Source of the DNA: Labrenzia sp. PHM005
Lineage (GTDB): Bacteria > Pseudomonadota > Alphaproteobacteria > Rhizobiales > Stappiaceae
DNA: 64,000 nucleotides
NCBI RefSeq assembly: GCF_006517275.1
Contig: NZ_CP041191.1
Location: forward strand, 3,033,001 to 3,097,000
Direction of reading: 5' to 3'
In this document: piece after piece, positions 1-64,000 of the stretch
Layout: each line of letters begins with the position of its first letter
How positions within the stretch are numbered: position 1 is the stretch's first letter
The notes under the pieces: generated by a model
The model's database searches: none
Told to the model about the DNA's origin: nothing
What the model saw: only the letters and a program-made list of their open reading frames with translations
Made by a program: the position numbers and the translations under genes

Positions 1-833
1 ATCTTACGGCTGATCAGCCAGATTGCAGCGTCCAGACGCTGCTCCTCAAATAGGGTTCTCAAAATCGCGTCGAAAGACAGTTCACCATTTGCAATGTGCA
101 CACTTGCTTCATGGCGGGAATAAAGGATACCGTCGATCTCTATGTTGTCTTGACCGCGCTTGATGTCTCCGATCTGAGCTGCCAGTTTTTCCAGAGTATC
201 TTCCTCAATAGCTCGTTTCAGCGGCGCAGGAAAAATCGGGCAATTGGTCTCAAGGATCTGTATCTGGGTTTCTAGAAATCCGCTGTCGCGAAGGGCCCGT
301 TTGGCCAATCCGCAAAGAACTTCAACTTCCGTATTTGCGAAGATGAGTAAAGCGAGTACGCCACGCACCGAAAAAGGGGCTTCCAAGTTCTCCAAAAGCG
401 CATGAACGACCGGCCGGGCGCTTCTGGCAATCAACTTGTCAGTCAGTTCTTCGCTCAGATCATTCCGGTGCGCCATGACCAACCGCTTGTCATTTCCACC
501 ACTCGTGGCGATGGCCATCATGGCTTCCTGGCTGATGACCGGGGAGGATTCAATCACCGGTTCGGACAGCTCAAAATCTTCCTCCGCAAGGCGATCAGCC
601 AAATCGGCAATGATCCGGTCGGTCTTGGCCAAGCGGACAACCAATTCATAACGGGCGCTACGGTCAAGTTGATCAAAAACAGAGAGAACGATCCGGGAAA
701 ACAGCTCGCGCTCGTTTTCAGACGGTTCGTGATCTTCCGAACGGGCATACTCGCCAACGAGCGTCCGGATCAGTTTTGAGCGCGCTTCAGGTTCCTTGAT
801 ACGCGCCAGTTGTTCAAGCTGTTCTATGAGCAC
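1..833 (-). CDS. DUF2336 domain protein (partial, 3' end outside window)
   Basis: A reading frame runs without a stop from a GTG at 833 down to the window edge, giving at least 277 residues. It starts VLIEQLEQLARIKEPEARSK and is almost entirely helical, with the pattern of the alphaproteobacterial DUF2336 family (helical repeat proteins of unknown function). A stop codon (TAG) lies directly upstream of the GTG in frame, so translation cannot begin earlier; GTG is the first usable start. No strong ribosome site is visible. It lies downstream of fliP on the same strand, 244 bases apart, but that gap is AT-rich and may hold its own promoter. The family assignment is from pattern recognition; no function can be given. 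Confidence 0.7.
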   Translation of the reverse strand, partial: MLIEQLEQLARIKEPEARSKLIRTLVGEYARSEDHEPSENERELFSRIVLSVFDQLDRSARYELVVRLAKTDRIIADLADRLAEEDFELSEPVIESSPVISQEAMMAIATSGGNDKRLVMAHRNDLSEELTDKLIARSARPVVHALLENLEAPFSVRGVLALLIFANTEVEVLCGLAKRALRDSGFLETQIQILETNCPIFPAPLKRAIEEDTLEKLAAQIGDIKRGQDNIEIDGILYSRHEASVHIANGELSFDAILRTLFEEQRLDAAIWLISRK

Positions 834-1077
834 CTAAAATCCAAACTTCTTTTGGAGTGGGCGTCCTGCAATACTCCGTATTATTTCAAATACTATATTA
901 ATTTTTCTCTACTTTTCACCATCGGCATCCATGTTTTGGGGCACGCCAATAAAAGTCCATGGCGAAGACGTAATCACGAATGCCATTTACGCTGTCCATT
1001 CAGGTCGATTGAACTGTCGGCTCGTTTTTTCAGAGTGCGCGTTAGGCAATGTATTGGCGGGATGAACTAAGTGTAAT

Positions 1078-1845
1078 TCAGCCTCCGCCGAAACTCTTGA
1101 CCAGTGAGCCGGCGACCAAGTTCCAACCATCAACGAGCACGAAGAAGATCAGTTTGAAGGGTAGTGAGATGACAACAGGAGGTAGCATCATCATACCCAT
1201 GGACATTAGAACTGAAGCGATTACGAGGTCGATAATCAAAAACGGGAGATAGAGCAGGAAGCCGATTTCAAATGCCCGCCGGAGTTCCGAAATCATAAAA
1301 GCTGGGATGAGGACCGGCATTGCAAGGTCTTCTTCTGCTTCTGGTGCCTCGCGGCCGGAGAGTTCTTGAAACAGCATCAGGTCTTTTTCCCGGACCTGTG
1401 ACAGCATAAAGGTGCGGAACGGATCGGAGGCCCGTTCATAGGCTTGATTGATTTCAATGTCGCCGTCCACCAGCGGCTGAACTCCTTCTTCATAGGCAGT
1501 TTGAAGGGTTGGCATCATAATGAAGGCCGACAAGAACAGCGCTAGACTGATCATGACCATATTCGGTGGCGCAGTCTGCAGCCCGATGGCAGAGCGCAGA
1601 AGGGACAGAACAACGACAATACGGGTGAAACTGGTGACCATCACTAGAATGGATGGCGCCAACGACAGAACTGTCAGAAGAATGACAAGCTGAACGGCAC
1701 GTTCGGTTAGGCTGGCGTCATCCCCAAAGCCGACTGAGATTTCTTGAGCATTGGCAGGGAATACGAATAAGATCGCCAAAGATGCAAATGCACTGACTGC
1801 CCTGAAAATATTACGCAAACTGATATGACAAACGCGACACGTCAT
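1078..1845 (-). CDS. fliP: FliP, flagellar type III export gate protein
   Basis: The 255-residue product is a full-length FliP, a core subunit of the export gate in the flagellar basal body membrane, which forms the FliPQR channel. It has a cleavable signal peptide ending near PANAQ (about residue 34), then hydrophobic segments around 47-75 and 97-115 and two near the C-terminus. The conserved stretches TSFTRIVVVLSLLR, PAFMISELRRAFEIGF and DLVIASVLMSMGMMMLPP are all present. Its start overlaps the stop of fliO by 4 bases (ATGA), so the two are translationally coupled. The fliQ and fliR partners are on the other strand, 3 kb away. No oddities. Confidence 0.97.
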   Translation of the reverse strand: MTCRVCHISLRNIFRAVSAFASLAILFVFPANAQEISVGFGDDASLTERAVQLVILLTVLSLAPSILVMVTSFTRIVVVLSLLRSAIGLQTAPPNMVMISLALFLSAFIMMPTLQTAYEEGVQPLVDGDIEINQAYERASDPFRTFMLSQVREKDLMLFQELSGREAPEAEEDLAMPVLIPAFMISELRRAFEIGFLLYLPFLIIDLVIASVLMSMGMMMLPPVVISLPFKLIFFVLVDGWNLVAGSLVKSFGGG

Positions 1846-3332
1846 TGCTTTGGCTGTCCGCCCAACTCATCCAGAATTTTCGCCATCTCTGCTTCGATTG
1901 GATTTCGGTCGCCAATGCCCTTTTCCGAGTCGGGATCAGAGTTGGCTGCGCCACCAACCGGCTTTTGGTCATCTCCGGATTGAGCCGCGTTTTCTGACGG
2001 AGTATCCGGTTTTGCCGTTTCTTGCGTATCAATCTGAGCTTCCGACGGTGTCGCTGCAACTGGATCGTTTGGCTTTTCCTCAGATGCTTGTTCAGCGTTT
2101 TGAGGGGCTGTAGGAGTGTCGGCGGTGCTCGGTTTGGTTTTTGAAAAGAGCTCCATTTCAATCCCTTCAGCCATGGCGTCTGTCAGGCCTGATTTATCTT
2201 TGCCGGCAGCGCCATTTTCTGCTTCTACGGACGCGGGAGATGGAGAAGTGTTTCCGGTTGTTGGTGATGCGTTGGTTTCCGGAGAGGCTTTGTCAGGGAC
2301 GGAGACGGAGACGGAACCCGAAAGGCCTGCATTGCTCACCACCGGTTCTACGCGGCTTGCCTGTGGGTCGGTATCTGCTGGATTTACGACTGCAGTCGTG
2401 ACCCGGGCCGCCGGCCCAGATGCGGGGGGAGAAATTTTTCCAGATCCATAAGACGGGCGGTCTTTTGGTGAAAATGATCGGGTCAGTGAACGTAAAGGGT
2501 TACTTTTCTTCGGGGCTTTCTCGCTCTCATTTTTGATCGATGGTGCTGCAACATCCGTTTTGGAAGTTTCCGGCTTAGCAGACGTTGCGCCATGGGCAGA
2601 TCTAGGTGCGCTAACACGAGGTGCGGAGAAAGACGCGGTTTTTCCCTTAGCAGATGGAGAGGTGCCTGAAGCAAGCGGCGGTTTTTCAGTCCTAGAAACG
2701 GAACTGGTGCTGGTTGCAGATGTAGCCCCCATCGAAGGCCGGATACTGGAGCCAAACGCGGCGGGCTTTGGAGTAGGAGAGTCGGCTGCTGTGGAGACGG
2801 GTGTTTGCGCTGGCGGTTTGACGCTTGCGCTACTTGGCGGAGTGGAAGCAGATGGTTGGGGTGGCAGTGCGGCCGCCGGTGCGTCTGTTGATGGTCCTGC
2901 GGGCGGGGCAGCTGCGACGTCATCCGGTGTCAGGGGAATGTCAGGCCCTGGTGCCAAGGCGGCTTTGATGGCCCCTGCCTGCTGTGGTGTTTGATAGGCA
3001 CCAGAGCGGGGTTGACCAGCGGCGAGTGGGGCATTGCGAACAATGTTCTGTTCCACCACCACATCACTTGGCCCTCCGACCAATATGAGATGTTCGATAT
3101 TGTCTCTGCGGACCAGCAAGAGCCGGCGGCGGCTGTCAATCGCAGCACTGTCCATCAGGGCAATCCGCGGCTGGCGTCCACGAGACTGCGGCACTCTTGC
3201 GCCCATCAGTCTTTTGATAATGAAAATGAACAATCCGAACAAGACCAGGACGACGGCTAGAGAAATGACCAGCTGCAGTCCCTGCGCCAAGCCTTCACTG
3301 ACCTGAAAGGTGGTTTGAATCCAGTTGTACAT
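1842..3332 (-). CDS. fliO: FliO, flagellar biosynthesis protein with very long C-terminal extension
   Basis: The N-terminal ~110 residues match FliO: a periplasmic start, one membrane helix (about 20-43, VISLAVVLVLFGLFIFIIKR) and a small cytoplasmic domain with RRLLLVRRDNIEHLILVGGP. FliO helps assemble the FliP ring. The remaining ~385 residues are low-complexity, rich in Pro, Ala, Ser and Thr and then in acidic residues, and look disordered. Typical FliO proteins are only 100-150 residues, so most of this product is extension. A good ribosome site (GAGGA) lies 5 bases before the ATG. The short tail at 460-496 (PIEAEMAKILDELGG) could form one amphipathic helix. Identity of the N-terminal domain is secure; the role of the extension is unknown. 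Confidence 0.88.
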   Translation of the reverse strand: MYNWIQTTFQVSEGLAQGLQLVISLAVVLVLFGLFIFIIKRLMGARVPQSRGRQPRIALMDSAAIDSRRRLLLVRRDNIEHLILVGGPSDVVVEQNIVRNAPLAAGQPRSGAYQTPQQAGAIKAALAPGPDIPLTPDDVAAAPPAGPSTDAPAAALPPQPSASTPPSSASVKPPAQTPVSTAADSPTPKPAAFGSSIRPSMGATSATSTSSVSRTEKPPLASGTSPSAKGKTASFSAPRVSAPRSAHGATSAKPETSKTDVAAPSIKNESEKAPKKSNPLRSLTRSFSPKDRPSYGSGKISPPASGPAARVTTAVVNPADTDPQASRVEPVVSNAGLSGSVSVSVPDKASPETNASPTTGNTSPSPASVEAENGAAGKDKSGLTDAMAEGIEMELFSKTKPSTADTPTAPQNAEQASEEKPNDPVAATPSEAQIDTQETAKPDTPSENAAQSGDDQKPVGGAANSDPDSEKGIGDRNPIEAEMAKILDELGGQPKQ

Positions 3333-3752
3333 CTTATCCTCTTGCCGCCCTTTAAGTCGAAAGCCGTAGGGAGGTCTTATTGCGAAACTTGTGCTTCATG
3401 ACGGCATTTAGCCGTTATCCCCAGTAATTCCGATATCTGACTGATTGCGGCCCGTCCGTCTAAAGCGTCTGTGTTTGCTTGCCGTTTTGCCGCTCGCTGG
3501 GCTGCGCTACTGGCTATGAATGGCAATTTCTGCCGCTTGATGCCCTATCTCGAATCTCTCTAGATCATAAAGTTAACAGAGGTGGGCAGAATTTGCCTGC
3601 TGATAGCTGCGAGAAATCGCGAAATGCACGGAAAACGCAATCGGCCCTGTTGAGTTGTTAAGTTTTAGAGGGTGTTTGTTAAGAATAGTTAACCACTCGT
3701 TAACCATTTGCTCGGCAATCTTTGCTTGCGGGGTTAACAAAAGGTGAATCGG
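3333..3752. promoter_or_regulatory. Divergent flagellar intergenic region
   Basis: These 420 bases separate fliO-fliP from the flgB operon and contain no gene. The half next to flgB is rich in TTAA words, at 3573, 3658, 3679, 3689, 3700 and 3734, far more than expected in DNA of this base composition. Both operons probably start here. A candidate sigma-54 site near 3713-3729 has the wrong spacing and is not supported. Confidence 0.55.
3689..3703 (+). promoter_or_regulatory. CtrA-type binding site upstream of flgB
   Basis: The sequence TTAACCACTCGTTAACC contains TTAA-N7-TTAA, the full CtrA recognition motif of alphaproteobacteria, about 50 bases before the flgB start. A further TTAA at 3679 gives an overlapping half-site with spacing 6. 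CtrA activates early flagellar genes in Caulobacter and in several marine alphaproteobacteria. The kinase that feeds CtrA, CckA, is encoded 3.5 kb downstream. Binding is inferred from the motif only. Confidence 0.6.
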
Positions 3753-4157
3753 ATGACCTTTACAGACTTGCCATTGTTTCAGGCTTTGAAATCGAAGATG
3801 CAGTGGCATCAGACACGGCAAGGTGTATTGGCGGAAAACATCGCCAATTCAGATACGCCAGGCTACACGTCCCGCGATTTGAAGGCATATACCTTTGAGG
3901 ATCACATTGGTCGCGAAAGCTTTGCCTTGTCTACCGACCTGACCTCGAAGCGTCATATCGCAGGTATGATCGGGAGCGACATTGGCGGAAAGGTCGAGGA
4001 GCGCGAAAGCTTTGAAATTACGCCGAGCGGTAACGCGGTCAATCTGGAAGAGCAAATGATGAAAAATACTCAGAACCAGATGGATTATCAAGCTGCGACA
4101 ATGCTTTACACGAAGGGGCTTGGGTTGATCCGAACAGCCCTGTCCAAGAGTGCATAA
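3753..4157 (+). CDS. flgB: FlgB, flagellar proximal rod protein
   Basis: The product (134 residues) is a rod component assembled in the periplasm through the flagellar export gate. The rod-family motif LAENIANSDTPGYTSRD sits near residues 26-42, and the C-terminal helix with NQMDYQAATMLYTKGL is typical. I place the start at the ATG at 3753 because AAAGGTGA lies just before it; a GTG at 3744 is in frame but overlaps that ribosome site. It is the first gene of the flgB-flgC-fliE-fliQ-fliR-flhB operon, with flgC 29 bases downstream. Confidence 0.95.
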   Translation: MTFTDLPLFQALKSKMQWHQTRQGVLAENIANSDTPGYTSRDLKAYTFEDHIGRESFALSTDLTSKRHIAGMIGSDIGGKVEERESFEITPSGNAVNLEEQMMKNTQNQMDYQAATMLYTKGLGLIRTALSKSA

Positions 4158-4186
4158 GCGGGCGACTGGATTAGGAGAAACCTGAC

Positions 4187-4597
4187 ATGGATCTGATGAA
4201 GTCCCTCTTCATTTCCGCCTCCGGTTTGAAGGCTCAAAACGGTCGCATGCGTGTGATTGCGGAAAACATCGCCAACGCGAACTCGACGGCCCGGACCCCG
4301 GACGAAGAGCCGTATCGGCGGAAAATTCCAACATTCAAAGCTCAGTTCGACAAGGAGCTGGGGGCTGACAAGGTCGAACTTGGCCGGATTGTCGAAGACA
4401 CTTCGGACTTCAAGTCGAACTACATGCCGGGGCATCCAGCCGCTGATGAGAATGGCTATGTGCTCCAGCCGAACGTTAACACACTGATTGAGACCACCGA
4501 CATGCGCGAGGCGCAGCGGTCTTATGAAGCCAATCTTAATGTGATCGAAACCACGCGCAAAATGCTGCAGCGGACGATCGATATCTTGCGTGCTTAG
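4187..4597 (+). CDS. flgC: FlgC, flagellar proximal rod protein
   Basis: The 136-residue product has the rod-protein N-terminus (SLFISASGLKAQNGRMRVIAENIANANS) and the C-terminal FlgC/FlgG-type motif with NVNTLIETTDMREAQRSYEAN followed by an amphipathic helix. It polymerises with FlgB, FlgF and FliE to form the proximal rod. AGGAG lies 8 bases before the ATG. It is the second gene of the operon and of normal length for the family. Confidence 0.96.
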   Translation: MDLMKSLFISASGLKAQNGRMRVIAENIANANSTARTPDEEPYRRKIPTFKAQFDKELGADKVELGRIVEDTSDFKSNYMPGHPAADENGYVLQPNVNTLIETTDMREAQRSYEANLNVIETTRKMLQRTIDILRA

Positions 4598-4638
4598 GCC
4601 GCGTTTTCGCCTTTTGAAGCTGGTAAGGAAGTAAGCCA

Positions 4639-4953
4639 ATGTCGACGATGTCAGTTGCAAACAACGCCTATCAGATGGCGGCCCGGCTGCAGCAGCAGGC
4701 AAAAGCTATTGAAGACCCGGCGCCCGTCCGCGAGCAGGTGGATTTTGGCCAGATGGTTCAAAGCGCTGTCGATAATGTCGTCGATCAGGGACGCGTGGCG
4801 GATAATAAAGCGGTTGGCCTGATTGAAGGCAAAGCGGATGTCGTGGACGTCGTGACCGCAGTTGCTGAAACCGAAGTTGCCTTGGAAACCATGGTCGCCG
4901 TCCGTGACCGGGTTATCTCGGCTTACGAAGAAATTATGCGGATGCCGATCTGA
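4639..4953 (+). CDS. fliE: FliE, MS ring-rod junction protein
   Basis: The small (104-residue), mostly helical product shows the FliE pattern: a variable N-terminus, then FGQMVQSAVDNVVDQGRVADN and a conserved C-terminal half with ETEVALETMVAVRDRVISAYEEIMRMPI. FliE joins the MS ring to the rod and is needed to open the export path. It lies 41 bases after flgC, preceded by a GGAAG ribosome site. Its position between flgC and fliQ matches the standard order in alphaproteobacteria. Confidence 0.95.
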   Translation: MSTMSVANNAYQMAARLQQQAKAIEDPAPVREQVDFGQMVQSAVDNVVDQGRVADNKAVGLIEGKADVVDVVTAVAETEVALETMVAVRDRVISAYEEIMRMPI

Positions 4954-5004
4954 TCGGGTTGGGCCTCGCAGAAACCAGATGTTGGAACACGAGAAAGGAC
5001 AGCC

Positions 5005-5277
5005 ATGACCGGCGCTGAAGTGCTTGATCTTGCCCGGGCTGCTGTGTGGGCCATGATCCTGGTTGCCGGGCCGACGATGGTCGTTGGTTTGCTGGTCGGT
5101 GTTGTCATCGCGCTGTTCCAAGCCTTGACCCAGATTCAGGAAATGACCTTGGTCTTCGTTCCAAAGATTTTGGCGATTTTTGTCACACTTCTGATTTCTT
5201 TGCCCTTCATGAGCCAAGTGCTTCAAGGGTTTATGTCACGTGTTGCGGAAATGATCCTGACTACCGGGCCGGTCTAG
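5005..5277 (+). CDS. fliQ: FliQ, flagellar export gate subunit
   Basis: This 90-residue protein has two membrane hairpin helices (about 14-40 and 52-75) and the conserved loop FQALTQIQEMTLVFVPKI. It forms the FliPQR export gate with FliP and FliR. AAAGGA lies 6 bases before the ATG. The gene is followed by fliR after 12 bases, so the two are probably cotranslated. Length and sequence are normal for the family. Confidence 0.97.
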   Translation: MTGAEVLDLARAAVWAMILVAGPTMVVGLLVGVVIALFQALTQIQEMTLVFVPKILAIFVTLLISLPFMSQVLQGFMSRVAEMILTTGPV

Positions 5278-5289
5278 GGGTGGCGTTAG

Positions 5290-6063
5290 ATGACCATCCA
5301 GCTTGATTTCCTGCCTGATGTAGCCGCAGCGTTCATGCTCATGTTTGCGCGGTTGGGCACGATGATCATGCTGTTACCGGCACTCGGTGAAAGTTCCATT
5401 CCAACCCGTTTCCGCCTGACGATTGCACTGGCTTTGACGCTGGTGCTTTATCCGATGGGCTCTCAGCAATATCCGGCTGATTTGGTGGCCTCCCCAGAGC
5501 GATTGGCCGTTTTGCTTTTTAGTGAGATTGCCATTGGAGTGGCCATCGGGCTGTGTGCCAAATTAATTACTTCCGCCGTTCAGATTGCAGGTGTGATTAT
5601 CGCCAACCAAACCGGCTTGGCGTTTGCGCTTGGAACGGACATTTCCAATGAGGGCCAACAAGGGGCTCTTTACGGGAACTTTCTTGCCATTATCGGCATA
5701 ACACTGATCTTTGTTACTGATACGCATTACTTGGTGATTGCAGCGCTGCATGACAGTTTTTCGCTGTTTCCGCCTGGATCCATGCCGCCCGTCGGTGATT
5801 TCTCGCAAAACGTGACCGAGACGGTCGCGCATGTGTTTTCAGTTGCGACGCGCATGAGCGCGCCGTTTCTCGTTGTTGGTCTGGTCTTTTATTTTGGCCT
5901 CGGTTTGCTCAATAAACTGATGCCGCAGATGCAGATCTTCTTTATCGCCATGCCCGTGAATATCGCCATCGGGTTCTTTCTTCTCATGGTACTTCTGACG
6001 ACGCTGATGATGTTCTATCTCGATCATGTTCAGCAGTCGCTCGGCAAGTTTATCGCGGGGTAA
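5290..6063 (+). CDS. fliR: FliR, flagellar export gate subunit
   Basis: The 257-residue polytopic membrane protein is the third export gate component. Signature stretches include MFARLGTMIMLLPALGE near the start, the LCAKLITSAVQIAGVIIANQTGLAFALGTDISNEG region around residues 94-130, and NKLMPQMQIFFIAMPVNIAIGFFLL near 207-231. It follows fliQ by 12 bases and precedes flhB by 9 bases. No unusual features. Confidence 0.97.
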   Translation: MTIQLDFLPDVAAAFMLMFARLGTMIMLLPALGESSIPTRFRLTIALALTLVLYPMGSQQYPADLVASPERLAVLLFSEIAIGVAIGLCAKLITSAVQIAGVIIANQTGLAFALGTDISNEGQQGALYGNFLAIIGITLIFVTDTHYLVIAALHDSFSLFPPGSMPPVGDFSQNVTETVAHVFSVATRMSAPFLVVGLVFYFGLGLLNKLMPQMQIFFIAMPVNIAIGFFLLMVLLTTLMMFYLDHVQQSLGKFIAG

Positions 6064-6072
6064 CGGTGCGTT

Positions 6073-7152
6073 ATGGCTGACGATACCGACGACTCAGAAA
6101 AGACAGAGGACCCCACGCAGAAGCGTCTGAAAGACGCTCATGACAAGGGGGACGTTCCCAAATCGCAGGAAGTCAGCACCTGGTTCGCTTTGGCTGGGGC
6201 GACCTTGATGATTGCCTTGCTGGCGCCAGGGGCAGCTGAATCGCTAGGCAAACTGATGAAGGGCTATCTGGAGCATGCGCACCAGATGCCTGTTGACGGA
6301 TATGCGATCAAGGCTTTGTGGAGAGACACCGGCCAGTCCGTTGCCATAATCGTCGGTTTTCCGTTGATTGCCTTGGTCGTTATGGCGGTGGCCGGAAATC
6401 TGGTTCAACACCAGCCCTTGCTGACTGCTGAAACGATCAAGCCCAAACTATCGAAGGTTTCCCCGCTGTCCGGGTTCAAGCGTCTCTTCTCCGTCGACAG
6501 TCTGGTTAACTTCGCAAAGGGCATGATCAAGATTTCCGTGGTTGGAGCGCTGATGGTGGCCGTGCTGTGGCCGCATAAGGACGAAGCGGATATCATGATT
6601 TTCGCCGATGAGGTGATTATCCTGGAGCGGGCCCGCATACTGATCCTGCAGTTGTTGGCTGCGATCCTGGCCGTGATGACCATTGTTGCTGGTGCGGATT
6701 TTATCTACCAGAAGAACAAATGGTTCAACAAACAGAAGATGAGCCTCAAAGAGGTCAAGGAAGAATTCAAACAGACCGAAGGTGACCCTCAGGTTAAAGG
6801 TAAGATCCGTCAGTTGCGTATGGAACGCTCGCGCAAGCGGATGATGTCGGCCGTTCCGCAGGCAACTGTGGTCGTTACCAACCCGACGCACTATGCTGTG
6901 GCCCTAAAATATGAAGAAGGCATGGGTGCGCCGCTTTGCTTGGCCAAGGGAACGGATGCGCTGGCGTTGAAAATCAGGGAAGTTGCCAAGGACAATGAAG
7001 TTCCGGTTATTGAAAACCCACCGCTTGCCCGGGCGCTTTATGCAACAGTAGAGATTGATCAGGAAGTTCCGGAAGAGCACTTTAAAGCGGTGGCCGAGGT
7101 TATTGGCTTCGTCTTCAGAATGCGCAAGCGGGCAGCCTGGAAAGCCAACTGA
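6073..7152 (+). CDS. flhB: FlhB, export gate and substrate-specificity switch protein
   Basis: The 359-residue product begins with the FlhB signature EKTEDPTQKRLKDAHDKGDV, has four membrane helices (about 30-190), and a cytoplasmic domain with the autocleavage motif NPTH at residues 270-273, where cleavage after Asn switches export from hook to filament substrates. The downstream PPLARALYATVEIDQEVPEEH block is also typical. It is the last gene of the flgB operon; 152 bases separate it from cckA, with no clear terminator, so read-through into cckA cannot be ruled out. Confidence 0.98.
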   Translation: MADDTDDSEKTEDPTQKRLKDAHDKGDVPKSQEVSTWFALAGATLMIALLAPGAAESLGKLMKGYLEHAHQMPVDGYAIKALWRDTGQSVAIIVGFPLIALVVMAVAGNLVQHQPLLTAETIKPKLSKVSPLSGFKRLFSVDSLVNFAKGMIKISVVGALMVAVLWPHKDEADIMIFADEVIILERARILILQLLAAILAVMTIVAGADFIYQKNKWFNKQKMSLKEVKEEFKQTEGDPQVKGKIRQLRMERSRKRMMSAVPQATVVVTNPTHYAVALKYEEGMGAPLCLAKGTDALALKIREVAKDNEVPVIENPPLARALYATVEIDQEVPEEHFKAVAEVIGFVFRMRKRAAWKAN

Positions 7153-7304
7153 AATACCGGCTAAAGTAACAATATTGTAGAGAAGACGCCTTTGCTGGCG
7201 AATTTCAACAGGACTGAGCCTCAGATCAGTTGAAATTATAGGCCAACAACAGAATGCTGAAGTCCGGCCCCAATTAATCGAATCGGGCCGAGGAGACGGA
7301 ATGT

Positions 7305-9857
7305 ATGAGTGACCTTGACGGAGCGCCAGGCGGGCCGATGATCAATCGGCCGGAGCGATCCGGAAACATAGGGTTGTTAATTGGGTTGGCGTTAGTGCTT
7401 GCAGGTGCTGCGGCTGCCTTTGCGGTAATGGACCGCGCTGTTGCGCAACCCTTCATTCTGGCACTACTTGGGATCCTGGCGGTCGTCGGGGTTTTCTGCC
7501 TGTTTGCCGGTGCCATTGGGTTTCTGCGTTTGTCCGCAAGGCCGGGCGAAGCCAACCCACTTGCATCCGCCTTCGTCGACACGCTGGAAGATGGCGCACT
7601 CATAACTGACATAGACGGCCGGCTGGTTTATGCCAATAAAGCCTATGCGGATCTCACAGGCGCCGATACGGCTGCTGATGTTCGTGTGGTTGAACGGGTG
7701 TTTTCTTCCGATCCAGACGCAACAGATGCCATTTTCCGCCTGTCACAAGCGACGCGCGATGGCCGCAAGGCGCAAGAAGAAATCCGCATGCCGTTCCCGC
7801 TTGGCCGCGCGGACGGCGCGGCGCGCTGGTATAGGGTTTCTGTCCGGCCGTTGCAGGTGTCCGGCGACGGATCATCGGGCAAGGTCATGGCCGTCTGGCA
7901 GCTGGCCGACATTACCCGCGACCGCGCGGAGCAGGAAAACTCATTCCAGGAACTCCAGCGCGTCATAAATTTTCTGGATCATGCGCCCGCTGGGTTCTTT
8001 TCGTCCGATTCTCAAGGGCGGATCGTTTACCTAAATGCGACCCTGGCCGACTGGCTCGGTTATGATCTGGCGCAGTTTGATGCTGGTGATCTGGATCTGT
8101 CGGATATTGTGCGAGGCGATGGAACGGAGTTGATCCGGTCTGTCAAAGGTCAGGCCGGAGAGGTTAAAAGCGAGACTTTCGATCTTGATTTTGTGACGCG
8201 CAATGGCCTTGGTTTGCCAGTACGTCTTTTGCACCGTGTGCCCTTTGGTGAAAATGGGATCCAAGGGGACAGCCGTACTCTTGTGCTCAACAGGTCGAGA
8301 GGCGAGGAAGCTTCTGAGGCGTTGCGGGCAGCCGAAGTCCGCTTTGCGCGCTTTTTCAACAATACGCCAATGGCGATTGCCTCCCTCGACAAAGAAGGCC
8401 GGGTATTGCGCACCAATGCACCGTTCCTGAAATTGTTTGGCGCCGTTGATAACGACGATCAAGCACCCGAACTGAAAGCCTATGTCGCAGACAATGGCCG
8501 CGAAGACCTTCGAAAAGCGTTGAGTGCGGCAGCGAACGGCATCAGTGAAATTGCGCCTGTCGATATTCCGCTTGTGGAGGGCAACGATCCGCGCTCCGCG
8601 ACGTTCTACGTTTCCGCTGTTCAAGAAGGCGAGGGCGACGGTGAAGCTGCGATCGTCTACGCGTTGGAAACCACGCAGCAACGCGCGCTGGAAGCCCAAT
8701 TTGCCCAGAGCCAGAAGATGCAGGCCATCGGTCAGCTTGCCGGCGGTGTGGCGCATGATTTTAACAACGTCCTGACGGCAATCATCGGCTTTTCCGATCT
8801 GCTCCTGGCAAGCCACCGGCCGACCGATCCGTCCTTCCAGGACATTATGAACATCAAGCAGAATGCCAACCGGGCCGCTGGCCTGGTGCGTCAGCTTTTG
8901 GCGTTCTCGCGCCGCCAGACTTTGCGGCCTCAGCAACTTGAGTTGAATGATGTTCTGGCCGACCTCTCAATCCTGCTCGACCGCCTGCTGGGCGAGAAAG
9001 TTGACCTGAAGGTCATACACGGCCGCGATTTGTGGCCGGTGATGGCCGACCTCAATCAGCTGGAGCAAGTGATTGTCAATCTGGCGGTGAACGCCGGCGA
9101 TGCGATGCCGGATGGCGGCAATTTGACGATTTCGACCCGCAATGTTTCGGAAACAGAATCCACGCAGTTCGAGAACACCCGCGGTATGCCGCCAGGCGAA
9201 TATATGCTGGTTGAGGTTGAGGACACCGGCCACGGCATTCCGCCCGATGTTATGGAGAAGATCTTTGATCCGTTCTTCTCCACCAAGGAAGTCGGCAAGG
9301 GAACAGGGCTGGGCCTGTCGACCGTTTATGGCATCGTTAAACAGACCGGTGGATTCATTTTCTGCACCTCTGAAGTCGGTGGTGGAACAACGTTCCGCCT
9401 ATTCCTGCCGCGCTACATTCCAGCCGTTGTTGAAGAGCCGAAGCCGGATCCAAAAGAGCCGGAGAAGGAGAAGGTTGCCGATCTGACCGGAACGGCCTCC
9501 ATTCTTCTGGTGGAAGACGAAGAAGCGGTGCGGGCCTTTGCCGCCAGGGCGCTGGCTTCGCGCGGCTATACCGTTCACGAAGCGGGAACCGGCGCTGAGG
9601 CGCTTGAGGTTATGGAAGAGGTTGACGGCGATGTCGATCTGGTGGTTTCCGATGTCGTCATGCCGGAAATGGACGGTCCGTCGCTCCTGGTGGAACTGCG
9701 CAAGACACGGCCGGACCTTAAAATCATTTTCGTCTCCGGCTACGCCGAAGATGCCTTTGAGGAGAACCTGCCGGCAGAAGAAAAGTTCTTCTTCCTGCCA
9801 AAACCCTTCACGCTGAAGCAGCTGGCCACAACGGTGAAGGACGTTTTAGACGGATAG
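7305..9857 (+). CDS. cckA: CckA, cell-cycle hybrid sensor histidine kinase
   Basis: This 850-residue inner-membrane kinase has two N-terminal membrane helices (about 22-42 and 47-74), three PAS-like regions (about 90-205, 215-330 and 340-460), a HisKA domain with the phosphorylated His at 484 (GGVAHDFNN), a HATPase domain with [11 protein letters not shown] and [11 protein letters not shown], and a C-terminal receiver domain with the acceptor Asp at 783 ([12 protein letters not shown]). This architecture is that of CckA, which passes phosphate through ChpT to CtrA and CpdR. An upstream ATG at 7301 meets a stop at once; the ATG at 7305 is preceded by GAGGAGA. Its place just after a CtrA-box-bearing flagellar operon is notable. 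Confidence 0.93.
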
Positions 9858-9879
9858 GAGAGGTTGTTTAAATCTCTGC

Positions 9880-10473
9880 CTATTCGGGTCCTCTGATCAG
9901 AATCCTGACGAGCGCGGAGACCTCTGACCTGAGGTTTTCCAAGGGAACGCCGACAAACTGCTTTTGCAGCGATAAAAGCACAACACCATGAACGGCAGCA
10001 AAAGTCGTACGGGCCCGCAATGCCATCTCCTCTTCCGAGAGTTCCGGCCATAACTCGCTGAGTGATGGAATAAGTGCATCAATCAGCACCGTTTGGCCGA
10101 GCCGGTATTTGTCCGGTTTTTCTTTCCCTTCTGGAAGGCGGTGTTCAAAAAGCGCCATCCAACGCCGCTGATGCTCAACCGCAAACTCAATGTAAGCCGC
10201 CGCGAGCGCCTGCAAAACCTTTTCTGTTTGTGCGTTATCAGGAATGGCGGCTGATAAGGCCTTGCCCAAATCCGCGAGCGTCCGCGAATTGAGTTCCAGA
10301 ACCAACGTGTCCAGGTCGTCGACTGCATTATAAAGCGCGCCGAGAGCACAGCCGGCGCGGGTGGTGATGTCGCGGGCTTTCAGGCCGGATAGTCCTTTTT
10401 CAACGAGCTCTGCCTCAGCTGCGGTGATGAGTCTATCCCGGAGTTCAGCGCGTTTCGTTTCCCGTGTTGTCAT
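9880..10473 (-). CDS. TetR-family repressor, divergent from pspA-like gene
   Basis: The product (197 residues from the ATG at 10473) carries an N-terminal helix-turn-helix of the TetR type (LITAAEAELVEKGLSGLKARDITTRAG, then CALGALYNAVDDLDTL) and a C-terminal ligand/dimer domain resembling TetR_C_33. A TTG six bases upstream is an alternative start. It is divergent from the pspA-yiaA pair, and the space between holds three copies of TGAAC-N3-GTTCA, which are probably its operators. The likely role is repression of itself and of the membrane-stress pair; the ligand is unknown. It is convergent with cckA. Confidence 0.88.
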   Translation of the reverse strand: MTTRETKRAELRDRLITAAEAELVEKGLSGLKARDITTRAGCALGALYNAVDDLDTLVLELNSRTLADLGKALSAAIPDNAQTEKVLQALAAAYIEFAVEHQRRWMALFEHRLPEGKEKPDKYRLGQTVLIDALIPSLSELWPELSEEEMALRARTTFAAVHGVVLLSLQKQFVGVPLENLRSEVSALVRILIRGPE

Positions 10474-10491
10474 GTCCAATTAACCATATGC

Positions 10492-10562
10492 TTGAACATT
10501 GTTCAAAATTATGTTGAACGTTGTTCATGAAGTTGCTAAAACCAATTCGTGAACAACGTTCA
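10492..10562. promoter_or_regulatory. Three TetR operators (TGAAC-N3-GTTCA)
   Basis: Three near-identical inverted repeats lie between the TetR gene and the pspA-like gene: TTGAACATTGTTCAA at 10492-10506 (perfect palindrome), TGAACGTTGTTCA at 10515-10527 and TGAACAACGTTCA at 10550-10562. Centres are 22 and 35 bases apart. The first lies about 20 bases before the TetR start and the third about 18 bases before the pspA-like start, so one protein could shut off both directions. Assignment to this TetR is inferred from position and symmetry. Confidence 0.75.
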
Positions 10563-10579
10563 TATCAATGGAGAGACAG

Positions 10580-11278
10580 ATGTTCAAGATGATGAGTACG
10601 TTAATTCGAGGAAGAACGTTCGACGTCGCTGAAGCGTTTGCTGACACCAACACGATTTCCATTCTACGCCAGCAGCTGCGCGATGCGGCAGATGGTTTGA
10701 GTTCCGCAAAGCGGTCTGTTGCAGTTGTCATGGCCTACGCAGCCCGCGAAAAGAAACTGGCTGAGAAACAAGCGGTCCAGTTGGCTGATATGGAAGCAAG
10801 GGCGTTGGAGGCGATCCGGCTCGGTCATGACGCGCTGGCGAGCGATGCTGCTGTGGCAATCGCGGAGCTGGAAAAGGAACATGCTGCAACCACCAAAGCC
10901 CACACCCATTACACCGCCGAAATTGCGAAACTTCGTGATCAAGTGGCTTTGTCCGAACAGCGGCTGCGGACACTTCAGCGCGGCAAACAAATCGCCGATG
11001 CAGCTCAACACACCCACAAGCTTCGCGGATCGATCCCGAACGGTGTCCTGGCGAGCCTGAGGGATGCCGAAGCGACACTGGAGCGGCTGCAGGAGCGCCA
11101 GTCCCACGCAGAAGAAGTGGAGATCGCAATGGTGGAAATGACCGCAAGTTCTTCTGCGGAGCAGGTCGTTGAAAGGCTGGCTGAAGCGGGATGCGGGGCC
11201 TCGGTGACCACGGACGCTACCAAGGTTTTGAAGCGCCTTCAGGCCAAAGCCGAAAGGGCTTCTGACACAGCTTCCTAA
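10580..11278 (+). CDS. PspA/IM30 family membrane-stress protein
   Basis: The product (232 residues) starts MFKMMSTLIRGRTFDVAEAF, the amphipathic N-terminus typical of PspA-like proteins, and then forms a long coiled coil (about 30-170) rich in Ala, Glu, Leu and Lys. PspA/IM30 proteins coat the inner face of the cell membrane and preserve it under stress. I chose the ATG at 10580 because GGAGAG lies 5 bases before it; an ATG at 10568 is part of that ribosome region. It is followed after 78 bases by a YiaA-like gene and controlled by a divergent TetR rather than by the PspF/sigma-54 system of E. coli. Confidence 0.85.
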   Translation: MFKMMSTLIRGRTFDVAEAFADTNTISILRQQLRDAADGLSSAKRSVAVVMAYAAREKKLAEKQAVQLADMEARALEAIRLGHDALASDAAVAIAELEKEHAATTKAHTHYTAEIAKLRDQVALSEQRLRTLQRGKQIADAAQHTHKLRGSIPNGVLASLRDAEATLERLQERQSHAEEVEIAMVEMTASSSAEQVVERLAEAGCGASVTTDATKVLKRLQAKAERASDTAS

Positions 11279-11356
11279 TTTCATAGAGCAAGACGGGCGG
11301 GGAATTCCCGCACTTTCATAACATTCGCCGGACACCGGCAAACACGGAGAAATCAA

Positions 11357-11638
11357 ATGTCCACCTACACCACTAAAGCATCCAACGCCTGGAACTTGTT
11401 CACCTATTTCAATTTCGGCGTGGCTGCTTTGATGATGGCCGGCGGGATCTGGTCACTGGAAGCAAGTTTCTCGGCCAAGGGCTACTACGCGATGGCCGCC
11501 TTGATGCTGGTCTATTCAACGGCTTCGATCACAAAGGCCGTCCGCGACCAGGAAGAAAACAACCGCATCTACAACAAGATCGAAGATGCCAAGACGGAAC
11601 GGTTGCTGGCCGAAGTTTCGGCTCAGGATCCTGCCTGA
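11357..11638 (+). CDS. YiaA/YiaB-type two-helix inner membrane protein
   Basis: The product (93 residues) has two membrane helices (about 13-33 and 43-63) separated by a short loop, followed by a charged tail (VRDQEENNRIYNKIEDAKTERL). This is the YiaAB two-helix domain; the family is of unknown function. GGAGA lies 7 bases before the ATG. It sits directly behind the pspA-like gene, on the same strand and apparently under the same TetR, so it probably works with that protein at the membrane. Confidence 0.8.
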   Translation: MSTYTTKASNAWNLFTYFNFGVAALMMAGGIWSLEASFSAKGYYAMAALMLVYSTASITKAVRDQEENNRIYNKIEDAKTERLLAEVSAQDPA

Positions 11639-11701
11639 CCGGCTGATCTCTGACCGGCGGTCACCTACGAAATCAGGCAAATAGAGATTTCATCAATCAA
11701 G

Positions 11702-11725
11702 GGGGCAGCTTTTTGAAGTTGCCCC
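11702..11725 (+). terminator. Hairpin after the pspA-yiaA pair
   Basis: GGGGCAGCTT and AAGTTGCCCC form a 10-bp stem with one G-U pair and a TTTG loop. A T-tract is lacking on either side, so it is only terminator-like. It stands between the yiaA-like gene and the DUF4105 gene. Confidence 0.35.
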
Positions 11726-11760
11726 TTGCCGGACTACCGCTGTGAGTATTGAGGGAATGC

Positions 11761-12744
11761 ATGATGTTCAAAAAATACAAAATGCTCAAACATGCCGCGT
11801 TTGGCGGGCTTGTGTTTGCGGGCGGAATTTGGACAGTGACCGCCTTCCGGTTTCATCTCGCCGAAGAGATCTTGGCTGCCGGGGCTACCCTTACCGGTCT
11901 TCTATCGATCGGTATCCTTGCACTGCGGGCACGCTCAAAACGCGCGGCTTGGCTTGCCCTTGTCATCTGTGGTCTTGCTGTTGCTGGTTGGTATCAGACG
12001 ATCACACCGCAGGAAAACTTAAACTGGGCGGCAGATGTCTCGCGAGGGGTAAAGGCTCACGTGGATGGTGACCTTGTAGAGCTGACGGATGTCCGGGATT
12101 TCCGCTGGCAAACTCCGGATCTTGCAGCGCGGCGTTGGACCGATGAAACCTATGATGTTTCCAAGCTGACCAGCGTTGATGTCATCACATCGGTTTGGGA
12201 CAGCCCGGACTTTGCTCACCTTCTAGTCAGTTTCGGGTTTGAAGACCGCGAGAACATCGTGTTTTCAGTTGAAATCCGCCGGGAGGCCGGTGAGGCGTTT
12301 AACGAAGTTGGTGGTTTTTTCCGGCAGTTTGAATTGGTGCTCATTGCCGCAACCGAGCAAGACATTGTCAAGTTGCGAACCGATGTCCGCAAAGAAACCG
12401 TCAGCATGTTCTCTGTGAACCTGACATTGGAACAGAAGCGGGACTTGTTTTTGTCCTACGTGGCGCTCGCACAGGATCTGGCTGCCAAGCCAGCCTTCTA
12501 CAATACGCTGACAGCCAACTGCACCACCGTTGTCTTTCAATTGGCCAACAATTTGTGGCCGAAGATGCCATTGGATTGGCGGCTGGTGCTGTCCGGACAT
12601 GTGCCGGACTATCTGCAGCGCCTGGGGGTCTTGGTTGGCATTCAGTCGATGGAGGAACGCTGGCAATCGGCCTTGCTACCCGACACATCCGAGCTTTTGA
12701 TGGCCGGACAGACCTTTTCGGAGTTCATCCGAACCGGCAAGTGA
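11761..12744 (+). CDS. DUF4105 (Lnb-like N-terminal) membrane protein
   Basis: The product (327 residues from ATG 11761, preceded by GAGGGA) has two or three membrane segments in the first ~80 residues and then a periplasmic domain with WTDETYDVSKLTSVDVITSVW and the conserved NCTT motif (about residue 248-251, YNTLTANCTTVVFQLA). That is the pattern of DUF4105, a putative cysteine-peptidase-like domain found beside bacterial lipoprotein N-acylation enzymes. Substrate unknown. It follows the pspA-yiaA genes after a hairpin and may be transcribed separately. Family call is fairly sure; activity is inferred from the family. Confidence 0.75.
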   Translation: MMFKKYKMLKHAAFGGLVFAGGIWTVTAFRFHLAEEILAAGATLTGLLSIGILALRARSKRAAWLALVICGLAVAGWYQTITPQENLNWAADVSRGVKAHVDGDLVELTDVRDFRWQTPDLAARRWTDETYDVSKLTSVDVITSVWDSPDFAHLLVSFGFEDRENIVFSVEIRREAGEAFNEVGGFFRQFELVLIAATEQDIVKLRTDVRKETVSMFSVNLTLEQKRDLFLSYVALAQDLAAKPAFYNTLTANCTTVVFQLANNLWPKMPLDWRLVLSGHVPDYLQRLGVLVGIQSMEERWQSALLPDTSELLMAGQTFSEFIRTGK

Positions 12745-12881
12745 GACCGATTTCCATCAATCCAGGGCATGATAGGGGCTGAGTGTTTTGGAAATCTGTG
12801 CCAAAATCGGCAGACTCAACAATAACTAAAGGCATTGGGGGCGGGGCTATTCATGATCCGAACCCTTAGGAGGATGTTTTT

Positions 12882-13220
12882 ATGAAGTTTCCTGAGTTCA
12901 TCAAATCCTTTCCGGCGTTGGATATTCCATTTCCCGATGATGTTGTGACGACCCATGCGATCCGGTCGGATCGAGGCATGGTTGTTTTTTTCGAGTTTCT
13001 GAAAGACATGATCCTGCCGCCGCACTCGCATCTGGCGCAGTGGGGCACGGTTCTGGACGGAGAAATCGAGTTCACCATTGGCGGCGAAACCCGCAAGATG
13101 GGGCCAGGCGCTATTTATGACATTCCGGCCGGCGTTGAGCATGGCGCGGTCATCAAGGCCGGCACAAAGGCGATCGATGTGTTTGAAGAGCCGGATAGGT
13201 ATCCGTTCAAGCCAGAGTGA
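12882..13220 (+). CDS. Small single-domain cupin protein
   Basis: This 112-residue protein is a single cupin beta-barrel, with motif 1 as LPPHSHLAQWGTVLDGEIEF (about residues 47-66) and motif 2 around GPGAIYDIPAGVEHGAVI (about 76-93). Two His residues in motif 1 and the one in motif 2 would hold a metal ion. The substrate cannot be told from sequence. AGGAGG lies 8 bases before the ATG. It converges on the lipid module with a gap of 12 bases. Confidence 0.85.
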   Translation: MKFPEFIKSFPALDIPFPDDVVTTHAIRSDRGMVVFFEFLKDMILPPHSHLAQWGTVLDGEIEFTIGGETRKMGPGAIYDIPAGVEHGAVIKAGTKAIDVFEEPDRYPFKPE

Positions 13221-13232
13221 TTGGTTCGGTTT

Positions 13233-13862
13233 TTATTCCCAAGGCGCAAAGGTTTTTTCCGAGGAGAGCTGGTTAAACCTCTCTTGCAGCCCGTTCATGA
13301 ACTCGGTCCGGTCTCCCGCCCAAGTGATTGGCTCTCCGACGAAAATATCGCAGAAAAACGGCACCAGAAGAAACGAACCCTTAGGCAGAGCCTTGCCGAG
13401 GCCGTGCGTGAAGATTGGCACAACAGGGGCGGTGGGCACCCGTTCGGCGAGGTAGGAAATCCCTTTTTTAAGATCCGTCATTTCCTCTGGTGTGCCGCGG
13501 GAGCCTTCGGGAAACAGGATCAGCACCTGATTGTTGTCGAGCGCCTGGTAACAGCCCTCCAGCGGATCGGCCGTGCGGTCGGCGCCTTTGCGCTCCACGG
13601 GAATAATGCCGAGCACATGTTCCGACAGCCAAGCTTTCCAGGGCGATGAAAAGAAATAGTCGGCTGCGGCGACCGGCTTGATGTCTTTCAGTTTAGACAG
13701 TGGCATCAGGGCCATCAACACCATGGTGTCGAGATGGCTGTTGTGATTGGCAACGATGATCGCCGGGCCGTCCGAGGGCAGCAGTTCCTTGCGCCGGACG
13801 TTCAACCCAAGCAGGAACAAGACCGCGATTTTGATGAAGATGTAAAAAGCCTTCTGCAACAT
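13233..13862 (-). CDS. Lysophospholipid acyltransferase (PlsC family)
   Basis: The product (209 residues) begins with one membrane-associated helix and carries the acyltransferase motifs H40-x4-D45 (ANHNSHLD) and FPEGSRG at 117-123, as in PlsC, which acylates lysophosphatidic acid. It is the last of three genes, 10 bases after a CdsA-like gene and behind a YnbA-like CDP-alcohol transferase. That context suggests a dedicated lipid branch beyond the housekeeping plsC. The acyl acceptor is unknown. Confidence 0.85.
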   Translation of the reverse strand: MLQKAFYIFIKIAVLFLLGLNVRRKELLPSDGPAIIVANHNSHLDTMVLMALMPLSKLKDIKPVAAADYFFSSPWKAWLSEHVLGIIPVERKGADRTADPLEGCYQALDNNQVLILFPEGSRGTPEEMTDLKKGISYLAERVPTAPVVPIFTHGLGKALPKGSFLLVPFFCDIFVGEPITWAGDRTEFMNGLQERFNQLSSEKTFAPWE

Positions 13863-13871
13863 GAACCCGGC

Positions 13872-14798
13872 CTAATAATAAAAATAGCGGGTAAAGTGGA
13901 AGAACAACGGGGCTGTAAAAGTCAGACTGTCGATCCGGTCGAGAATGCCGCCGTGGCCCGGAATGAGGCTGCCGGTGTCTTTCACGCCAAGATCCCGCTT
14001 CAGCGCCGAAACAGTAACGTCACCGATAAATCCGGCCACGGGGATCAAAAGACCGGCGGCGGCGGCGTGATAAATGCTGAAGGGGGTGACCAGCGGAGCG
14101 GTGACGATCGCCAGAACAAAAGTGGTGCCGACACCGCCCAAAAAACCTTCCCAGGTTTTATTTGGGCTGACGCCGGGAATGATTTTCCGGCGACCGAACA
14201 TCTTGCCCCAGGTGTATTGGGCAACATCGTTGAACTGGGTCAGAAACACCAGGAACAGCAGCAATCCGGCCCCGCCTGCCGAACTGCCTTCGGTTGCTGG
14301 CAGGATCAAAAGGAAGGCTGCGTGGGAGATCGAAAACACGCAGAGCATTAGCCCCCAGTTCAGCGTGCCGACAGACTTCAAAAAGCCGTCAGTCTGCTGG
14401 GAGAGCAGGCTGGCGAAGGGCAGGAACAAAAACATGTAAACGGGGATGAACACGGCAAACATGCCGTAGTAGCTGTCATAGACCCAGAAATACTGAACGG
14501 GGATCGACAAATAGGCCCAGAACAGCACCCGCCGGTCGGCCCGCCGGGTCGGGATCATGGAAAAATACTCTTTTAGCGCCAGGAAACTGATGAGCCCAAA
14601 GACAACAATTGAGATTGTATTTGAGACCAGGAATGCAAGGGTGAAGATAGCCACCATCACCCACCAGCTCTGGGTGCGCTGAACCAGTTCTGTCAGATCC
14701 TTATCCGAACGTTTGGAGAGGACGTAGACGATCAGGCTGGCCGCGGCGAGAAGGCCCCAGATGCCGATCAAGGCCCAATGGATGGCGTGCAGGGTCAT
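13872..14798 (-). CDS. CdsA-family phosphatidate cytidylyltransferase (YnbB-like)
   Basis: The 308-residue membrane protein has about eight hydrophobic segments and the complete C-terminal CdsA signature: SALKRDLGVKDTGSLIPGHG followed by GILDRIDS. CdsA enzymes make CDP-diacylglycerol from phosphatidate and CTP. It overlaps the upstream YnbA-like gene by 4 bases. The pairing with a CDP-alcohol phosphotransferase of YnbA type suggests the alternative CdsA (YnbB of E. coli) rather than the essential one. Product lipid unknown. Confidence 0.85.
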   Translation of the reverse strand: MTLHAIHWALIGIWGLLAAASLIVYVLSKRSDKDLTELVQRTQSWWVMVAIFTLAFLVSNTISIVVFGLISFLALKEYFSMIPTRRADRRVLFWAYLSIPVQYFWVYDSYYGMFAVFIPVYMFLFLPFASLLSQQTDGFLKSVGTLNWGLMLCVFSISHAAFLLILPATEGSSAGGAGLLLFLVFLTQFNDVAQYTWGKMFGRRKIIPGVSPNKTWEGFLGGVGTTFVLAIVTAPLVTPFSIYHAAAAGLLIPVAGFIGDVTVSALKRDLGVKDTGSLIPGHGGILDRIDSLTFTAPLFFHFTRYFYY

Positions 14799-15406
14799 TT
14801 ATTCTCCAATTCGCCCAGGGCGTTTTTGGCGCGGTTCCAGATGGTAACGGCGGACAGGACGAGGCCAAGGCCCATCAAGATTGCGAAGAAAACCTCAGAA
14901 GTCAGACCGAATGCCGCCAGGACACCGCACAGGCCAAAGAGGACAGCGCGGTCACTCTTGCCAAAGGGGCCGTCATAGCGTCGGCTGGCGCCAATCTGTA
15001 CGCCGATGACGCCGGTCATCTCGCCGATGATGGCGAGCGTGACAAGTCCGACAACCAGCTCGCCAGATATGAACGGCAGGGCGGCAAAGGGCAGGTAAAG
15101 GGCGGCATCGGAAATGACGTCACCAAGCTCGTTCAAGATCGCGCCGAGATCAGATTTCTGATCGTGTTCGCGGGCCAGCATGCCGTCGATGGCATTGAGC
15201 CCCATCCGGATGAACAGCACAACTGGCAGCAGGATCAGAGGCAGAAACGCCCCGGGAAAGAGCCAGAGCGCGGCGCCCTCTAAAAGGGACAGTCCGAGTG
15301 CTGACATGGTGACTTGATTTGCCGTCACTCCAGCCGTCGCCAGTTTCTGGCACAACGGGCGTAGAAGATCCTGAAAGCGGGATTTGAGCTGGTAAATCGT
15401 AGGCAT
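14795..15406 (-). CDS. CDP-alcohol phosphatidyltransferase family protein (YnbA-like)
   Basis: From the ATG at 15406 the product has 203 residues and about five membrane helices. The family motif D-x2-D-G-x2-A-R-x8-G-x3-D-x3-D is present as N71-x2-D74-G75-x2-A78-R79-x8-G88-x3-N92-x3-D96: the first and third metal-binding aspartates are asparagine. As I remember it, E. coli YnbA shares these changes and close sequence (FIRMxLNALDGMLARE, GAILNETGDVISD). An upstream TTG at 15427 is a less likely start. Start of a three-gene lipid operon with coupled overlap to the CdsA-like gene. Activity may be altered or specialised. Confidence 0.8.
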   Translation of the reverse strand: MPTIYQLKSRFQDLLRPLCQKLATAGVTANQVTMSALGLSLLEGAALWLFPGAFLPLILLPVVLFIRMGLNAIDGMLAREHDQKSDLGAILNELGDVISDAALYLPFAALPFISGELVVGLVTLAIIGEMTGVIGVQIGASRRYDGPFGKSDRAVLFGLCGVLAAFGLTSEVFFAILMGLGLVLSAVTIWNRAKNALGELENK

Positions 15407-15492
15407 GAAAATCTGCGCGTGTGACAAAAGATGACAGTACTATAACGGCTGATTTCGGCAGCGGTACCCCGTCGTGCCCGGTCAAGAGGCGA

Positions 15493-16314
15493 TCAGAACG
15501 CCAGCATGATGCGCACAGGATGGGTTGGATCGAGCAGCAGTTTGACGGCCATGGCAATGCAGGCGCAAACAAGCAGCGGCCGAATGACCGTCGCTCCGTT
15601 TTTCATGGCGAGCTTTGAACCTGCTTGTGCCCCGAGAAATTGGCCGAGCCCCATCAGAAGACCGATTTTCCAGAACACGGCACCACTTACCATGAAGACC
15701 AGAAAACCGGCCAGGTTTGATGCAAAGTTCAAAACCTTGGTGTGGGCAGTGGCTTTCAAAAGACCTGCACCCATGAGCGCGACAAAGGCGAGCATGAAGA
15801 AAGATCCGGTGCCAGGACCAAAAATGCCGTCGTAAAAACCAATGATTGGAACGATCGTTGCGCCGAAAGCAAAGCTGGTCAGTCTCGGGACACTTTCGAC
15901 CGCACCGGCATTGGGTTTCAGCGCGAAATAGATGGCAATCAGGATGAGGATGACCGGAAGGGCCGTTTGCAGAACATCGGTTGGCAAGACGGTTGCCACC
16001 AGTGCGCCGAAGACGGCCCCCGCAGCAGACATGCCTGCCATGGGCAGAATGATCTTATAGTCGACCAGACCGCGGCGTGAATAGGCAAGGGTGGCGGACC
16101 CGGACCCGAACAACGCCTGCAGTTTGGCAGTTCCAAGAGTTTCCAGTGGCGGTAGCCCAGCCATCAGCAAGGCAGGAATGGCAATCAGTCCGCCACCGCC
16201 TGCAATGGAATCAATGAACCCGGCGACAAAGGCAGCTGCGAACAACAGCAGCAAAATATCAGAAGTAAATTCTGCCAAGCCAAACTCTTTTGCCGGAAAA
16301 CACTGCCAGAGCAT
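15493..16314 (-). CDS. TSUP (TauE/SafE) family membrane transporter
   Basis: The product (273 residues) is a polytopic protein with the TSUP repeat signatures: FVAGFIDSIAGGGGLIAIPALL (about 31-52) and the second-half counterpart IGFYDGIFGPGTGSFFMLAF (about 157-176). Members export or import organosulfonates, sulfite or other anions; the substrate cannot be read from sequence and no sulfur-metabolism genes are near. It lies 75 bases downstream of a TetR gene on the same strand and may be a target of it. Confidence 0.85.
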   Translation of the reverse strand: MLWQCFPAKEFGLAEFTSDILLLLFAAAFVAGFIDSIAGGGGLIAIPALLMAGLPPLETLGTAKLQALFGSGSATLAYSRRGLVDYKIILPMAGMSAAGAVFGALVATVLPTDVLQTALPVILILIAIYFALKPNAGAVESVPRLTSFAFGATIVPIIGFYDGIFGPGTGSFFMLAFVALMGAGLLKATAHTKVLNFASNLAGFLVFMVSGAVFWKIGLLMGLGQFLGAQAGSKLAMKNGATVIRPLLVCACIAMAVKLLLDPTHPVRIMLAF

Positions 16315-16389
16315 CAGTGCCGAGACGGCAACCTGGCAGATTATGTGAGGACGGGCACCTCATAATCCGGTTTGAGTTCGATTGCCACT

Positions 16390-16986
16390 TTAATCCGTCT
16401 TTAAAACGCCGGCCAAAAGCGCCTTGGTTGCCGTTTCGTAGCTGGAGCGGTCAGCGCCATTGGCGATTTCGAGGGCGGCCCGGTCGAAGGCGGCCGAGAG
16501 CAGATCCGCCAATGGTTCCAAGGGGATGTTTTGCACAAAGCCATTTCGGGCGCTGTGCCTTAAACCTTCCAGAAGTGTCGCGCCTCCGGTAATCCGGTCA
16601 ACTTCCGTCATTTCTTGAAGTCCAAGCACTGTTGGACCTTCTAAGAGAAGGATCTTGGCTCGGCCCGGTACAGATAGGGCAGAAAAATAGGCTTGCGCGC
16701 CGGCCATAAAAGCCTCAAGCGGCGTTTGACTGGTGTTTGTGTCCGCATCGATGTCTGCGGCGACCGCTTCGGCTTCCTGGTGCACCAAGGCCCGCATCAG
16801 GTCGGTTTTGTCTTCAAAATGATGATAAAGCGCCCCGCGAGTCACATTCGCTTGTTTGACGATCTCCGGCGTGCCGGTTTCCGCATATCCTTTTTCAACA
16901 ATGAGTTCCCGGGCGGCCTTTAGAAGCGCGCTTTTGGTTTCCGCCCGGCGTTCGGCTTGAGAGCGGCGGGGTTTTTCATCTTGCAT
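16390..16986 (-). CDS. TetR-family regulator
   Basis: The 198-residue product has a clear TetR helix-turn-helix (ALLKAARELIVEKGYAETGTPEIVKQ, NVTRGALYHHFEDKTDLM, about residues 20-62) and a C-terminal domain of the AcrR/TetR_C type. Its start codon abuts two inverted repeats in the intergenic region (16987-17032). The divergent gene is a VOC protein and the downstream gene on its own strand is a TSUP transporter; either may be regulated. Ligand unknown. Confidence 0.88.
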   Translation of the reverse strand: MQDEKPRRSQAERRAETKSALLKAARELIVEKGYAETGTPEIVKQANVTRGALYHHFEDKTDLMRALVHQEAEAVAADIDADTNTSQTPLEAFMAGAQAYFSALSVPGRAKILLLEGPTVLGLQEMTEVDRITGGATLLEGLRHSARNGFVQNIPLEPLADLLSAAFDRAALEIANGADRSSYETATKALLAGVLKTD

Positions 16987-17032
16987 ACATGCAGCCTGTA
17001 TGTTAATTGAAATTTACATACAGATAGTATGT
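16987..17032. promoter_or_regulatory. Two TetR-type inverted repeats (ACATAC...GTATGT)
   Basis: ACATACAGATAGTATGT at 17016-17032 is an exact inverted repeat with 6-base arms and a 5-base spacer. ACATGCAGCCTGTATGT at 16987-17003 is the same pattern with one arm mismatch, and begins right before the TetR start codon. Centres are 29 bases apart. They are probably operators controlling both the regulator and the divergent VOC gene. Confidence 0.65.
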
Positions 17033-17103
17033 TTGTTTTTGAGGCTTGAAAAGCCTCCACGTCAAAAAACGTCAACCGATCACGAGACTGCAGGAGAAGT
17101 GCG

Positions 17104-17532
17104 ATGAAATGTTCTCAATATTATCCCGTCCTTATGACCCAGGACGTCGCCAAGTCTGCCCAGTTCTATCAGCAGCACTTTAAGTTTAAGGCTGTCTTTG
17201 AAGCCGATTGGTATGTGCATCTGCAGTCGGTCGAAGACGAGACAGTGAATCTTGCCATTCTCGATCAGGATCATGAAACCATTCCAGAAGTCCGCCGCGG
17301 GCAGGGGACGGGTGCCATGCTGCTCAACTTTGAAGTTGAGGATGTCGATAAAGTCTATGGCGAAGCTGAGAAGGCTGGCCTGCCCATTCTTTTGGCCCTG
17401 AAAGACGAGCCCTTTGGTCAGAGGCATTTCATTACCGAAGACCCAAATGGAGTGATGATCGATGTGATCAAACCGATCCCGCCGAGCCCGGAGTTCTTGA
17501 AGCAATTTGCTCCGGAGGCAGTGCCTGCTTGA
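17104..17532 (+). CDS. VOC (glyoxalase/bleomycin-resistance-fold) protein
   Basis: The product (142 residues) has the paired beta-alpha-beta-beta-beta units of the VOC superfamily: [35 protein letters not shown] at the start and [20 protein letters not shown] near 103-122 (Glu and His would bind a metal in active members). Such proteins include glyoxalases, dioxygenases and antibiotic-sequestering proteins. GGAGA lies 6 bases before the ATG. It is divergent from a TetR gene with two operators between, so it is probably induced by a small molecule. Confidence 0.85.
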
Positions 17533-17546
17533 CCTCCTTTCGGAGG

Positions 17547-18284
17547 TTAGCGAGGACCTGAATTACCCAGAACAAGTGAGTCAATCGTACAAATGCGGTC
17601 CTGTTGAAGGACAAACAGGATCGCCTCGACCACATGTCGCGCAGTCATTGTTGCACCTCTTCCTGGCGCAACCTCTTTGAACCAGTCTGGGGCTTTGAAC
17701 TCCAGATCGCTTTCGAAGTTGGGTGGAAATACGGACATCACCCGCATGCGGGGCTGAGTTTGCCGAAGCCGGTTCATAAAGGCGGTTTGGGCGCTCTTTG
17801 CTGCATGATACGCCGCATTCGGTGCGGCATCGCCTTGTAGTGCCAATCCGGATTGGGAGATCAGCGTCAGAATATCTGGAGTGTCAGAGTTCTCCAGCAA
17901 CGGCAGAAAATGCTTGGTGACAAGAATTGTTCCAGAGACAGTGGAATTGACAGTTGCAAGCAGATCTTCATCGTGCGCCGCCTCAAATGAACCGGATAAC
18001 CAAGTCGCTGCATTGTTGATCAGGATGTCGATTGATGCGGATTTTTTACCGACCGCTGCAGCAAAAGCCCGGATGCTCTCAGGGTCTGCAATATTGCAGC
18101 CGTAAGGTGTTATGGTCTGTCCGGTGATGTCTTGAATGAACCGGCAGGTGTTTTCAGCGGCAGACAAATCTCTGGCCGACACATGAAGCTCGGCCCCCCT
18201 GTCTGCCAAGGCAGCGGCCAAGGCACGGCCCGTTGACCGTCCTGCACCGGTAATTGCGACTTTCTTGCCCGCAAGACTGTTCAT
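17547..18284 (-). CDS. Short-chain dehydrogenase/reductase
   Basis: The 245-residue product has the SDR nucleotide-binding motif TGAGRSTG (about 13-20), NNA at about 90-92 and the active-site pair Ser (LISQSG) and YHAAK (about 159-163). Substrate is unknown; classical SDR length. It converges on the VOC gene with 14 bases between, where ACCTCC-TTTC-GGAGGT could form a short hairpin. Upstream (18366-18378) is the palindrome CAAGAATTTCTTG, a possible operator. Confidence 0.85.
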   Translation of the reverse strand: MNSLAGKKVAITGAGRSTGRALAAALADRGAELHVSARDLSAAENTCRFIQDITGQTITPYGCNIADPESIRAFAAAVGKKSASIDILINNAATWLSGSFEAAHDEDLLATVNSTVSGTILVTKHFLPLLENSDTPDILTLISQSGLALQGDAAPNAAYHAAKSAQTAFMNRLRQTQPRMRVMSVFPPNFESDLEFKAPDWFKEVAPGRGATMTARHVVEAILFVLQQDRICTIDSLVLGNSGPR

Positions 18285-18448
18285 CCGTCCACATCCCCTA
18301 TTTTGAATGCCGCTGCCGACCGAGCAGCAGATCCATCCTTAAGGTGGGGATACAAACTTATTTAGCAAGAATTTCTTGTTTTATTAGGGCGCGAATCTAA
18401 TGTTTGCGGCTTGGCCAACGAGTGTGCCCAACCCGCATTAAAGGGGAT

Positions 18449-18943
18449 TTAGGAAACAATCGGTGGACAGGAGCTGTTTTGCTCGGCGCGGCTTTTCAAG
18501 CCTTGCAGGCTCTGCAATGTGTTCGGGTTACCCGGCAGAACGAAGCTTTGCTCTAAAGCGGTGCGAACATTGTTGATCACAGCCAGATCCTGAACCACCA
18601 GCGTTTCGCACGGCGACCCGGTGAAGCGAACGCGGATCCGGATGACGCGATTGCCATTGTCAGACGGACCAAATTGCTTGTCCAAGGCCGGATTTTCGCC
18701 GGTCAACTGCCGTTCCATGACAACCATGTTCGGCTGATCCTGAATGACAATCGTTCCGCGTTCTGTGGCGCTGGCAACCAGAGCAGACCGGACGGTCATC
18801 GGATCGGCAGCAACACGTACGCTTTGCGCGCCTTCCGGCACGGACAGCTGCGGCTGATCGCCGAGAGAGGCCTGATTCGATGATCCGGACTGGCACGCTG
18901 CCAGGGTGAGCGCACAAAAACTTGCTAAAATGAGATGCCGCAT
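18449..18943 (-). CDS. Small lipoprotein of unknown function
   Basis: From the ATG at 18943 the product has 164 residues and a lipoprotein signal with lipobox LAAC (Cys 17). The rest has no family I recognise; it contains GAQSVRVAADPMTVRSALV and a C-terminal pair of cysteines (about 105 and 159) that could form a disulfide in the periplasm. A TTG six codons upstream is a weaker start. Located between an SDR gene and the 19109-22823 operon, same strand, but separated from both by about 165 bases. Confidence 0.7.
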   Translation of the reverse strand: MRHLILASFCALTLAACQSGSSNQASLGDQPQLSVPEGAQSVRVAADPMTVRSALVASATERGTIVIQDQPNMVVMERQLTGENPALDKQFGPSDNGNRVIRIRVRFTGSPCETLVVQDLAVINNVRTALEQSFVLPGNPNTLQSLQGLKSRAEQNSSCPPIVS

Positions 18944-19108
18944 CTGATCGCCTGATTCCAATAAACCGGGATAGTCAGACCGGTCTAAATCAGCTCTCTT
19001 GCAAGCGCAAGAAAACAGCCTGTGACGAGTGTCGTGTTTTCTGAGCCTGTTGCCAAATTGTACCGGAAACCCTAGGGCAGAAGGCTTAATCCCTGCGATT
19101 TCGCAGAT

Positions 19109-20587
19109 CTAAAATGTGTCTCCGGTTTTGAAACCGCCACCGCCGAAACCGCCGCCGGTCTTGAAGTCACCGCCGCCAAAACTGTCTCCGCCACCCGGCA
19201 TGCCGCCAGGACCACCAAAACCGCCTGGGCTGTTCATGCCGCCAAAACCGCCCATGGAGCGGGGCAAGCCATTACCTTTTGGAAAGGCCACCCGGCGTCC
19301 TTTGGGCCGCCGCCGTTTGTGGCTCCGCTCGGCCCGAGACCAATACTCCGCCCCGGTAATTGCACCTTTGACCAATTCGCCAAGCAGAACCGTGGTCAGC
19401 CGGTCATCGGAAAATGTTGTTTCCCAGCTGCCGTAACCCTTGGACCGGAAACGTTTGACAACATCCGCCAATTCGGCCCGGCGGCGACCGATATCGCGCT
19501 GGAGTTCCCGGTCCTGGCGGACTTCGCGGCTAACTTGTTCGATCCGTTCCCGGAAGTCCTCAATCCGCTGGACGATTTTTTCGTCCTCAGGAGACGGTGT
19601 CTCTAGAGCGGCGCGCCACAGATCGTTGAGAGCGTCTGTCTTCAGAGACGTTGCCAAATGTTCTTCGGCCTTCTGAAAATCATTGTCTTCGCCAATGGCG
19701 AATTCTGCCAGTGCGCTGGACAAGGTTTCAATTCGCCGGTCCAAATTGTCTAGTTCGGTGTCGATCGTGTCGATCTCATCACTTAGAGCCTCGATGCTGC
19801 CAACCAGGTCACTCCCAGCGGCCTCTGTCATAGCAGTGCGGCTGAGCTCAGCGAGTTTCACCTGTTCTTCCTGAAGCAATTCTGCACAGCGGGCGGCATG
19901 CTTGGCCATGCGCTCCGGAATGCCGGTCAACATGGCATAATTGGCCCTTGCATCGGTAAAGCCAATCAATCCTGCGACCCACCGGTCAAGCGAGCGGGTC
20001 AGGCCTCGCTTGTCATAGGCCGGTGTCGCGAAATTTTGGTTCCAAAGGTAGAGGAACAAAGGATCGGCTTCATAAGCTTTTCCTTTCTCCGCACGGTCTT
20101 TTTCAGAGGTTTGCGCTTTGGCATCGGCGGCTGCCGCGGTCTGTTCCGCGCGCTCAACACTGTCTCGTTGACGCTGAAATCCGGTGTCCGTTTCAAGACG
20201 GCTGTCCACGGCTTCCAGAAGATCATCCATCTGGTTTTCGGCCGAGTCCCGGTCTGTATCCAGCTTCTGGCGGCGGCTGTTAAGTTCACTCCGCTCGCTT
20301 TCGCACTGGCGCAACTGGTCTGAGAGAACCTTGTAATCAGCAGTCCGTTTTTCCAAAAGACGGCGCGCCTCTCGGGCTGCGCTGTCAAGACGCGTGTTGA
20401 GTGCGCCAGCCGCATCCGTATCCAAATGAAAACGGGCGAGATCGCGATAGGCTTCACTCTGGCGTTCTTGTAGATCCGTCAATCCACGGGTCGCACGTTC
20501 GATACGTTTGCTCAGTTCCGCTTCTTCACGGCGCAAGTCGCCAAGGGCTTGTTCGATGGTGCCAAGGGTTTGCCTGCCTGTCAGCAT
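19109..20587 (-). CDS. Coiled-coil protein with Gly-rich tail (third gene of unknown operon)
   Basis: This 492-residue protein is not recognised. Residues 1-190 and 230-390 form long coiled coils rich in Glu, Arg, Gln and Leu; between them is a more globular stretch (FLYLWNQNFATPAYDKRGL, then DRWVAGLIGFTDARANYAMLTGIPERM) around 170-225. A basic patch (RSHKRRRPKGRRVAFPKG) leads into a tail of FGG and PGG repeats (about 440-492) ending in FKTGDTF. AAGGGA precedes the ATG. It is the last of three closely spaced genes, 37 bases after the membrane protein gene. No catalytic motif is seen; a scaffold or membrane-associated polymer is a guess. Confidence 0.72.
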   Translation of the reverse strand: MLTGRQTLGTIEQALGDLRREEAELSKRIERATRGLTDLQERQSEAYRDLARFHLDTDAAGALNTRLDSAAREARRLLEKRTADYKVLSDQLRQCESERSELNSRRQKLDTDRDSAENQMDDLLEAVDSRLETDTGFQRQRDSVERAEQTAAAADAKAQTSEKDRAEKGKAYEADPLFLYLWNQNFATPAYDKRGLTRSLDRWVAGLIGFTDARANYAMLTGIPERMAKHAARCAELLQEEQVKLAELSRTAMTEAAGSDLVGSIEALSDEIDTIDTELDNLDRRIETLSSALAEFAIGEDNDFQKAEEHLATSLKTDALNDLWRAALETPSPEDEKIVQRIEDFRERIEQVSREVRQDRELQRDIGRRRAELADVVKRFRSKGYGSWETTFSDDRLTTVLLGELVKGAITGAEYWSRAERSHKRRRPKGRRVAFPKGNGLPRSMGGFGGMNSPGGFGGPGGMPGGGDSFGGGDFKTGGGFGGGGFKTGDTF

Positions 20588-20624
20588 TGGATTTCCCTTG
20601 AGCTAGAACAACGTTTCAACGGAC

Positions 20625-21551
20625 TTACCATTCCGTGATCGCTCCTTCCTGGACGCCGCTGCGCCAGGTGATATCCAATTCACCACGCAGTTTTTGGCCC
20701 AACATGCCTTTCTGGACGATCCCGTCGTCGACCTTGTCGCGCCGCACTGCATTATAGATGGTGTCCGAAACGCGCTGGCCCCATTTGTCGACACGAACGG
20801 TTTTGCCGTTTTCTTCCGAAACAATGTCGCGCTCCAGAATATTCCCGTCCGGATCAATGGCTTCAACGACAATGTAATGGTTTTCCGCATCCTGATTGGC
20901 ATCGGGGATGCGGGTGATCCCTGTTGGAACGCCTTCCCGGGAAATGATCTGTACTTCGAACACTTCCGCCAGTTTTCCGGCTAGGTCACGCAATCCGTTT
21001 TCGGCTTTGAAAGCAGCTTCGTTCTTGCCATCCGTCAGGGCGATCTTGCCATCATCTGCCAGGCGCTGGGCTTCCGCCTCAATCTCAGTGTTTTCCGTCA
21101 AGGTATCAATGCGGTCCACCAGATCCGCATAGGTTTGTGGCAACGCTTCCAGACGGGCGGCTAAAGCAGTTTCCGCGCGCTGCTGTGGCAAGGCGACGAG
21201 CATGTACCAAGCCGTTATGGCAACCACCAGAACGGCTGCAAGGCCCGCGAGCCATTTGGACCAGGTCGATCGGGAGATATAGATCATCGCCAGCGTACGC
21301 TGGAACCCGGCAGCTGGCGGTGCATAGACAAAGCGGTCGCGTTTCAGGTCTTCGACACCGGCCTTCAAGATGTGGTCCGGAACCTCGATGCCTTGTGCGG
21401 CATAGACCTTGCGCAGCCGCTCCACCATAGCAGCATCGCGCTCGTCGGCTTTGAGTTCGCGGGCAACTTGGCCTTCCTCATGGCGGAGTGTATCCACCAC
21501 ATCCATCGCCATCATCAGATCATCGAGCGGCGTGTCGGGCTGTGCAGCCAT
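20625..21551 (-). CDS. Single-pass membrane protein (DUF6384-like)
   Basis: From the ATG at 21551 the product has 308 residues: a cytoplasmic helical N-terminal region of about 98 residues beginning with LDDLMMAMDVVDTLRH, one membrane helix (about 99-121, LAGLAAVLVVAITAWYML), then a periplasmic part with a helical stretch and a beta-rich C-terminal domain containing NHYIVVEAIDPDGNILER. I believe it belongs to DUF6384, but this is from memory. It is the middle gene of a tight three-gene operon and would link cytoplasmic partners to the periplasm. An in-frame start 16 codons upstream is possible. Confidence 0.7.
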   Translation of the reverse strand: MAAQPDTPLDDLMMAMDVVDTLRHEEGQVARELKADERDAAMVERLRKVYAAQGIEVPDHILKAGVEDLKRDRFVYAPPAAGFQRTLAMIYISRSTWSKWLAGLAAVLVVAITAWYMLVALPQQRAETALAARLEALPQTYADLVDRIDTLTENTEIEAEAQRLADDGKIALTDGKNEAAFKAENGLRDLAGKLAEVFEVQIISREGVPTGITRIPDANQDAENHYIVVEAIDPDGNILERDIVSEENGKTVRVDKWGQRVSDTIYNAVRRDKVDDGIVQKGMLGQKLRGELDITWRSGVQEGAITEW

Positions 21552-21617
21552 ACGGTCGGGTCTTCCCAAACTGGCGGAGCCGGGTGGGCCCGGCTCCAAG
21601 ATGTTTCTGAGATGAAA

Positions 21618-22823
21618 TTAGAGGCCTTGCCCCTCGGCCGTCAACTTGGCGAGGCGGCGTTTGCCATCTTCAACCGCGTTGCGGATTTCTTCAGAGTTTT
21701 TCGTCGACATATCCCGCATTTCGGAAATGATTTCACGGGACTGGACCTGGAAGTTCACAACGGAATCAACCAGTTTCTTCACTGATGCTGCTGCCACTGT
21801 CGGGCCGTAACCGGCTTTTAGGGCTTCTTTTTGAACAGCATCTCCAATCTCGGCGAGGGTCTCCAGGCTCTTGTTGATGCCATCCTTCATCGCATTCAGC
21901 GTTTCGGTGGATTCGTGAAGGCCCTGCAGACCTGTGAAGGACGCGTTGAGCGCCGTCAGCACCGACTCGTTGGTGGAGAAGAAACTCACCGATTGAGCGT
22001 AAACCCGTTCCTTGGCATTGGTTGTCTGAACCAAACGGGCCATGATCACTTCAGAGGTGTTGTAACCGACCGTCAGATTGTCAGAGAGATCCTTGGCAAT
22101 CTGATAGCGCTTTTCTTCGTCCTGCATTTCCCGCAAGCGTTCGTCACGGGCAAGCTCCAGCCGCGCCTTCTGCGCTGCGTCGTCACCGGCATAACTTTCC
22201 ACTTCCGCGGATGCACCTTCCAGCGCAGCCTTAGCTGCATCCAGTTTGGAGGTGGCGACGTTCAGCAACTCAAGCGCTGTGACTTCAGCCTGCTTCAACG
22301 CCCCACGAAAATCGCGATAGGCTTCCAGGATCGTCTGTTCCCGCTCGATCTGGTCTTTTGTGGCTCTGGCGACTTCCTTGTAGGTGCCGCGAATATCAGT
22401 GAACCGGTCGGAGATCGTCCCGCGGCGCATGTCACGCCATTTGTTGGAAAGGTTCTCGGTGAAAGAAATCTTGCCGTCCGCCAGCTGATCGACCAGGGTT
22501 TTGGCGTCATCTCGGATGGAATTGAACGCGTCGGTGATTTCCTCATACCGTTCGCCAATGTCCATTTGCTGGACCTGGTTGCGGACAACTTCATTGAAAT
22601 TGGAGGCTTGGCCGAGCGTGCGGGAGATAATCAGAACCTTGTCCGGCGACAGGTCAGAAATCTGTTCCAGAAGCGCGTTGATCGGAGCATCTTTTTCCGT
22701 TTCAGGCGTGATACCGATATCCCGCAAGGTGGATAATGCGCGGTCCAGGTATTGAAGCGGTGAAAAGCTGCCGGCCGGAGCAGGCGTTGTTCCCGGGGCT
22801 GCTGGTTCTGCCGCATCTGTCAT
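21618..22823 (-). CDS. TelA-like helical cytoplasmic protein (first gene of unknown operon)
   Basis: The start is the ATG at 22823, since AGGAGGT lies 7 bases before it. The 401-residue product has a Pro/Ala-rich leader, then an all-helical body. The part around 150-360 (YKEVARATKDQIEREQTILE; TTNAKERVYAQSVSFFSTNE) resembles the TelA/KlaA family (toxic anion resistance), but the match is weak and was judged by eye. There is no membrane helix or signal peptide. It heads an operon with a membrane protein (66 bases downstream) and a coiled-coil protein. Function unknown. Confidence 0.65.
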   Translation of the reverse strand: MTDAAEPAAPGTTPAPAGSFSPLQYLDRALSTLRDIGITPETEKDAPINALLEQISDLSPDKVLIISRTLGQASNFNEVVRNQVQQMDIGERYEEITDAFNSIRDDAKTLVDQLADGKISFTENLSNKWRDMRRGTISDRFTDIRGTYKEVARATKDQIEREQTILEAYRDFRGALKQAEVTALELLNVATSKLDAAKAALEGASAEVESYAGDDAAQKARLELARDERLREMQDEEKRYQIAKDLSDNLTVGYNTSEVIMARLVQTTNAKERVYAQSVSFFSTNESVLTALNASFTGLQGLHESTETLNAMKDGINKSLETLAEIGDAVQKEALKAGYGPTVAAASVKKLVDSVVNFQVQSREIISEMRDMSTKNSEEIRNAVEDGKRRLAKLTAEGQGL

Positions 22824-22930
22824 CTGAGAGTACCTCCTGAAACCGTTCGGCATTCCCGGTCTTGTTGGTGGCCGGCTGCCGTATCAAAACATCCTTAAGT
22901 GCCGCAAGTAAGGTCAGGCTTACGTCGCAT

Positions 22931-22960
22931 TGTCAACGGCTTAGGCAGGAATTCCTGCCT
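22931..22960 (-). promoter_or_regulatory. 18-bp palindrome and -35-like box before the TelA-like operon
   Basis: AGGCAGGAATTCCTGCCT at 22943-22960 is a perfect 18-base palindrome. Just downstream on the minus strand is TTGACA (22936-22931), a consensus -35 box, with only a weak -10 candidate 17 bases on. The site lies about 120 bases before the operon start. It may be an operator, or alternatively the 3' hairpin of psuG, which ends 100 bases away; there is no T-tract, which favours an operator. Confidence 0.5.
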
Positions 22961-23063
22961 TAGGCCGCTTGCGTTTTCGCCGAAGAAACTTGCACTGCTT
23001 AAGAGATGTTGTCCTTAAGCTGAAATTACAACAAGGATATTGCAGAAGGATCCGCCCGGCGCT

Positions 23064-24020
23064 CTATACCAGCTCTGCCGCAATTCTTGCAGCAAGACGG
23101 GCATTGTTACGTACCAGGGCAATGTTGGTATCGAGGCTTCGGCCGGACGTGAGCTCCAAAATGTTGCCGAGAACAAACGGCGTGACGTCCTTGCCGGTGA
23201 CATTCTGATCTGATGCTGTTGTGATGGCTGCGTCGATATAGCCTGCCATTTCTCCGCGTGGAATTTCATCTGCTTCCGGCACCGGATTGGCGACCAGAAC
23301 GCCACCATGATCGGCAAAGTTCTCGCGCATTTTCAAAAGCGCCCCAAATTCAGCCGGTGTGTTCAAGCGGTAAGGCGCCGGCAAACCGCTCTTTCGGGAC
23401 CAGAATGCAGGCAATTCATCGGTGGCATAGGCAATGACCGGCACGCCTTTTGTTTCCAAAACTTCGAGCGTTTTGGGAATGTCGAGCAGTGCTTTGGCGC
23501 CGGCAGAAACAACACAAACCGGCGTGCGCCCCAACTCATCAAGGTCTGCCGACACGTCAAAACTGTCTTCAGCCCCCTTATGGACGCCGCCAATGCCGCC
23601 GGTTGCAAAAACTTTTATGCCCGCAGCATGCGCGGCCATCATGGTGGCTGCCACCGTAGTGGCCCCGAAACGGCCGGTCGCCAAAGCAAAGGTCAGATCC
23701 GCACGGGAGCATTTCATGACATCTTCAGCCTGTGCGAGCCGGTCGAGGTCTGCATCTGACAGCCCGACATGAATTTTGCCATCCATGATCGCGATAGTCG
23801 CAGGCACCGCACCGTTTTCCCGGATGTCGGCCTCGACCTGGCGGGCCGTTTCGACGTTTTTCGGAAACGGCATGCCATGGGTAATGATGGTTGATTCAAG
23901 CGCAACGAGCGGGCGGTTGGCGGCAAGCGCCTCACGAACTTCATCGTTGCAGACAATCAAGTCCTTTAGGGCGGCTTTAGGGGCGTTAGATGTCACGGAA
24001 GAGCCTTTCTTTTGAGGCAT
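23064..24020 (-). CDS. psuG: PsuG, pseudouridine-5'-phosphate glycosidase
   Basis: The 318-residue product matches PsuG, which splits pseudouridine 5'-phosphate into uracil and ribose 5-phosphate. Typical blocks are RPLVALESTIITHGMPFPKN near the start, ATGGIGGVHKGAEDSFDVSADL around 150 and ANPVPEADEIPRG near 240; NVTGKDVTPFVLGNILELT near 280 is also conserved. The ATG at 24020 gives the usual length; an ATG at 24071 in frame is possible. It follows psuK in the same direction, so the pair forms a complete two-step pseudouridine catabolic pathway. Confidence 0.93.
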   Translation of the reverse strand: MPQKKGSSVTSNAPKAALKDLIVCNDEVREALAANRPLVALESTIITHGMPFPKNVETARQVEADIRENGAVPATIAIMDGKIHVGLSDADLDRLAQAEDVMKCSRADLTFALATGRFGATTVAATMMAAHAAGIKVFATGGIGGVHKGAEDSFDVSADLDELGRTPVCVVSAGAKALLDIPKTLEVLETKGVPVIAYATDELPAFWSRKSGLPAPYRLNTPAEFGALLKMRENFADHGGVLVANPVPEADEIPRGEMAGYIDAAITTASDQNVTGKDVTPFVLGNILELTSGRSLDTNIALVRNNARLAARIAAELV

Positions 24021-24113
24021 GCCGGCCGTAGCCGGAGGGATTTTGCTTTTTATAAGCCTGTAAAGGACCATCGCCAAGATAAGAATTTGTCCATATGGTC
24101 AAAATACTGTTCT

Positions 24114-25127
24114 TTAAGCTTCAGCACCTGAGGATTGGGTCAAGGCAGTCCAGCTTATGTTTTCGAAAAGTGCGCCAGGGCTTTGCAATGTTAGGGCCGC
24201 CGCCTTCAATCCGAAGGGAACAGCGTCAACCAAAGCAATGCCGCGGCTGAGAGAGGCGATTATACCGGCTGTCAGAGCATCACCTGCGCCGGTGACATCG
24301 ACGATTTTCGTCGCAAGCGTTGGGTGCGATGTGATCCGTCCGCCCTCAAAGGCCAATACATCTGCTTTGCCGTTGGTCAGCACGATCCGTTGAGCCCCAA
24401 GCTTTTGAAGCTGGATGATCAAGTCCTCATTGGATGTGTCCGGCGCTGCTCCGGTCAGAGCAAGGGCTTCTCCGCGGTTGAGCATCAGGCACGACAACTT
24501 TGATAAAACCGGTTTGAGACGCGATGCCTTGGCATTTGAAACCGCATTTGCCATCAGGCTGTCTTTGGGGGCACGGGACACCACGGCTTCCAAAAGGCCA
24601 GCAGGCAGATTGGCATCCACAAACCAAAGGCCGTTGATCAACGCCGGATCTAGCGTCTCCAAAAGCGTATCAAACAGATCAGCCGGAGCGGTACTCAAGA
24701 CCGTGTCGTCAACACTGGCCGCAGCAAGCGATCCATCCGGATTGTGAAAGGCAATATATTGACCCGTCACAAAACCCGGACGTTTGCAGGTGAGAACTTG
24801 GAGGCCTTCTTGTGCCAAACGTTTGGTGAGAGCGTCTCCGGCATCATCTCGACCAATCGCGCCTAAGAGAGCCGTGGGTGTTGCAAGCCGGTTCAAGGAC
24901 CGGGCTATATTGGTGGCAACGCCGCCAGGCTTATGAGTCAACCTGGCCGGAGTGGAGGTTTCCGGCCGGTAGTTTTCAGCAGCGTGTGCCAACGTATCGG
25001 AATGGATCGCACCGATGCACAATACAGGTCGGGGAGAGGGAAGGATCACGCTGACATTAAACCTTGTTGCTGGGCTAGGTTCTGTTGAAGAAGAAGATTG
25101 GCGGGCTAACAGATTGCCAACAGGCAT
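24114..25127 (-). CDS. psuK: PfkB-family kinase, probable pseudouridine kinase PsuK
   Basis: The product (up to 337 residues) is a ribokinase-fold kinase with the N-terminal motif around KPGGVATNIARSLNRL and the C-terminal PfkB motif DVTGAGDALTAG, where Asp is the catalytic base. Position directly before psuG identifies pseudouridine as the likely substrate. The first ~25 residues (rich in Ser) do not look like the family; an internal GTG near 25049 (VILPSPRPVLCIGA) may be the true start. Ribokinase-type activity is sure; substrate is inferred from context. Confidence 0.85.
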   Translation of the reverse strand: MPVGNLLARQSSSSTEPSPATRFNVSVILPSPRPVLCIGAIHSDTLAHAAENYRPETSTPARLTHKPGGVATNIARSLNRLATPTALLGAIGRDDAGDALTKRLAQEGLQVLTCKRPGFVTGQYIAFHNPDGSLAAASVDDTVLSTAPADLFDTLLETLDPALINGLWFVDANLPAGLLEAVVSRAPKDSLMANAVSNAKASRLKPVLSKLSCLMLNRGEALALTGAAPDTSNEDLIIQLQKLGAQRIVLTNGKADVLAFEGGRITSHPTLATKIVDVTGAGDALTAGIIASLSRGIALVDAVPFGLKAAALTLQSPGALFENISWTALTQSSGAEA

Positions 25128-25222
25128 GCAACTCCAGAGCGGGAGTGATTCTGTTCTGACGCCTGATCTTGAAATGTTCCAGAATTAGCTGACCTAGCGT
25201 TAATTGCGGCCGCTTCTATGCG

Positions 25223-25237
25223 GAACATATTGGAAAC
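25223..25237 (+). promoter_or_regulatory. SOS-type LexA box upstream of recA (one mismatch)
   Basis: GAACATATTGGAAAC fits the alphaproteobacterial LexA site GAAC-N7-GAAC except for one base (AAAC in the second half). It lies about 120 bases before the recA start, where a promoter would be expected, and followed by AT-rich DNA. Regulation of recA by LexA is general in the class; this exact site is inferred. Confidence 0.5.
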
Positions 25238-25356
25238 AAATGATAAAAACTAATTAAATACCAATCGGTTTTGAGGACTTGAAAAAAGAGAACAAAATGA
25301 GTACAAAGGTCCGGATTGAAACAGCGCGTCCATCATGGAATAAGGAGCGTTCAGCC

Positions 25357-26424
25357 ATGTCGCAAAGTACACTTCGTCTCGTAGAAAGCAGCCAGATGGA
25401 CAAGACAAAAGCGCTCGATGCAGCGCTCAGCCAGATCGAACGGGCCTTTGGTAAGGGCTCCATCATGCGGATGGGCCAGGGTCAGGCCGTGGAGGTGCAA
25501 GCCGTCTCAACCGGATCTCTCGGACTTGATATCGCACTTGGAATTGGCGGCCTGCCGAAGGGCCGCATTGTCGAAATCTACGGACCGGAGTCCTCCGGTA
25601 AAACCACACTGGCGTTGCACACGGTGGCCGAAGCCCAGAAGACCGGCGGCATCTGTGCGTTTGTTGACGCCGAACATGCGTTGGACCCGATTTACGCCCG
25701 CAAGCTCGGTGTCGATATCGACAATCTTCTGATCTCCCAGCCCGATGCCGGGGAGCAGGCGCTTGAAATTGCCGACACGCTTGTCCGGTCCGGCGCGATC
25801 GATGTTCTGGTGATTGACTCCGTTGCTGCGCTGACGCCAAAAGCCGAGCTGGAAGGCGAAATGGGGGACAGCCTGCCGGGCATGCAGGCGCGTCTGATGA
25901 GCCAGGCCTTGCGCAAGCTGACAGCCTCGATTTCCAAGTCGAACTGCATGGTGATCTTCATCAACCAGATCCGCATGAAGATCGGAGTGATGTTCGGCTC
26001 ACCGGAAACAACCACCGGCGGCAATGCTCTCAAATTTTATGCCTCTGTCCGTCTCGACATTCGCCGTATTGGGGCGATCAAAGACCGGGATGAGGTGGTC
26101 GGCAACCAGACCCGCGTTAAGGTCGTTAAAAACAAACTCGCACCGCCGTTCCGTCAGGTCGAATTCGACATCATTTACGGGGAAGGCGTCTCGAAGATGG
26201 GCGAGCTCATCGATCTTGGTGTCAAAGGCGGCATTGTCGAGAAATCTGGCGCCTGGTTTTCCTATAACAGCCAACGGCTCGGACAGGGCCGCGAGAACGC
26301 AAAGCAGTTCTTGAAGGACAATCCGGAAGTGGCCGAAGAGATCGAATTGGCTGTCCGCCAGAACGCGGGCCTCATTGCCGATGCGATCATCGATCCGGCT
26401 GGCGGTACTGAAGACGACGATTAA
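25357..26424 (+). CDS. recA: RecA recombinase
   Basis: The 355-residue product is a full RecA: Walker A GPESSGKT at residues 76-83, the Walker B region [12 protein letters not shown], and the L2 and C-terminal regions of the usual form. It drives strand exchange and LexA self-cleavage. The true start is the ATG at 25357 ([20 protein letters not shown]), preceded by AAGGAG; longer in-frame starts at 25279 and 25297 add a non-conserved leader. The C-terminal tail is acidic (GGTEDDD). A strong terminator follows. Confidence 0.98.
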
Positions 26425-26507
26425 GCCGGCCGATCTTCCGGTCTCCCAATAGACAAAAACACTGTCTGGCGGCTGATCTTATTCAGGCAAAACCGTAACA
26501 ATAAAGG

Positions 26508-26543
26508 AAAGCCCTTCCCGATAATTGCGGGGAGGGCTTTTTG
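26508..26543 (+). terminator. Rho-independent terminator of recA
   Basis: AAAGCCCTTCCCG pairs with CGGGGAGGGCTTT (13 bp, one G-U) around the loop ATAATTG and runs into a T-tract. It closes recA. The rest of the 315-base gap to alaS (to 26739) has no gene; a minus-strand frame at 26421-26684 covers this hairpin and is not credible. Confidence 0.9.
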
Positions 26544-26739
26544 TTGTGCCATGCCAATTGCTCCGTAAAGTGTTTGCGCTTTATCCGGTGCCACAAAATC
26601 TAGGGAAAGCAACCGCTGGACACACATGGCGGCGAAAGTTAAAAGGCTGTTCCGGTGCGCTGGGCACGCTGAGCCATGCACCATTGATATAGTTTCTATA
26701 GGGCCTGGATGAGAGGGCCCGGATCTAAGCGAGACGTGA

Positions 26740-29397
26740 ATGACCGGCGTAAACGAAATCCGCTCCGCCTTTCTGGACTATTTCAAGGCCAACGATCACG
26801 AAGTGGTCGATTCTGGCCCGCTGGTTCCACGCAACGATCCGACCTTGATGTTTGCCAATGCCGGTATGAACCAGTTCAAGAACGTTTTCACCGGACTTGA
26901 AACCCGGCCTTACAACAAGGCGGTTACCTCGCAAAAATGTGTGCGCGCCGGCGGCAAGCACAACGATCTCGACAATGTTGGTTATACGGCTCGCCACCAC
27001 ACGTTCTTTGAAATGCTCGGCAACTTTTCTTTTGGCGACTATTTCAAGGATCGTGCCATCGAACTGGCCTGGAACCTGATCACCAAGGAATTCGGTCTGC
27101 CCAAGGATCGCCTGCTGGTTACCGTCTACGCCGAAGACGATGACGCGGCCACCTATTGGAAAAAGATCGCCGGTCTTTCCGACGACAAGATCATCCGTAT
27201 TCCGACCTCCGATAACTTTTGGTCCATGGGCGATACGGGCCCGTGTGGTCCGTGTTCTGAGATTTTTTACGACCACGGCGAACACATTTGGGGCGGCCCT
27301 CCTGGAACCCCGGAAGAAGATGGCGACCGTTTCGTCGAGATCTGGAACCTTGTCTTCATGCAGTACGAGCAGACGGTCGAAGAGCGGCTTAATTTGCCGC
27401 GCCCGTCCATCGATACGGGCATGGGCATTGAGCGCCTTGCAACAGTTTTGCAGGGCGTTCACAACAACTACGACATCGATCTGTTCCGCGCATTGATCGC
27501 CGCGTCTGAGCATGAGACGGGTGTCGATGCAGCAGACAAGGCTCTTTCCAGCCACCGGGTGATCGCCGATCACCTGCGTTCGTCCAGCTTCTTGATCGCC
27601 GATGGTGTGCTGCCGTCCAATGAAGGCCGGGGTTACGTTCTACGCCGGATTATGCGCCGTGGCATGCGTCATGCCCATTTGCTTGGCGCGCGGGATCCCT
27701 TGATGCACAAACTGGTGCCGTCGCTCATTCGCGAAATGGGCCGGGCCTATCCGGAACTCTCCCGCGCCGAAGCCTTGATCACAGAAACGCTGAAGCTGGA
27801 AGAAACCCGGTTCCGCAAGACCCTGGAGCGCGGCCTTGGCCTGCTCGACAGCGCGACTGGAGATCTTACCGCCGGTGGTCAGCTTGATGGCGAAACCGCC
27901 TTCAAGCTCTATGACACCTATGGTTTCCCGCTTGACCTGACCCAGGACGCGCTGCGCGCCCGCGATATTTCGGTCGATACAGACGGGTTTGGGGCTGCCA
28001 TGGAACGCCAGAAGGCGGAAGCCCGGGCAGCTTGGTCCGGCTCTGGCGGGGCGGCGACCGAAGCTGTCTGGTTTGCCATGAAGGAAAAATATGGCGCGAC
28101 CGATTTCCTTGGTTATGAGACCGAGGTCGCTGAAGGTGTTGTGGCCGGTCTTGCTGCCGACGAGGCAGAAACCAGCGAGTTGAAAGCCGGTGACAGCGGG
28201 TTTGTGGTACTCAACCAGACCCCATTCTATGGCGAAAGCGGTGGTCAGGTTGGCGATACCGGCGAAATGACTGCCCCGGGCGTAAAAATCAAAGTGACGG
28301 ACACTCAGAAGAAGGCCGATGGTCTCTTTGTTCATGTCGTGACCGTCGAAGAAGGGTCTGTCACCCCAGGCCTGGCGCTTGAGCTGAAGGTTGATCATGA
28401 CCGCCGGTCCGCTGTGCGGTCCAATCACACGGCAACCCACCTCGTGCATGAAGCCTTGCGCGAAGTTTTGGGCACCCACGTTGCCCAGAAGGGATCGCTT
28501 GTCTCACCTGAGCGGTTGCGCTTCGACTTTTCTCATCCCAAGCCGATGAGTGATGATGAGCTGGCGGTGGTGGAAACCTACGCAAATGAGATCGTCCTGC
28601 AAAACGCGCAGGTGGAAACACGCCTGATGGCGGTTGACGATGCGATTGAAGCTGGCGCCATGGCGCTCTTTGGCGAGAAATACGGCGAGGAAGTCCGTGT
28701 TGTCTCCATGGGAACAGCGTTGCATGGCGAGAAGGAAGGAAAACCGTATTCGCTCGAGCTTTGCGGCGGAACCCATGTGAACCGGACCGGCGACATTGGC
28801 CTGGTGACGGTTGTCTCTGAAGGTGCGGTTGCTGCCGGTGTGCGCCGGATTGAAGCGTTGACCGGCTCGGAAGCCCGCGCCTATCTGGATGCCCAGGACA
28901 AGCGCATGCGCGAAGTTGCAGGTATCTTGAAAGTTGGTGCTGGCGATGTCCCGGCCCGCGTTACTCAGCTTGTTGACGAGCGCCGCAAGCTGGAGAAAGA
29001 ACTGGCGGACGCGCGCAAAAAACTCGCCATGGGCGGCGGTGCAGACGGCGGCACGCCGGTGAAAGACGCCGGCAGTTTCAAGCTGATGGCCCGCACGGTT
29101 GAAGGCATCAACCCGAAGGATTTGAAAGGCATGGCGGATGAGGCCAAGACCCAACTTGGGTCGGGTGTCGTGGTGCTGATCAATGTTGCCGATGATGGCA
29201 AGGCTGCGATCGTTACGGGCGTGACCAAGGATCTGACAGAAAAGGTCAGCGCGGTCGATCTGGTGCGGATTGGCTCAGAAGCTCTTGGCGGGCGTGGCGG
29301 TGGCGGCCGCCCGGATATGGCCCAGGCTGGTGGTCCGGATGGTGCCAAGGCCGAAGGTGCAATCACGGCAATCGAGGCGCATTTGGCAGGCCTCTAA
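26740..29397 (+). CDS. alaS: Alanyl-tRNA synthetase
   Basis: The 885-residue product is a complete AlaRS. The catalytic core begins with [18 protein letters not shown], has the class II motif 2 ([19 protein letters not shown]) and [19 protein letters not shown]. The editing domain has the zinc/water-binding pattern [12 protein letters not shown] and [13 protein letters not shown]. The C-terminal C-Ala domain ends with [16 protein letters not shown]. No regulatory RNA leader is seen upstream. Location beside recA is common in bacteria. The ribosome site is weak. Confidence 0.98.
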
Positions 29398-29430
29398 GCG
29401 GCATGTGATACTTGAATATATCGACACAGT

Positions 29431-29455
29431 CAGGCGTCCTTCGGGGCGCCTGTTT
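29431..29455 (+). terminator. Terminator of alaS
   Basis: CAGGCGTCC and GGGCGCCTG form a 9-bp stem (one G-U) with a TTCG tetraloop, followed by a short T run. It closes alaS, with the next gene on the opposite strand. Confidence 0.8.
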
Positions 29456-29500
29456 GCGTTGTGGTGTCCGGTTCGTTCCAATTTGCTGTGATAGGAAGCG

Positions 29501-30292
29501 TCAGTTCGAGAATATTTGGGAATAGCTTTCTGTTTTCAACTGTTTGCCGTGCATCAGCAGTTTCTCGTTGAGTTGATCCAGGATCGCCGTGCATGGTGAT
29601 TTTTTCGACATTGCCATGTATAGGGGGATCCGGACAACAGAGGGCTCCAAGACGCTGAAATCACTCCAGGCATAGTCTTCCGGCATCAGCTTTTTGAACG
29701 TCAGCGGCGATGTAATTATGTAGTCGGCCCGGCCAAGCCGCAGCATTTTGTAAAGAGACGGAATATCTGGAAGTTCGAGCAGGTCATAATCTTCCGTTTG
29801 TGCCTTGCGTAACGGGGTCGGAAGATTGATGCCGTGATACACAACGCCACGCCTGGTTTTCAGATCTTCAATGCGATTGTACGGGAACTCTTTCCCCTTG
29901 TAGGTCACAACCGCGTAGTAATCGTCGAGCCAAGATTCGGTGAATATAAATTTTTCGCGGCGGGACGGGGAACTCAGTAACGCAAAGACGATATCGATTT
30001 CACCGTTTTCGAGGTCGGAGACGACCCTTGCCCAAGGTTTGGCGTCATCAATTTCATGCGGGATTTCTAGTTCGGAAAACACCCGGTCGACAAGTTCGAT
30101 CGCGACGCCGCTTCGCTTACTGCCGATTTCTTCGCCATTTACATAAGGCGGCCACACTGGAGGTCCTGATAAGCGGACCTTGGTGCATTCGGCTGCAGCG
30201 CTTTGAATTACCCCGATGAGCAAAAGGCATAGCCCGAAAAAATGATACAAGGCTAGTCGCATCAGAGTGCCGGAATTAGGAGTATCAAGCAT
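29501..30292 (-). CDS. Orphan periplasmic solute-binding protein (family 3 type)
   Basis: From ATG 30292 the product has 263 residues with a signal peptide (FGLCLLLIGVIQSAAAE) and the two-lobed fold of polar amino-acid-type binding proteins: GPPVWPPYVN, GVAIELVDRVFSELEI, DIVFALLSSPSRREKFIFTE and RRGVVYHGINLP. No permease or ATPase gene is near, so it may feed a distant transporter or signal otherwise. GAAGG lies 8 bases before the chosen ATG; ATG 30262 is an alternative. Ligand unknown. Confidence 0.8.
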   Translation of the reverse strand: MLDTPNSGTLMRLALYHFFGLCLLLIGVIQSAAAECTKVRLSGPPVWPPYVNGEEIGSKRSGVAIELVDRVFSELEIPHEIDDAKPWARVVSDLENGEIDIVFALLSSPSRREKFIFTESWLDDYYAVVTYKGKEFPYNRIEDLKTRRGVVYHGINLPTPLRKAQTEDYDLLELPDIPSLYKMLRLGRADYIITSPLTFKKLMPEDYAWSDFSVLEPSVVRIPLYMAMSKKSPCTAILDQLNEKLLMHGKQLKTESYSQIFSN

Positions 30293-30527
30293 TTCGTAGC
30301 CTTCGGAACTTCGAACGATATGATCGTGCCGCGCCACACAGGTTTGTCTTGGACATACCATAGGGGTGCTGGAAAACTATGTTGGGCAAATTATGCGACC
30401 TGAATTGCAGCGGGTCTATTCTGCAATTTTGCCAATTCCCACTGGAGTATCGATGGTCAAGGTTTTGCCTTGAAGCAAAGTTCGGCTATTCCTTATTGTA
30501 TTCAGCCCCTTGCGAACGGGACTAACA

Positions 30528-31808
30528 GTGCTCGGACACAATTTTAAACGTACGCTTTATGAAGTGTTGGAAGACACTGGCAAACGGCGCCTTGCCGCTC
30601 AGACGCTGCGCAATGTTCTGATTTTTCTTATTATCGCGAACGTTGTCTTTGCGGTTTTGGAAACGGTTCCGGAAATCCGGCGGACGTTGGGCCCACATTT
30701 GCGCTTCCTTCAGCTTGGCTCGGGCGTTGTGTTCGTCATCGAATACATGTTGCGGCTTTATGTGGCCGATCTTCATCCGCCATTGCGCCGATATGGCCCT
30801 GTTGGGGCGCGGCTGCGCTACGCGCTTCACCCAGATGCGTTGGTAGATCTTATTGGTGCTCTGCCGCTGGTGCTTGTTTTGTTGCTGCCCAATCAGGCGG
30901 TCACCATGGTGGTGATCCTGAGATTGCTGCGCTTCTTGAAGCTTGCCCGATATTCGCCAGCCCTGCGCTCTTTGATCTCTGCTGTTGCGGCGGAGCGTCA
31001 TGCCCTGCTTGGCTCCAGCATGATCATCTTTGGGGTGATCTTGATGGCTGCAACGGTCATGTACCTGATCGAGCATGATCAGCAGCCGGAAAAGTTCCGC
31101 AGTATTTTGCACGGCATCTATTGGGCGATCACCACAGTGACGACCGTTGGGTATGGAGACGTTGTGCCGATCAGCAATCCGGGCAAGATGGTCGGGGCAG
31201 TGGTGATGTTGATGGGATACGGTCTGATTGCCTTGCCTGTCGGGATTATTGCCTCTGCTTTTGCTCGTGAGATCCACAGCCGCGATTTTGTCGTGACCTG
31301 GTCCATGGTTGCGCGGGTTCCTCTGTTTGAGGATCTCAGCGCGACAGAAGTTGCTTCTGTCGCCAAACAGTTGCAGGCGTTCAATGTCCGCAAGGGTGTC
31401 ACAATTGCCGAAGAAGGCGATATTGCCGACAGAATGTTCTTCATCAACGACGGTGAAGTGGAAATCCGGATGGAACACGGCACCGTCTATCTGGGAGAGG
31501 GCAATTTCTTCGGTGAGCTGGCGCTTCTCAATCAAACCCAGCGGACAACGACCGTCGTTGCCTATAGGGATTGCCAGCTGCTGGTGCTGGAGGCGAAAGC
31601 GCTTCACCAGTTGATGGACAGCGATGCCGCCTTGGCGAAAAAAATCATGGATGAAGCGCGGGAGCGGGCCGAAGCTGGAAAGAAAATTCTTGGCGAACTT
31701 GCCGAAGAGGAGCTGGAACAGGCCGGCTATGTCGGAGCTGATGAGGACCAGGAAGCACAGCAGGAACTGTTTGAGAACGGTGACCCCGCAAAACAGGATC
31801 AAACCTGA
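30528..31808 (+). CDS. Cyclic-nucleotide-type potassium channel (MloK1-like)
   Basis: The product (426 residues from GTG 30528) has six membrane segments, an S4-like helix with spaced positive charges (ILRLLRFLKLARY, about 130-142), the K+ selectivity filter TTVGYGD at 205-211, and a C-terminal cyclic-nucleotide-binding domain with FFGELALLNQTQRTTTV. In that domain Arg 339 would hold the cyclic phosphate; the following Thr 340 is a residue often linked to cGMP tolerance. It closely resembles MloK1 of Mesorhizobium in the pore (YLIEHDQQPEKFRSI). The tail (about 375-426) is acidic. A TTG at 30510 is a less likely start. Confidence 0.9.
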   Translation: MLGHNFKRTLYEVLEDTGKRRLAAQTLRNVLIFLIIANVVFAVLETVPEIRRTLGPHLRFLQLGSGVVFVIEYMLRLYVADLHPPLRRYGPVGARLRYALHPDALVDLIGALPLVLVLLLPNQAVTMVVILRLLRFLKLARYSPALRSLISAVAAERHALLGSSMIIFGVILMAATVMYLIEHDQQPEKFRSILHGIYWAITTVTTVGYGDVVPISNPGKMVGAVVMLMGYGLIALPVGIIASAFAREIHSRDFVVTWSMVARVPLFEDLSATEVASVAKQLQAFNVRKGVTIAEEGDIADRMFFINDGEVEIRMEHGTVYLGEGNFFGELALLNQTQRTTTVVAYRDCQLLVLEAKALHQLMDSDAALAKKIMDEARERAEAGKKILGELAEEELEQAGYVGADEDQEAQQELFENGDPAKQDQT

Positions 31809-32452
31809 CGGGTTTGCGGGAGTGTCTCTAAAAAGCTGGTCCGGGCTGATACATCTCTCCACCAGGTTCCAAGCCGTGGGGCTGGCTCCACCAGAGCCAG
31901 AGCTTCGGGTGTTTTCAGAAAAAGATCGAACATCGGTGCAGCCAAACAGTCGGCCAACGTTATCTGCGAACCCAACAGAAACGGACCATCATCATCAGCC
32001 AGTTTTTCCAGTGCGTTCAATACTGTTTTTGCGGCAGGCAATGCTGCTGCGATTTTAGCTTCGTCTGTTTGTTTGCCTTCCTGCGGTTTGGCGATGCGCT
32101 CGACAAAGATGTCCCAAACCAGCGTGCGATATGCGTAGCTATTTAGGATCGACAGGATTTGCGCCATGCGGGCGCGTGCTTGAGGCGAAGACGGCTGCAG
32201 ATCCGGCCCTTCAAAGGCTTCATCGATATATTGCAGGATCGCCGTGGTTTCAAAAAGCTCAAATCCAGCGTGACGCAACGCAGGGATTTTGCCGAATGGC
32301 TGCAGGTCTAAATAGCTGTCTGGCACGCCGGCCTTGTTGAAAATATCAATCGGCGTTTGGTGATAAGAGACACCTTTTTCGGCAAGCGCGATCCGGACTG
32401 CACGGACGTAGACAGAATACTCCGCTCCATAGAGATGCAGCATGGCAGACAT
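31799..32452 (-). CDS. Glutathione S-transferase
   Basis: The 217-residue product has the N-terminal thioredoxin-like domain (LHLYGAEYSVYVRAVRIALAEKG) with the cis-Pro region KIPALRHAGFELFETTAIL, and the C-terminal helical domain (LGSQITLADCLAAPMFD). The catalytic Ser/Tyr is likely in the EYSVYVR stretch. Subclass not clear. It converges on the channel gene with a 10-base overlap of the 3' ends. Substrate unknown. Confidence 0.9.
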   Translation of the reverse strand: MSAMLHLYGAEYSVYVRAVRIALAEKGVSYHQTPIDIFNKAGVPDSYLDLQPFGKIPALRHAGFELFETTAILQYIDEAFEGPDLQPSSPQARARMAQILSILNSYAYRTLVWDIFVERIAKPQEGKQTDEAKIAAALPAAKTVLNALEKLADDDGPFLLGSQITLADCLAAPMFDLFLKTPEALALVEPAPRLGTWWRDVSARTSFLETLPQTRQV

Positions 32453-32483
32453 CTGTCCCTCGTTTTTGAAAGGCAGGTCGTAA

Positions 32484-33014
32484 TCAGTGCGGAGTTAAGC
32501 CGGGCGGAATCCGTGCATAAAGCGGGTCACCTTGCCAGAACACATCTGTCGGACCAACAACAAAGTCGATGATATTCCAGCGGTCATATTGATAGCGCAA
32601 AAGTGCATAGGTGTGGAGGCCGTCCATATAGTCGCCTTGTCCGGCATAGACAGTGTTTTGAAGGTTTATGCGACCACCGCCGGGGCGCTGAGGGTCCAAT
32701 CCGGCAAAAGCCCAGTCGCCGCCTGACCGCATCCAGAAGACTACAAATTCAACCGGAGCGCCGAGCCGGGCCTCCATCAACGGGCGGATTGTGTTGAGGA
32801 TCGCCTTGCGTTCAATGGAACCGCGGGCAGGTTCGTGAACCGGTTGGGCGCTGGTGGTTGCGGCGGAAACTGTCAGGAAGAAAACACACAAGAAGACGCT
32901 GACAAGCCTTTGAAAGAAATCTAAAAAACGAACGGGTTGAGACTTTGATTCAAGTAGCTTCCGTAGAGTCGTTTTGGGAATGGCGCGGGAGGATTGGGAA
33001 AACATGAAAACCAT
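32484..33014 (-). CDS. Secreted protein of unknown function
   Basis: The product (up to 176 residues) has a long charged leader, then a signal peptide (RLVSVFLCVFFLTVSAATTSAQ, about 36-57) and a mature domain of about 120 residues with WMRSGGDWAFAGLDPQRPGG and YALLRYQYDRWNIIDFVVG. I do not recognise a family. The mature portion looks like real protein and has even codon use. The only ATGs in frame upstream of the signal (33014 and 33005) lie inside or at the start of the divergent racemase gene, so the true start is uncertain. Confidence 0.65.
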   Translation of the reverse strand: MVFMFSQSSRAIPKTTLRKLLESKSQPVRFLDFFQRLVSVFLCVFFLTVSAATTSAQPVHEPARGSIERKAILNTIRPLMEARLGAPVEFVVFWMRSGGDWAFAGLDPQRPGGGRINLQNTVYAGQGDYMDGLHTYALLRYQYDRWNIIDFVVGPTDVFWQGDPLYARIPPGLTPH

Positions 33015-33696
33015 TGGACTGCTCGGCGGTATGAGCTGGGAAAGTACAGTTACTTATTATCAGCTTTTGAACCGGATGACACGGGAGCGTTTGGGCGGGC
33101 TGCATTCCGCGAAATGCCTGCTCTGGTCTTTTGATTTTGACGACATCGCCAAGGCTCAAGCAGATGGAGCTTGGCAGAAGGCGACCAACTTGATGATTGA
33201 CGCAGCGCGCAATCTGGAGCGCGGCGGGGCCGAGTGTCTGGTGATCTGCACCAATACGATGCACAAGATGGCTGCAGATGTTCAAGCCGCGATTGGCATC
33301 CCGCTCATCCACATCGCCGACACAACCGCACCTGCGATCAAGGCCGCTGGAAGCAAGGCACCGCTGTTGCTGGCCACGGCCTACACGATGGAACAAGACT
33401 TTTATAAGGGGCATCTTTTCGATCATCATGGGATTGATGTCCGGATTCCTGAGGCCGAAGACCGGAAAGAAGTCCACCGGATCATTTATGACGAACTCTG
33501 CCAGGGCGACATCAAAGAAAGCTCAAAAAAAGCCTATCTCGATGTTGTTGGCCGAGCGGTGACAAGCGGTGCTGACGGGGTGATATTCGGCTGTACGGAA
33601 ATCGGCCTCTTGGTGTCGGAGGCTGATTTCGAAATCCCTTGTTTCAATACCACAGCTCTCCACGCCGAGGCGGCGTTGGATTTCGCACTCAGCTGA
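33004..33696 (+). CDS. Aspartate/glutamate racemase family protein
   Basis: The product (230 residues) has the family start MKTIGLLGGMSWESTVTYY and both catalytic cysteines, in LVICTNTMHKMA (about 79-83) and FGCTEIGLLV (about 199). It would interconvert L- and D-aspartate or a related amino acid without cofactor. GGGAGGA precedes the ATG at 33004. The start region overlaps the divergent gene's possible start. Exact substrate unknown. Confidence 0.9.
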   Translation: MKTIGLLGGMSWESTVTYYQLLNRMTRERLGGLHSAKCLLWSFDFDDIAKAQADGAWQKATNLMIDAARNLERGGAECLVICTNTMHKMAADVQAAIGIPLIHIADTTAPAIKAAGSKAPLLLATAYTMEQDFYKGHLFDHHGIDVRIPEAEDRKEVHRIIYDELCQGDIKESSKKAYLDVVGRAVTSGADGVIFGCTEIGLLVSEADFEIPCFNTTALHAEAALDFALS

Positions 33697-33771
33697 ATGC
33701 GTGATTGGCGGAAGGCGCTAGAGAGGTTTTAAGAAGGGCAGGGGCCGCACATTCTTTTTCCGGAAAAGAGC

Positions 33772-34557
33772 TCAAGATAGATATCCCAGGTCCACCATTG
33801 TCGGGGCGAGGGCCCGGGTCAGGCGCTGGATTTCCGCTTGCGACAGTTCATCCTTGTAGCTGCCGCGTTTCCCCTGGCGCATGTGGCGGATTTTGTCGTC
33901 CTCGCCGTTGGAGACATAACGGGCCTTGGCTTTTGCAAAAGATTGGTTTTCGATGGCTGCAGAAACACGGGCAGGATCGAATGAAAGGCCTGCCTTGGTG
34001 AGCAGCTCAGTCACGGTTGCTTCTGGCGCCCACAGCAAATCCTCATAACGGGCGGTTGGGAAACCGGCGGCACGGAATTCGTCCACATAAGACGACCAGC
34101 TGCGATACTTCCAATAATGCCCTTTTTGATCTTCCATCATTGTCGCCAGCATTTGGCTCGACGCATCGGTGTGGCCTTCAAAACAATAGTGCATGCCCGA
34201 GACCGCCACATCGCGGGGGTCGCGAACGACGCATAAGATTTTCAGGTTGGGGTGGGACAGACGGTCCAAGGTCGGCAAGACATGGTGCGATTTGAGAACG
34301 TATTGGCGGGATTTGCGCTCCTCACCCTCAATCGCGATCTCATTTGGATCGGGAAGCCCGGCATAACCACCAACAGGACAATCAAGAATTTCCGCAACGA
34401 GACGGCAAAGCCAGGTATTTCCGGATTTTGGATACCCGGCAACGACAATCGGATCTGTCCAGCCGTTGTCACTCAAATCCTTCATGTGCTGCGTGATTTG
34501 CCGTGTTTTGTTCCGAATTTTCCGGGCGGTTCGCAGCCGTGTGTAGAAGGTATGCAT
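33772..34557 (-). CDS. Sulfotransferase family protein
   Basis: From ATG 34557 (preceded by GAGGA) the product has 261 residues. The PAPS 5'-phosphosulfate loop is GYPKSGNTWLCRL (about 41-53), and the 3'-phosphate motif lies in CVVRDPRDVAVSG (about 108-120). Residues SHHVLPTL with the expected His are between. Acceptor unknown; no sulfate-activation genes are near. The gene converges on the racemase and is followed upstream by a 317-base gap. Confidence 0.85.
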   Translation of the reverse strand: MHTFYTRLRTARKIRNKTRQITQHMKDLSDNGWTDPIVVAGYPKSGNTWLCRLVAEILDCPVGGYAGLPDPNEIAIEGEERKSRQYVLKSHHVLPTLDRLSHPNLKILCVVRDPRDVAVSGMHYCFEGHTDASSQMLATMMEDQKGHYWKYRSWSSYVDEFRAAGFPTARYEDLLWAPEATVTELLTKAGLSFDPARVSAAIENQSFAKAKARYVSNGEDDKIRHMRQGKRGSYKDELSQAEIQRLTRALAPTMVDLGYLS

Positions 34558-34874
34558 CAACCGAGTCCTCAATCGTTTGAGACTTCGTTTTGATCAGCAA
34601 TACAGGCTGTAGTTCGGCGGTTTTGTTTCTGTAGGATTGCCAAATTCGCGATTTTGTTTCTGATTGTTTCTCCTGAGGCTTCTTGAGGCCCGGACGTTTT
34701 CGTGACCTCGTGTGGGTCGTGAAACGTCTGTTTCTGAGTGGGATCAGATTGCGAAACAGACTGAGGCTGGGAGAAACTTGCGGCCTGACCCTTGAAATTG
34801 GCTTGTTGGGACCGCATTTGCGCAGAAGTAAACTGTTGGGTGTAGTTTTGTGCGGGTGCTGAAAGGAAAGAGAT
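34558..34874. other. Intergenic gap before the SDR gene
   Basis: This stretch of 317 bases separates the sulfotransferase from the divergent SDR gene. A minus-strand frame (34569-34817, 82 residues, Gln-rich) has no ribosome site and no recognisable family; I do not count it as a gene. I see no strong palindrome or terminator here. Promoters for both neighbours should lie in it. Confidence 0.4.
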
Positions 34875-35648
34875 ATGACTGCGACGGCTCTGATTACGGG
34901 TGCATCAGCTGGGATTGGTGCGGCTTTTGCCCGCTATCATGCGTCTAAGGGCGGTAACCTGGTTCTGGTTGCGCGGCGCAAGGAAGCCCTGGAGCAGCTT
35001 AAATCTGACCTTGAAGCTCAACACGGCATCAATGTGCATGTTTTTGCCCGCGATGTCGGCACAGGCGCAGCGGCTCAAGCGCTCTATGACGATGTAAAAG
35101 CCGCCGGGCTCGAGATCGGCATCCTGATCAACAACGCCGGGTTCGGTGGACGCGGCAATCACATTGAGCGAGATCTCGCCAGTGAACAGGCGATGATTGA
35201 TCTCAATGTCATGTCCTTGATGACGCTGACCCGCTTGTTCGCGCATGATATGGCCGCTCGTGGTCAAGGCTATGTGTTGAATGTCGGCTCGACCGCCGGC
35301 TTCATGCCCGGTCCGTCACAGGCGGTTTATTTCGCGACCAAGGCTTTTGTGAATTCCTATTCCCAGGCGCTGAATGAGGAACTGCGGTCCAAGGGGGTGA
35401 AAGTAACCGTTCTGGCGCCGGGGTATGTCGAGACCGAATTTGCGAAAGTTGCCGATTTGGAGGGCACCAAACTAACACGTTCCGGCGCGACGGCGGAAAG
35501 TGTGGCCAAGATCGGCTATGACGCCATGCTTGCAGGCAAGCTGATAGCGATCAACGAAAAGGCGCTCGATTTTGCGATGAATTGGGTGATCCCGGCACTG
35601 CCGCGCCGGACAGTCTTGAAAATGGTTTCAAAAATGCAGGCGAAATAA
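34875..35648 (+). CDS. Short-chain dehydrogenase/reductase
   Basis: The 257-residue product has TGASAGIG at about 7-14, NNAGFGG at 89-95, a Ser in NVGSTAGF and the catalytic YFATK at about 154-158. The lack of a C-terminal membrane anchor and the length fit the classical SDR, close to the DltE/YqjQ-like group. GGAAAG precedes the ATG. The C-terminal PRRTVLKMVSKMQAK is basic. Substrate unknown. Confidence 0.88.
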   Translation: MTATALITGASAGIGAAFARYHASKGGNLVLVARRKEALEQLKSDLEAQHGINVHVFARDVGTGAAAQALYDDVKAAGLEIGILINNAGFGGRGNHIERDLASEQAMIDLNVMSLMTLTRLFAHDMAARGQGYVLNVGSTAGFMPGPSQAVYFATKAFVNSYSQALNEELRSKGVKVTVLAPGYVETEFAKVADLEGTKLTRSGATAESVAKIGYDAMLAGKLIAINEKALDFAMNWVIPALPRRTVLKMVSKMQAK

Positions 35649-35671
35649 GTCCCGCACATATGAAGAGAGGA

Positions 35672-35699
35672 CCCGGCAGGCTGAAGGAGCTATGCCGGG
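35672..35699. terminator. Hairpin between convergent SDR and icd genes
   Basis: CCCGGCA at 35672-35678 and TGCCGGG at 35693-35699 form a 7-bp GC stem; the inner part can pair further. It sits in the 62 bases between two convergent genes, so it may end both transcripts, but there is no clear T-tract on either side. Confidence 0.5.
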
Positions 35700-35710
35700 C
35701 CCGGCGGATC

Positions 35711-36928
35711 TCAAAGATCCGCCATCGCTTTCTGCAGGTTCTCGTCGATCTTGTCGAGGAAACCTGTAGTCGTCAGCCAGCCCTGATCCGGGCCGACAAG
35801 CAAAGCCAGATCCTTGGTCATGTAGCCGCTTTCGACGGTCTTGATACCGACGGTTTCCAGTGTCTTGGCAAAGCGGGCCAGTTTGTCGTTGCCATCGAGT
35901 TTCGCCCGGTGGGCCAAGCCGCGCGTCCAGGCAAAAATGGACGCAATCGAGTTGGTCGATGTGCTTTCGCCCTTCTGATGCTGGCGGTAGTGGCGCGTCA
36001 CCGTGCCGTGGGCCGCTTCCGCTTCCACCGTCTTGCCGTCCGGGCTCATCAAGACCGAGGTCATCAGGCCAAGAGAGCCGAAGCCTTGGGCAACCGTGTC
36101 GGACTGCACATCGCCGTCATAGTTTTTACAGGCCCAGACGTAACCGCCGGACCATTTCAGCGCACTGGCAACCATGTCGTCGATCAGGCGGTGTTCGTAC
36201 CAGATGCCGGCGTCGGCGAATTTTTCTTTGAATTCAGCCTCATAGATCTCCTCAAAGAGATCCTTGAAGCGGCCGTCGTAGGCTTTCAGGATGGTGTTCT
36301 TGGTCGACAGGTAACACGGCACCTTGCGGCCCAGCGCGTAGTTCATAGAGGCGCGGGCAAAGTCGCGGATCGAATCGTCGAGATTGTACATGGCCATGGC
36401 AACGCCGGAGGAGGGCGCGTCGAAGACATCGCGCTCAATCTCCGTGCCGTCTTCACCGACAAACTTGAGGGTCAGTTTGCCTTTGCCCGGGAAGGTGAAA
36501 TCCGTGGCCCGGTATTGGTCACCAAAAGCATGCCGGCCGACGATGATCGGCTGGGTCCAGCCAGGAACCAGGCGCGGCACGTTCTGCATGATGATTGGCT
36601 CGCGGAAGATCACGCCACCGAGGATGTTGCGGATGGTGCCGTTCGGCGAGCGGTACATGCGCTTCAAGCCGAATTCTTCGACCCGGGCTTCATCCGGAGT
36701 GATCGTGGCGCATTTGATGCCGACGCCGTGTTCCTTGATAGCGTTGGCAGCATCCACGGTGATCTGATCGTCGGTTTCATCGCGCTTTTGAACCGAAAGG
36801 TCATAGTAGTGGAGGTCAATGTCGAGGTAGGGGTGGATCAGCTTGTCCTTGATAAAGGCCCAGATGATCCGGGTCATCTCATCGCCATCGAGTTCAACAA
36901 CCGGATTGTCGACTTTGATCTTTGCCAT
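35711..36928 (-). CDS. icd: NADP-dependent isocitrate dehydrogenase
   Basis: The 405-residue product is a dimeric NADP-ICDH of the eukaryote-like type II (IDH1/2) class common in alphaproteobacteria: [27 protein letters not shown] at the start, and [17 protein letters not shown] at about 96-112; [20 protein letters not shown] and the [15 protein letters not shown] motif lie further on. It converts isocitrate to 2-oxoglutarate in the TCA cycle. Length is normal. A longer frame on the opposite strand is only its antisense shadow. Confidence 0.98.
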
Positions 36929-37146
36929 GGAATGGTCCGCCTTACGGTGGTTGGGTGGATAAAAGCTTCGGATTTTCCCGGTGCTGTTGTACCGGAAAAT
37001 TATTGTGTGCGCTCGTATACAATATTTTCGAAATACGCAAGTGGGGGAAATGCGGAGAAAGAGAGCTGGGCATTACGGCGGCTCTGAAAGGAGCGTGGCT
37101 GAAGCCAAACAGAGCGACCGGAAACAGCGGCGGTGCTCTTACAAAA

Positions 37147-37755
37147 TCAATAAAGCGGAAAGCTGTGAAAGGTGATGCCTGTTACACCAGATTGTTCCAT
37201 GCGCGTTTTGGCAGCATCAGACAGAAAAAGCCCGTAACTGAGATGCTTGTCTTTCCAGGCGTGGCGCGCGCCGATCGCGGCCTTGCTGAAGGCAAAATCA
37301 CCGGTCTCCGGCCTCCAAAAAACTCGGTCAAATGTAACCGTTGCCCGTTCCCGGTCCATTGTATCCAGACGGTTGCAGATATTGAAAAAATACATCTGTC
37401 GGGCTAGAGAGCCGTCCTTGTAGACAACCGCTATCGGGAAAAACTGGTGTACGTCCGGCTCCAGCTCTTCGATAATGTCCTTGACCGTGTCTGAAACGAC
37501 GATCAGTCCCTCCAACCTGAAAACGTCATAAGGCGGATGTTTTTTGTTCGACCATTCGATGCGCGTCGGAACATGATCGCCCTTGACGGCTCTACCGGAG
37601 TACAGATCTCCAGGTTCGAACAGGGGATTGTCTCCTTTTTCAGGGGTCGTATCGATGTACTCGATTTTTCGCGGATTGCCATCGAGCAGGTCTCTATCCA
37701 CGATAAATCCGGCAGGTTCATCAAACCCGAAGCTCCACACAACATCGTTTGTCAC
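37147..37755 (-). CDS. imm11/DUF1629-like protein (orphan immunity-type)
   Basis: From the GTG at 37755 (GAGGA 7 bases before) the product has 202 residues; an ATG at 37806 adds 17. The central and C-terminal pattern (YDVFRLEGLIVVSDTVKDII; FFNICNRLDTMDRERATVTF; KDKHLSYGLFLSDAAKTRM) resembles the imm11/DUF1629 family, known from immunity proteins of polymorphic toxins and from stand-alone genes. No toxin is next to it: its neighbour is a ClC transporter. Family call is from recall and moderately sure; role unknown. Confidence 0.55.
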   Translation of the reverse strand: MTNDVVWSFGFDEPAGFIVDRDLLDGNPRKIEYIDTTPEKGDNPLFEPGDLYSGRAVKGDHVPTRIEWSNKKHPPYDVFRLEGLIVVSDTVKDIIEELEPDVHQFFPIAVVYKDGSLARQMYFFNICNRLDTMDRERATVTFDRVFWRPETGDFAFSKAAIGARHAWKDKHLSYGLFLSDAAKTRMEQSGVTGITFHSFPLY

Positions 37756-37836
37756 TGTCTTGTCCTCATGCTGTATTTCTCCGGCTTGAGCCGGACCTCT
37801 CAGCATCTCTGGCGCGATTTGGTTGGAGGCAGAGGC

Positions 37837-39486
37837 TCACACATGCTCTTCTTTGGTCGCCTTGATCAAGGCGGCGTTGAAATAGCGCAAACCCCGCACA
37901 TGCCGGGCTGTGCCGATGATCTTTGTGGCATTGCCTTTGCGCACCACCGGAAGCGAAGATTTCCCGCAGGCGTCAAAACTCTTCAATGCGCTTTCGAGAC
38001 TATCAGTGTCGTGCAAATAAGGCCCATCCGTGCCCGGATTGAATTTAAGTGCGTCCGGGTCTTCCTCTTCCGGTGGCGGATCCATGAAGTCGCGCACTTT
38101 GACAGTTTCGCTGAGGAGACGGTGTGCACCTTCATTGACGAAACACCCGCGCATGCCGAGCTGCCAGTGGAAATAGGATTTGCCGTGCACCGCCTGGGTC
38201 AGGCCGGTGGCAATAGAGACAGCCAGCAGCAGGGCGATCGACAGGGCATAGCCACCAGTCAGCTCAAACACGATCATTGTGGTGGAGACCGGCGCCCCAA
38301 GAACTGCGGCAGCCACGGCGCCCATCCCCAAAATGGCATATAGGCCGTGGCTGGAGGCCATTTCCGGAAAAACGGACGCTGCGATCAAGCCGAAGGCGCC
38401 GCCCGTCATGGCTCCGAGATAAAGGGCAGGGGAGAATATTCCACCGCCAAATCTAGACGCCAGAGTGATGGCCGTTGCCGCCGTCTTGACCACCAGAAGC
38501 GAGAGAAGCGTAAAAAGCGGAAGTTCATGCTTGAGCGCCAGGTCTGTCGCTTCGTAGCCAACTCCAAGAATGCCCGGAAAGAAAATCCCAAGGGTACCAA
38601 CAGCCAGTCCTCCGAGGACCGGGCGCAGCCACAAGGGCATGGTGATATTGCGGGCAGTCCAGTCCGTGCCGATCAGGGCAAACTGGAAAATGATGGCCAC
38701 GGCAGCACAGGTCAGCCCAAGAAGGGCAAAGGCCGGGATTTCCAAATAAGAGGTGATCTCATATTGCGGGATCACAAAGGCGGCCACATCGCCAAACCAC
38801 CAGCGCACCAGCAGTGTGCCCATCACCGAGGCGAGTACGATTGGAACGAAGGCGGATACCGCATAGTGCCCAAGGATCACTTCATGCGCGAACAGCACCC
38901 CGGCGATGGGGGCATTGAACGAGGCAGACACGGCGCTCGCAACGGCACAACCAAGCAGTACACGCCGCGCGGAATCGGGCAGTGAGAACTTCTCACAGAC
39001 TGCGGCGCCCACAGTGGCCCCGAGATGCACAACGGGGCCTTCACGGCCGGCACTCGCGCCGCAGCCAAGGGAAATCGTGGTGACAAGACCGGACCAAAGG
39101 CCGGCCCGAAGCGGCAAACCCCGGCCGCCATACGCGCGGGCCTCAATAACATCGGCGACACCGCCAGCCCGTTGATAGGGGTGAAACTTGTGCAAGATCC
39201 AGCCAACCACCAATCCACCCAAAGCCGGGGCCAACAGGATGACCCACCATGGTTGGGCGGCTGCCGCTTGCATGGTCAGTTCCGTGGTTGTCCTGAGCCA
39301 AGGCCATTGGAACAGACCGATCATGGTCCGGAAGATGATGGCGGCAGCTGCAACCAAAACACCTATGATGATGGCGAGCAGCCAAACAATGTGAAGACGA
39401 TTGGACCGGTACTGGCGCACGTTGGGCGTGATCCAGCTGATCAGGATGTCAGGCAGTTGCCCGGCGGTCTCAATGATTTTGCGCAT
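37837..39486 (-). CDS. ClC-family chloride/proton transporter with CBS domain
   Basis: The 549-residue protein has the ClC core with GREGP (147-151; Glu 149 is the gating glutamate) and GGGIFSPALYLGAMTGGAFG for the second anion-binding motif. The first motif (normally GSGIP) is altered to AGGVADV near 107-113, so anion selectivity may differ. The C-terminal part (about 460-549) contains a CBS-like segment (TDSLESALKSFDACGKSSLPVV). It is an inner-membrane exchanger or channel. The imm11-like gene follows by 81 bases. Substrate is likely chloride but unproven. Confidence 0.92.
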   Translation of the reverse strand: MRKIIETAGQLPDILISWITPNVRQYRSNRLHIVWLLAIIIGVLVAAAAIIFRTMIGLFQWPWLRTTTELTMQAAAAQPWWVILLAPALGGLVVGWILHKFHPYQRAGGVADVIEARAYGGRGLPLRAGLWSGLVTTISLGCGASAGREGPVVHLGATVGAAVCEKFSLPDSARRVLLGCAVASAVSASFNAPIAGVLFAHEVILGHYAVSAFVPIVLASVMGTLLVRWWFGDVAAFVIPQYEITSYLEIPAFALLGLTCAAVAIIFQFALIGTDWTARNITMPLWLRPVLGGLAVGTLGIFFPGILGVGYEATDLALKHELPLFTLLSLLVVKTAATAITLASRFGGGIFSPALYLGAMTGGAFGLIAASVFPEMASSHGLYAILGMGAVAAAVLGAPVSTTMIVFELTGGYALSIALLLAVSIATGLTQAVHGKSYFHWQLGMRGCFVNEGAHRLLSETVKVRDFMDPPPEEEDPDALKFNPGTDGPYLHDTDSLESALKSFDACGKSSLPVVRKGNATKIIGTARHVRGLRYFNAALIKATKEEHV

Positions 39487-39618
39487 TCGTTCGGCCCGCT
39501 GCGAAACGGCACGTTTCTTAGTTTCTGTGCCAGTTTCACCCGAGTCGCGCGCAATGAATAGGCCTTCTACGCCGGTAAAAGGCCTAAATCACTGTAATTT
39601 GCGCTGAAATCTTGTTCG

Positions 39619-40113
39619 TTAGGCCTTCTTTTTGATCTCAATGTGCCGGCCTGCCCGTTCCGGACGGGGCAGGGAACTTTGAGCATCGGCAAGTGATTGA
39701 ATGTTTGCCAGAATGTCTTCTGGCCATGGGGCGACTTTGCGGGCGCCCAAATCCACATGAAGGCACAGTTGTTCGGACGTCGCCGACAGCCAGCCTTCCT
39801 CGGCGTGGTACAATTCTTCATAAAAATGGGCACGCTTTTCGTCAAAATCGACCAGCTGCAACCCGACTTTAACCGGCATTCCAGCGCTGAGCTCTCGCAC
39901 GTAGCAAACATGCGCTTCGGCGGTGAAGAAAGACGCGTTGCGTTCTTTGACGTAGTTGGGACCTAAGCCCAGCATTCCGAACACATGATCACATGCCAGA
40001 TCCAAAAGGACATTGTAGTAGGCCATATTGAGATGACCGTTATAATCGATCCATTCGTCTTTAACGGTCATGATATCGCTCATGACCGGCTCCGGTTTCC
40101 AGGAAATTGGCAT
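39619..40113 (-). CDS. Acyl-CoA thioesterase (4HBT hot-dog fold)
   Basis: From ATG 40113 (GGGAG before it) the product has 164 residues with the hot-dog catalytic Asp pattern in WIDYNGHLNMAYY (about 21-33) and the helix LLDLACDHVFGMLG. It resembles the betainyl-CoA/carnitine thioesterase group. The divergent gene is an FAD-linked oxidase, but no shared pathway is evident. Substrate uncertain. Confidence 0.85.
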   Translation of the reverse strand: MPISWKPEPVMSDIMTVKDEWIDYNGHLNMAYYNVLLDLACDHVFGMLGLGPNYVKERNASFFTAEAHVCYVRELSAGMPVKVGLQLVDFDEKRAHFYEELYHAEEGWLSATSEQLCLHVDLGARKVAPWPEDILANIQSLADAQSSLPRPERAGRHIEIKKKA

Positions 40114-40241
40114 GAAGTACTCCCGTAATTGCGCCCAATTCTCGGTATAAATACCGTTGGCCAATGATCATTATCTGTATACCACCGCTACCATAAGTGC
40201 AGATTGTGGGTGAGGAAAAGCTGCACAAAGGGGGGAACGCA

Positions 40242-41642
40242 ATGGCTGAAGTGGCCGGAACAACTGAACCTAATACCAATGTGGACGCCATTGTTGCGAC
40301 GCTGAAAACGCGCTTCGGCGATAGATGCGCCACGTCCGCTGCACTGAGAGAGCAGCACGGCCACACGACCACTTGGATTAAAACCCAACCGCCTGATGCC
40401 GTTGTGTTCGCACAGACCACCGAAGAAGTTTCCGAAATCGTCAAACTCTGCGCCGAGGCCAAAGTGCCGGTGATTGCCTATGGCACCGGAACCTCGCTGG
40501 AGGGCCATGTGAATGCGCCGGAAGGCGGGATCTCAATTGATGTCAGCGGTATGAACCGGATTCTGGAAGTGCATCCGGAAGATCTTGATTGTGTTGTGGA
40601 AGCTGGCGTGACCCGCAAACAGCTCAACAGCTATATCCGTGACACCGGCCTGTTTTTCCCGATCGATCCGGGCGCTGATGCCAGCATTGGTGGCATGGTG
40701 GCCACCCGGGCGTCCGGCACCAATGCGGTCCGTTACGGCACCATGAAAGACGCCGTTGTCGCGCTGACCGTGGTGATGGCGGATGGATCCATCGTACGGA
40801 CTGGCGGGCGGGCAAAAAAATCTTCGGCAGGCTATGACCTCACCCGGTTGATGGTCGGCTCAGAAGGCACGCTTGGCATCATCACAGAGATCACCTTGCG
40901 TCTGCATGGCCAGCCGGAAGCGATTTCCGGGGGTGTTTGTCCGTTCCCGGATGTTCAATCGGCCTGCAATGCCGTCATCACGACCATTCAGATGGGGCTT
41001 CCTGTTGCCCGGATCGAGCTGCTCGACAGCCTGCAGGTTCGCGCCTGCAACCAGTATTCCAAGCTGGACCTGCCCGAAACGCCGACCTTGTTCCTGGAGT
41101 TTCATGGCTCGGAGGCTGGTGTAAAAGAACAGTCGGAGATGTTTTCTGCGATCGCCGAAGAGCTCGGCGGTGGACAATTTCAGTGGGCAACGGTTGCGGA
41201 AGACAGGACAAAACTCTGGGCCGCGCGGCATGATGCCTATTGGGCTGGAAAGTCGCTAAAGCCGGATGCTGATATCATGGTGACCGACGTCTGCGTGCCG
41301 ATTTCAAGATTGGCTGATTGCGTTCTTGCGACCGCGGAAGACATTGCGGCCGAAGGGCTGCTGGCGCCGATCGTCGGTCATGTCGGTGATGGAAATTTCC
41401 ATGTCCAAATCCTGGTGGATCTTGAAGACCCAGGACAAGTAAAGAAGGCAAAAGATTTTATTGAACGATTGTCTTTGCGCGCGATTGATATGGGCGGCAC
41501 ATGCACTGGCGAACATGGCGTTGGGCAGGGCAAGCGGAAATACATGCAGCGGGAACACGGCAACGCGCTTGAACCGATGCGAGCCATCAAACGGGCCCTC
41601 GATCCGGACAACATTATGAATCCTGGTAAAATTCTTCCGTAA
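40242..41642 (+). CDS. FAD-linked oxidase (D-lactate dehydrogenase / GlcD family)
   Basis: The product (466 residues) has the PCMH-type FAD domain (VIAYGTGTSLEGHVNAPEGG; DPGADASIGGMVATRASGTN) and the C-terminal oxidase domain with the metal/active-site motif GHVGDGNFHVQI and the terminal CTGEHGVGQGKRKYM. It is most like cytochrome-dependent D-lactate dehydrogenase. AGGGGGG precedes the ATG at 40242. Substrate could also be glycolate or another 2-hydroxy acid. Confidence 0.88.
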   Translation: MAEVAGTTEPNTNVDAIVATLKTRFGDRCATSAALREQHGHTTTWIKTQPPDAVVFAQTTEEVSEIVKLCAEAKVPVIAYGTGTSLEGHVNAPEGGISIDVSGMNRILEVHPEDLDCVVEAGVTRKQLNSYIRDTGLFFPIDPGADASIGGMVATRASGTNAVRYGTMKDAVVALTVVMADGSIVRTGGRAKKSSAGYDLTRLMVGSEGTLGIITEITLRLHGQPEAISGGVCPFPDVQSACNAVITTIQMGLPVARIELLDSLQVRACNQYSKLDLPETPTLFLEFHGSEAGVKEQSEMFSAIAEELGGGQFQWATVAEDRTKLWAARHDAYWAGKSLKPDADIMVTDVCVPISRLADCVLATAEDIAAEGLLAPIVGHVGDGNFHVQILVDLEDPGQVKKAKDFIERLSLRAIDMGGTCTGEHGVGQGKRKYMQREHGNALEPMRAIKRALDPDNIMNPGKILP

Positions 41643-41897
41643 AGTTTTGAAAATAATGAATTTTTCGATCTGATCGGTATTCTAAAATTGTCCGGTGGTC
41701 GGTTTTTGGACTAAGACACCGGACGATTTGCCCGATTCTTACAGCGCCTGATGCCCATCAGTCATGATATTGTATCGAATCGGATCAATAACCGCTGATG
41801 TCGCGCCGCTATTCAGCATTTGGTTTGCGTATCGCCCGCCATGCGTTAAATCAGGGGGAGATACATCTATTTCGGCTGAACCTTAAGGAGATGCAGC

Positions 41898-44800
41898 CTG
41901 AACTCGGTTTACATTACTTTTGGGATTGCAGTGGTTCTGGTGCTGATCACAGCACTGGTCGGCCCATTTTTCATTGATTGGACCATTTACCGGTCGACCT
42001 TTGAAACATATGCAAGCCGGGTGCTGGGGCACCGCGTGACCGTGCTCGGCGAGGCGGATCTTCGGTTGCTGCCTGCGCCTTATATCCGGTTTTCCGACGT
42101 CCGGGTTGGCGAAGCGGAAGACCCACTGCTGGTGGTCTCCCGTTTCGATATGCGTTTGGAGCTACCACCTCTGTTGAAGGGCGAATTCCGGGTCATAGAT
42201 ATGGCGCTGGAGCGGCCGCATCTCACATTGTCTCTTGATGAAGCGGGGCGTCTTGACTGGCTGACCGCCGTCACGGCAGATGGCGCGCTTGCAAAACTGC
42301 CGCCGGAAGACGTTGCCCTTGAGAAGGTGACTATCCGTGATGGTGCGGTTTCCGTGATCGATGCCCGGACGGGGGAAACTCACCAACTCGATAACGGCAA
42401 CCTGTCTGTCAGCGCACGGTCGTTGGCCGGGCCATTCCGGGCAGACGGCAGCCTGACCTTGAACGACAAGGCCTATACGGTCAGTTTTGCTTCTGGCCGT
42501 ATCCGCAATAATGAAAGCCTGCGCTTAAAAGGCGAAATCACGCCGACAGATTGGCCGGTCAACTTTAGCTTTGACGGTGCCCTCAGTGAAACCGATGCGG
42601 CGCCGAAATTCGAAGGTACATTTGATATCGCGTCGGTTCTTCTGGACGAGGCCAGTTTGAACACCTGGTCTGTCGAAGGAAGTTTTGCCGCAGACATCGC
42701 CGAAGTCTCTGTGCCTGAGTTCGAGTTCCGCTTTGGGCCGGAAGAAAAACGGCTCAGCATGGCCGGTAAGGCTGGCCTGATCTATTCCGGCGATAAACGG
42801 TTTGAAGTCCGGGCCAAATCCAAACAGATTGATCTCGACCGGCTGCTGGGCGGCGGGCCGCAGGCGCCGGTGGAAATCAACGATGCCGGCAAGCAGCTTG
42901 TGGCCGCACTGAAAGCAGTCCCTTTGCCTGCCATTGAAGGGGCGTTGTCATTTGATGTGCCGGCCTTGGTCGCCGGTGGTGGCATCGTTCAGAACGTGCG
43001 CCTGGATCTGGAAACCATGCTTGGCGGCTGGCGGATTGCCCGCCTTGCCGGACGGTTGCCTGGGCGCACCACAGTTGCGACACAAGGCGATCTGGGTCTT
43101 ACGCCCGCGTTGACTTACCGGGGCGCGGTCTCCGTCAAGTCTGATCAGCCCGCCTCTTTTTTCAGTTGGTGGCAGCGCCAAGAGACAGGGTCCTCCATTT
43201 TGGAGCCGGTTTCGGTCGAAGGACGGTTGAATCTGGTTCCGGAAGGCGCAGCTCTCGACAACTTGAGGCTCACCGTGGCCGGGGCCGAAGCGCGCGGCGG
43301 GCTGGCTTACCGGCGGCCGCGGACCGGCAATCCAGAGTTTTCATTGTCGCTGGATGCAGACGTGCTCGATCTCGATCAGATCGACACTATGACCGCACTG
43401 GTTCGACCTTTGACGGCGGGCAGATCTGCCAGCAATGGCGCGGCTGAGGCCGGGCAGGATTTGAATGTTTCCGTCCGCTTGCAGGCCCGTGAAGTTCGTG
43501 GGCGCGGTGTTGAAGGCGAAGGCCTTGCCTTTGAAGCGGAATATTCAGACGGCAATGTCCGGATCGACCGGCTTTTTGCGGCCGATCTGGCCGGCGCCCG
43601 TATAGATGTCAAAGGGGACGTGAAGGATCTGCTGTCAGCGCCCAAGGGGGCTGTGTCCGGTACTTTGGATGCGCGCGATCTCTCCGGCTTGGTGGCACTC
43701 ACCAAAGGCGTGTTCCCAGAAGCTGGGTTTGCCGACCGGCTGGAGCGGGCTGCAGGTGTTCTGGTTCCCGCGAAGTTTGATGCGTCCTTACAAGCTGCCG
43801 AATTGGCCGACGGGACGGATCTGTCCATTGACCTGAAGGGAACCGCCGGCGGCACCGACGTTGTGACCATTGCCAGCCTGAAAGGCCGGGTGGATCAATG
43901 GCGGGAGGCGGATGTTGGCCTGTCCATCTCTATGAACGGACCTGAGGGCGGGGCCGTTCTGCAGCAACTCGGCTTCGATGTTCTGCCGGTTGACGCCATC
44001 GGAACCGCCAGAATCACCGGCAAACTGGAGGGTGTTCCGAGTGAAGGCATGACGGTTTCGAGCTCTGTTGCCCTGGGTGAGACATCTCTGCAAGCAAATG
44101 GAACCGTGACCCTCAAGAAGGGCGAAGAAGCCAGTTACGCATTGACCGGAGATTTGAAAACGGCCGACCTGACACCGCTTGCGCTGCTCACTGGACGGGT
44201 GTTGCCGGTAATGGCGGGCGATTTGCCGGCCACAATTAGTGGAACGCTCGAAGGGGTTGGAACCAGCTTGGCCGTGCCGTCATTGACCGGAACCTTCCGG
44301 AATGTGCGGTTTGATGGCCGTCTTGAAGGCGATTTGAAGCCTGTGCCAGGCGAACGGAACCGCCGCTTCTCTGGCGAGCTGCAGGTTAGTCAGCTGGACG
44401 TTCGGGCCTTGAGCGAATTGGTGCTCGGTCCCGATCAATGGTACTCCCTCGGCGATGGCAGCAGCATTTGGCCGGTGGCCTTTTTTGGTGCTCCGCTTCT
44501 GGATGATCTGGATCTGACGCTGGATCTGCGCGCAGGCGAAATGTTCGTCGATGACGAAACCGCAATCCGGTCGGCGCGTGCCGAACTGCGTCTCACGCCC
44601 GTTCTGATGCGCCTTGACGGGCTCAATGGAGCGTATTCTGGCGGTAACTTGGAGGGGAGCCTCTCTATCCGCCGGTCTGATGCGGAAGGTGCGGCGTCTG
44701 GACGGGTTAAGCTGACAGGCGCGGATTTGCGGCAGCTGGCTTGGCGTCCGGAGGGGCGGGCTGTTGTTTCAGGGACCGGCGATTTGTACCTGGAATTTGA

Positions 44801-45761
44801 AGGTATCGGCCGGTCGATTTCAGCGATTGTGTCTGGCCTCAATGGCGGCGGCACTTTCACCCTAAAAGATGGTGATGTCCGTGGACTAAACCCGCAGGCC
44901 TTCATGCAAGTCACCCGGGCTGTTGATGCCGGACTTGATCTTCAAGACGACAAGATCGCTGAGGTTTTTGTAAACCACATGGCGGCTGGCAATCTATCCT
45001 TCGAGAAGGTGGAAGGGACTCTGACGCTGGTGGGCGGGCGTTTAAGTGCACGCAATGTGGTGGTTGATGCAGAAAAGGCCGAGGTTTTCGGGTCTGCCCA
45101 ACTCGACCTGAACATTTATGATCTGGATGCCGATTTTTCTCTGAAGGTGGATCCCGGTGAAAATGCTGTCACGGGCGCGGACCCGCAGATCGGGCTCCTT
45201 TTCAAAGGACCTGTGGAAGCGCCGGAGCGCAGTGTCGATATCACACCGTTTACCGCTTACCTGACCCTGCGCGCTTTTGAACAGGAAGTGGAGCGGGTGG
45301 AGCGTTTGCAGGCAGAAATCCTGGAGCGGGACCGGCTTACCCGCGAACTCAAACGCCAGGCTGACGCCAAAGCCCGGCGCGAACAAGAAGCGATTGAAGC
45401 AGCTGCCGCCGCAGAAGCCGCAGCACAGGCAGCTGAAGAAGAACGCTTGCGCTTGGAGCAGGAACAGCTTGAACGTCAGCAGCAGGAACAAACACAAAGC
45501 CAGGAGCGGACACGCGCCACCCCTGGTGATGCGCCTGTCGAAGAAGCCACCATTAGTCCGGCCCGCGCGCCAGCCGAGCCCCAAGTGCCGCTGACGGACC
45601 GGATCCGGGCGGTTCTGGATGCCTCAAACGGCGAATTGAATGTTTCGGGGAATGTGTCTCCACCCGGCACCAAACCCGGATCAGACCTGCCGCCGCTGGA
45701 TGGGCCAATCACCATCGACGATCTCCTGAGCGGCCAGTTCAGCATTCCTGCCGGTCAGTGA
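41898..45761 (+). CDS. AsmA-family giant envelope protein, apparent CTG start
   Basis: The product (about 1287 residues) has an N-terminal membrane anchor (about 6-28) then a long beta-rich periplasmic part typical of AsmA/TamB-like proteins, which move or organise lipids between membranes, and a C-terminal region rich in Glu, Ala and Gln (about 1140-1210). AAGGAG (41885-41890) lies 7 bases before a CTG at 41898, which gives MNSVYITFGIAVVLVLITAL. The next usual start, a GTG at 41931, would cut into the anchor and lacks a ribosome site; an out-of-frame ATG at 41891 has no spacing. A sequence error near the start is the alternative. Confidence 0.85.
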   Translation: MNSVYITFGIAVVLVLITALVGPFFIDWTIYRSTFETYASRVLGHRVTVLGEADLRLLPAPYIRFSDVRVGEAEDPLLVVSRFDMRLELPPLLKGEFRVIDMALERPHLTLSLDEAGRLDWLTAVTADGALAKLPPEDVALEKVTIRDGAVSVIDARTGETHQLDNGNLSVSARSLAGPFRADGSLTLNDKAYTVSFASGRIRNNESLRLKGEITPTDWPVNFSFDGALSETDAAPKFEGTFDIASVLLDEASLNTWSVEGSFAADIAEVSVPEFEFRFGPEEKRLSMAGKAGLIYSGDKRFEVRAKSKQIDLDRLLGGGPQAPVEINDAGKQLVAALKAVPLPAIEGALSFDVPALVAGGGIVQNVRLDLETMLGGWRIARLAGRLPGRTTVATQGDLGLTPALTYRGAVSVKSDQPASFFSWWQRQETGSSILEPVSVEGRLNLVPEGAALDNLRLTVAGAEARGGLAYRRPRTGNPEFSLSLDADVLDLDQIDTMTALVRPLTAGRSASNGAAEAGQDLNVSVRLQAREVRGRGVEGEGLAFEAEYSDGNVRIDRLFAADLAGARIDVKGDVKDLLSAPKGAVSGTLDARDLSGLVALTKGVFPEAGFADRLERAAGVLVPAKFDASLQAAELADGTDLSIDLKGTAGGTDVVTIASLKGRVDQWREADVGLSISMNGPEGGAVLQQLGFDVLPVDAIGTARITGKLEGVPSEGMTVSSSVALGETSLQANGTVTLKKGEEASYALTGDLKTADLTPLALLTGRVLPVMAGDLPATISGTLEGVGTSLAVPSLTGTFRNVRFDGRLEGDLKPVPGERNRRFSGELQVSQLDVRALSELVLGPDQWYSLGDGSSIWPVAFFGAPLLDDLDLTLDLRAGEMFVDDETAIRSARAELRLTPVLMRLDGLNGAYSGGNLEGSLSIRRSDAEGAASGRVKLTGADLRQLAWRPEGRAVVSGTGDLYLEFEGIGRSISAIVSGLNGGGTFTLKDGDVRGLNPQAFMQVTRAVDAGLDLQDDKIAEVFVNHMAAGNLSFEKVEGTLTLVGGRLSARNVVVDAEKAEVFGSAQLDLNIYDLDADFSLKVDPGENAVTGADPQIGLLFKGPVEAPERSVDITPFTAYLTLRAFEQEVERVERLQAEILERDRLTRELKRQADAKARREQEAIEAAAAAEAAAQAAEEERLRLEQEQLERQQQEQTQSQERTRATPGDAPVEEATISPARAPAEPQVPLTDRIRAVLDASNGELNVSGNVSPPGTKPGSDLPPLDGPITIDDLLSGQFSIPAGQ

Positions 45762-45851
45762 GTATTCTCTTTAGGTTAAAAGCCTTATTTGATAGGTATA
45801 GTTGCAGCGCGTAAGGCGATCCCGACACCTATTTGGCACTCGTCATAGCGT

Positions 45852-46070
45852 TTAGGGGCGAGATGATTGCGCCCGCTTCAACACCCATACCCGGATGGCA
45901 GACGACAGCGGATCATCCGGGTCTCTGGTGTCGTCAATTTCTGCGATCATGCTGGCGAGGGAGCGTTTTTCGGAAACTACTGCGCCGTCAATCACTTCCC
46001 AGAATTCCGGTTCCAGGGCCACGCTGGTGCGGTGGCCGTGCAGGGAGACGGATCTTTTGTGAAGCGCCAT
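45852..46070 (-). CDS. Small ribbon-helix-helix domain protein
   Basis: The 72-residue product begins MALHKRSVSLHGHRTSVALE and contains EFWEVIDGAVVSEKRSLASMI, the pattern of the RHH_4 family of small putative DNA-binding proteins. Its target is unknown. It lies 6 bases downstream of the DUF4169 gene on the same strand, in the group sspB-DUF4169-RHH, an order I recall from other alphaproteobacteria. Confidence 0.75.
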   Translation of the reverse strand: MALHKRSVSLHGHRTSVALEPEFWEVIDGAVVSEKRSLASMIAEIDDTRDPDDPLSSAIRVWVLKRAQSSRP

Positions 46071-46076
46071 TTTTTG

Positions 46077-46286
46077 TCAGTCGTCGCCGGGGTCGCGGCT
46101 GGTTTCAGCCTTGTCTAGAAGATGACCGTCGACTTGCTTTTCCAGCGCCTCCCGGCGCCGGCGGGCGGCATCGCGCTCGGCTTTGCTGCGGCCGTATTTC
46201 TGGCGGTTGTCAGAGGCAGTCTTTTCCTTGTCCTGCCGCTGTTTTTGTTTGCGCGCCTGGCGCAGATTGACGATCTCGGCGCTCAT
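46077..46286 (-). CDS. DUF4169 protein (short, highly charged)
   Basis: The 69-residue product begins MSAEIVNLRQARKQKQRQDK and is almost entirely charged helix (Lys, Arg, Glu, Asp, Ala). This is the DUF4169 family, whose function is unknown. It follows sspB by 16 bases and precedes the RHH gene. With no hydrophobic core it is probably disordered or bound to a partner such as RNA or protein. Confidence 0.75.
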   Translation of the reverse strand: MSAEIVNLRQARKQKQRQDKEKTASDNRQKYGRSKAERDAARRRREALEKQVDGHLLDKAETSRDPGDD

Positions 46287-46302
46287 GACATTGTCCTGAA
46301 AT

Positions 46303-46875
46303 TCAGGTCTTTTTGCGGAATGCGTCTAGGGAGACAACCTCGCCGCCGCCATCGCCGTCTTCGGAGCTGGCTTCAGACTTTTCTGATTTGTCCTCGGCAG
46401 CAGCCGCGTCGTCGTCCTGCTTGTTGTCTGCCTTGATGACTTTTTCCGCGGTTTCCTGCTCGGCCTTGGCCAGTTCTTCAACGGCTTCCAGGAGATCTTC
46501 CGGCAGCTCTTCCGCTGTTTTGCCCGGATCGAACTCCAGGGCGAACTGAACGGACGGGTCAAAGAAGCCTTTGATGGCAGAGAAGGGCACGAGTAGCTTT
46601 TCCGGAACACCGCCAAAGGACAGGCCAACTTCAAAGGCGTGTTCGCCAATGGCCAGGTCCCAGAACTGGTGCTGCAGAACGATTGTCATCTCCTGCGGAT
46701 AACGTTCTTTCAGCCGCTGCGAGATTTTCACGCCGGGGGCTGTGGTCTCAAAGGCGATGTAAAAATGGTGATCGCCGGGAAGCCCGGTGCGGCCGACCTC
46801 CGCAAGGATTTTCTTGACGGCACCACGCAGGGCGTCCTGGATCAGAATATCGTATCGCAACAGGTCTTCAGACAT
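46303..46875 (-). CDS. sspB: SspB-alpha, ClpXP adaptor for tmRNA-tagged proteins
   Basis: The 190-residue product matches the alphaproteobacterial SspB: the tag-binding domain (about 1-115; HFYIAFETTAPGVKISQRLKERYPQEMTIVLQHQFWDL), an acidic, low-complexity linker (about 120-175), and a C-terminal ClpX-binding tail ending EVVSLDAFRKKT. It delivers ssrA-tagged proteins to ClpXP. Its gene is the next one downstream of the ssrA gene on the same strand, which matches its function. Confidence 0.93.
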   Translation of the reverse strand: MSEDLLRYDILIQDALRGAVKKILAEVGRTGLPGDHHFYIAFETTAPGVKISQRLKERYPQEMTIVLQHQFWDLAIGEHAFEVGLSFGGVPEKLLVPFSAIKGFFDPSVQFALEFDPGKTAEELPEDLLEAVEELAKAEQETAEKVIKADNKQDDDAAAAEDKSEKSEASSEDGDGGGEVVSLDAFRKKT

Positions 46876-46989
46876 CGTGTTCAGTCGAATCTCGCTTGGA
46901 ATCTCATCTCAGAAAAGCACATCAGCGGGTCAGGTTCAAAGCCGAAAGGCCCTTATCCAAGGATAGCGGATTTTGGCAGCCGCCGCGAC

Positions 46990-47530
46990 GTTCTAACTTG
47001 GCTAACTTTCCGAGAAACTGTCGGAGGGTGAATTCAGTGAAGGCTTCTGTTGCCAGGTGCCTCCGAACCCCGCCTGAAGGGGCTAACCAACAGGACTTAG
47101 TGGACTACCGGAACCGCATTACGCAGCTACAGCGTTGTCCATAGCAGTGTTGTCATTTGCAACTACTGAATTAGCCCGATAACGGTGGTACAATGCCGAG
47201 CAAAAGCACAGTCTTTACGCCCTCGTCGATCCTATTTCGCCCCCGCCGAAACCCATGAGATTTCAAGAGCTAAGCCTCATGGGCTTGGGTGGAGGCGCCG
47301 GGTACCGCCCCCGGGTCCGATAGGTTTATTACACTGACAGTTTATTGCCATAGCTGGCGAACCAGCACTGTTGATATAGGCACTTTTGGTCTGAATTGAA
47401 AGGGCTTTCAAAGTATGAGGCCCCTTGGCCGGCTAAGATCATCCACAGGCAGACGACCGGTTCTGTGGCCGGAGCTGGGGAAAGTCCGGGGGAGGGGATG
47501 CGTTTTTGCCAGAATCTGCCAAGTTAGAAC
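46990..47530. repeat. 13-bp inverted repeat bracketing ssrA
   Basis: GTTCTAACTTGGC at 46990-47002 is the exact reverse complement of GCCAAGTTAGAAC at 47518-47530. The two copies lie on either side of the ssrA gene, one upstream of sspB and one 33 bases before thyA. No integrase or other mobile gene is present. Their function, if any, is not known. Confidence 0.6.
47040..47366 (-). ncRNA. ssrA: tmRNA, circularly permuted two-piece form
   Basis: The minus strand encodes a tag reading ANDNTAMDNAVAA followed by TAA at 47160-47119. The coding piece begins GGGGGCG at 47244 with the typical block GATCGACGAGGGCG, and the acceptor piece ends CGCCTCC at 47291 followed by A and CC; these two 7-base arms pair as the acceptor stem. 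The acceptor piece lies upstream of the coding piece in the gene, separated by a hairpin spacer (about 47245-47287), which shows permutation as known for alphaproteobacteria. A TATATC box at 47378-47373 would start transcription near 47366. Piece boundaries are approximate. Confidence 0.9.
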
Positions 47531-47562
47531 AACGTGACTGACAGCGGAAAAGGGCGCACATC

Positions 47563-48369
47563 GTGCAGCAGTATCTGGATCTCTTGGCAAAAATCCTTGA
47601 TGAGGGCGTTGACCGTGGCGACCGGACTGGAACCGGCACCCGCTCGATCTTCGGCCACCAGATGCGGTTTGATCTGTCCGAAGGGTTTCCGCTGGTCACC
47701 ACCAAGAAACTGCATCTGCGCTCCATCATCCATGAGCTCTTGTGGTTTATCGCCGGCGACACGAACATCGCCTATCTGAAGGAAAACGGCGTCAAGATCT
47801 GGGACGATTGGGCGGATGAGAATGGTGATCTCGGCCCGGTTTACGGCTATCAATGGCGGTCCTGGCCTGCGCCCTCCAAAGACGGAAGTGGCGAGTCGAT
47901 TGATCAGATCGCAAATGTCCTGGAGATGATCCGCAAAAGCCCGGAAAGCCGGCGGTTGATCGTGTCGGCCTGGAACCCGGCTCTGGTCGATGAAATGGCG
48001 CTGCCGCCCTGCCACGCGCTGTTCCAGTTTTATGTTGCTGACGGCAAACTCTCCTGCCAGCTCTATCAGCGTTCCGCGGATGTTTTCCTTGGTGTTCCGT
48101 TCAACATCGCGTCTTATGCGCTGCTCACCATGATGATCGCGCAGGTCACCGGCCTAAAGCCCGGCGACTTTGTGCACACGCTCGGCGATGCCCATCTTTA
48201 TGCCAACCATTTCGACCAGGCGCGCGAGCAGCTGACCCGGACCCCGCGTACCCTGCCGCAGATGAAGATGAACCCGGCCGTCACTGATCTCTTTGCCTTC
48301 AAATACGAAGATTTTGAGCTGACCGGTTATGATCCACACCCGCACATCCCTGCGCCGATTGCGGTTTAG
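47563..48369 (+). CDS. thyA: Thymidylate synthase
   Basis: The 268-residue product is a complete ThyA with the catalytic Cys 150 in [10 protein letters not shown] and the C-terminal APIAV. It makes dTMP from dUMP with methylene-THF; the DHFR gene folA is 8 kb downstream. It begins with GTG at 47563, 8 bases after AAGGG. Other blocks ([38 protein letters not shown]) are exact for the family. Confidence 0.98.
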
Positions 48370-48430
48370 TTCGTGGGCTCCATCAGAACCTGGCACCTGA
48401 TGGCGTTTGATCGCCTCAGCTGAAGCAGAC

Positions 48431-48964
48431 TTAGAGTTTTCTGCCCGTCACATATTCATAGCCATCGAAAATGAGTTGCAGCACCACATCGGCTTCCTCA
48501 GAAGAGCGCGGTGTATAGAGCAGGACAAATCCAGCCCATCCTGGACGGTGAGACCATGGGTGGAAATCGGCCCAACCTGCTTCGACCGCTTCTTTAGCCC
48601 GGTCCGGCGAAAGAGAAATATGCAAGCTTCCATCCGGATGTATGTGCGCAAATTCCCGGCCACCGACAATGGCTTCCGGATGCGCAAGTTCGATTTGCTC
48701 TGATATCCAAAACCCCTTTGCACCGGGAAGGGAAATCACTGTTTTGCGAATTTCCACCCCGGGGAGTGTGGCTGCTTGGCGCACAAGTTGGTCTGAGAGC
48801 TCCGGGACCAATTCTGCACCGATTTGAATATGTGGGACTTTGTTCGTTGTTCTGGCGCCGGGGCCATCGCGTTGGGGCAAGTCAGCTGCAAAAGCCCGGG
48901 TAGTGCTGGCGGCAATTGCCAGTGCTACCATGATACTTGCAAATCGTTGTCTTCGGATCGCCAT
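48431..48964 (-). CDS. Secreted DUF5519 (luciferase-domain-like) protein
   Basis: The 177-residue product has a signal peptide (MVALAIAASTTRAFAA, about 11-26) and a domain with LPGVEIRKTVISLPGAKGFW, VGGREFAHIHPDGSLHISLS and AVEAGWADFHPWS, which match the DUF5519 family (named after a similarity to a luciferase domain). Function unknown. The family is usually cytoplasmic; secretion here is a difference worth noting. It is convergent with thyA. Confidence 0.7.
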   Translation of the reverse strand: MAIRRQRFASIMVALAIAASTTRAFAADLPQRDGPGARTTNKVPHIQIGAELVPELSDQLVRQAATLPGVEIRKTVISLPGAKGFWISEQIELAHPEAIVGGREFAHIHPDGSLHISLSPDRAKEAVEAGWADFHPWSHRPGWAGFVLLYTPRSSEEADVVLQLIFDGYEYVTGRKL

Positions 48965-49104
48965 GTGCCCTCAATCATGAGACTGGAATAAAACGTTCCG
49001 CCGATCAGCCTGCTGATTGAACTGCGACTGATCGACGGTAAAGCCACAAAGTTTCGAAGAGCACCTTCACGTAAGAGGTCGGATGGGGCCGTGTGCGGCT
49101 ATTG

Positions 49105-49575
49105 TTATTCGGTCTCGCGAAACTTCTTGTGGCAGGCGCTGCAGGCTCCACCGACGGCGCCGATGTTGGCGCGGACCTGATCCAAGCCAGACCCGGCAAC
49201 GTCTGCCATCGTGGTCGCGGCTGTCACAAGGGATTTGTGAATGTTGGCGCTCTCAGGATACGTCGTCCAAGCTTCTGCCTTTGCCCTGGTGGCACCAGGG
49301 AGCGCTGTGCTGTCAGATCCTTGAGGCCAAGCCGAGCCGAGGTTTAAGGTCGCCAGGCTTAAGATATTATCGGCCGCAGTTTTTGCAGCCTCCGGATTGT
49401 ATTCGGCGTCTCCTTTTGCCATGGCACCGAGTTGCCCAAGGTTCCAGGCATATAAGGACATAAGTGCCTTGCGGGCCTTGATGGCGTTGTCGAATTTTCC
49501 GTCTGCGAATGCGGAGCCTAGTCCGATCACAGCCATGATCGCGAGAGAACATGTCAGCTTTAAAATGTATTTCAT
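49105..49575 (-). CDS. Cytochrome c' family protein
   Basis: From ATG 49575 (GGAG before it) the product has 156 residues: signal peptide (about 1-24, ending SAFA), then a four-helix-bundle domain with the heme-binding motif C145-S-A-C148-H149 near the C-terminus. This C-terminal CxxCH is typical of cytochrome c', which binds nitric oxide and may protect against it. The divergent gene is a LysR regulator, which may control it. Confidence 0.9.
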   Translation of the reverse strand: MKYILKLTCSLAIMAVIGLGSAFADGKFDNAIKARKALMSLYAWNLGQLGAMAKGDAEYNPEAAKTAADNILSLATLNLGSAWPQGSDSTALPGATRAKAEAWTTYPESANIHKSLVTAATTMADVAGSGLDQVRANIGAVGGACSACHKKFRETE

Positions 49576-49671
49576 TGAGCACTCCAAGCTGTGCAGTATT
49601 GAACATCTGAAATCTGTCATGATTATATTTTCCGGTAAATTTGGAAAAAATGGCCAGGAGGCTGTGCGCTG

Positions 49672-50550
49672 ATGCACAAGGTTCATTGGGATGATCTTCA
49701 GTATGTCCATGCAGTCATCGAGCATGGATCATTGTCAGCTGCCTCGCGCGCACTCGGCGTGAATCATGCAACTGTGTTACGGCGGATCGCTCTGCTTGAA
49801 GCTGCTTATGAAATCAAACTGTTTGAGCGCAGAAATGACGGCTACCGGCTGCTTCCGGAAGGCCGGGCGCTTCTGGCTTCACTCAAGTTAATGGACCAGG
49901 CATCTGCCCGGATAATGAGAAGTCTGGCGCTCACGTCCAAAGGCATTGAAGGGAGCTTTCGACTGGCCACAACGGATTCCATCGCGTGTCTGCTTATTCC
50001 GGGTTATCTGGAGCAGCTCCGCGCCGCTCATTCCAGCATCAATATTGAGGTCGTGGTTTCAAACAATCCAATCGACATGTCCTTATCCGGCGCCGAAATA
50101 TTGATCAGGCCAGGAGGAGAAATGCCGCCGGATCTCAGCGGCATCCGCGCAGGTTCCATTGAGTTCTGCGTTTATGGGGCGCCCGACTATCTGAAAGAGG
50201 TCGCAGGTCTTCCAGCTGGGGATTTAAGGTGGTTGGGAGTCGCGCCGCATTTTGCCCGATCGACCGCTGGCGAATGGCTGTTCGCCAATGCGCAGACGAG
50301 TTTTGAGTTTTCTGCCGATAGCTTTCTGGCGTTGGCCAGCATGGCGGCCCGAGGACTTGGGGTGACAATGCTTCCCGATTTTATCGGCCGGCAAACTGAG
50401 GGACTTGTCGCGGTGAACAGAATGCCACCCGGACCAAAAACCGGTGTCTGGGTGGCAACCCATAAGGATTTCAGGCGCCAACCCAACATCGAAACGCTCT
50501 TGAGCTTCTTTGCCGGGGCGATCAAGGCGGATGAGCAATTGGGTAGCTAA
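49672..50550 (+). CDS. LysR-family transcriptional regulator
   Basis: The 292-residue product has the LysR winged helix (about 6-65, HGSLSAASRALGVNHATVLRRIALLE) and a C-terminal periplasmic-binding-type effector domain. It is divergent from the cytochrome c' gene with 96 bases between, so it probably regulates that gene and itself. No clear T-N11-A box is seen. AGGAGG lies about 10 bases before the ATG. Effector unknown. Confidence 0.9.
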   Translation: MHKVHWDDLQYVHAVIEHGSLSAASRALGVNHATVLRRIALLEAAYEIKLFERRNDGYRLLPEGRALLASLKLMDQASARIMRSLALTSKGIEGSFRLATTDSIACLLIPGYLEQLRAAHSSINIEVVVSNNPIDMSLSGAEILIRPGGEMPPDLSGIRAGSIEFCVYGAPDYLKEVAGLPAGDLRWLGVAPHFARSTAGEWLFANAQTSFEFSADSFLALASMAARGLGVTMLPDFIGRQTEGLVAVNRMPPGPKTGVWVATHKDFRRQPNIETLLSFFAGAIKADEQLGS

Positions 50551-50563
50551 GAGCTCTAAGCCA

Positions 50564-50944
50564 CTAATCGATCTCCGCGTAAATCTCCAGAATGTTCCCT
50601 TCTGGATCTGTGAAATAAAGCGTCCGATGACCCCAGGTTTGATCTTTGGGGGGGGCAATGATGGCCGCTCCGTGAGATTCTAACTCTTGGAAGCACTGGT
50701 CGAGATCCTTGAGCGGAACCTCGAATGCCAGCTGTAAAGCTGGCCCGGTCAATTCCCGCCTAGAAAAGAGCCCGGATTCGGGACGAAGTGTCAGTGATAC
50801 GGGCCCCACTTGGAACCTGATCCAATCATCACGCTCATACTCAATTTGAAATCCGAGAACGCGTGAATAAAAATCCCGCGCTCTCTCAAGGTCGCGGCAG
50901 ACAATAACAACGTAATCGACTGATTTGATGGATTTCAGGGACAT
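50564..50944 (-). CDS. VOC-fold protein
   Basis: The 126-residue product has a VOC domain: VDYVVIVCRDLERARDFYSRVLGF at the start and GHRTLYFTDPEGNILEIYAEID at the end. The two expected metal-ligand positions (His/Glu) are partly kept, but the substrate is not known. It converges on the LysR gene with 13 bases between. It is a different subgroup from the VOC gene at 17104. Confidence 0.85.
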   Translation of the reverse strand: MSLKSIKSVDYVVIVCRDLERARDFYSRVLGFQIEYERDDWIRFQVGPVSLTLRPESGLFSRRELTGPALQLAFEVPLKDLDQCFQELESHGAAIIAPPKDQTWGHRTLYFTDPEGNILEIYAEID

Positions 50945-51059
50945 CGGCAGATGACCTCAGCTTTATCTGAGACGGACAAGGCTGGCCTATAGTCAGCAAA
51001 TAAGCAAACCGCAAATACGGCTTCTTGGGTGTCCAATACGATCACCATCGCCAGCACTG

Positions 51060-51218
51060 TCAGTCTGGATGAAACAGAACATATGGGAGCTCTCCAGCTG
51101 GTTCGAACTGGAAAAAGCGCCTGACGCCCCATGGCTCGTCGAACAGGGCGATGTAAAAGCATCGAAGGTCACTAACTGACTGTGTTTAGATCTCCAAAAC
51201 AACCCGTTTATCGGCCAT
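51060..51218 (-). pseudogene. Possible broken short gene with in-frame stop
   Basis: On the minus strand a frame starting ATG at 51218 (GGAGAG 5 bases before) reads MADKRVVLEI, meets TAA at 51188-51186, then continues open as TQSVSDLRCFYIALFDEPWG and further to HPD and a TGA at 51060. The downstream part looks like coding sequence. A stop at codon 11 makes it a pseudogene or a sequencing error. The rest of the 354-base gap between the VOC gene and the oxidase (50945-51298) holds nothing else I can support. Confidence 0.3.
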
Positions 51219-51298
51219 CGGTGCTCTCCAGTTTGCCGGTCAATGGTATTACTGTCCGCGGCAACCAAAATTCGCGGGCTTGCACACAGCCCAGTTCT

Positions 51299-52684
51299 TC
51301 ACGCAACCTCAAACCAGTCCATCATGCCGGAGGCTGCGTGGCCGAGCATATGACAGTGGATGAGCCACTTGCCGGGATTGTCGGTGACAAAGGCGATTTT
51401 GACCGTTTCGCCGCGCTGGGTGGTGAACGTGTCGCGCCAGTCTGGATTTTCAAGCTTCTTGCCGTTGCGCTCCAGAACCCGGAAATGATGGCCATGCAGA
51501 TGGATCGCATGCGGGAAGGCTGTATCGTTGGTGCTTTCCAGGATGATGGTTTCGCCGCGTTTGGCTGAAAAGAACGGTTTCTCGCCCATGCCTGCTTGAC
51601 CATTGAAGGCCCAGAAATCTCCGGCCTGGGCCAGCTCGCGCATGGAGAGCTCCTGACCGTTTTTTGTCGCTGATTGCATGCGGCCCATGGCGCCACCCGC
51701 CATCACCAGCGGAAAACTGCGCGCATTCTCCAGATCCGGTTCCGGCAAGGCGTTGGCTTTGGGCAGGCGTAACAGGTCGTCGTTATTAGCCTCTTTGGAA
51801 ATTGTGAAATTGGCGAAGGTGTAGGGCTGTCCGGTCATCGTTTCAAACGGGACCGGGCCGTCCCCCTCTGGCCGCATGATGAGGTCCATGCGCTGAGCTG
51901 GGGCAAGTTGAATGGTGCCATCCACCTCTCTTGGGGAATCAAAGACCTGCCCGTCGAGACCGATCAGTTGAGCTCCAAACCGGGATGGCGCCAAATCCAG
52001 GATGCGCGATGCGGACATGTTGATCAGACGCAGCCGGTGCCAGCGGCCTTTTTGTACCGGGATTTCCGGCATGTTCTGGCCATTGATGGTGAGCCAGTTG
52101 CCGAGCCGGCCGGCATGGGAAAAATCATGCATAGCCCCGAAGCTTGCCGTATCAAGCACGCCGTTGTCATCAAGACGCCAGTCCGACAGGGCGAGGGTGA
52201 TGTCCGTATCCGATTCGAAAGTTTGTTCGTCTTCTTCAACGATCAGAGGCCCGGCTAGGCCACGCGGAACCTGGTTCCAGCTCATATGATGGGCATGGTA
52301 CCAATAGGTCCCGGCATCCGGCACGACGAATTCATAATCAAACGTTTCGCCAGGCTGAACGGCTGGTTGCGTCAGCCCAGAAACACCATCCATGGCATTG
52401 TTGATGCGGATGCCGTGCCAATGAACGGACGTTGGCTCCTCCAGGCTGTTTTTAAACCGAATCTTCACCCACTCGCCGCGTTTGACACGGATTTCCGGAC
52501 CGGGCAGCTGGCCATTGAAAAGCCAGAGATCAGAAAGCCCGCCTTCGTCGCCGTAGAGCCGGCCTTTGCCTTTGACTGCTTCCAGCTGGAAGGTGCCGTC
52601 TCCAGTTTTTGCCATTGCAAATCGCGGCAAACTTGTGGAGGCTAAGCTGGCAACCGCTGTCTTGAGGAAATGTCTTCGGTTCAT
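51299..52684 (-). CDS. Multicopper oxidase, Tat-secreted
   Basis: The 461-residue product has a twin-arginine signal (MNRRHFLKTAVASLASTSLP) and the copper-binding motifs of multicopper oxidases: HWHGIR, YWYHAHHMS, HAIHLHGHHFRVL and HCHMLGHAASGMM. The last has a Met near the type 1 site. Substrate may be a metal ion or phenolic compound; it is not clear. The beta-lactamase-like gene is divergent, and no copper regulator is near. Confidence 0.92.
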   Translation of the reverse strand: MNRRHFLKTAVASLASTSLPRFAMAKTGDGTFQLEAVKGKGRLYGDEGGLSDLWLFNGQLPGPEIRVKRGEWVKIRFKNSLEEPTSVHWHGIRINNAMDGVSGLTQPAVQPGETFDYEFVVPDAGTYWYHAHHMSWNQVPRGLAGPLIVEEDEQTFESDTDITLALSDWRLDDNGVLDTASFGAMHDFSHAGRLGNWLTINGQNMPEIPVQKGRWHRLRLINMSASRILDLAPSRFGAQLIGLDGQVFDSPREVDGTIQLAPAQRMDLIMRPEGDGPVPFETMTGQPYTFANFTISKEANNDDLLRLPKANALPEPDLENARSFPLVMAGGAMGRMQSATKNGQELSMRELAQAGDFWAFNGQAGMGEKPFFSAKRGETIILESTNDTAFPHAIHLHGHHFRVLERNGKKLENPDWRDTFTTQRGETVKIAFVTDNPGKWLIHCHMLGHAASGMMDWFEVA

Positions 52685-52743
52685 ACAGTCTCCTGGTACT
52701 TAGGACGGCGATGTTCTACTGAGGAGAAAACCCCACAATCTGA

Positions 52744-53985
52744 GTGTATCAGATCATGGTCCACTTATCTGAAACAAGAGACACACAACTTGAGCCTTCC
52801 GGCTGCTGGAAGGTCAAGACCGGTTTCCTCCCGGGTCATACATCTCTGCCGTCTGTTGGATGGTTTTTCGCTGTTCTTTTGGCGCCCGTAATCCTGATTG
52901 GTTCTTTGAATATGTCGTTTTCTCAATCTGTGGTATCGCTTTCACCGCACAGTTCTGCCGCCAAAAAACAAGGGTTTGATCCCAGAGTTGGTGAAAAACT
53001 TCAGGCCGGTGTCGAAGCTGGGCTGTTGCGGCATTTGCATGTGGTTCTTGCCGAGCGAGGTGGGGATGTCGTTCTGGAGAGCTATGGCGAAGGCGAGGAC
53101 GAAAACTGGGGCAGGCCTCTTGGAACAGTTTCCTTCAGCCCGGACACTTTGCACGATCTGAGGTCGGTCACAAAAAGCATTGTCGGCCTTCTCTACGGGA
53201 TCGCATTGGACAAGGAGCTGGTTCCATCGCTAGATACGCCAATCCTAGCGCAATTTCCTGAGTACGAAGACCTTGCCGATGACCCGGACCGGCAGAAACG
53301 CACGATTGAACATGCGTTGACCATGACGCTTGGCATGGAGTGGGATGAAACGGTTCCTTACACCAGCACGAAAAACAGCGAATTGGCGATGGAATTTGCA
53401 GAAGACCGATTCCGTTTTGTCTTGGACCGGCCGCTCATCGAGGAGCCTGGAAAACGTTGGATTTACAGCGGCGGAGCTGTCGCTCTCATCGGTGAGATTC
53501 TTCAACGGGGGACAGGAAAAACCTTGCCCGAGTTTGCGCGCGAGGTCCTGTTTGATCCCTTGGATATTGAAGAATTTGAATGGTCCGCTGGCCGGGACGG
53601 GGTTGCCTCCGCTGCGTCTGGTTTGCGGCTCAAGGCCTCTGATCTTTTGAAAATCGGCCGATTGGTCCTCAACAAGGGAGAGCGGAACGGGACACGGATC
53701 GTCTCAGCCGAGTGGATTGATGCCTCCCTTTCTTTCAAAGCCGCAACCGATCAAGGCGTCAATTACGGCTATCTGTGGTGGCTGGGCAAAGCGCCGGTTC
53801 AAACGGCGAGCGGCACGGTGTCCTGGGCTGCCGGGTTCGGCAATGGGGGGCAGCGTTTGTTTGTGAGCCCGGAGGCCGATGTGACCGCGGTAATCTATTC
53901 GGGTCACTACAATAATTGGGACGCTTGGATCACACCGGCACGCGTTTGGAGCGAGATTATTTTGGCCAATCTCAAACTACGGTAA
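52744..53985 (+). CDS. Serine hydrolase of the class C beta-lactamase fold
   Basis: The product (413 residues from GTG) has an N-terminal membrane segment or signal (about 38-60, VGWFFAVLLAPVILIGSLNM), then a beta-lactamase-type domain with the S141-x-x-K144 motif (SVTK), a YSGG element at about 240-243, and GFGNGGQRLF near the C-terminus. Such proteins are esterases, peptidases or penicillin-binding proteins; true beta-lactamase activity is not suggested. The start is uncertain (ATG at 52756 possible). Divergent from the multicopper oxidase gene. Confidence 0.8.
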   Translation: MYQIMVHLSETRDTQLEPSGCWKVKTGFLPGHTSLPSVGWFFAVLLAPVILIGSLNMSFSQSVVSLSPHSSAAKKQGFDPRVGEKLQAGVEAGLLRHLHVVLAERGGDVVLESYGEGEDENWGRPLGTVSFSPDTLHDLRSVTKSIVGLLYGIALDKELVPSLDTPILAQFPEYEDLADDPDRQKRTIEHALTMTLGMEWDETVPYTSTKNSELAMEFAEDRFRFVLDRPLIEEPGKRWIYSGGAVALIGEILQRGTGKTLPEFAREVLFDPLDIEEFEWSAGRDGVASAASGLRLKASDLLKIGRLVLNKGERNGTRIVSAEWIDASLSFKAATDQGVNYGYLWWLGKAPVQTASGTVSWAAGFGNGGQRLFVSPEADVTAVIYSGHYNNWDAWITPARVWSEIILANLKLR

Positions 53986-54005
53986 GGCCGCCGCGCTCGC
54001 ATCTC

Positions 54006-55364
54006 TCATTTGGTTTTGTGGTTTTCGGCCAGATCCCGGTACCAGTGTGCGCTGTCTTTCAGAGTGCGGATCTGGCTGTCATAGTCGACGTGAACGATCC
54101 CGAACCGCATGCGGTAGCCTTCAGCCCACTCGAAATTGTCCATCAGGCTCCACAAGAAATAACCTTTGACCGGGATCCCATCGTTGATCGCGTTTGCTGT
54201 CGCCGATAGGTGCTTTTCCAGATAATCAATGCGCCGGTCATCTTTAACTTCACCGCCCATCGGTTCATCGTTGTAACAGGCGCCGTTTTCCGTGATGTAA
54301 CAGGGCGGCAGGGCATAACGGCTGTAGAGATCTTTCAAAAGATCGGAAAGACCGTTCTCATCAACCTCCCAGCCGATATCGGTTTTTTCCGTGTTGCCAT
54401 TGGGCGGGATTTGAATGGCCTGCGGGTAATCGGCACACATGTCCGGATCTGCGGCGATCCGCCAGGGCGTGTAGTAATTCAGGCCCCACCAATCAAGCGG
54501 CTGGTTGATGATCTCAAGATCACCGTCTTCAATCGGCATCTTATCGCCAATCGCATCCAGAATGTCTGGGTGGTAGCGGCCGTTGAAGACCGGTGACATG
54601 TAAATGTCGTTGTGAAACAGGAACGCTCGCTCTGCGGCGGCTTTGTCTTCGTCAGTCTCGGATGCCGGATAGATTGAATATGCGTTCAGGACGAGGCCTA
54701 TCGGCAGATCCGCACGGGCGGACCGGGCGGCCTGAACGGCTTTGCCATGCGCCAGATTGAGCACATGCACGCTGACGGCAAAGGCGTCGGTGCTTTTCTC
54801 GCCCGGGGCGTGAACGCCATACAGATGGCTCAAATGGCCGGCGCACCAAGGCTCGTTGATGGTTGCAAGCGCATCCATCCGGTCACCAAGCCGTTTGACG
54901 ACGATCTCTGCATAGTCCGCCAAGGCATCCGCCGTGGACCGGGCCGTCCAGCCGCCATCGCCCATCAGCGCCAAAGGCAGATCCCAATGATAGAGGGTCG
55001 GATAGACCTTAAGGCCGCGTTCAACGAGACCATCAATCAAGCGGTCATAAAAATCGAGACCTTTTTCATTCACCACACCGCGGCCTTCGGGCAGAATGCG
55101 TGGCCAGGCGATTGAAAAGCGGTATGCATCAACGCCAAGGGATTTGATCAGATCCAGGTCGTCTTCCCAGCGGTGATAATGGTCGCAGGCGATATCACCG
55201 GAATGACCTTGGTAGACCCGGCCCGGCATTTTGGAAAACGCATCCCATATGCTGGGCTTGCGTCCATCGTCACTGGCGGCACCTTCAATCTGATAGGCGG
55301 CCGTTGCCACACCGAACTGGAAATCCTTGGGAAAGCGCGCGGACAGAGCCTTGGGTGAGGTCAT
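54006..55364 (-). CDS. GH1 beta-glucosidase
   Basis: The 452-residue product is a glycoside hydrolase family 1 enzyme with ATAAYQIEGA at the start, the acid/base Glu 171 in ATINEPWCAG and the nucleophile Glu 359 in YITENGACYN. It has no signal peptide, so it acts on imported beta-glucosides such as cellobiose. A palindrome typical of LacI-family operators (55411-55422) lies about 50 bases before the start. No sugar transporter is encoded in the window. Confidence 0.96.
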   Translation of the reverse strand: MTSPKALSARFPKDFQFGVATAAYQIEGAASDDGRKPSIWDAFSKMPGRVYQGHSGDIACDHYHRWEDDLDLIKSLGVDAYRFSIAWPRILPEGRGVVNEKGLDFYDRLIDGLVERGLKVYPTLYHWDLPLALMGDGGWTARSTADALADYAEIVVKRLGDRMDALATINEPWCAGHLSHLYGVHAPGEKSTDAFAVSVHVLNLAHGKAVQAARSARADLPIGLVLNAYSIYPASETDEDKAAAERAFLFHNDIYMSPVFNGRYHPDILDAIGDKMPIEDGDLEIINQPLDWWGLNYYTPWRIAADPDMCADYPQAIQIPPNGNTEKTDIGWEVDENGLSDLLKDLYSRYALPPCYITENGACYNDEPMGGEVKDDRRIDYLEKHLSATANAINDGIPVKGYFLWSLMDNFEWAEGYRMRFGIVHVDYDSQIRTLKDSAHWYRDLAENHKTK

Positions 55365-55410
55365 GAGGGTCTCGCATTAAACCGGTATAGGGTCTCTAGG
55401 CTATAGTATC

Positions 55411-55422
55411 CAAAGCGCTTTG
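55411..55422 (-). promoter_or_regulatory. LacI-family-type operator before the GH1 gene
   Basis: CAAAGCGCTTTG is a perfect 12-base palindrome with the central CG typical of LacI/GalR-family operators. It is 47-58 bases before the GH1 start codon, where a repressor would block the promoter, and just outside the DUF2461 gene. No LacI-family gene is in this window. Confidence 0.55.
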
Positions 55423-55424
55423 AA

Positions 55425-56111
55425 TCAAGGAATTCCGTGAATCTCTGATAATCTTCTCCAAAGCGGTAATGCCGGCCTTATGCGGTCGATGAGGCGGCCG
55501 GCAGCGCTGGTGCCGATGACAACTTCGGTCTCAGAAATGGTTGTCCAGGCGGTGAGGCCTTTGTGCCGGGACAGGTCCGCATAATCGCTGTCTTTCGGAA
55601 ATCCACGTGGTGGTTTGACGAGATCCGGCCCGGATACCTCAAACCCATCGCTTGAAAGTGCGGTAAGAATTCCGTTTAGGTCTTTGCCAAGGCCGGTTTC
55701 CAACTCCGTGAGATACCGCTCCAGCACTGGTTTGGCGAACTGCATCGACCCGGCACCAAGGCGAATTTCGTTTGTTTCTATGGACAGGAAAAAACTGGGT
55801 GGCTGAGCCTGCTTTCCTTCGAAGGCGCCATCCTTTGGCCAGAACGCTATCCGGACATGGGTGTTATAGGGCGTCTTGTCTTTCGAGAAGCGGAGATCCC
55901 GATTAATCCGGAACAGCTTTGAACTGAATTTCTGGCCGGTTAAGCCGGTGAAGTGCTGCTCCAGATCCTCCCGCAGAGCCGCCGACGGCTTTTTCAGGAC
56001 GCTTTCATAGGTCGCTTTGTTGTCGGCAAACCAATCCTTGGTGTTGTTTTTTGCAAGATCTTCGAGAAAGTCGAAGCTCTCAGCAGAAAAGAACGCGGGT
56101 TCACGGCTCAT
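55425..56111 (-). CDS. DUF2461 family protein
   Basis: The 228-residue product has the DUF2461 (TIGR02453) pattern: FLEDLAKNNTKDWFADNKATYE near the start, KLFRINRDLRFSKDKTPYNTHV in the middle, and GFPKDSDYADLSRHKGLTAW toward the end. Function is unknown; the family is widespread. Its start overlaps the stop of the TfoX-N gene by 4 bases, so the two are co-translated. The GH1 gene is downstream on the same strand but has its own operator. Confidence 0.88.
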   Translation of the reverse strand: MSREPAFFSAESFDFLEDLAKNNTKDWFADNKATYESVLKKPSAALREDLEQHFTGLTGQKFSSKLFRINRDLRFSKDKTPYNTHVRIAFWPKDGAFEGKQAQPPSFFLSIETNEIRLGAGSMQFAKPVLERYLTELETGLGKDLNGILTALSSDGFEVSGPDLVKPPRGFPKDSDYADLSRHKGLTAWTTISETEVVIGTSAAGRLIDRIRPALPLWRRLSEIHGIP

Positions 56112-56476
56112 GATGCGGTTGCCTTGCTCTTTTTGGCCTTAGCCACTTTAGCTGGCAGAGTGCAGACGTAAGTACGGGCCATATCGATCCAGCCTTTAAG
56201 ATCTTCATCCGATTGGACACCTTCAAAGGCAATTTCAATAAAACCGGGCATGGGCCGCCCAGTGGGCCGGCAAAGAGACGCGTAGGGTTTGGCGAGTGCG
56301 TCGGCTTCTTGGTCTTTTCCCACCCGGGCCATCAGTCCGTTTTTCGAAGCGCAGACCAGCATGTTGCCGTTGACCATAAAGCACGTGGCGCCGAACATGC
56401 GTTTGCGTTCCACATTCTGTTCCGGGATCAGATCTCCGGTCCGCTCGATCAAAACCTCTTCCATCAACTCGGGCAT
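56108..56476 (-). CDS. TfoX N-terminal domain protein
   Basis: From ATG 56476 the product has 122 residues with the TfoX-N fold: ERKRMFGATCFMVNGNMLVCASKNGLMARVG and a C-terminal LKGWIDMARTYVCTLPAK, ending in a lysine-rich tail. Stand-alone TfoX-N proteins are common and are not competence regulators by themselves. Overlaps DUF2461 by 4 bases. Role unknown. Confidence 0.85.
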   Translation of the reverse strand: MPELMEEVLIERTGDLIPEQNVERKRMFGATCFMVNGNMLVCASKNGLMARVGKDQEADALAKPYASLCRPTGRPMPGFIEIAFEGVQSDEDLKGWIDMARTYVCTLPAKVAKAKKSKATAS

Positions 56477-56625
56477 AGTGCTGTTCCTTAAATAGAGTGT
56501 CTTGGTAAAGACGGAGCTGGATGCACCGGCCCGACAGAAAGAAACCAAAAAATCTCACTCGTTTTTCTGGTCAGTCTCATGCTAGGAGCCGGTGAGACAA
56601 AAGCAAATGGAACGGAGAGCCTGCA

Positions 56626-57135
56626 TTGCCGGAAATCTTCATGATCGCCGCCGTTGCCAAAAACGGGATCATCGGTGCAGACAATGATATGCCCTGGCGC
56701 TTGTCATCCGACCTGAAGCGCTTCAAGGCTTTGACACTCGGCAAACCGGTAATCATGGGCCGCAAAACATTCCTGTCCTTTGGTGGCAAACCCCTGCCCG
56801 GACGCCCTCATATCGTGATCTCGAGGGATGCGGAGTACGCGCCGGAAGGCGCCGAGGCCGCGCAATCCCTGGAAAGTGCGATAGAGCGCGCAAAGGAAAT
56901 TGCGGCGGAAACATCTGCTGCTGAAATTGCTATCATTGGCGGCGGCCAGATTTATGCGCAGGCAATGCCGCTGGCCGACCGGCTGGAAATCACAGAAGTC
57001 GATGCAAATCCCTCGGGCGACACAAAGTTTCCAGAAATTGACAAGGGTATCTGGCAGGAAACGGAACGGGTTGCCGGTCAACAGACTGAAAAGGACACGG
57101 CTGGCTTTGCCTATGTCACGTATCGGCGGACATAA
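56626..57135 (+). CDS. folA: Dihydrofolate reductase
   Basis: The 169-residue product is a DHFR with MIAAVAKNGIIGADNDMPWR at the start, MGRKTFLSFGGKPLPGRP and the cofactor loop IIGGGQIYAQAMP. It regenerates tetrahydrofolate, needed after thymidylate synthesis by ThyA. The TTG at 56626 is the likely start, since GGAGAG lies 7 bases before it; ATG at 56641 is an alternative that would trim the first strand. It is followed by elaA after 33 bases. Confidence 0.96.
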   Translation: MPEIFMIAAVAKNGIIGADNDMPWRLSSDLKRFKALTLGKPVIMGRKTFLSFGGKPLPGRPHIVISRDAEYAPEGAEAAQSLESAIERAKEIAAETSAAEIAIIGGGQIYAQAMPLADRLEITEVDANPSGDTKFPEIDKGIWQETERVAGQQTEKDTAGFAYVTYRRT

Positions 57136-57168
57136 GCCCTGAAGAGGCCCGACTTTATGGAGTGATGT

Positions 57169-57636
57169 GTGAGCAGCAAGCTTATTGGTAAGTGGAACAG
57201 TTTCGACAATCTCAGTGCCCGGGACGTGCATGATCTTTTAAAACTGCGCCAGGATGTTTTTATGTTGGAACAAGACTGTCTTTTTCCAGAAATCGACGGC
57301 AAGGATCCCGAAACGGAGCATTTTTTTATGCGAGATACGGAGACCGGCGCACTTGCCGGCGCAATCCGTTTGTTTTCCGCAAGCGATAAAGAAATCCGCA
57401 TCGGACGGGTCGTCGTGGCACAAACGCATCGTGGTTTGGGTCTTGGCCGGGATCTGATGCTGGCAGGGATGGACCGGGCACGGCAGTTGGCGCCGGCAGC
57501 AGATATTCATCTATCCGCACAGGCGCATTTGGAGAAATTCTATAAATCCTTGGGGTTCTCAAAGATTTCTGAGGTTTACCTGGAAGACGACATTCCCCAT
57601 ATCGATATGGTCGCAACGCCTGGGGGGACCCAATAG
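57169..57636 (+). CDS. elaA: GNAT acetyltransferase, ElaA-like
   Basis: The 155-residue product begins at a GTG (GGAG 7 bases before) and has the ElaA pattern: DVHDLLKLRQDVFMLEQDC, RIGRVVVAQTHRGLGLGRDL (acetyl-CoA binding) and AQAHLEKFYKSLGFSKISE. ElaA proteins are N-acetyltransferases of unknown substrate. It may be cotranscribed with folA. No oddities. Confidence 0.88.
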   Translation: MSSKLIGKWNSFDNLSARDVHDLLKLRQDVFMLEQDCLFPEIDGKDPETEHFFMRDTETGALAGAIRLFSASDKEIRIGRVVVAQTHRGLGLGRDLMLAGMDRARQLAPAADIHLSAQAHLEKFYKSLGFSKISEVYLEDDIPHIDMVATPGGTQ

Positions 57637-57744
57637 GCATGAGCGCAGATGCAGTTAAAGGCTGTGCTGAGCAAGGTTGGCCTTTATACACATTGCGCTG
57701 CAGAAAAATGAATTAATCAAAGGGAGTGGAACCTTAGGCCGTGC

Positions 57745-57772
57745 GTTGAAAGCGGGCGGTAACCTCCCTATA
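57745..57772 (+). promoter_or_regulatory. RpoH-like heat-shock promoter before hflK
   Basis: GTTGAAA (57745-57751) and CCCTATAA (57766-57773) lie about 14 bases apart and resemble the alphaproteobacterial sigma-32 promoter (CTTGAAA / CCTATAT). Transcription would start close to 57780, which supports the later ATG at 57852 as the hflK start. The match is partial and was judged by eye. Confidence 0.4.
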
Positions 57773-57851
57773 ACCTACAATGAGTCAGAACGGGCAAAAG
57801 CCCATATCCAGCCCCATTTACCGGGGGTGGAGTTCACAGAAGGAAAACTTG

Positions 57852-59039
57852 ATGCCTTGGAGCAATCAGTCAGGTGGCGGAGGCCCCTGGAAGGGTGGCG
57901 GAAATAACGGCGGCGGTCCATGGGGCGGCGGCGGAGGAAACAACAACGGTCCTTGGGGCGGTGGCCCTAACAGGGGCGGTGGTGGCAATCCGCCTGACCT
58001 GGAAGAACTCCTGAAACGCACCCAAGACCGTATGAAAACCGTCCTTCCCGGCGGCGGCGGCGGCGGCCTTGGCATCCTCGGCATTTTGATTGTCATTGGC
58101 CTTGGTGTTCTGGGCTGGCTTGCAACCGGCGTCTACATCGTCGACGAAGGCCGCGGTGAGGTTGGCGTTGAGCTTGTTCTTGGTAAGGTCACCGACCAGA
58201 CCGGCACCGGCTTTCACTACAATTGGCCGTATCCAATCGGCGAAGTTTACAAGCCGCAGGTCGAGCAACAGCGCGAAACCACCGTCGGGGTTGAAGAACT
58301 CTTCACCAATTCCGGTGCGGTGCGCTCACGCGATGTCCCTGAAGAAAGCCTGATGCTGACCGGCGATGAAAACATCGTCGATGTTGGTTTCAAGGTTCAG
58401 TGGCGGATCAAGAACACTAAAGAAGGTATCACCAATTACCTGTTCAACATCCAGAACCCTGAAGGCACAGTGAAAGCCGTTTCGGAAAGCGCAATGCGCG
58501 AGGTTGTCGGCGAATCCAACATCGATTCCATTCTGACGCAGAACCGCGTAACCATTCAGAATGATGTGGCAAGTCTGATGCAGACAACGCTAGATTCGTA
58601 CCGGGCCGGGATTGAGATCACTGAAGTGCAGATGCAGAAGGTGGATCCGCCCGCACAGGTCATCGACGCGTTCCGCGATGTTCAGGCTGCGCGCGCCGAC
58701 CAGGTGCGTATCGAAAACGAAGCGCAAGCCTATGCCAACCGGATGGTTCCGGAAGCCCGCGGTGAGGCCGCCCGCATTCTGGAACGGGCAAACGCCTACC
58801 AGGAACAGGCGATTGCTGAAGCAACCGGTCAATCGCAGCGTTTCACAAAGATCTATGAAGAGTACAAAAACGCACCGGACGTGACCCGCGAGCGTCTGTA
58901 CCTGGAAACCCTGGAGAAAGTCTTGGGTGACAACAACAAAATTATCATCGACAGCGAATCTTCGGGCTCCGGCGTACTGCCGTTCCTGCCGCTCAATGAC
59001 CTCAACGGACGCCAGTCCACCCGGACGGGAGGAAACTGA
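57852..59039 (+). CDS. hflK: HflK, membrane protease-regulator subunit
   Basis: The product (395 residues from ATG 57852, MPWSNQSGGGGPWKG) has the Gly-rich N-terminus typical of HflK, a membrane helix (about 58-78) and a prohibitin/stomatin (SPFH) domain from about 90 to 350, ending in a long coiled coil. It forms the HflKC cage around the FtsH protease. An upstream ATG at 57780 is in frame, but the extra 24 residues do not look like the family. hflC follows after 2 bases. Confidence 0.95.
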   Translation: MPWSNQSGGGGPWKGGGNNGGGPWGGGGGNNNGPWGGGPNRGGGGNPPDLEELLKRTQDRMKTVLPGGGGGGLGILGILIVIGLGVLGWLATGVYIVDEGRGEVGVELVLGKVTDQTGTGFHYNWPYPIGEVYKPQVEQQRETTVGVEELFTNSGAVRSRDVPEESLMLTGDENIVDVGFKVQWRIKNTKEGITNYLFNIQNPEGTVKAVSESAMREVVGESNIDSILTQNRVTIQNDVASLMQTTLDSYRAGIEITEVQMQKVDPPAQVIDAFRDVQAARADQVRIENEAQAYANRMVPEARGEAARILERANAYQEQAIAEATGQSQRFTKIYEEYKNAPDVTRERLYLETLEKVLGDNNKIIIDSESSGSGVLPFLPLNDLNGRQSTRTGGN

Positions 59040-59041
59040 TC

Positions 59042-59974
59042 ATGCGTAGCGGAATTTTAGGTTTCCTGATCGTTGCCTTGGCATTCCTGGCCTATACGTC
59101 GATCTACATTGTAAATCCGACCCAGCAAGCCCTGATCTTGCAGCTCGGCCGTGTCGACCGTGTCATTCAAGACCCGGGCCCTTATCTGAAGTATCCGTTC
59201 GTTCAGAATGTCGTTTATCTCGATAAGCGTATTTTGGATCTGAACATGAGCCCGCAGGAAATTATTGCGGCAGATAAGAAACGTCTCGTCGTGGACGCTT
59301 TTGCCCGTTATCGGATTTCCAATCCGGTGCTGTTCTATCAGCGTGTGAACAACGTGCGTGTCGCCAACCAGCGTCTGTCCACGTTCCTGCAGTCGTCGCT
59401 CCGTTCTGAACTTGCTAAGGCTTCTTTCGTGGCTGTTGTTCGCGATGACCGCTCCGGTCTGATGGAAAACATCCGCCGGGACGTTAGTGCCAATGCGGCT
59501 GAACTTGGCATTGAGGTGATCGACGTGAAGATCCGCCGTGCGGATTTGCCGGCGGCCAACTCGCAGGCGATTTATGCCCGTATGCAGACGGAACGTCAGC
59601 GGGAAGCAACGGAAATCCGGGCCCAGGGTGAGGAGCAATCCCGCAGGATCCGGTCCCGTGCCGACCGTGATGTGACGGTTCTGGTTGCGGAAGCCAACCG
59701 GGACGCGGAAATTATCCGCGGTGATGGTGATGCGGAGCGGAACAAGATCTTCGCCGAGGCATTTGGCGCCGATCCGGAGTTCTTTGCCTTCTACCGGTCG
59801 ATGCAGGCCTACGAAGCTGGATTGCAAGCTGGTGACACGAGCCTGGTCTTGTCACCTGATTCAAGCTTCTTCCGCTTCTTCAAGGATCCGATGGGTGTAA
59901 ACGCTCCGGCAGGCGGAAACGGTGCTGGCGGATCCGGAGGTGCAACAGGGTCGCCTTCGCTCGCCGCACAATGA
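59042..59974 (+). CDS. hflC: HflC, membrane protease-regulator subunit
   Basis: The 310-residue product has one membrane helix (about 3-23), the SPFH domain with PTQQALILQLGRVDRVIQDPG and DAFARYRISNPVLFYQRVNN, and a helical region containing AQGEEQSRRIRSRADRDVTVL. It pairs with HflK to control FtsH. The C-terminal Gly/Ala/Ser tail (about 285-310) is unusual in length. DUF2065 overlaps the stop by 4 bases. Confidence 0.95.
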   Translation: MRSGILGFLIVALAFLAYTSIYIVNPTQQALILQLGRVDRVIQDPGPYLKYPFVQNVVYLDKRILDLNMSPQEIIAADKKRLVVDAFARYRISNPVLFYQRVNNVRVANQRLSTFLQSSLRSELAKASFVAVVRDDRSGLMENIRRDVSANAAELGIEVIDVKIRRADLPAANSQAIYARMQTERQREATEIRAQGEEQSRRIRSRADRDVTVLVAEANRDAEIIRGDGDAERNKIFAEAFGADPEFFAFYRSMQAYEAGLQAGDTSLVLSPDSSFFRFFKDPMGVNAPAGGNGAGGSGGATGSPSLAAQ

Positions 59975-60156
59975 GTGAATTGCTGACGGCCCTTGGATTG
60001 GTCCTGGTGTTGGAAGGGGTGCTTTATGCAATTGCACCCGGTGGCATGAAAAATGTCATGCGCAGTGCCCTTGAAACACCAGACCAGATCTTACGGGCCG
60101 TTGGGCTCGGAGCGGCCGCATTAGGCGTATTTCTTGTGTGGATCATCCGCGGATAG
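59971..60156 (+). CDS. DUF2065 small membrane protein
   Basis: The 61-residue product has two membrane helices (about 5-25 and 40-59) and matches DUF2065 (PGGMKNVMRSALETPDQILR between the helices). Function unknown, but the gene is often next to hflC and degP. It overlaps hflC by 4 bases (ATGA) and is probably cotranslated with it. A terminator follows. Confidence 0.88.
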   Translation: MSELLTALGLVLVLEGVLYAIAPGGMKNVMRSALETPDQILRAVGLGAAALGVFLVWIIRG

Positions 60157-60168
60157 CGAAAAGTTTAG

Positions 60169-60203
60169 GGGCGGGAGGCGCAAAAACCTCCCGCCCGTTC
60201 TAT
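60169..60203 (+). terminator. Hairpin ending the hflK-hflC-DUF2065 operon
   Basis: GGGCGGGAGG (60169-60178) and CCTCCCGCCC (60187-60196) form a perfect 10-bp stem with loop CGCAAAAA, followed by a moderately T-rich stretch. It separates the hfl operon from degP. Confidence 0.75.
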
Positions 60204-60287
60204 ATTGTATGGCAAGCCCTGGGTTCCGCCCAGTCTAGTTTGCGCTCTCACGACAGTCGATACGACTGGTATGGAGGAGAAAGCCCT

Positions 60288-61784
60288 ATGGCTCTGAAGT
60301 TATTTAGCCGAGGCATGCCAAGAATTGCGTCCGCCACAGCTGTTTTGATGCTGGGCGGCATGATTGCACTTCAGCCGGTGCAGCCTGGCTACGCCCACGA
60401 TGGCAAAGGACCTGAAACCGTAGCAGATCTTGCTGAAGAGCTGGCTGATGCGGTGGTCAATATTTCGACCGCACAAACGGTTCAGGGGCAACGCTCAGTG
60501 CCGATGCCGCAAGTTCCGGAAGGGTCGCCATTTCAGGAGTTCTTCGAAGAATTCTTCAACCGGCAAAACCGGGATGACGATCAGCAACCACGCCGGGTGC
60601 AGTCCTTGGGTTCTGGTTTCGTCCTGGACGGCAAGGCCGGCATCATCATCACAAACAATCACGTCATTGAAGGCGCGGATGAAGTCACTGCCAACTTCAA
60701 CGATGGCACCAAATTACGTGCGGAAGTGATTGGTACCGATGAGAAAACAGATATTGCCGTTCTCAAGGTGACACCGGAAACGCCGCTGCAGGATGTCAAT
60801 TTTGGCGATTCTGACGGCATTCGTGTTGGCGACTGGGTGATGGCCATTGGCAACCCCTTCGGTCTTGGTGGTACCGTTACTGTCGGGATCGTTTCAGCAC
60901 GTAACCGCGACATCAACGCCGGACCATATGACAACTTTATTCAGACCGATGCATCCATCAACCGCGGCAACTCCGGTGGCCCGTTGTTCGATATGGACGG
61001 CAATGTGATCGGGATCAATACTGCGATCATCTCACCTTCTGGTGGGTCGATCGGGATTGGCTTTGCAATTCCGGCGAAGACTGCAATCCGCGTGATCGAT
61101 CAGTTGCGCGAATTTGGGGAAACCCGCCGCGGCTGGCTCGGTGTGCGCATTCAGGAAGTCACCGACGAAATTGCCGAAAGCCTTGGTATGGATGAGGCCC
61201 TTGGCGCACTTGTTGCCGGCGTGACAGAAGATGGTCCGGCCGCGAAAGGCGAGATCGAAGCGGGCGACGTTATCGTCAAATTCGACGGCAAAACGGTCGA
61301 AGCAATGCGCGAGCTGCCGCGGATGGTCGCCGAAACCGCCATTGGCAAGGAAGTTGATATTGTTGTTTTGCGCAAGGGCAAGGAAGTTACCATCCGCGTG
61401 ACCCTGGAGCGTCTGGAAGAAAAGCAAGTGACTGAAGCCAGTGCACCGGCAGAGAAAAAGGAAGATGAACCGGCTGAAACCAGCAAAGTGCTTGGCATGA
61501 CATTGGCCGAACTCGATGATGAGCTGCGTAAGCAGTTCTCGATCGAAGACGATGTCACGGGTGTTGTTGTGACCGAGGTGGAAGCTGGTTCATCCGCCGA
61601 AGAAAAACGTGTGACTGCTGGTGATGTCATTAAGGAAGTCGCCCAGGAAGCAGTATCGACCCCTGCGGATGTGGAAGCGGAAATCAAGAAGCTGAAAGAA
61701 GACGGCAGACGGTCTGCGCTTTTGCTTCTGTCCAATCCGACGGGCGATGTCCGTTTTGTCCCGGTTCGGATCGAAGACAACTAG
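60288..61784 (+). CDS. degP: DegP/HtrA-type periplasmic serine protease (Do family)
   Basis: The product (498 residues; ATG at 60288 with GGAGGAGA before it) has a signal peptide (about 1-33), a trypsin-like domain with catalytic His 125 (NNHVIEGAD), Asp 155 (EKTDIAVLK) and Ser 229 (RGNSGGP), and two PDZ domains (about 280-375 and 400-495). It degrades or refolds misfolded envelope proteins. It lies directly behind the hfl operon, giving an envelope quality-control cluster. A longer in-frame start is not supported. Confidence 0.95.
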   Translation: MALKLFSRGMPRIASATAVLMLGGMIALQPVQPGYAHDGKGPETVADLAEELADAVVNISTAQTVQGQRSVPMPQVPEGSPFQEFFEEFFNRQNRDDDQQPRRVQSLGSGFVLDGKAGIIITNNHVIEGADEVTANFNDGTKLRAEVIGTDEKTDIAVLKVTPETPLQDVNFGDSDGIRVGDWVMAIGNPFGLGGTVTVGIVSARNRDINAGPYDNFIQTDASINRGNSGGPLFDMDGNVIGINTAIISPSGGSIGIGFAIPAKTAIRVIDQLREFGETRRGWLGVRIQEVTDEIAESLGMDEALGALVAGVTEDGPAAKGEIEAGDVIVKFDGKTVEAMRELPRMVAETAIGKEVDIVVLRKGKEVTIRVTLERLEEKQVTEASAPAEKKEDEPAETSKVLGMTLAELDDELRKQFSIEDDVTGVVVTEVEAGSSAEEKRVTAGDVIKEVAQEAVSTPADVEAEIKKLKEDGRRSALLLLSNPTGDVRFVPVRIEDN

Positions 61785-61808
61785 CTCCGATCTTCAACAT
61801 ACCTATAG

Positions 61809-61836
61809 AAAGGGCGCCTCGTGGCGCCCTTTTTTG
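61809..61836 (+). terminator. Rho-independent terminator of degP
   Basis: AGGGCGCC and GGCGCCCT form an 8-bp GC stem, loop TCGT, extended by A-T pairs and followed by six T. It closes degP just before the convergent serB gene and may act on both strands. Confidence 0.92.
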
Positions 61837-61855
61837 TCTAACCAGAGTATGAAAA

Positions 61856-62752
61856 TCAGCTCAGTATGAAGTCTGTTTCTGCGTACCCCTGGAAATAGAG
61901 CAGGGCGGTGAGGTCGCCGTGGTCGATGCGGAAGTCAGCGGCTTCTGCAACAGCGGGTTTTGCCCGATAGGCCATTCCCGCACCGGAGCGCTCGATCATG
62001 GCAAGATCATTGGCGCCATCCCCAACGGCTATTGTTTCATCGAACCCAAGGCCCTTTTCGGCGACCAGAGCCTCTAAACGCACGCGCTTGGCGTCTCGTC
62101 CCAAAATGGGTTCGGCAACCTTGCCGGAGAGTTTGCCGTCGTCTTCTAGAAGAATATTTGCCTGGTTTTCGTCAAAGCCAATCATGGCCGCGACCGTTCC
62201 GGTGAAATGGGTGAAGCCGCCCGAGACAAGAGCACAGTACGCACCATTTGCCTTCATGGTCTGTACCAAGGTGCGGCCGCCGGGCATCAGGGTAATGCGA
62301 TTGCTCAAGACGCTGTCGATAGCTGACAGGGGAAGACCCTTCAACAGGCCAACACGCTCGCGCAAGGCGGGTTCGAAGTCGATTTCGCCCCGCATTGCCC
62401 GTTCCGTGATTTCCGAGATTTTATCCTTGAGCCCGAGTTCAGCCGCCAGTTCATCAATACATTCTTGCCGGATCATGGTGGAATCCATGTCGGCAATAAG
62501 AAGCTTTTTCCGCCGGTTTTCTTGAGACTGGACGAACACATCCACTGGGGCAGAGCCGATAAGCTCCCGCAGCTTTGTATCCGCGGCACTTGCATTTTCC
62601 CCCTGGAAGAGGATATCGGCAGCAATGCCGGGATTGAGTATTGTTGGCGGACTATCGGAGCCGAGGGCCTCTGCCGCCCGTTGAACCAGATCCTCTCCAA
62701 CGGCAGGGGCGGTCGGGGTAGATACTAGAGTAGCAACGAGGGACATGGGCAT
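61856..62752 (-). CDS. serB: Phosphoserine phosphatase
   Basis: The 298-residue product has a variable N-terminal domain and the HAD phosphatase core: DMDSTMIRQECIDELA (catalytic Asp pair), SGGFTHFTG, and DETIAVGDGANDLAMI. It is the final step of serine synthesis. The start (ATG 62752, or ATG 62746) overlaps the miaA start on the other strand by up to 8 bases. Other features are normal. Confidence 0.97.
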   Translation of the reverse strand: MPMSLVATLVSTPTAPAVGEDLVQRAAEALGSDSPPTILNPGIAADILFQGENASAADTKLRELIGSAPVDVFVQSQENRRKKLLIADMDSTMIRQECIDELAAELGLKDKISEITERAMRGEIDFEPALRERVGLLKGLPLSAIDSVLSNRITLMPGGRTLVQTMKANGAYCALVSGGFTHFTGTVAAMIGFDENQANILLEDDGKLSGKVAEPILGRDAKRVRLEALVAEKGLGFDETIAVGDGANDLAMIERSGAGMAYRAKPAVAEAADFRIDHGDLTALLYFQGYAETDFILS

Positions 62753-63704
62753 TTCCTTTGAAACAGGGCCGAACAGTGGTCACGGCAAACGCGCCATCCT
62801 GATAGCGGGCCCAACAGCAAGCGGCAAGTCGGCCTTGGCAATTGAATTGGCAAAACGGGTCGATGGTGTCGTCGTTAATGCCGATTCCATGCAGCTTTAT
62901 GAAGATTTGCGCCTTGTCAGCGCCCGCCCGTCTATTGAGGAAGAAACCGAAGTGCCACACCGGCTTTATGGTGTGCTGCCCTCATCAGAAGCCTTTTCGA
63001 CGGGGGCATGGCTGCGCCGGATGTCGGCGGAGTTGGAAACGATCTGGTCTGCAGGTCAGGTGCCGGTGCTCGTTGGCGGAACGGGGCTTTATTTCAAAGC
63101 GCTAACCGAAGGGTTTGCAGAACTCCCTGAAATTCCAGACGCTGTTCGGGAACAAGCCCGTCTGCTCGCCGATGCAGAGGGTGTGCCGGCTTTGAAAGAA
63201 GCACTGGTTGCGGCAGGCGATGAACAGGCCGCGGAAACGCTGAATGATCCGCAGCGCCTTGCCCGTGCTCTGGAAGTCATTCTGGCGACCGGTCAGCCTT
63301 TGACCCGTTGGCAGAAAGAGCAGCAGTCATCTCCGGTTTTACAGGCTGCGGATTGCTTGTGTTTGGTTCTCGCACCGCCGCGGAATTGGCTTCATGAACG
63401 GATTGCCAAACGGTCAAAATTGATGCTGAGCGAAGACGGCATCCGGGAAGTTAAAGTGTTACTCGCGCAAAAGTTGTCGTATAAACTCCCGGCAATGCGC
63501 GCGATAGGGGTTAAGGAGATCGGAGCCTTTTTAACAGGCAAACAAGACAATGTGGAAACCGAATACCGCTTAATTGTTGCGACGCGGCAATACGCGAAAC
63601 GCCAGGAAACCTGGTTTCGTAATCAAATGCCAGACTGGCAACGACTTGACCCGTCACGGGAAATTGATGCGGATGCAGTCGTAGTGGATTTCTTGACTGA
63701 GTGA
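62745..63704 (+). CDS. miaA: tRNA dimethylallyltransferase MiaA
   Basis: The 319-residue product has the P-loop GPTASGKSALAIELA (about 22-36), NADSMQLYEDLRLVSARP, VGGTGLYFKALTEG and the C-terminal QYAKRQETWFRNQ. It adds isopentenyl groups to A37 of tRNAs reading U-starting codons. Its ATG lies inside the serB start region, with the two genes divergent and overlapping. The ribosome site (GAGGG) is very close to the ATG. Confidence 0.97.
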   Translation: MGISFETGPNSGHGKRAILIAGPTASGKSALAIELAKRVDGVVVNADSMQLYEDLRLVSARPSIEEETEVPHRLYGVLPSSEAFSTGAWLRRMSAELETIWSAGQVPVLVGGTGLYFKALTEGFAELPEIPDAVREQARLLADAEGVPALKEALVAAGDEQAAETLNDPQRLARALEVILATGQPLTRWQKEQQSSPVLQAADCLCLVLAPPRNWLHERIAKRSKLMLSEDGIREVKVLLAQKLSYKLPAMRAIGVKEIGAFLTGKQDNVETEYRLIVATRQYAKRQETWFRNQMPDWQRLDPSREIDADAVVVDFLTE

Positions 63705-63906
63705 TGAAACCAGAAGTTTGTGCAATGCAATGAATGTTTCAAATTAACCTGTTGTAAATACGAATATTTTCAATGGTAATTTGTTATTATACTTTCGGCT
63801 GCCATCTCATTGGCACAATTCAGGGTTACAACGTCCGCAGCAGAACGAACGGGGCCCAAGAACCATTATCTTTGGATGTGTAGAGGCTGGCGTCGGGGAG
63901 GATAGA

Positions 63907-64000
63907 GTGCAGACGATATTTCTCGAAAACGATTCCGTGCGGCTGGTTCCCTTGTCCTTGTCAGACATCGGACCGGTGAAAACCCTTCATGCGGATGCTT
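63907..64000 (+). CDS. GNAT-type acetyltransferase (partial, 5' end only)
   Basis: A GTG at 63907, 6 bases after GGGGAGG, opens a frame reading MQTIFLENDSVRLVPLSLSD to the window edge. The start resembles the RimJ/GNAT acetyltransferase N-terminus (LRLVPLS pattern), but only 31 residues are visible. The 202 bases before it are AT-rich with a possible TATACT box near 63790. Confidence 0.55.
   Translation, partial: MQTIFLENDSVRLVPLSLSDIGPVKTLHADA

Follow-up and report, generated by a model that had tools for sequence, protein, structure and literature searches.

A conserved three-gene unit encoding a helical protein with a TelA-like predicted fold, a DUF6384 membrane protein and a coiled coil with a C-terminal tip peptide

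Three adjacent genes (A, B and C) of a Roseibium-like genome form a real gene unit, and the product of the last gene ends in a short conserved peptide. Tentatively, and with slightly less than even confidence, the three products are proposed to be subunits of one inner-membrane-anchored, TelA-like scaffold that would serve under stress to the envelope or from toxic agents. With a shared layout, an invariant tip and copies in a jumbo phage as well as on megaplasmids, the three orphan genes become a single candidate machine that can be tested.

Gene unit and its conservation

All three genes lie on the minus strand of the window (the whole stretch of DNA that was analysed, 64,000 nucleotides):

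21618..22823, minus strand: gene A, 401 aa, soluble and predicted to be all-helical, with a TelA-like predicted fold and without a Pfam family
20625..21551, minus strand: gene B, a 308-aa DUF6384 (PF19911) protein, predicted to be a single-pass membrane protein
19109..20587, minus strand: gene C, a 492-aa predicted coiled coil whose central block is conserved and whose tail is rich in Gly

The open reading frame of A spans 21618-22853, and the later ATG at 22823 gives 401 residues, as in most close relatives; that of B spans 20625-21599, with an ATG at 21551 giving 308 residues. With these starts, A and B are separated by 66 bases and B and C by 37 bases, so the reading-frame positions bear out the same-strand layout and gaps described in the initial annotation. 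A 301-aa frame opposite gene A was presumed to be mechanical and set aside.

The genes are adjacent, with order and strand kept, in 41 of 61 related genomes, while 18 carry none of the three; of the remaining two, one has A on one contig and C on another, and the second has a weak C-like match only. Order and strand are identical in 78 of 80 database loci, and in the two exceptional loci the contig stops just past B. Of the database matches of B and of C, the best 120 were listed for each. This arrangement is far beyond chance because it is kept in 78/80 loci. The same order and strand are present on 11/11 plasmids found with A, and the check proposed at the outset, that the trio should travel together, thus gave a strongly positive answer. 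The stop of A and the start of B overlap as ATGA in nine of the 80 loci. Gene A is the best conserved of the three, with 61-64% identity to the six gammaproteobacterial alignment rows. Pairwise distances across 39 loci correlate (A-B, r 0.93; A-C, r 0.89; B-C, r 0.90); co-inherited genes show correlated distances even without contact. Among 397 genomes sampled across the order, 111 carry DUF6384, 109 of them with matches above the family cut-off.

A strict EcfG pattern was found upstream of A in 0/76 cases, a loose EcfG pattern in 2/76 (3.5% in shuffles) and an RpoH-like pattern in 2/76 (0.7% in shuffles); these patterns are about as rare as in shuffled sequence. A sigma-70 scan of the region returned seven sites against 2.1 expected, with none of them within 240 bases upstream of A. 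Terminator-like sites numbered one, against 6.4 expected.

The three proteins

By curated Pfam and NCBIfam cut-offs, no family passes for A, B or C except DUF6384. Profile searches against PDB sequences returned no convincing relative for A (best E 0.65), B (best E 0.0053) or C (best E 0.0019, over a coil stretch), and no PADLOC model matches A or B at E <= 1.

The initial annotation called A TelA-like, a description that holds only for its low-confidence predicted fold and finds no support in Pfam. The AlphaFold2 model of A is all-helical and of low confidence (mean pLDDT 65). In a Foldseek search, five of nine viral matches at E <= 0.001 were named TelA, tellurite or toxic-anion resistance proteins, with TM-scores of the model to the named TelA proteins of 0.22-0.43. 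In its predicted fold, which is of low confidence, A resembles phage TelA proteins. No TelA (PF05816) Pfam match was obtained for A at E <= 1, and TelA is not among the 25 Pfam families, out of 42, that were listed for 18 A members. Comparison of profiles with hhalign was not significant with either a shallow alignment (probability 2.7%, p 0.017, 76 columns, Neff 1.8) or a deeper one (probability 5.7%, p 0.0067, 68 columns, Neff 2.9), both A profiles being shallow; both runs set one N-terminal stretch of A against TelA. Neither C against TelA nor A against C yielded a profile match. The sequence of A does not place it in the TelA family.

The same observations bear on an unlikely alternative, an operon simply for tolerance of tellurite or cationic peptides, in which A would be a very divergent TelA and B and C would be accessory. 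It would fit the predicted-fold matches, the shared N-terminal stretch and the StiP gene (a tellurite-like stress protease) that lies upstream of the trio on two megaplasmids. Against it stand the missing Pfam match, the low profile probabilities and relative G034, which carries a true TelA alongside the trio. TelA was found in one of the 61 relatives, with 16 above a cut-off of 100 in a phylum sample, and PF05816 was not found in the trio's own genome. Very improbable is a pore-forming module, in which A would have a ClyA-like helical fold and insert into the membrane with B; no hydrophobic membrane-inserting stretch of the ClyA type was found in A, whose best 19-residue mean hydropathy is 0.87.

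Protein B is by its profile match a full-length member of DUF6384 (E 3.2e-125; 417.8 bits against a cut-off of 25; positions 2-308 of 308). Two parts of it can be placed:

21189..21251, minus strand: predicted transmembrane helix of B, residues ~101-121, mean hydropathy 2.3
20628..20966, minus strand: predicted C-terminal outer beta domain of B, residues ~196-308, ending Thr-x-Trp

The helix is the only strongly hydrophobic stretch in B. In 28 loci chosen from the 80, lysine and arginine are in excess on its N side in 25, with two opposite and one tie; by the positive-inside rule, the N-terminus is probably inside. Prediction supports the single-pass protein with cytoplasmic and outer parts that had been suggested. 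Within B, the phage copies retain the outer beta domain best. A PDB fold search with B found no match at E <= 0.001; in a second look the top rows were helical bundles over residues ~120-196, with scant coverage of the beta domain. Assignment of B to type II secretion GspM (PF04612) was rejected, at 17 bits against a cut-off of 27.8.

Three parts of C are distinguished:

19883..20065, minus strand: conserved central block of C, residues ~175-235, from the alignment
19112..19303, minus strand: Gly-rich tail of C, the last 64 residues, with 27 Gly and 8 Phe
19112..19132, minus strand: C-terminal tip of C, FKTGDTF

Nine residues of the central block are invariant (D175, L177, F178, Y180, L181, Y191, D201, L220 and P224). 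The best NCBIfam matches of C are SMC models, the SMC_prok_B match reaching 34.2 bits against a cut-off of 567.35, with its best stretch at positions 329-485 of 1181. Identity as SMC/Rad50, judged by ATPase heads and a match to the whole model, was rejected; the weak match is read as a coiled coil. This match and the 27 glycines among the 64 terminal residues agree with the original description of a coiled coil with a Gly-rich tail. In PADLOC, whose models carry no cut-offs, C matched LmuB (33.1 bits, E 8.6e-9) and 14 other models; these matches are likewise read as probable coiled-coil similarity.

The tip follows the pattern F-[KRSTED]-T-G-x-x-F at the very C-terminus in 76/76 complete C genes, a descriptive figure because the pattern was written after viewing the alignment; 2/78 C genes were omitted from the count, with no stop after them in the locus. 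The remainder of the tail aligns poorly, and shuffled tails give a tip rate of 0.0. A second tip-like copy, FKTGGGF, begins 11 residues upstream of FKTGDTF. Written as a DNA pattern, the tip has seven matches in its own genome against 11 for a reversed control; two of the seven end in TGG, which does not encode a stop, and the K/R-T-G form occurs in C only. To judge from its sequence, the tip looks like a docking peptide, and it offers a concrete candidate binding motif.

Megaplasmids, phages and neighbouring genes

The initial annotation mentioned neither the tip nor the plasmid and phage copies. The trio-bearing plasmids measure 0.32-1.39 Mb, and copies also lie on complete chromosomes (L042, L068 and L092). 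The megaplasmid of Methylorubrum extorquens AM1 bears the trio. Jumbo phage phiR1-37 (262 kb) carries A and B together with a C that matches weakly. For g192, an E-value of 0.0069 is fairer than 1.2e-5, which was computed for a set of two sequences; one set of E-values for C in L148-L154 was computed with a profile containing these sequences, and independent values were computed separately. The phage adjoins the Pseudomonas megaplasmids in both the A tree and the B tree, which were printed without support values. A single cyanophage carries B and C but lacks A; further viral contigs gave nothing or phiR1-37 again. Outside the 80 loci, the strict tip pattern is present in two of 13 C copies (11 plasmids and two phages) and a looser pattern in ten, the exceptions being L153, L156 and L158; one of the ten, L159, was judged from its printed tail.

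These replicons suggest another reading, that the coiled coil C and the helical A form a framework, fixed to the membrane through B, which positions and organises replicons of very large size or a phage factory. It would suit the large plasmids, the RNA polymerase beta' gene ~6 kb upstream of the trio in phiR1-37, the SMC models that head the matches of C, and the dCTP deaminase gene close to the trio on three Pseudomonas megaplasmids. The reading is nonetheless quite improbable: copies lie on ordinary chromosomes, the conserved outer domain of B would be superfluous for a DNA scaffold, only DUF6384 passes the curated cut-offs, and phiR1-37 is stated, in the accessible part of the source, to be without a chimallin homologue (PMC10299810).

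Among other neighbours, a BON-LysM gene occurs near the trio in 7/80 loci, including six of ten titled Gammaproteobacteria, at varying positions. It is absent near the trio in alphaproteobacterial loci except L086, and the trio's own genome has one LysM-like match, far from the trio. No fourth gene common to all groups was seen beside the trio among the neighbour families checked (10 proteins).

Proposed assembly and known systems

In the scaffold favoured here, B would anchor the assembly in the inner membrane and extend its C-terminal beta domain into the periplasm, and A (helical, TelA-like) and C (a coiled-coil spacer) would lie in the cytoplasm. The flexible Gly-rich tail of C would bear one or two copies of the peptide, the last at the very C-terminus, and the tip may dock on a partner, most likely A or B. 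Its probable task would be bracing or mending the inner membrane, or passing on a signal from the periplasm, when the cell meets envelope stress or toxic agents. Gene adjacency, the ATGA overlap, the distance correlations, the matching A and B trees and the invariant tip count for an assembly. The stress role is suggested by the TelA fold matches, the BON-LysM and StiP neighbours and the Listeria lmo1967 phenotype: in the accessible part of a paper that cites another, disruption of this TelA/YaaN-like gene is reported to make cells more susceptible to nisin and tellurite (PMC12791056). Counted against the proposal are the lack of a TelA Pfam or profile match, the pLDDT of 65, the low TM-scores, the scarcity of BON-LysM in alphaproteobacteria, promoter patterns near those of shuffles and the cyanophage without A. 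A bolder extension, which we consider doubtful, is a new class of trans-membrane scaffold common to chromosomes, megaplasmids and large phages. In it, the repeated docking peptide of C would recruit a TelA-like protein to a membrane receptor with an outer sensor domain, and large phages and megaplasmids would thereby protect or organise the host envelope.

The statement in the initial annotation that the set matches no described system stands: B belongs to a family without an assigned function, a full-text literature search on the name DUF6384 found no paper, and no published description of the trio was found in the parts of the literature searched. There, neither the trio surrounding this DUF6384 member nor the tip of C is described.

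Several known systems share features with the trio. PspA/IM30-type membrane-stress scaffolds contain a coiled-coil protein acting beside a membrane partner, as C would beside B; PspA, PspB and PspC are not among the Pfam or NCBIfam matches of A, B or C at E <= 1. The disordered tail of SSB protein ends in a short invariant peptide with a terminal Phe. The tail of C ends likewise, by analogy only, whereas the tip sequence differs and no DNA-binding family was found in C. telA is found in small operons, and to our knowledge the mechanism of TelA-like proteins is unsettled. For comparison with a telA operon, 50 kb of IncP plasmid R751 were examined and contain no annotated kla gene. The Listeria telA-type gene sits with an XpaC-like gene, according to the accessible part of the source (PMC12791056). 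Members of the TelA family (PF05816; KlaB, YaaN) are like A in being soluble and helical and in length, and the low-confidence predicted fold of A matches phage TelA proteins, whereas the partners in the trio differ, being a DUF6384 protein and a tipped coiled coil. The trio may explain the membrane linkage of TelA-like proteins.

Conservation of the three-gene unit

The initial annotation described a tightly packed, same-strand set of three genes separated by 66 and 37 bases, and the ORF listing recovered the same genes and gaps:

21618-22823, minus strand, gene A (401 aa)
20625-21551, minus strand, gene B (308 aa; DUF6384, PF19911)
19109-20587, minus strand, gene C (492 aa)

The genome containing the window is 6.2 Mb in size, and the best named homologues of the trio proteins come from Roseibium/Labrenzia, which marks the host as a Roseibium-like alphaproteobacterium. 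A 301-aa frame opposite A (window 21831-22736, plus strand) is likely a mechanical antisense frame. Downstream of C lies a gene for a 170-aa protein (window 18449-18961, minus strand), which has a lipoprotein-like start and no Pfam match at E <= 1.

Among 61 related genomes, A is present in 42, B in 41 and C in 43; the whole trio is found in 41 and no member in 18. In all 41 trio-positive genomes, the listed coordinates show the genes as direct neighbors that share contig and strand. A is split into two pieces in genome G045. The fragmented assembly of genome G001 carries A and C on separate contigs, with A at a contig end and B not found. The sole match in genome G015 is a weak partial C (23% identity, E 3e-7), which we take for a chance coil. 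When named genomes were scanned with B and the best 80 of at least 120 relatives were retained as loci, order and strand were kept in 78, and in the two exceptions (L086 and L097) the contig ends directly after B. The A stop overlaps the B start as ATGA in 9 of the 80. These loci range from Stappiaceae and Devosia to Chromatiaceae and to one MAG each of Methylocystis, Desulfobulbaceae and Pirellulaceae. Co-occurrence of the trio, proposed as a check in the initial annotation, is thus borne out in both comparisons.

DUF6384 occurs in 111 of 397 genomes in a sample of the order, and a phylum sample of 398 genomes searched with A and B yielded each in the same two genomes only; the family is therefore frequent but scattered among genomes near Roseibium and seldom found in the wider sample. 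One 713-aa “eukaryotic” protein with DUF6384 (P0303), 74% identical to C, is probably bacterial contamination read as a single gene.

Predicted architecture of the proteins

Protein A is the best conserved of the three and is modelled, with low confidence (pLDDT 65), as entirely helical. Nine viral predicted structures match this model at E <= 0.001, comprising five named TelA, tellurite or toxic-anion resistance, two unnamed and two tail fibre proteins. The earlier suggestion that A is TelA-related (PF05816) at best holds only for this low-confidence predicted fold; sequence tests did not confirm membership. PDB fold matching gives similar scores to ClyA-like toxins and to engineered helical proteins, which we read as a generic long-bundle effect.

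Prediction supports the annotation of B as a single-pass protein, with one membrane helix and the N-terminus probably inside (25 of 28 chosen loci agree). Its AlphaFold2 model (mean pLDDT 84.5) proceeds from weak N-terminal helices through a long membrane-spanning helix to a three-helix bundle and a small beta domain, and no PDB fold match reaches E 0.001. In an alignment of 18 divergent B proteins, invariant or near-invariant residues fall mostly in the outer part, and a Thr-x-Trp lies near the C-terminal end. In phage B proteins, the Pfam match likewise spans mainly the outer part.

The alignment of C displays a conserved block flanked by two coil-like stretches, followed by a variable, mostly Gly-rich tail (15-55% Gly over the last 60 residues). 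The very C-terminus carries a short tip, F-[KRSTED]-T-G-x-x-F, in 76/76 complete C genes, and 32 of 78 have an additional, looser copy upstream. This fixed tip, set on a free tail, suggests a docking peptide. Plasmid and phage tips diverge (e.g. WDTSDRF, FSSSDSF), and 3 of 13 fall outside the looser pattern.

Gene neighbors and mobile copies

No fourth gene common to all groups was seen beside the trio, and promoter patterns around it were uninformative. In 7 of 80 loci (L074, L078, L081, L086, L087, L088 and L115), which include 6 of the 10 titled as Gammaproteobacteria, the trio has a BON-LysM (Kbp/YgaU-like) gene nearby; it may be upstream, downstream or reversed. DUF533 is near the trio in two loci. 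StiP is upstream of the trio on two Pseudomonas megaplasmids (family confirmed on one), which are alike in gene order and so may count as one case. These neighbors give no more than a hint of envelope or toxic-agent stress; Roseibium loci have no stress-linked neighbor.

By tblastn, A was matched on 11 of 72,556 plasmid records, and the stretch around A holds A, B and C in order on all 11; independent profile scores were obtained for seven. Among 50,697 phage records, A was matched only in the two of jumbo phage phiR1-37 (42% identity). Here g191 is DUF6384 (E 4.7e-26), while g192, positioned as expected for C, is very divergent, matches C weakly (E 0.0069) and has a doubled FSSSDSF at its end. 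In cyanophage Dfl-JY45, whose record gave no A match, both B (E 1.5e-47) and C (E 9.1e-45) are present.

L161, 7983-18657, and L162, 8714-18044: megaplasmid trio flanked by a StiP/peptidyl-tRNA-hydrolase cluster on one side and a dCTP deaminase gene on the other
L147, 5971-9802: trio of phiR1-37
L156, 6978-9706: B and C of Dfl-JY45

The phiR1-37 copy clusters with the Pseudomonas megaplasmid copies in both the A and B trees, which are midpoint-rooted and reported without branch support values.

Proposed role and relation to known systems

A and C may form a cytoplasmic layer that would be tethered to the membrane by B. The tip of C would dock on A or B, and the outer domain of B could sense or brace the periplasmic side. 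The trio likely protects the inner membrane under stress.

The name DUF6384 was not mentioned in the full text searched, mostly without subscription papers. The initial annotation could not match the trio to a described system; likewise, partial coverage of the literature on TelA together with XpaC, phage shock, TerB/PspA, StiP/TerD or KlaB, and on YgaU, phiR1-37 and pMPPla107, excluding the phiR1-37 genome paper, contained no description of it, and no counterpart was found for the assembly as a whole. The modelled fold of A points to TelA-type proteins. A passage in PMC12791056, citing another paper, reports that disruption of Listeria lmo1967 (TelA/YaaN-like) leads to higher nisin and tellurite susceptibility, a precedent that would support a stress role of the trio by analogy, not as proof.
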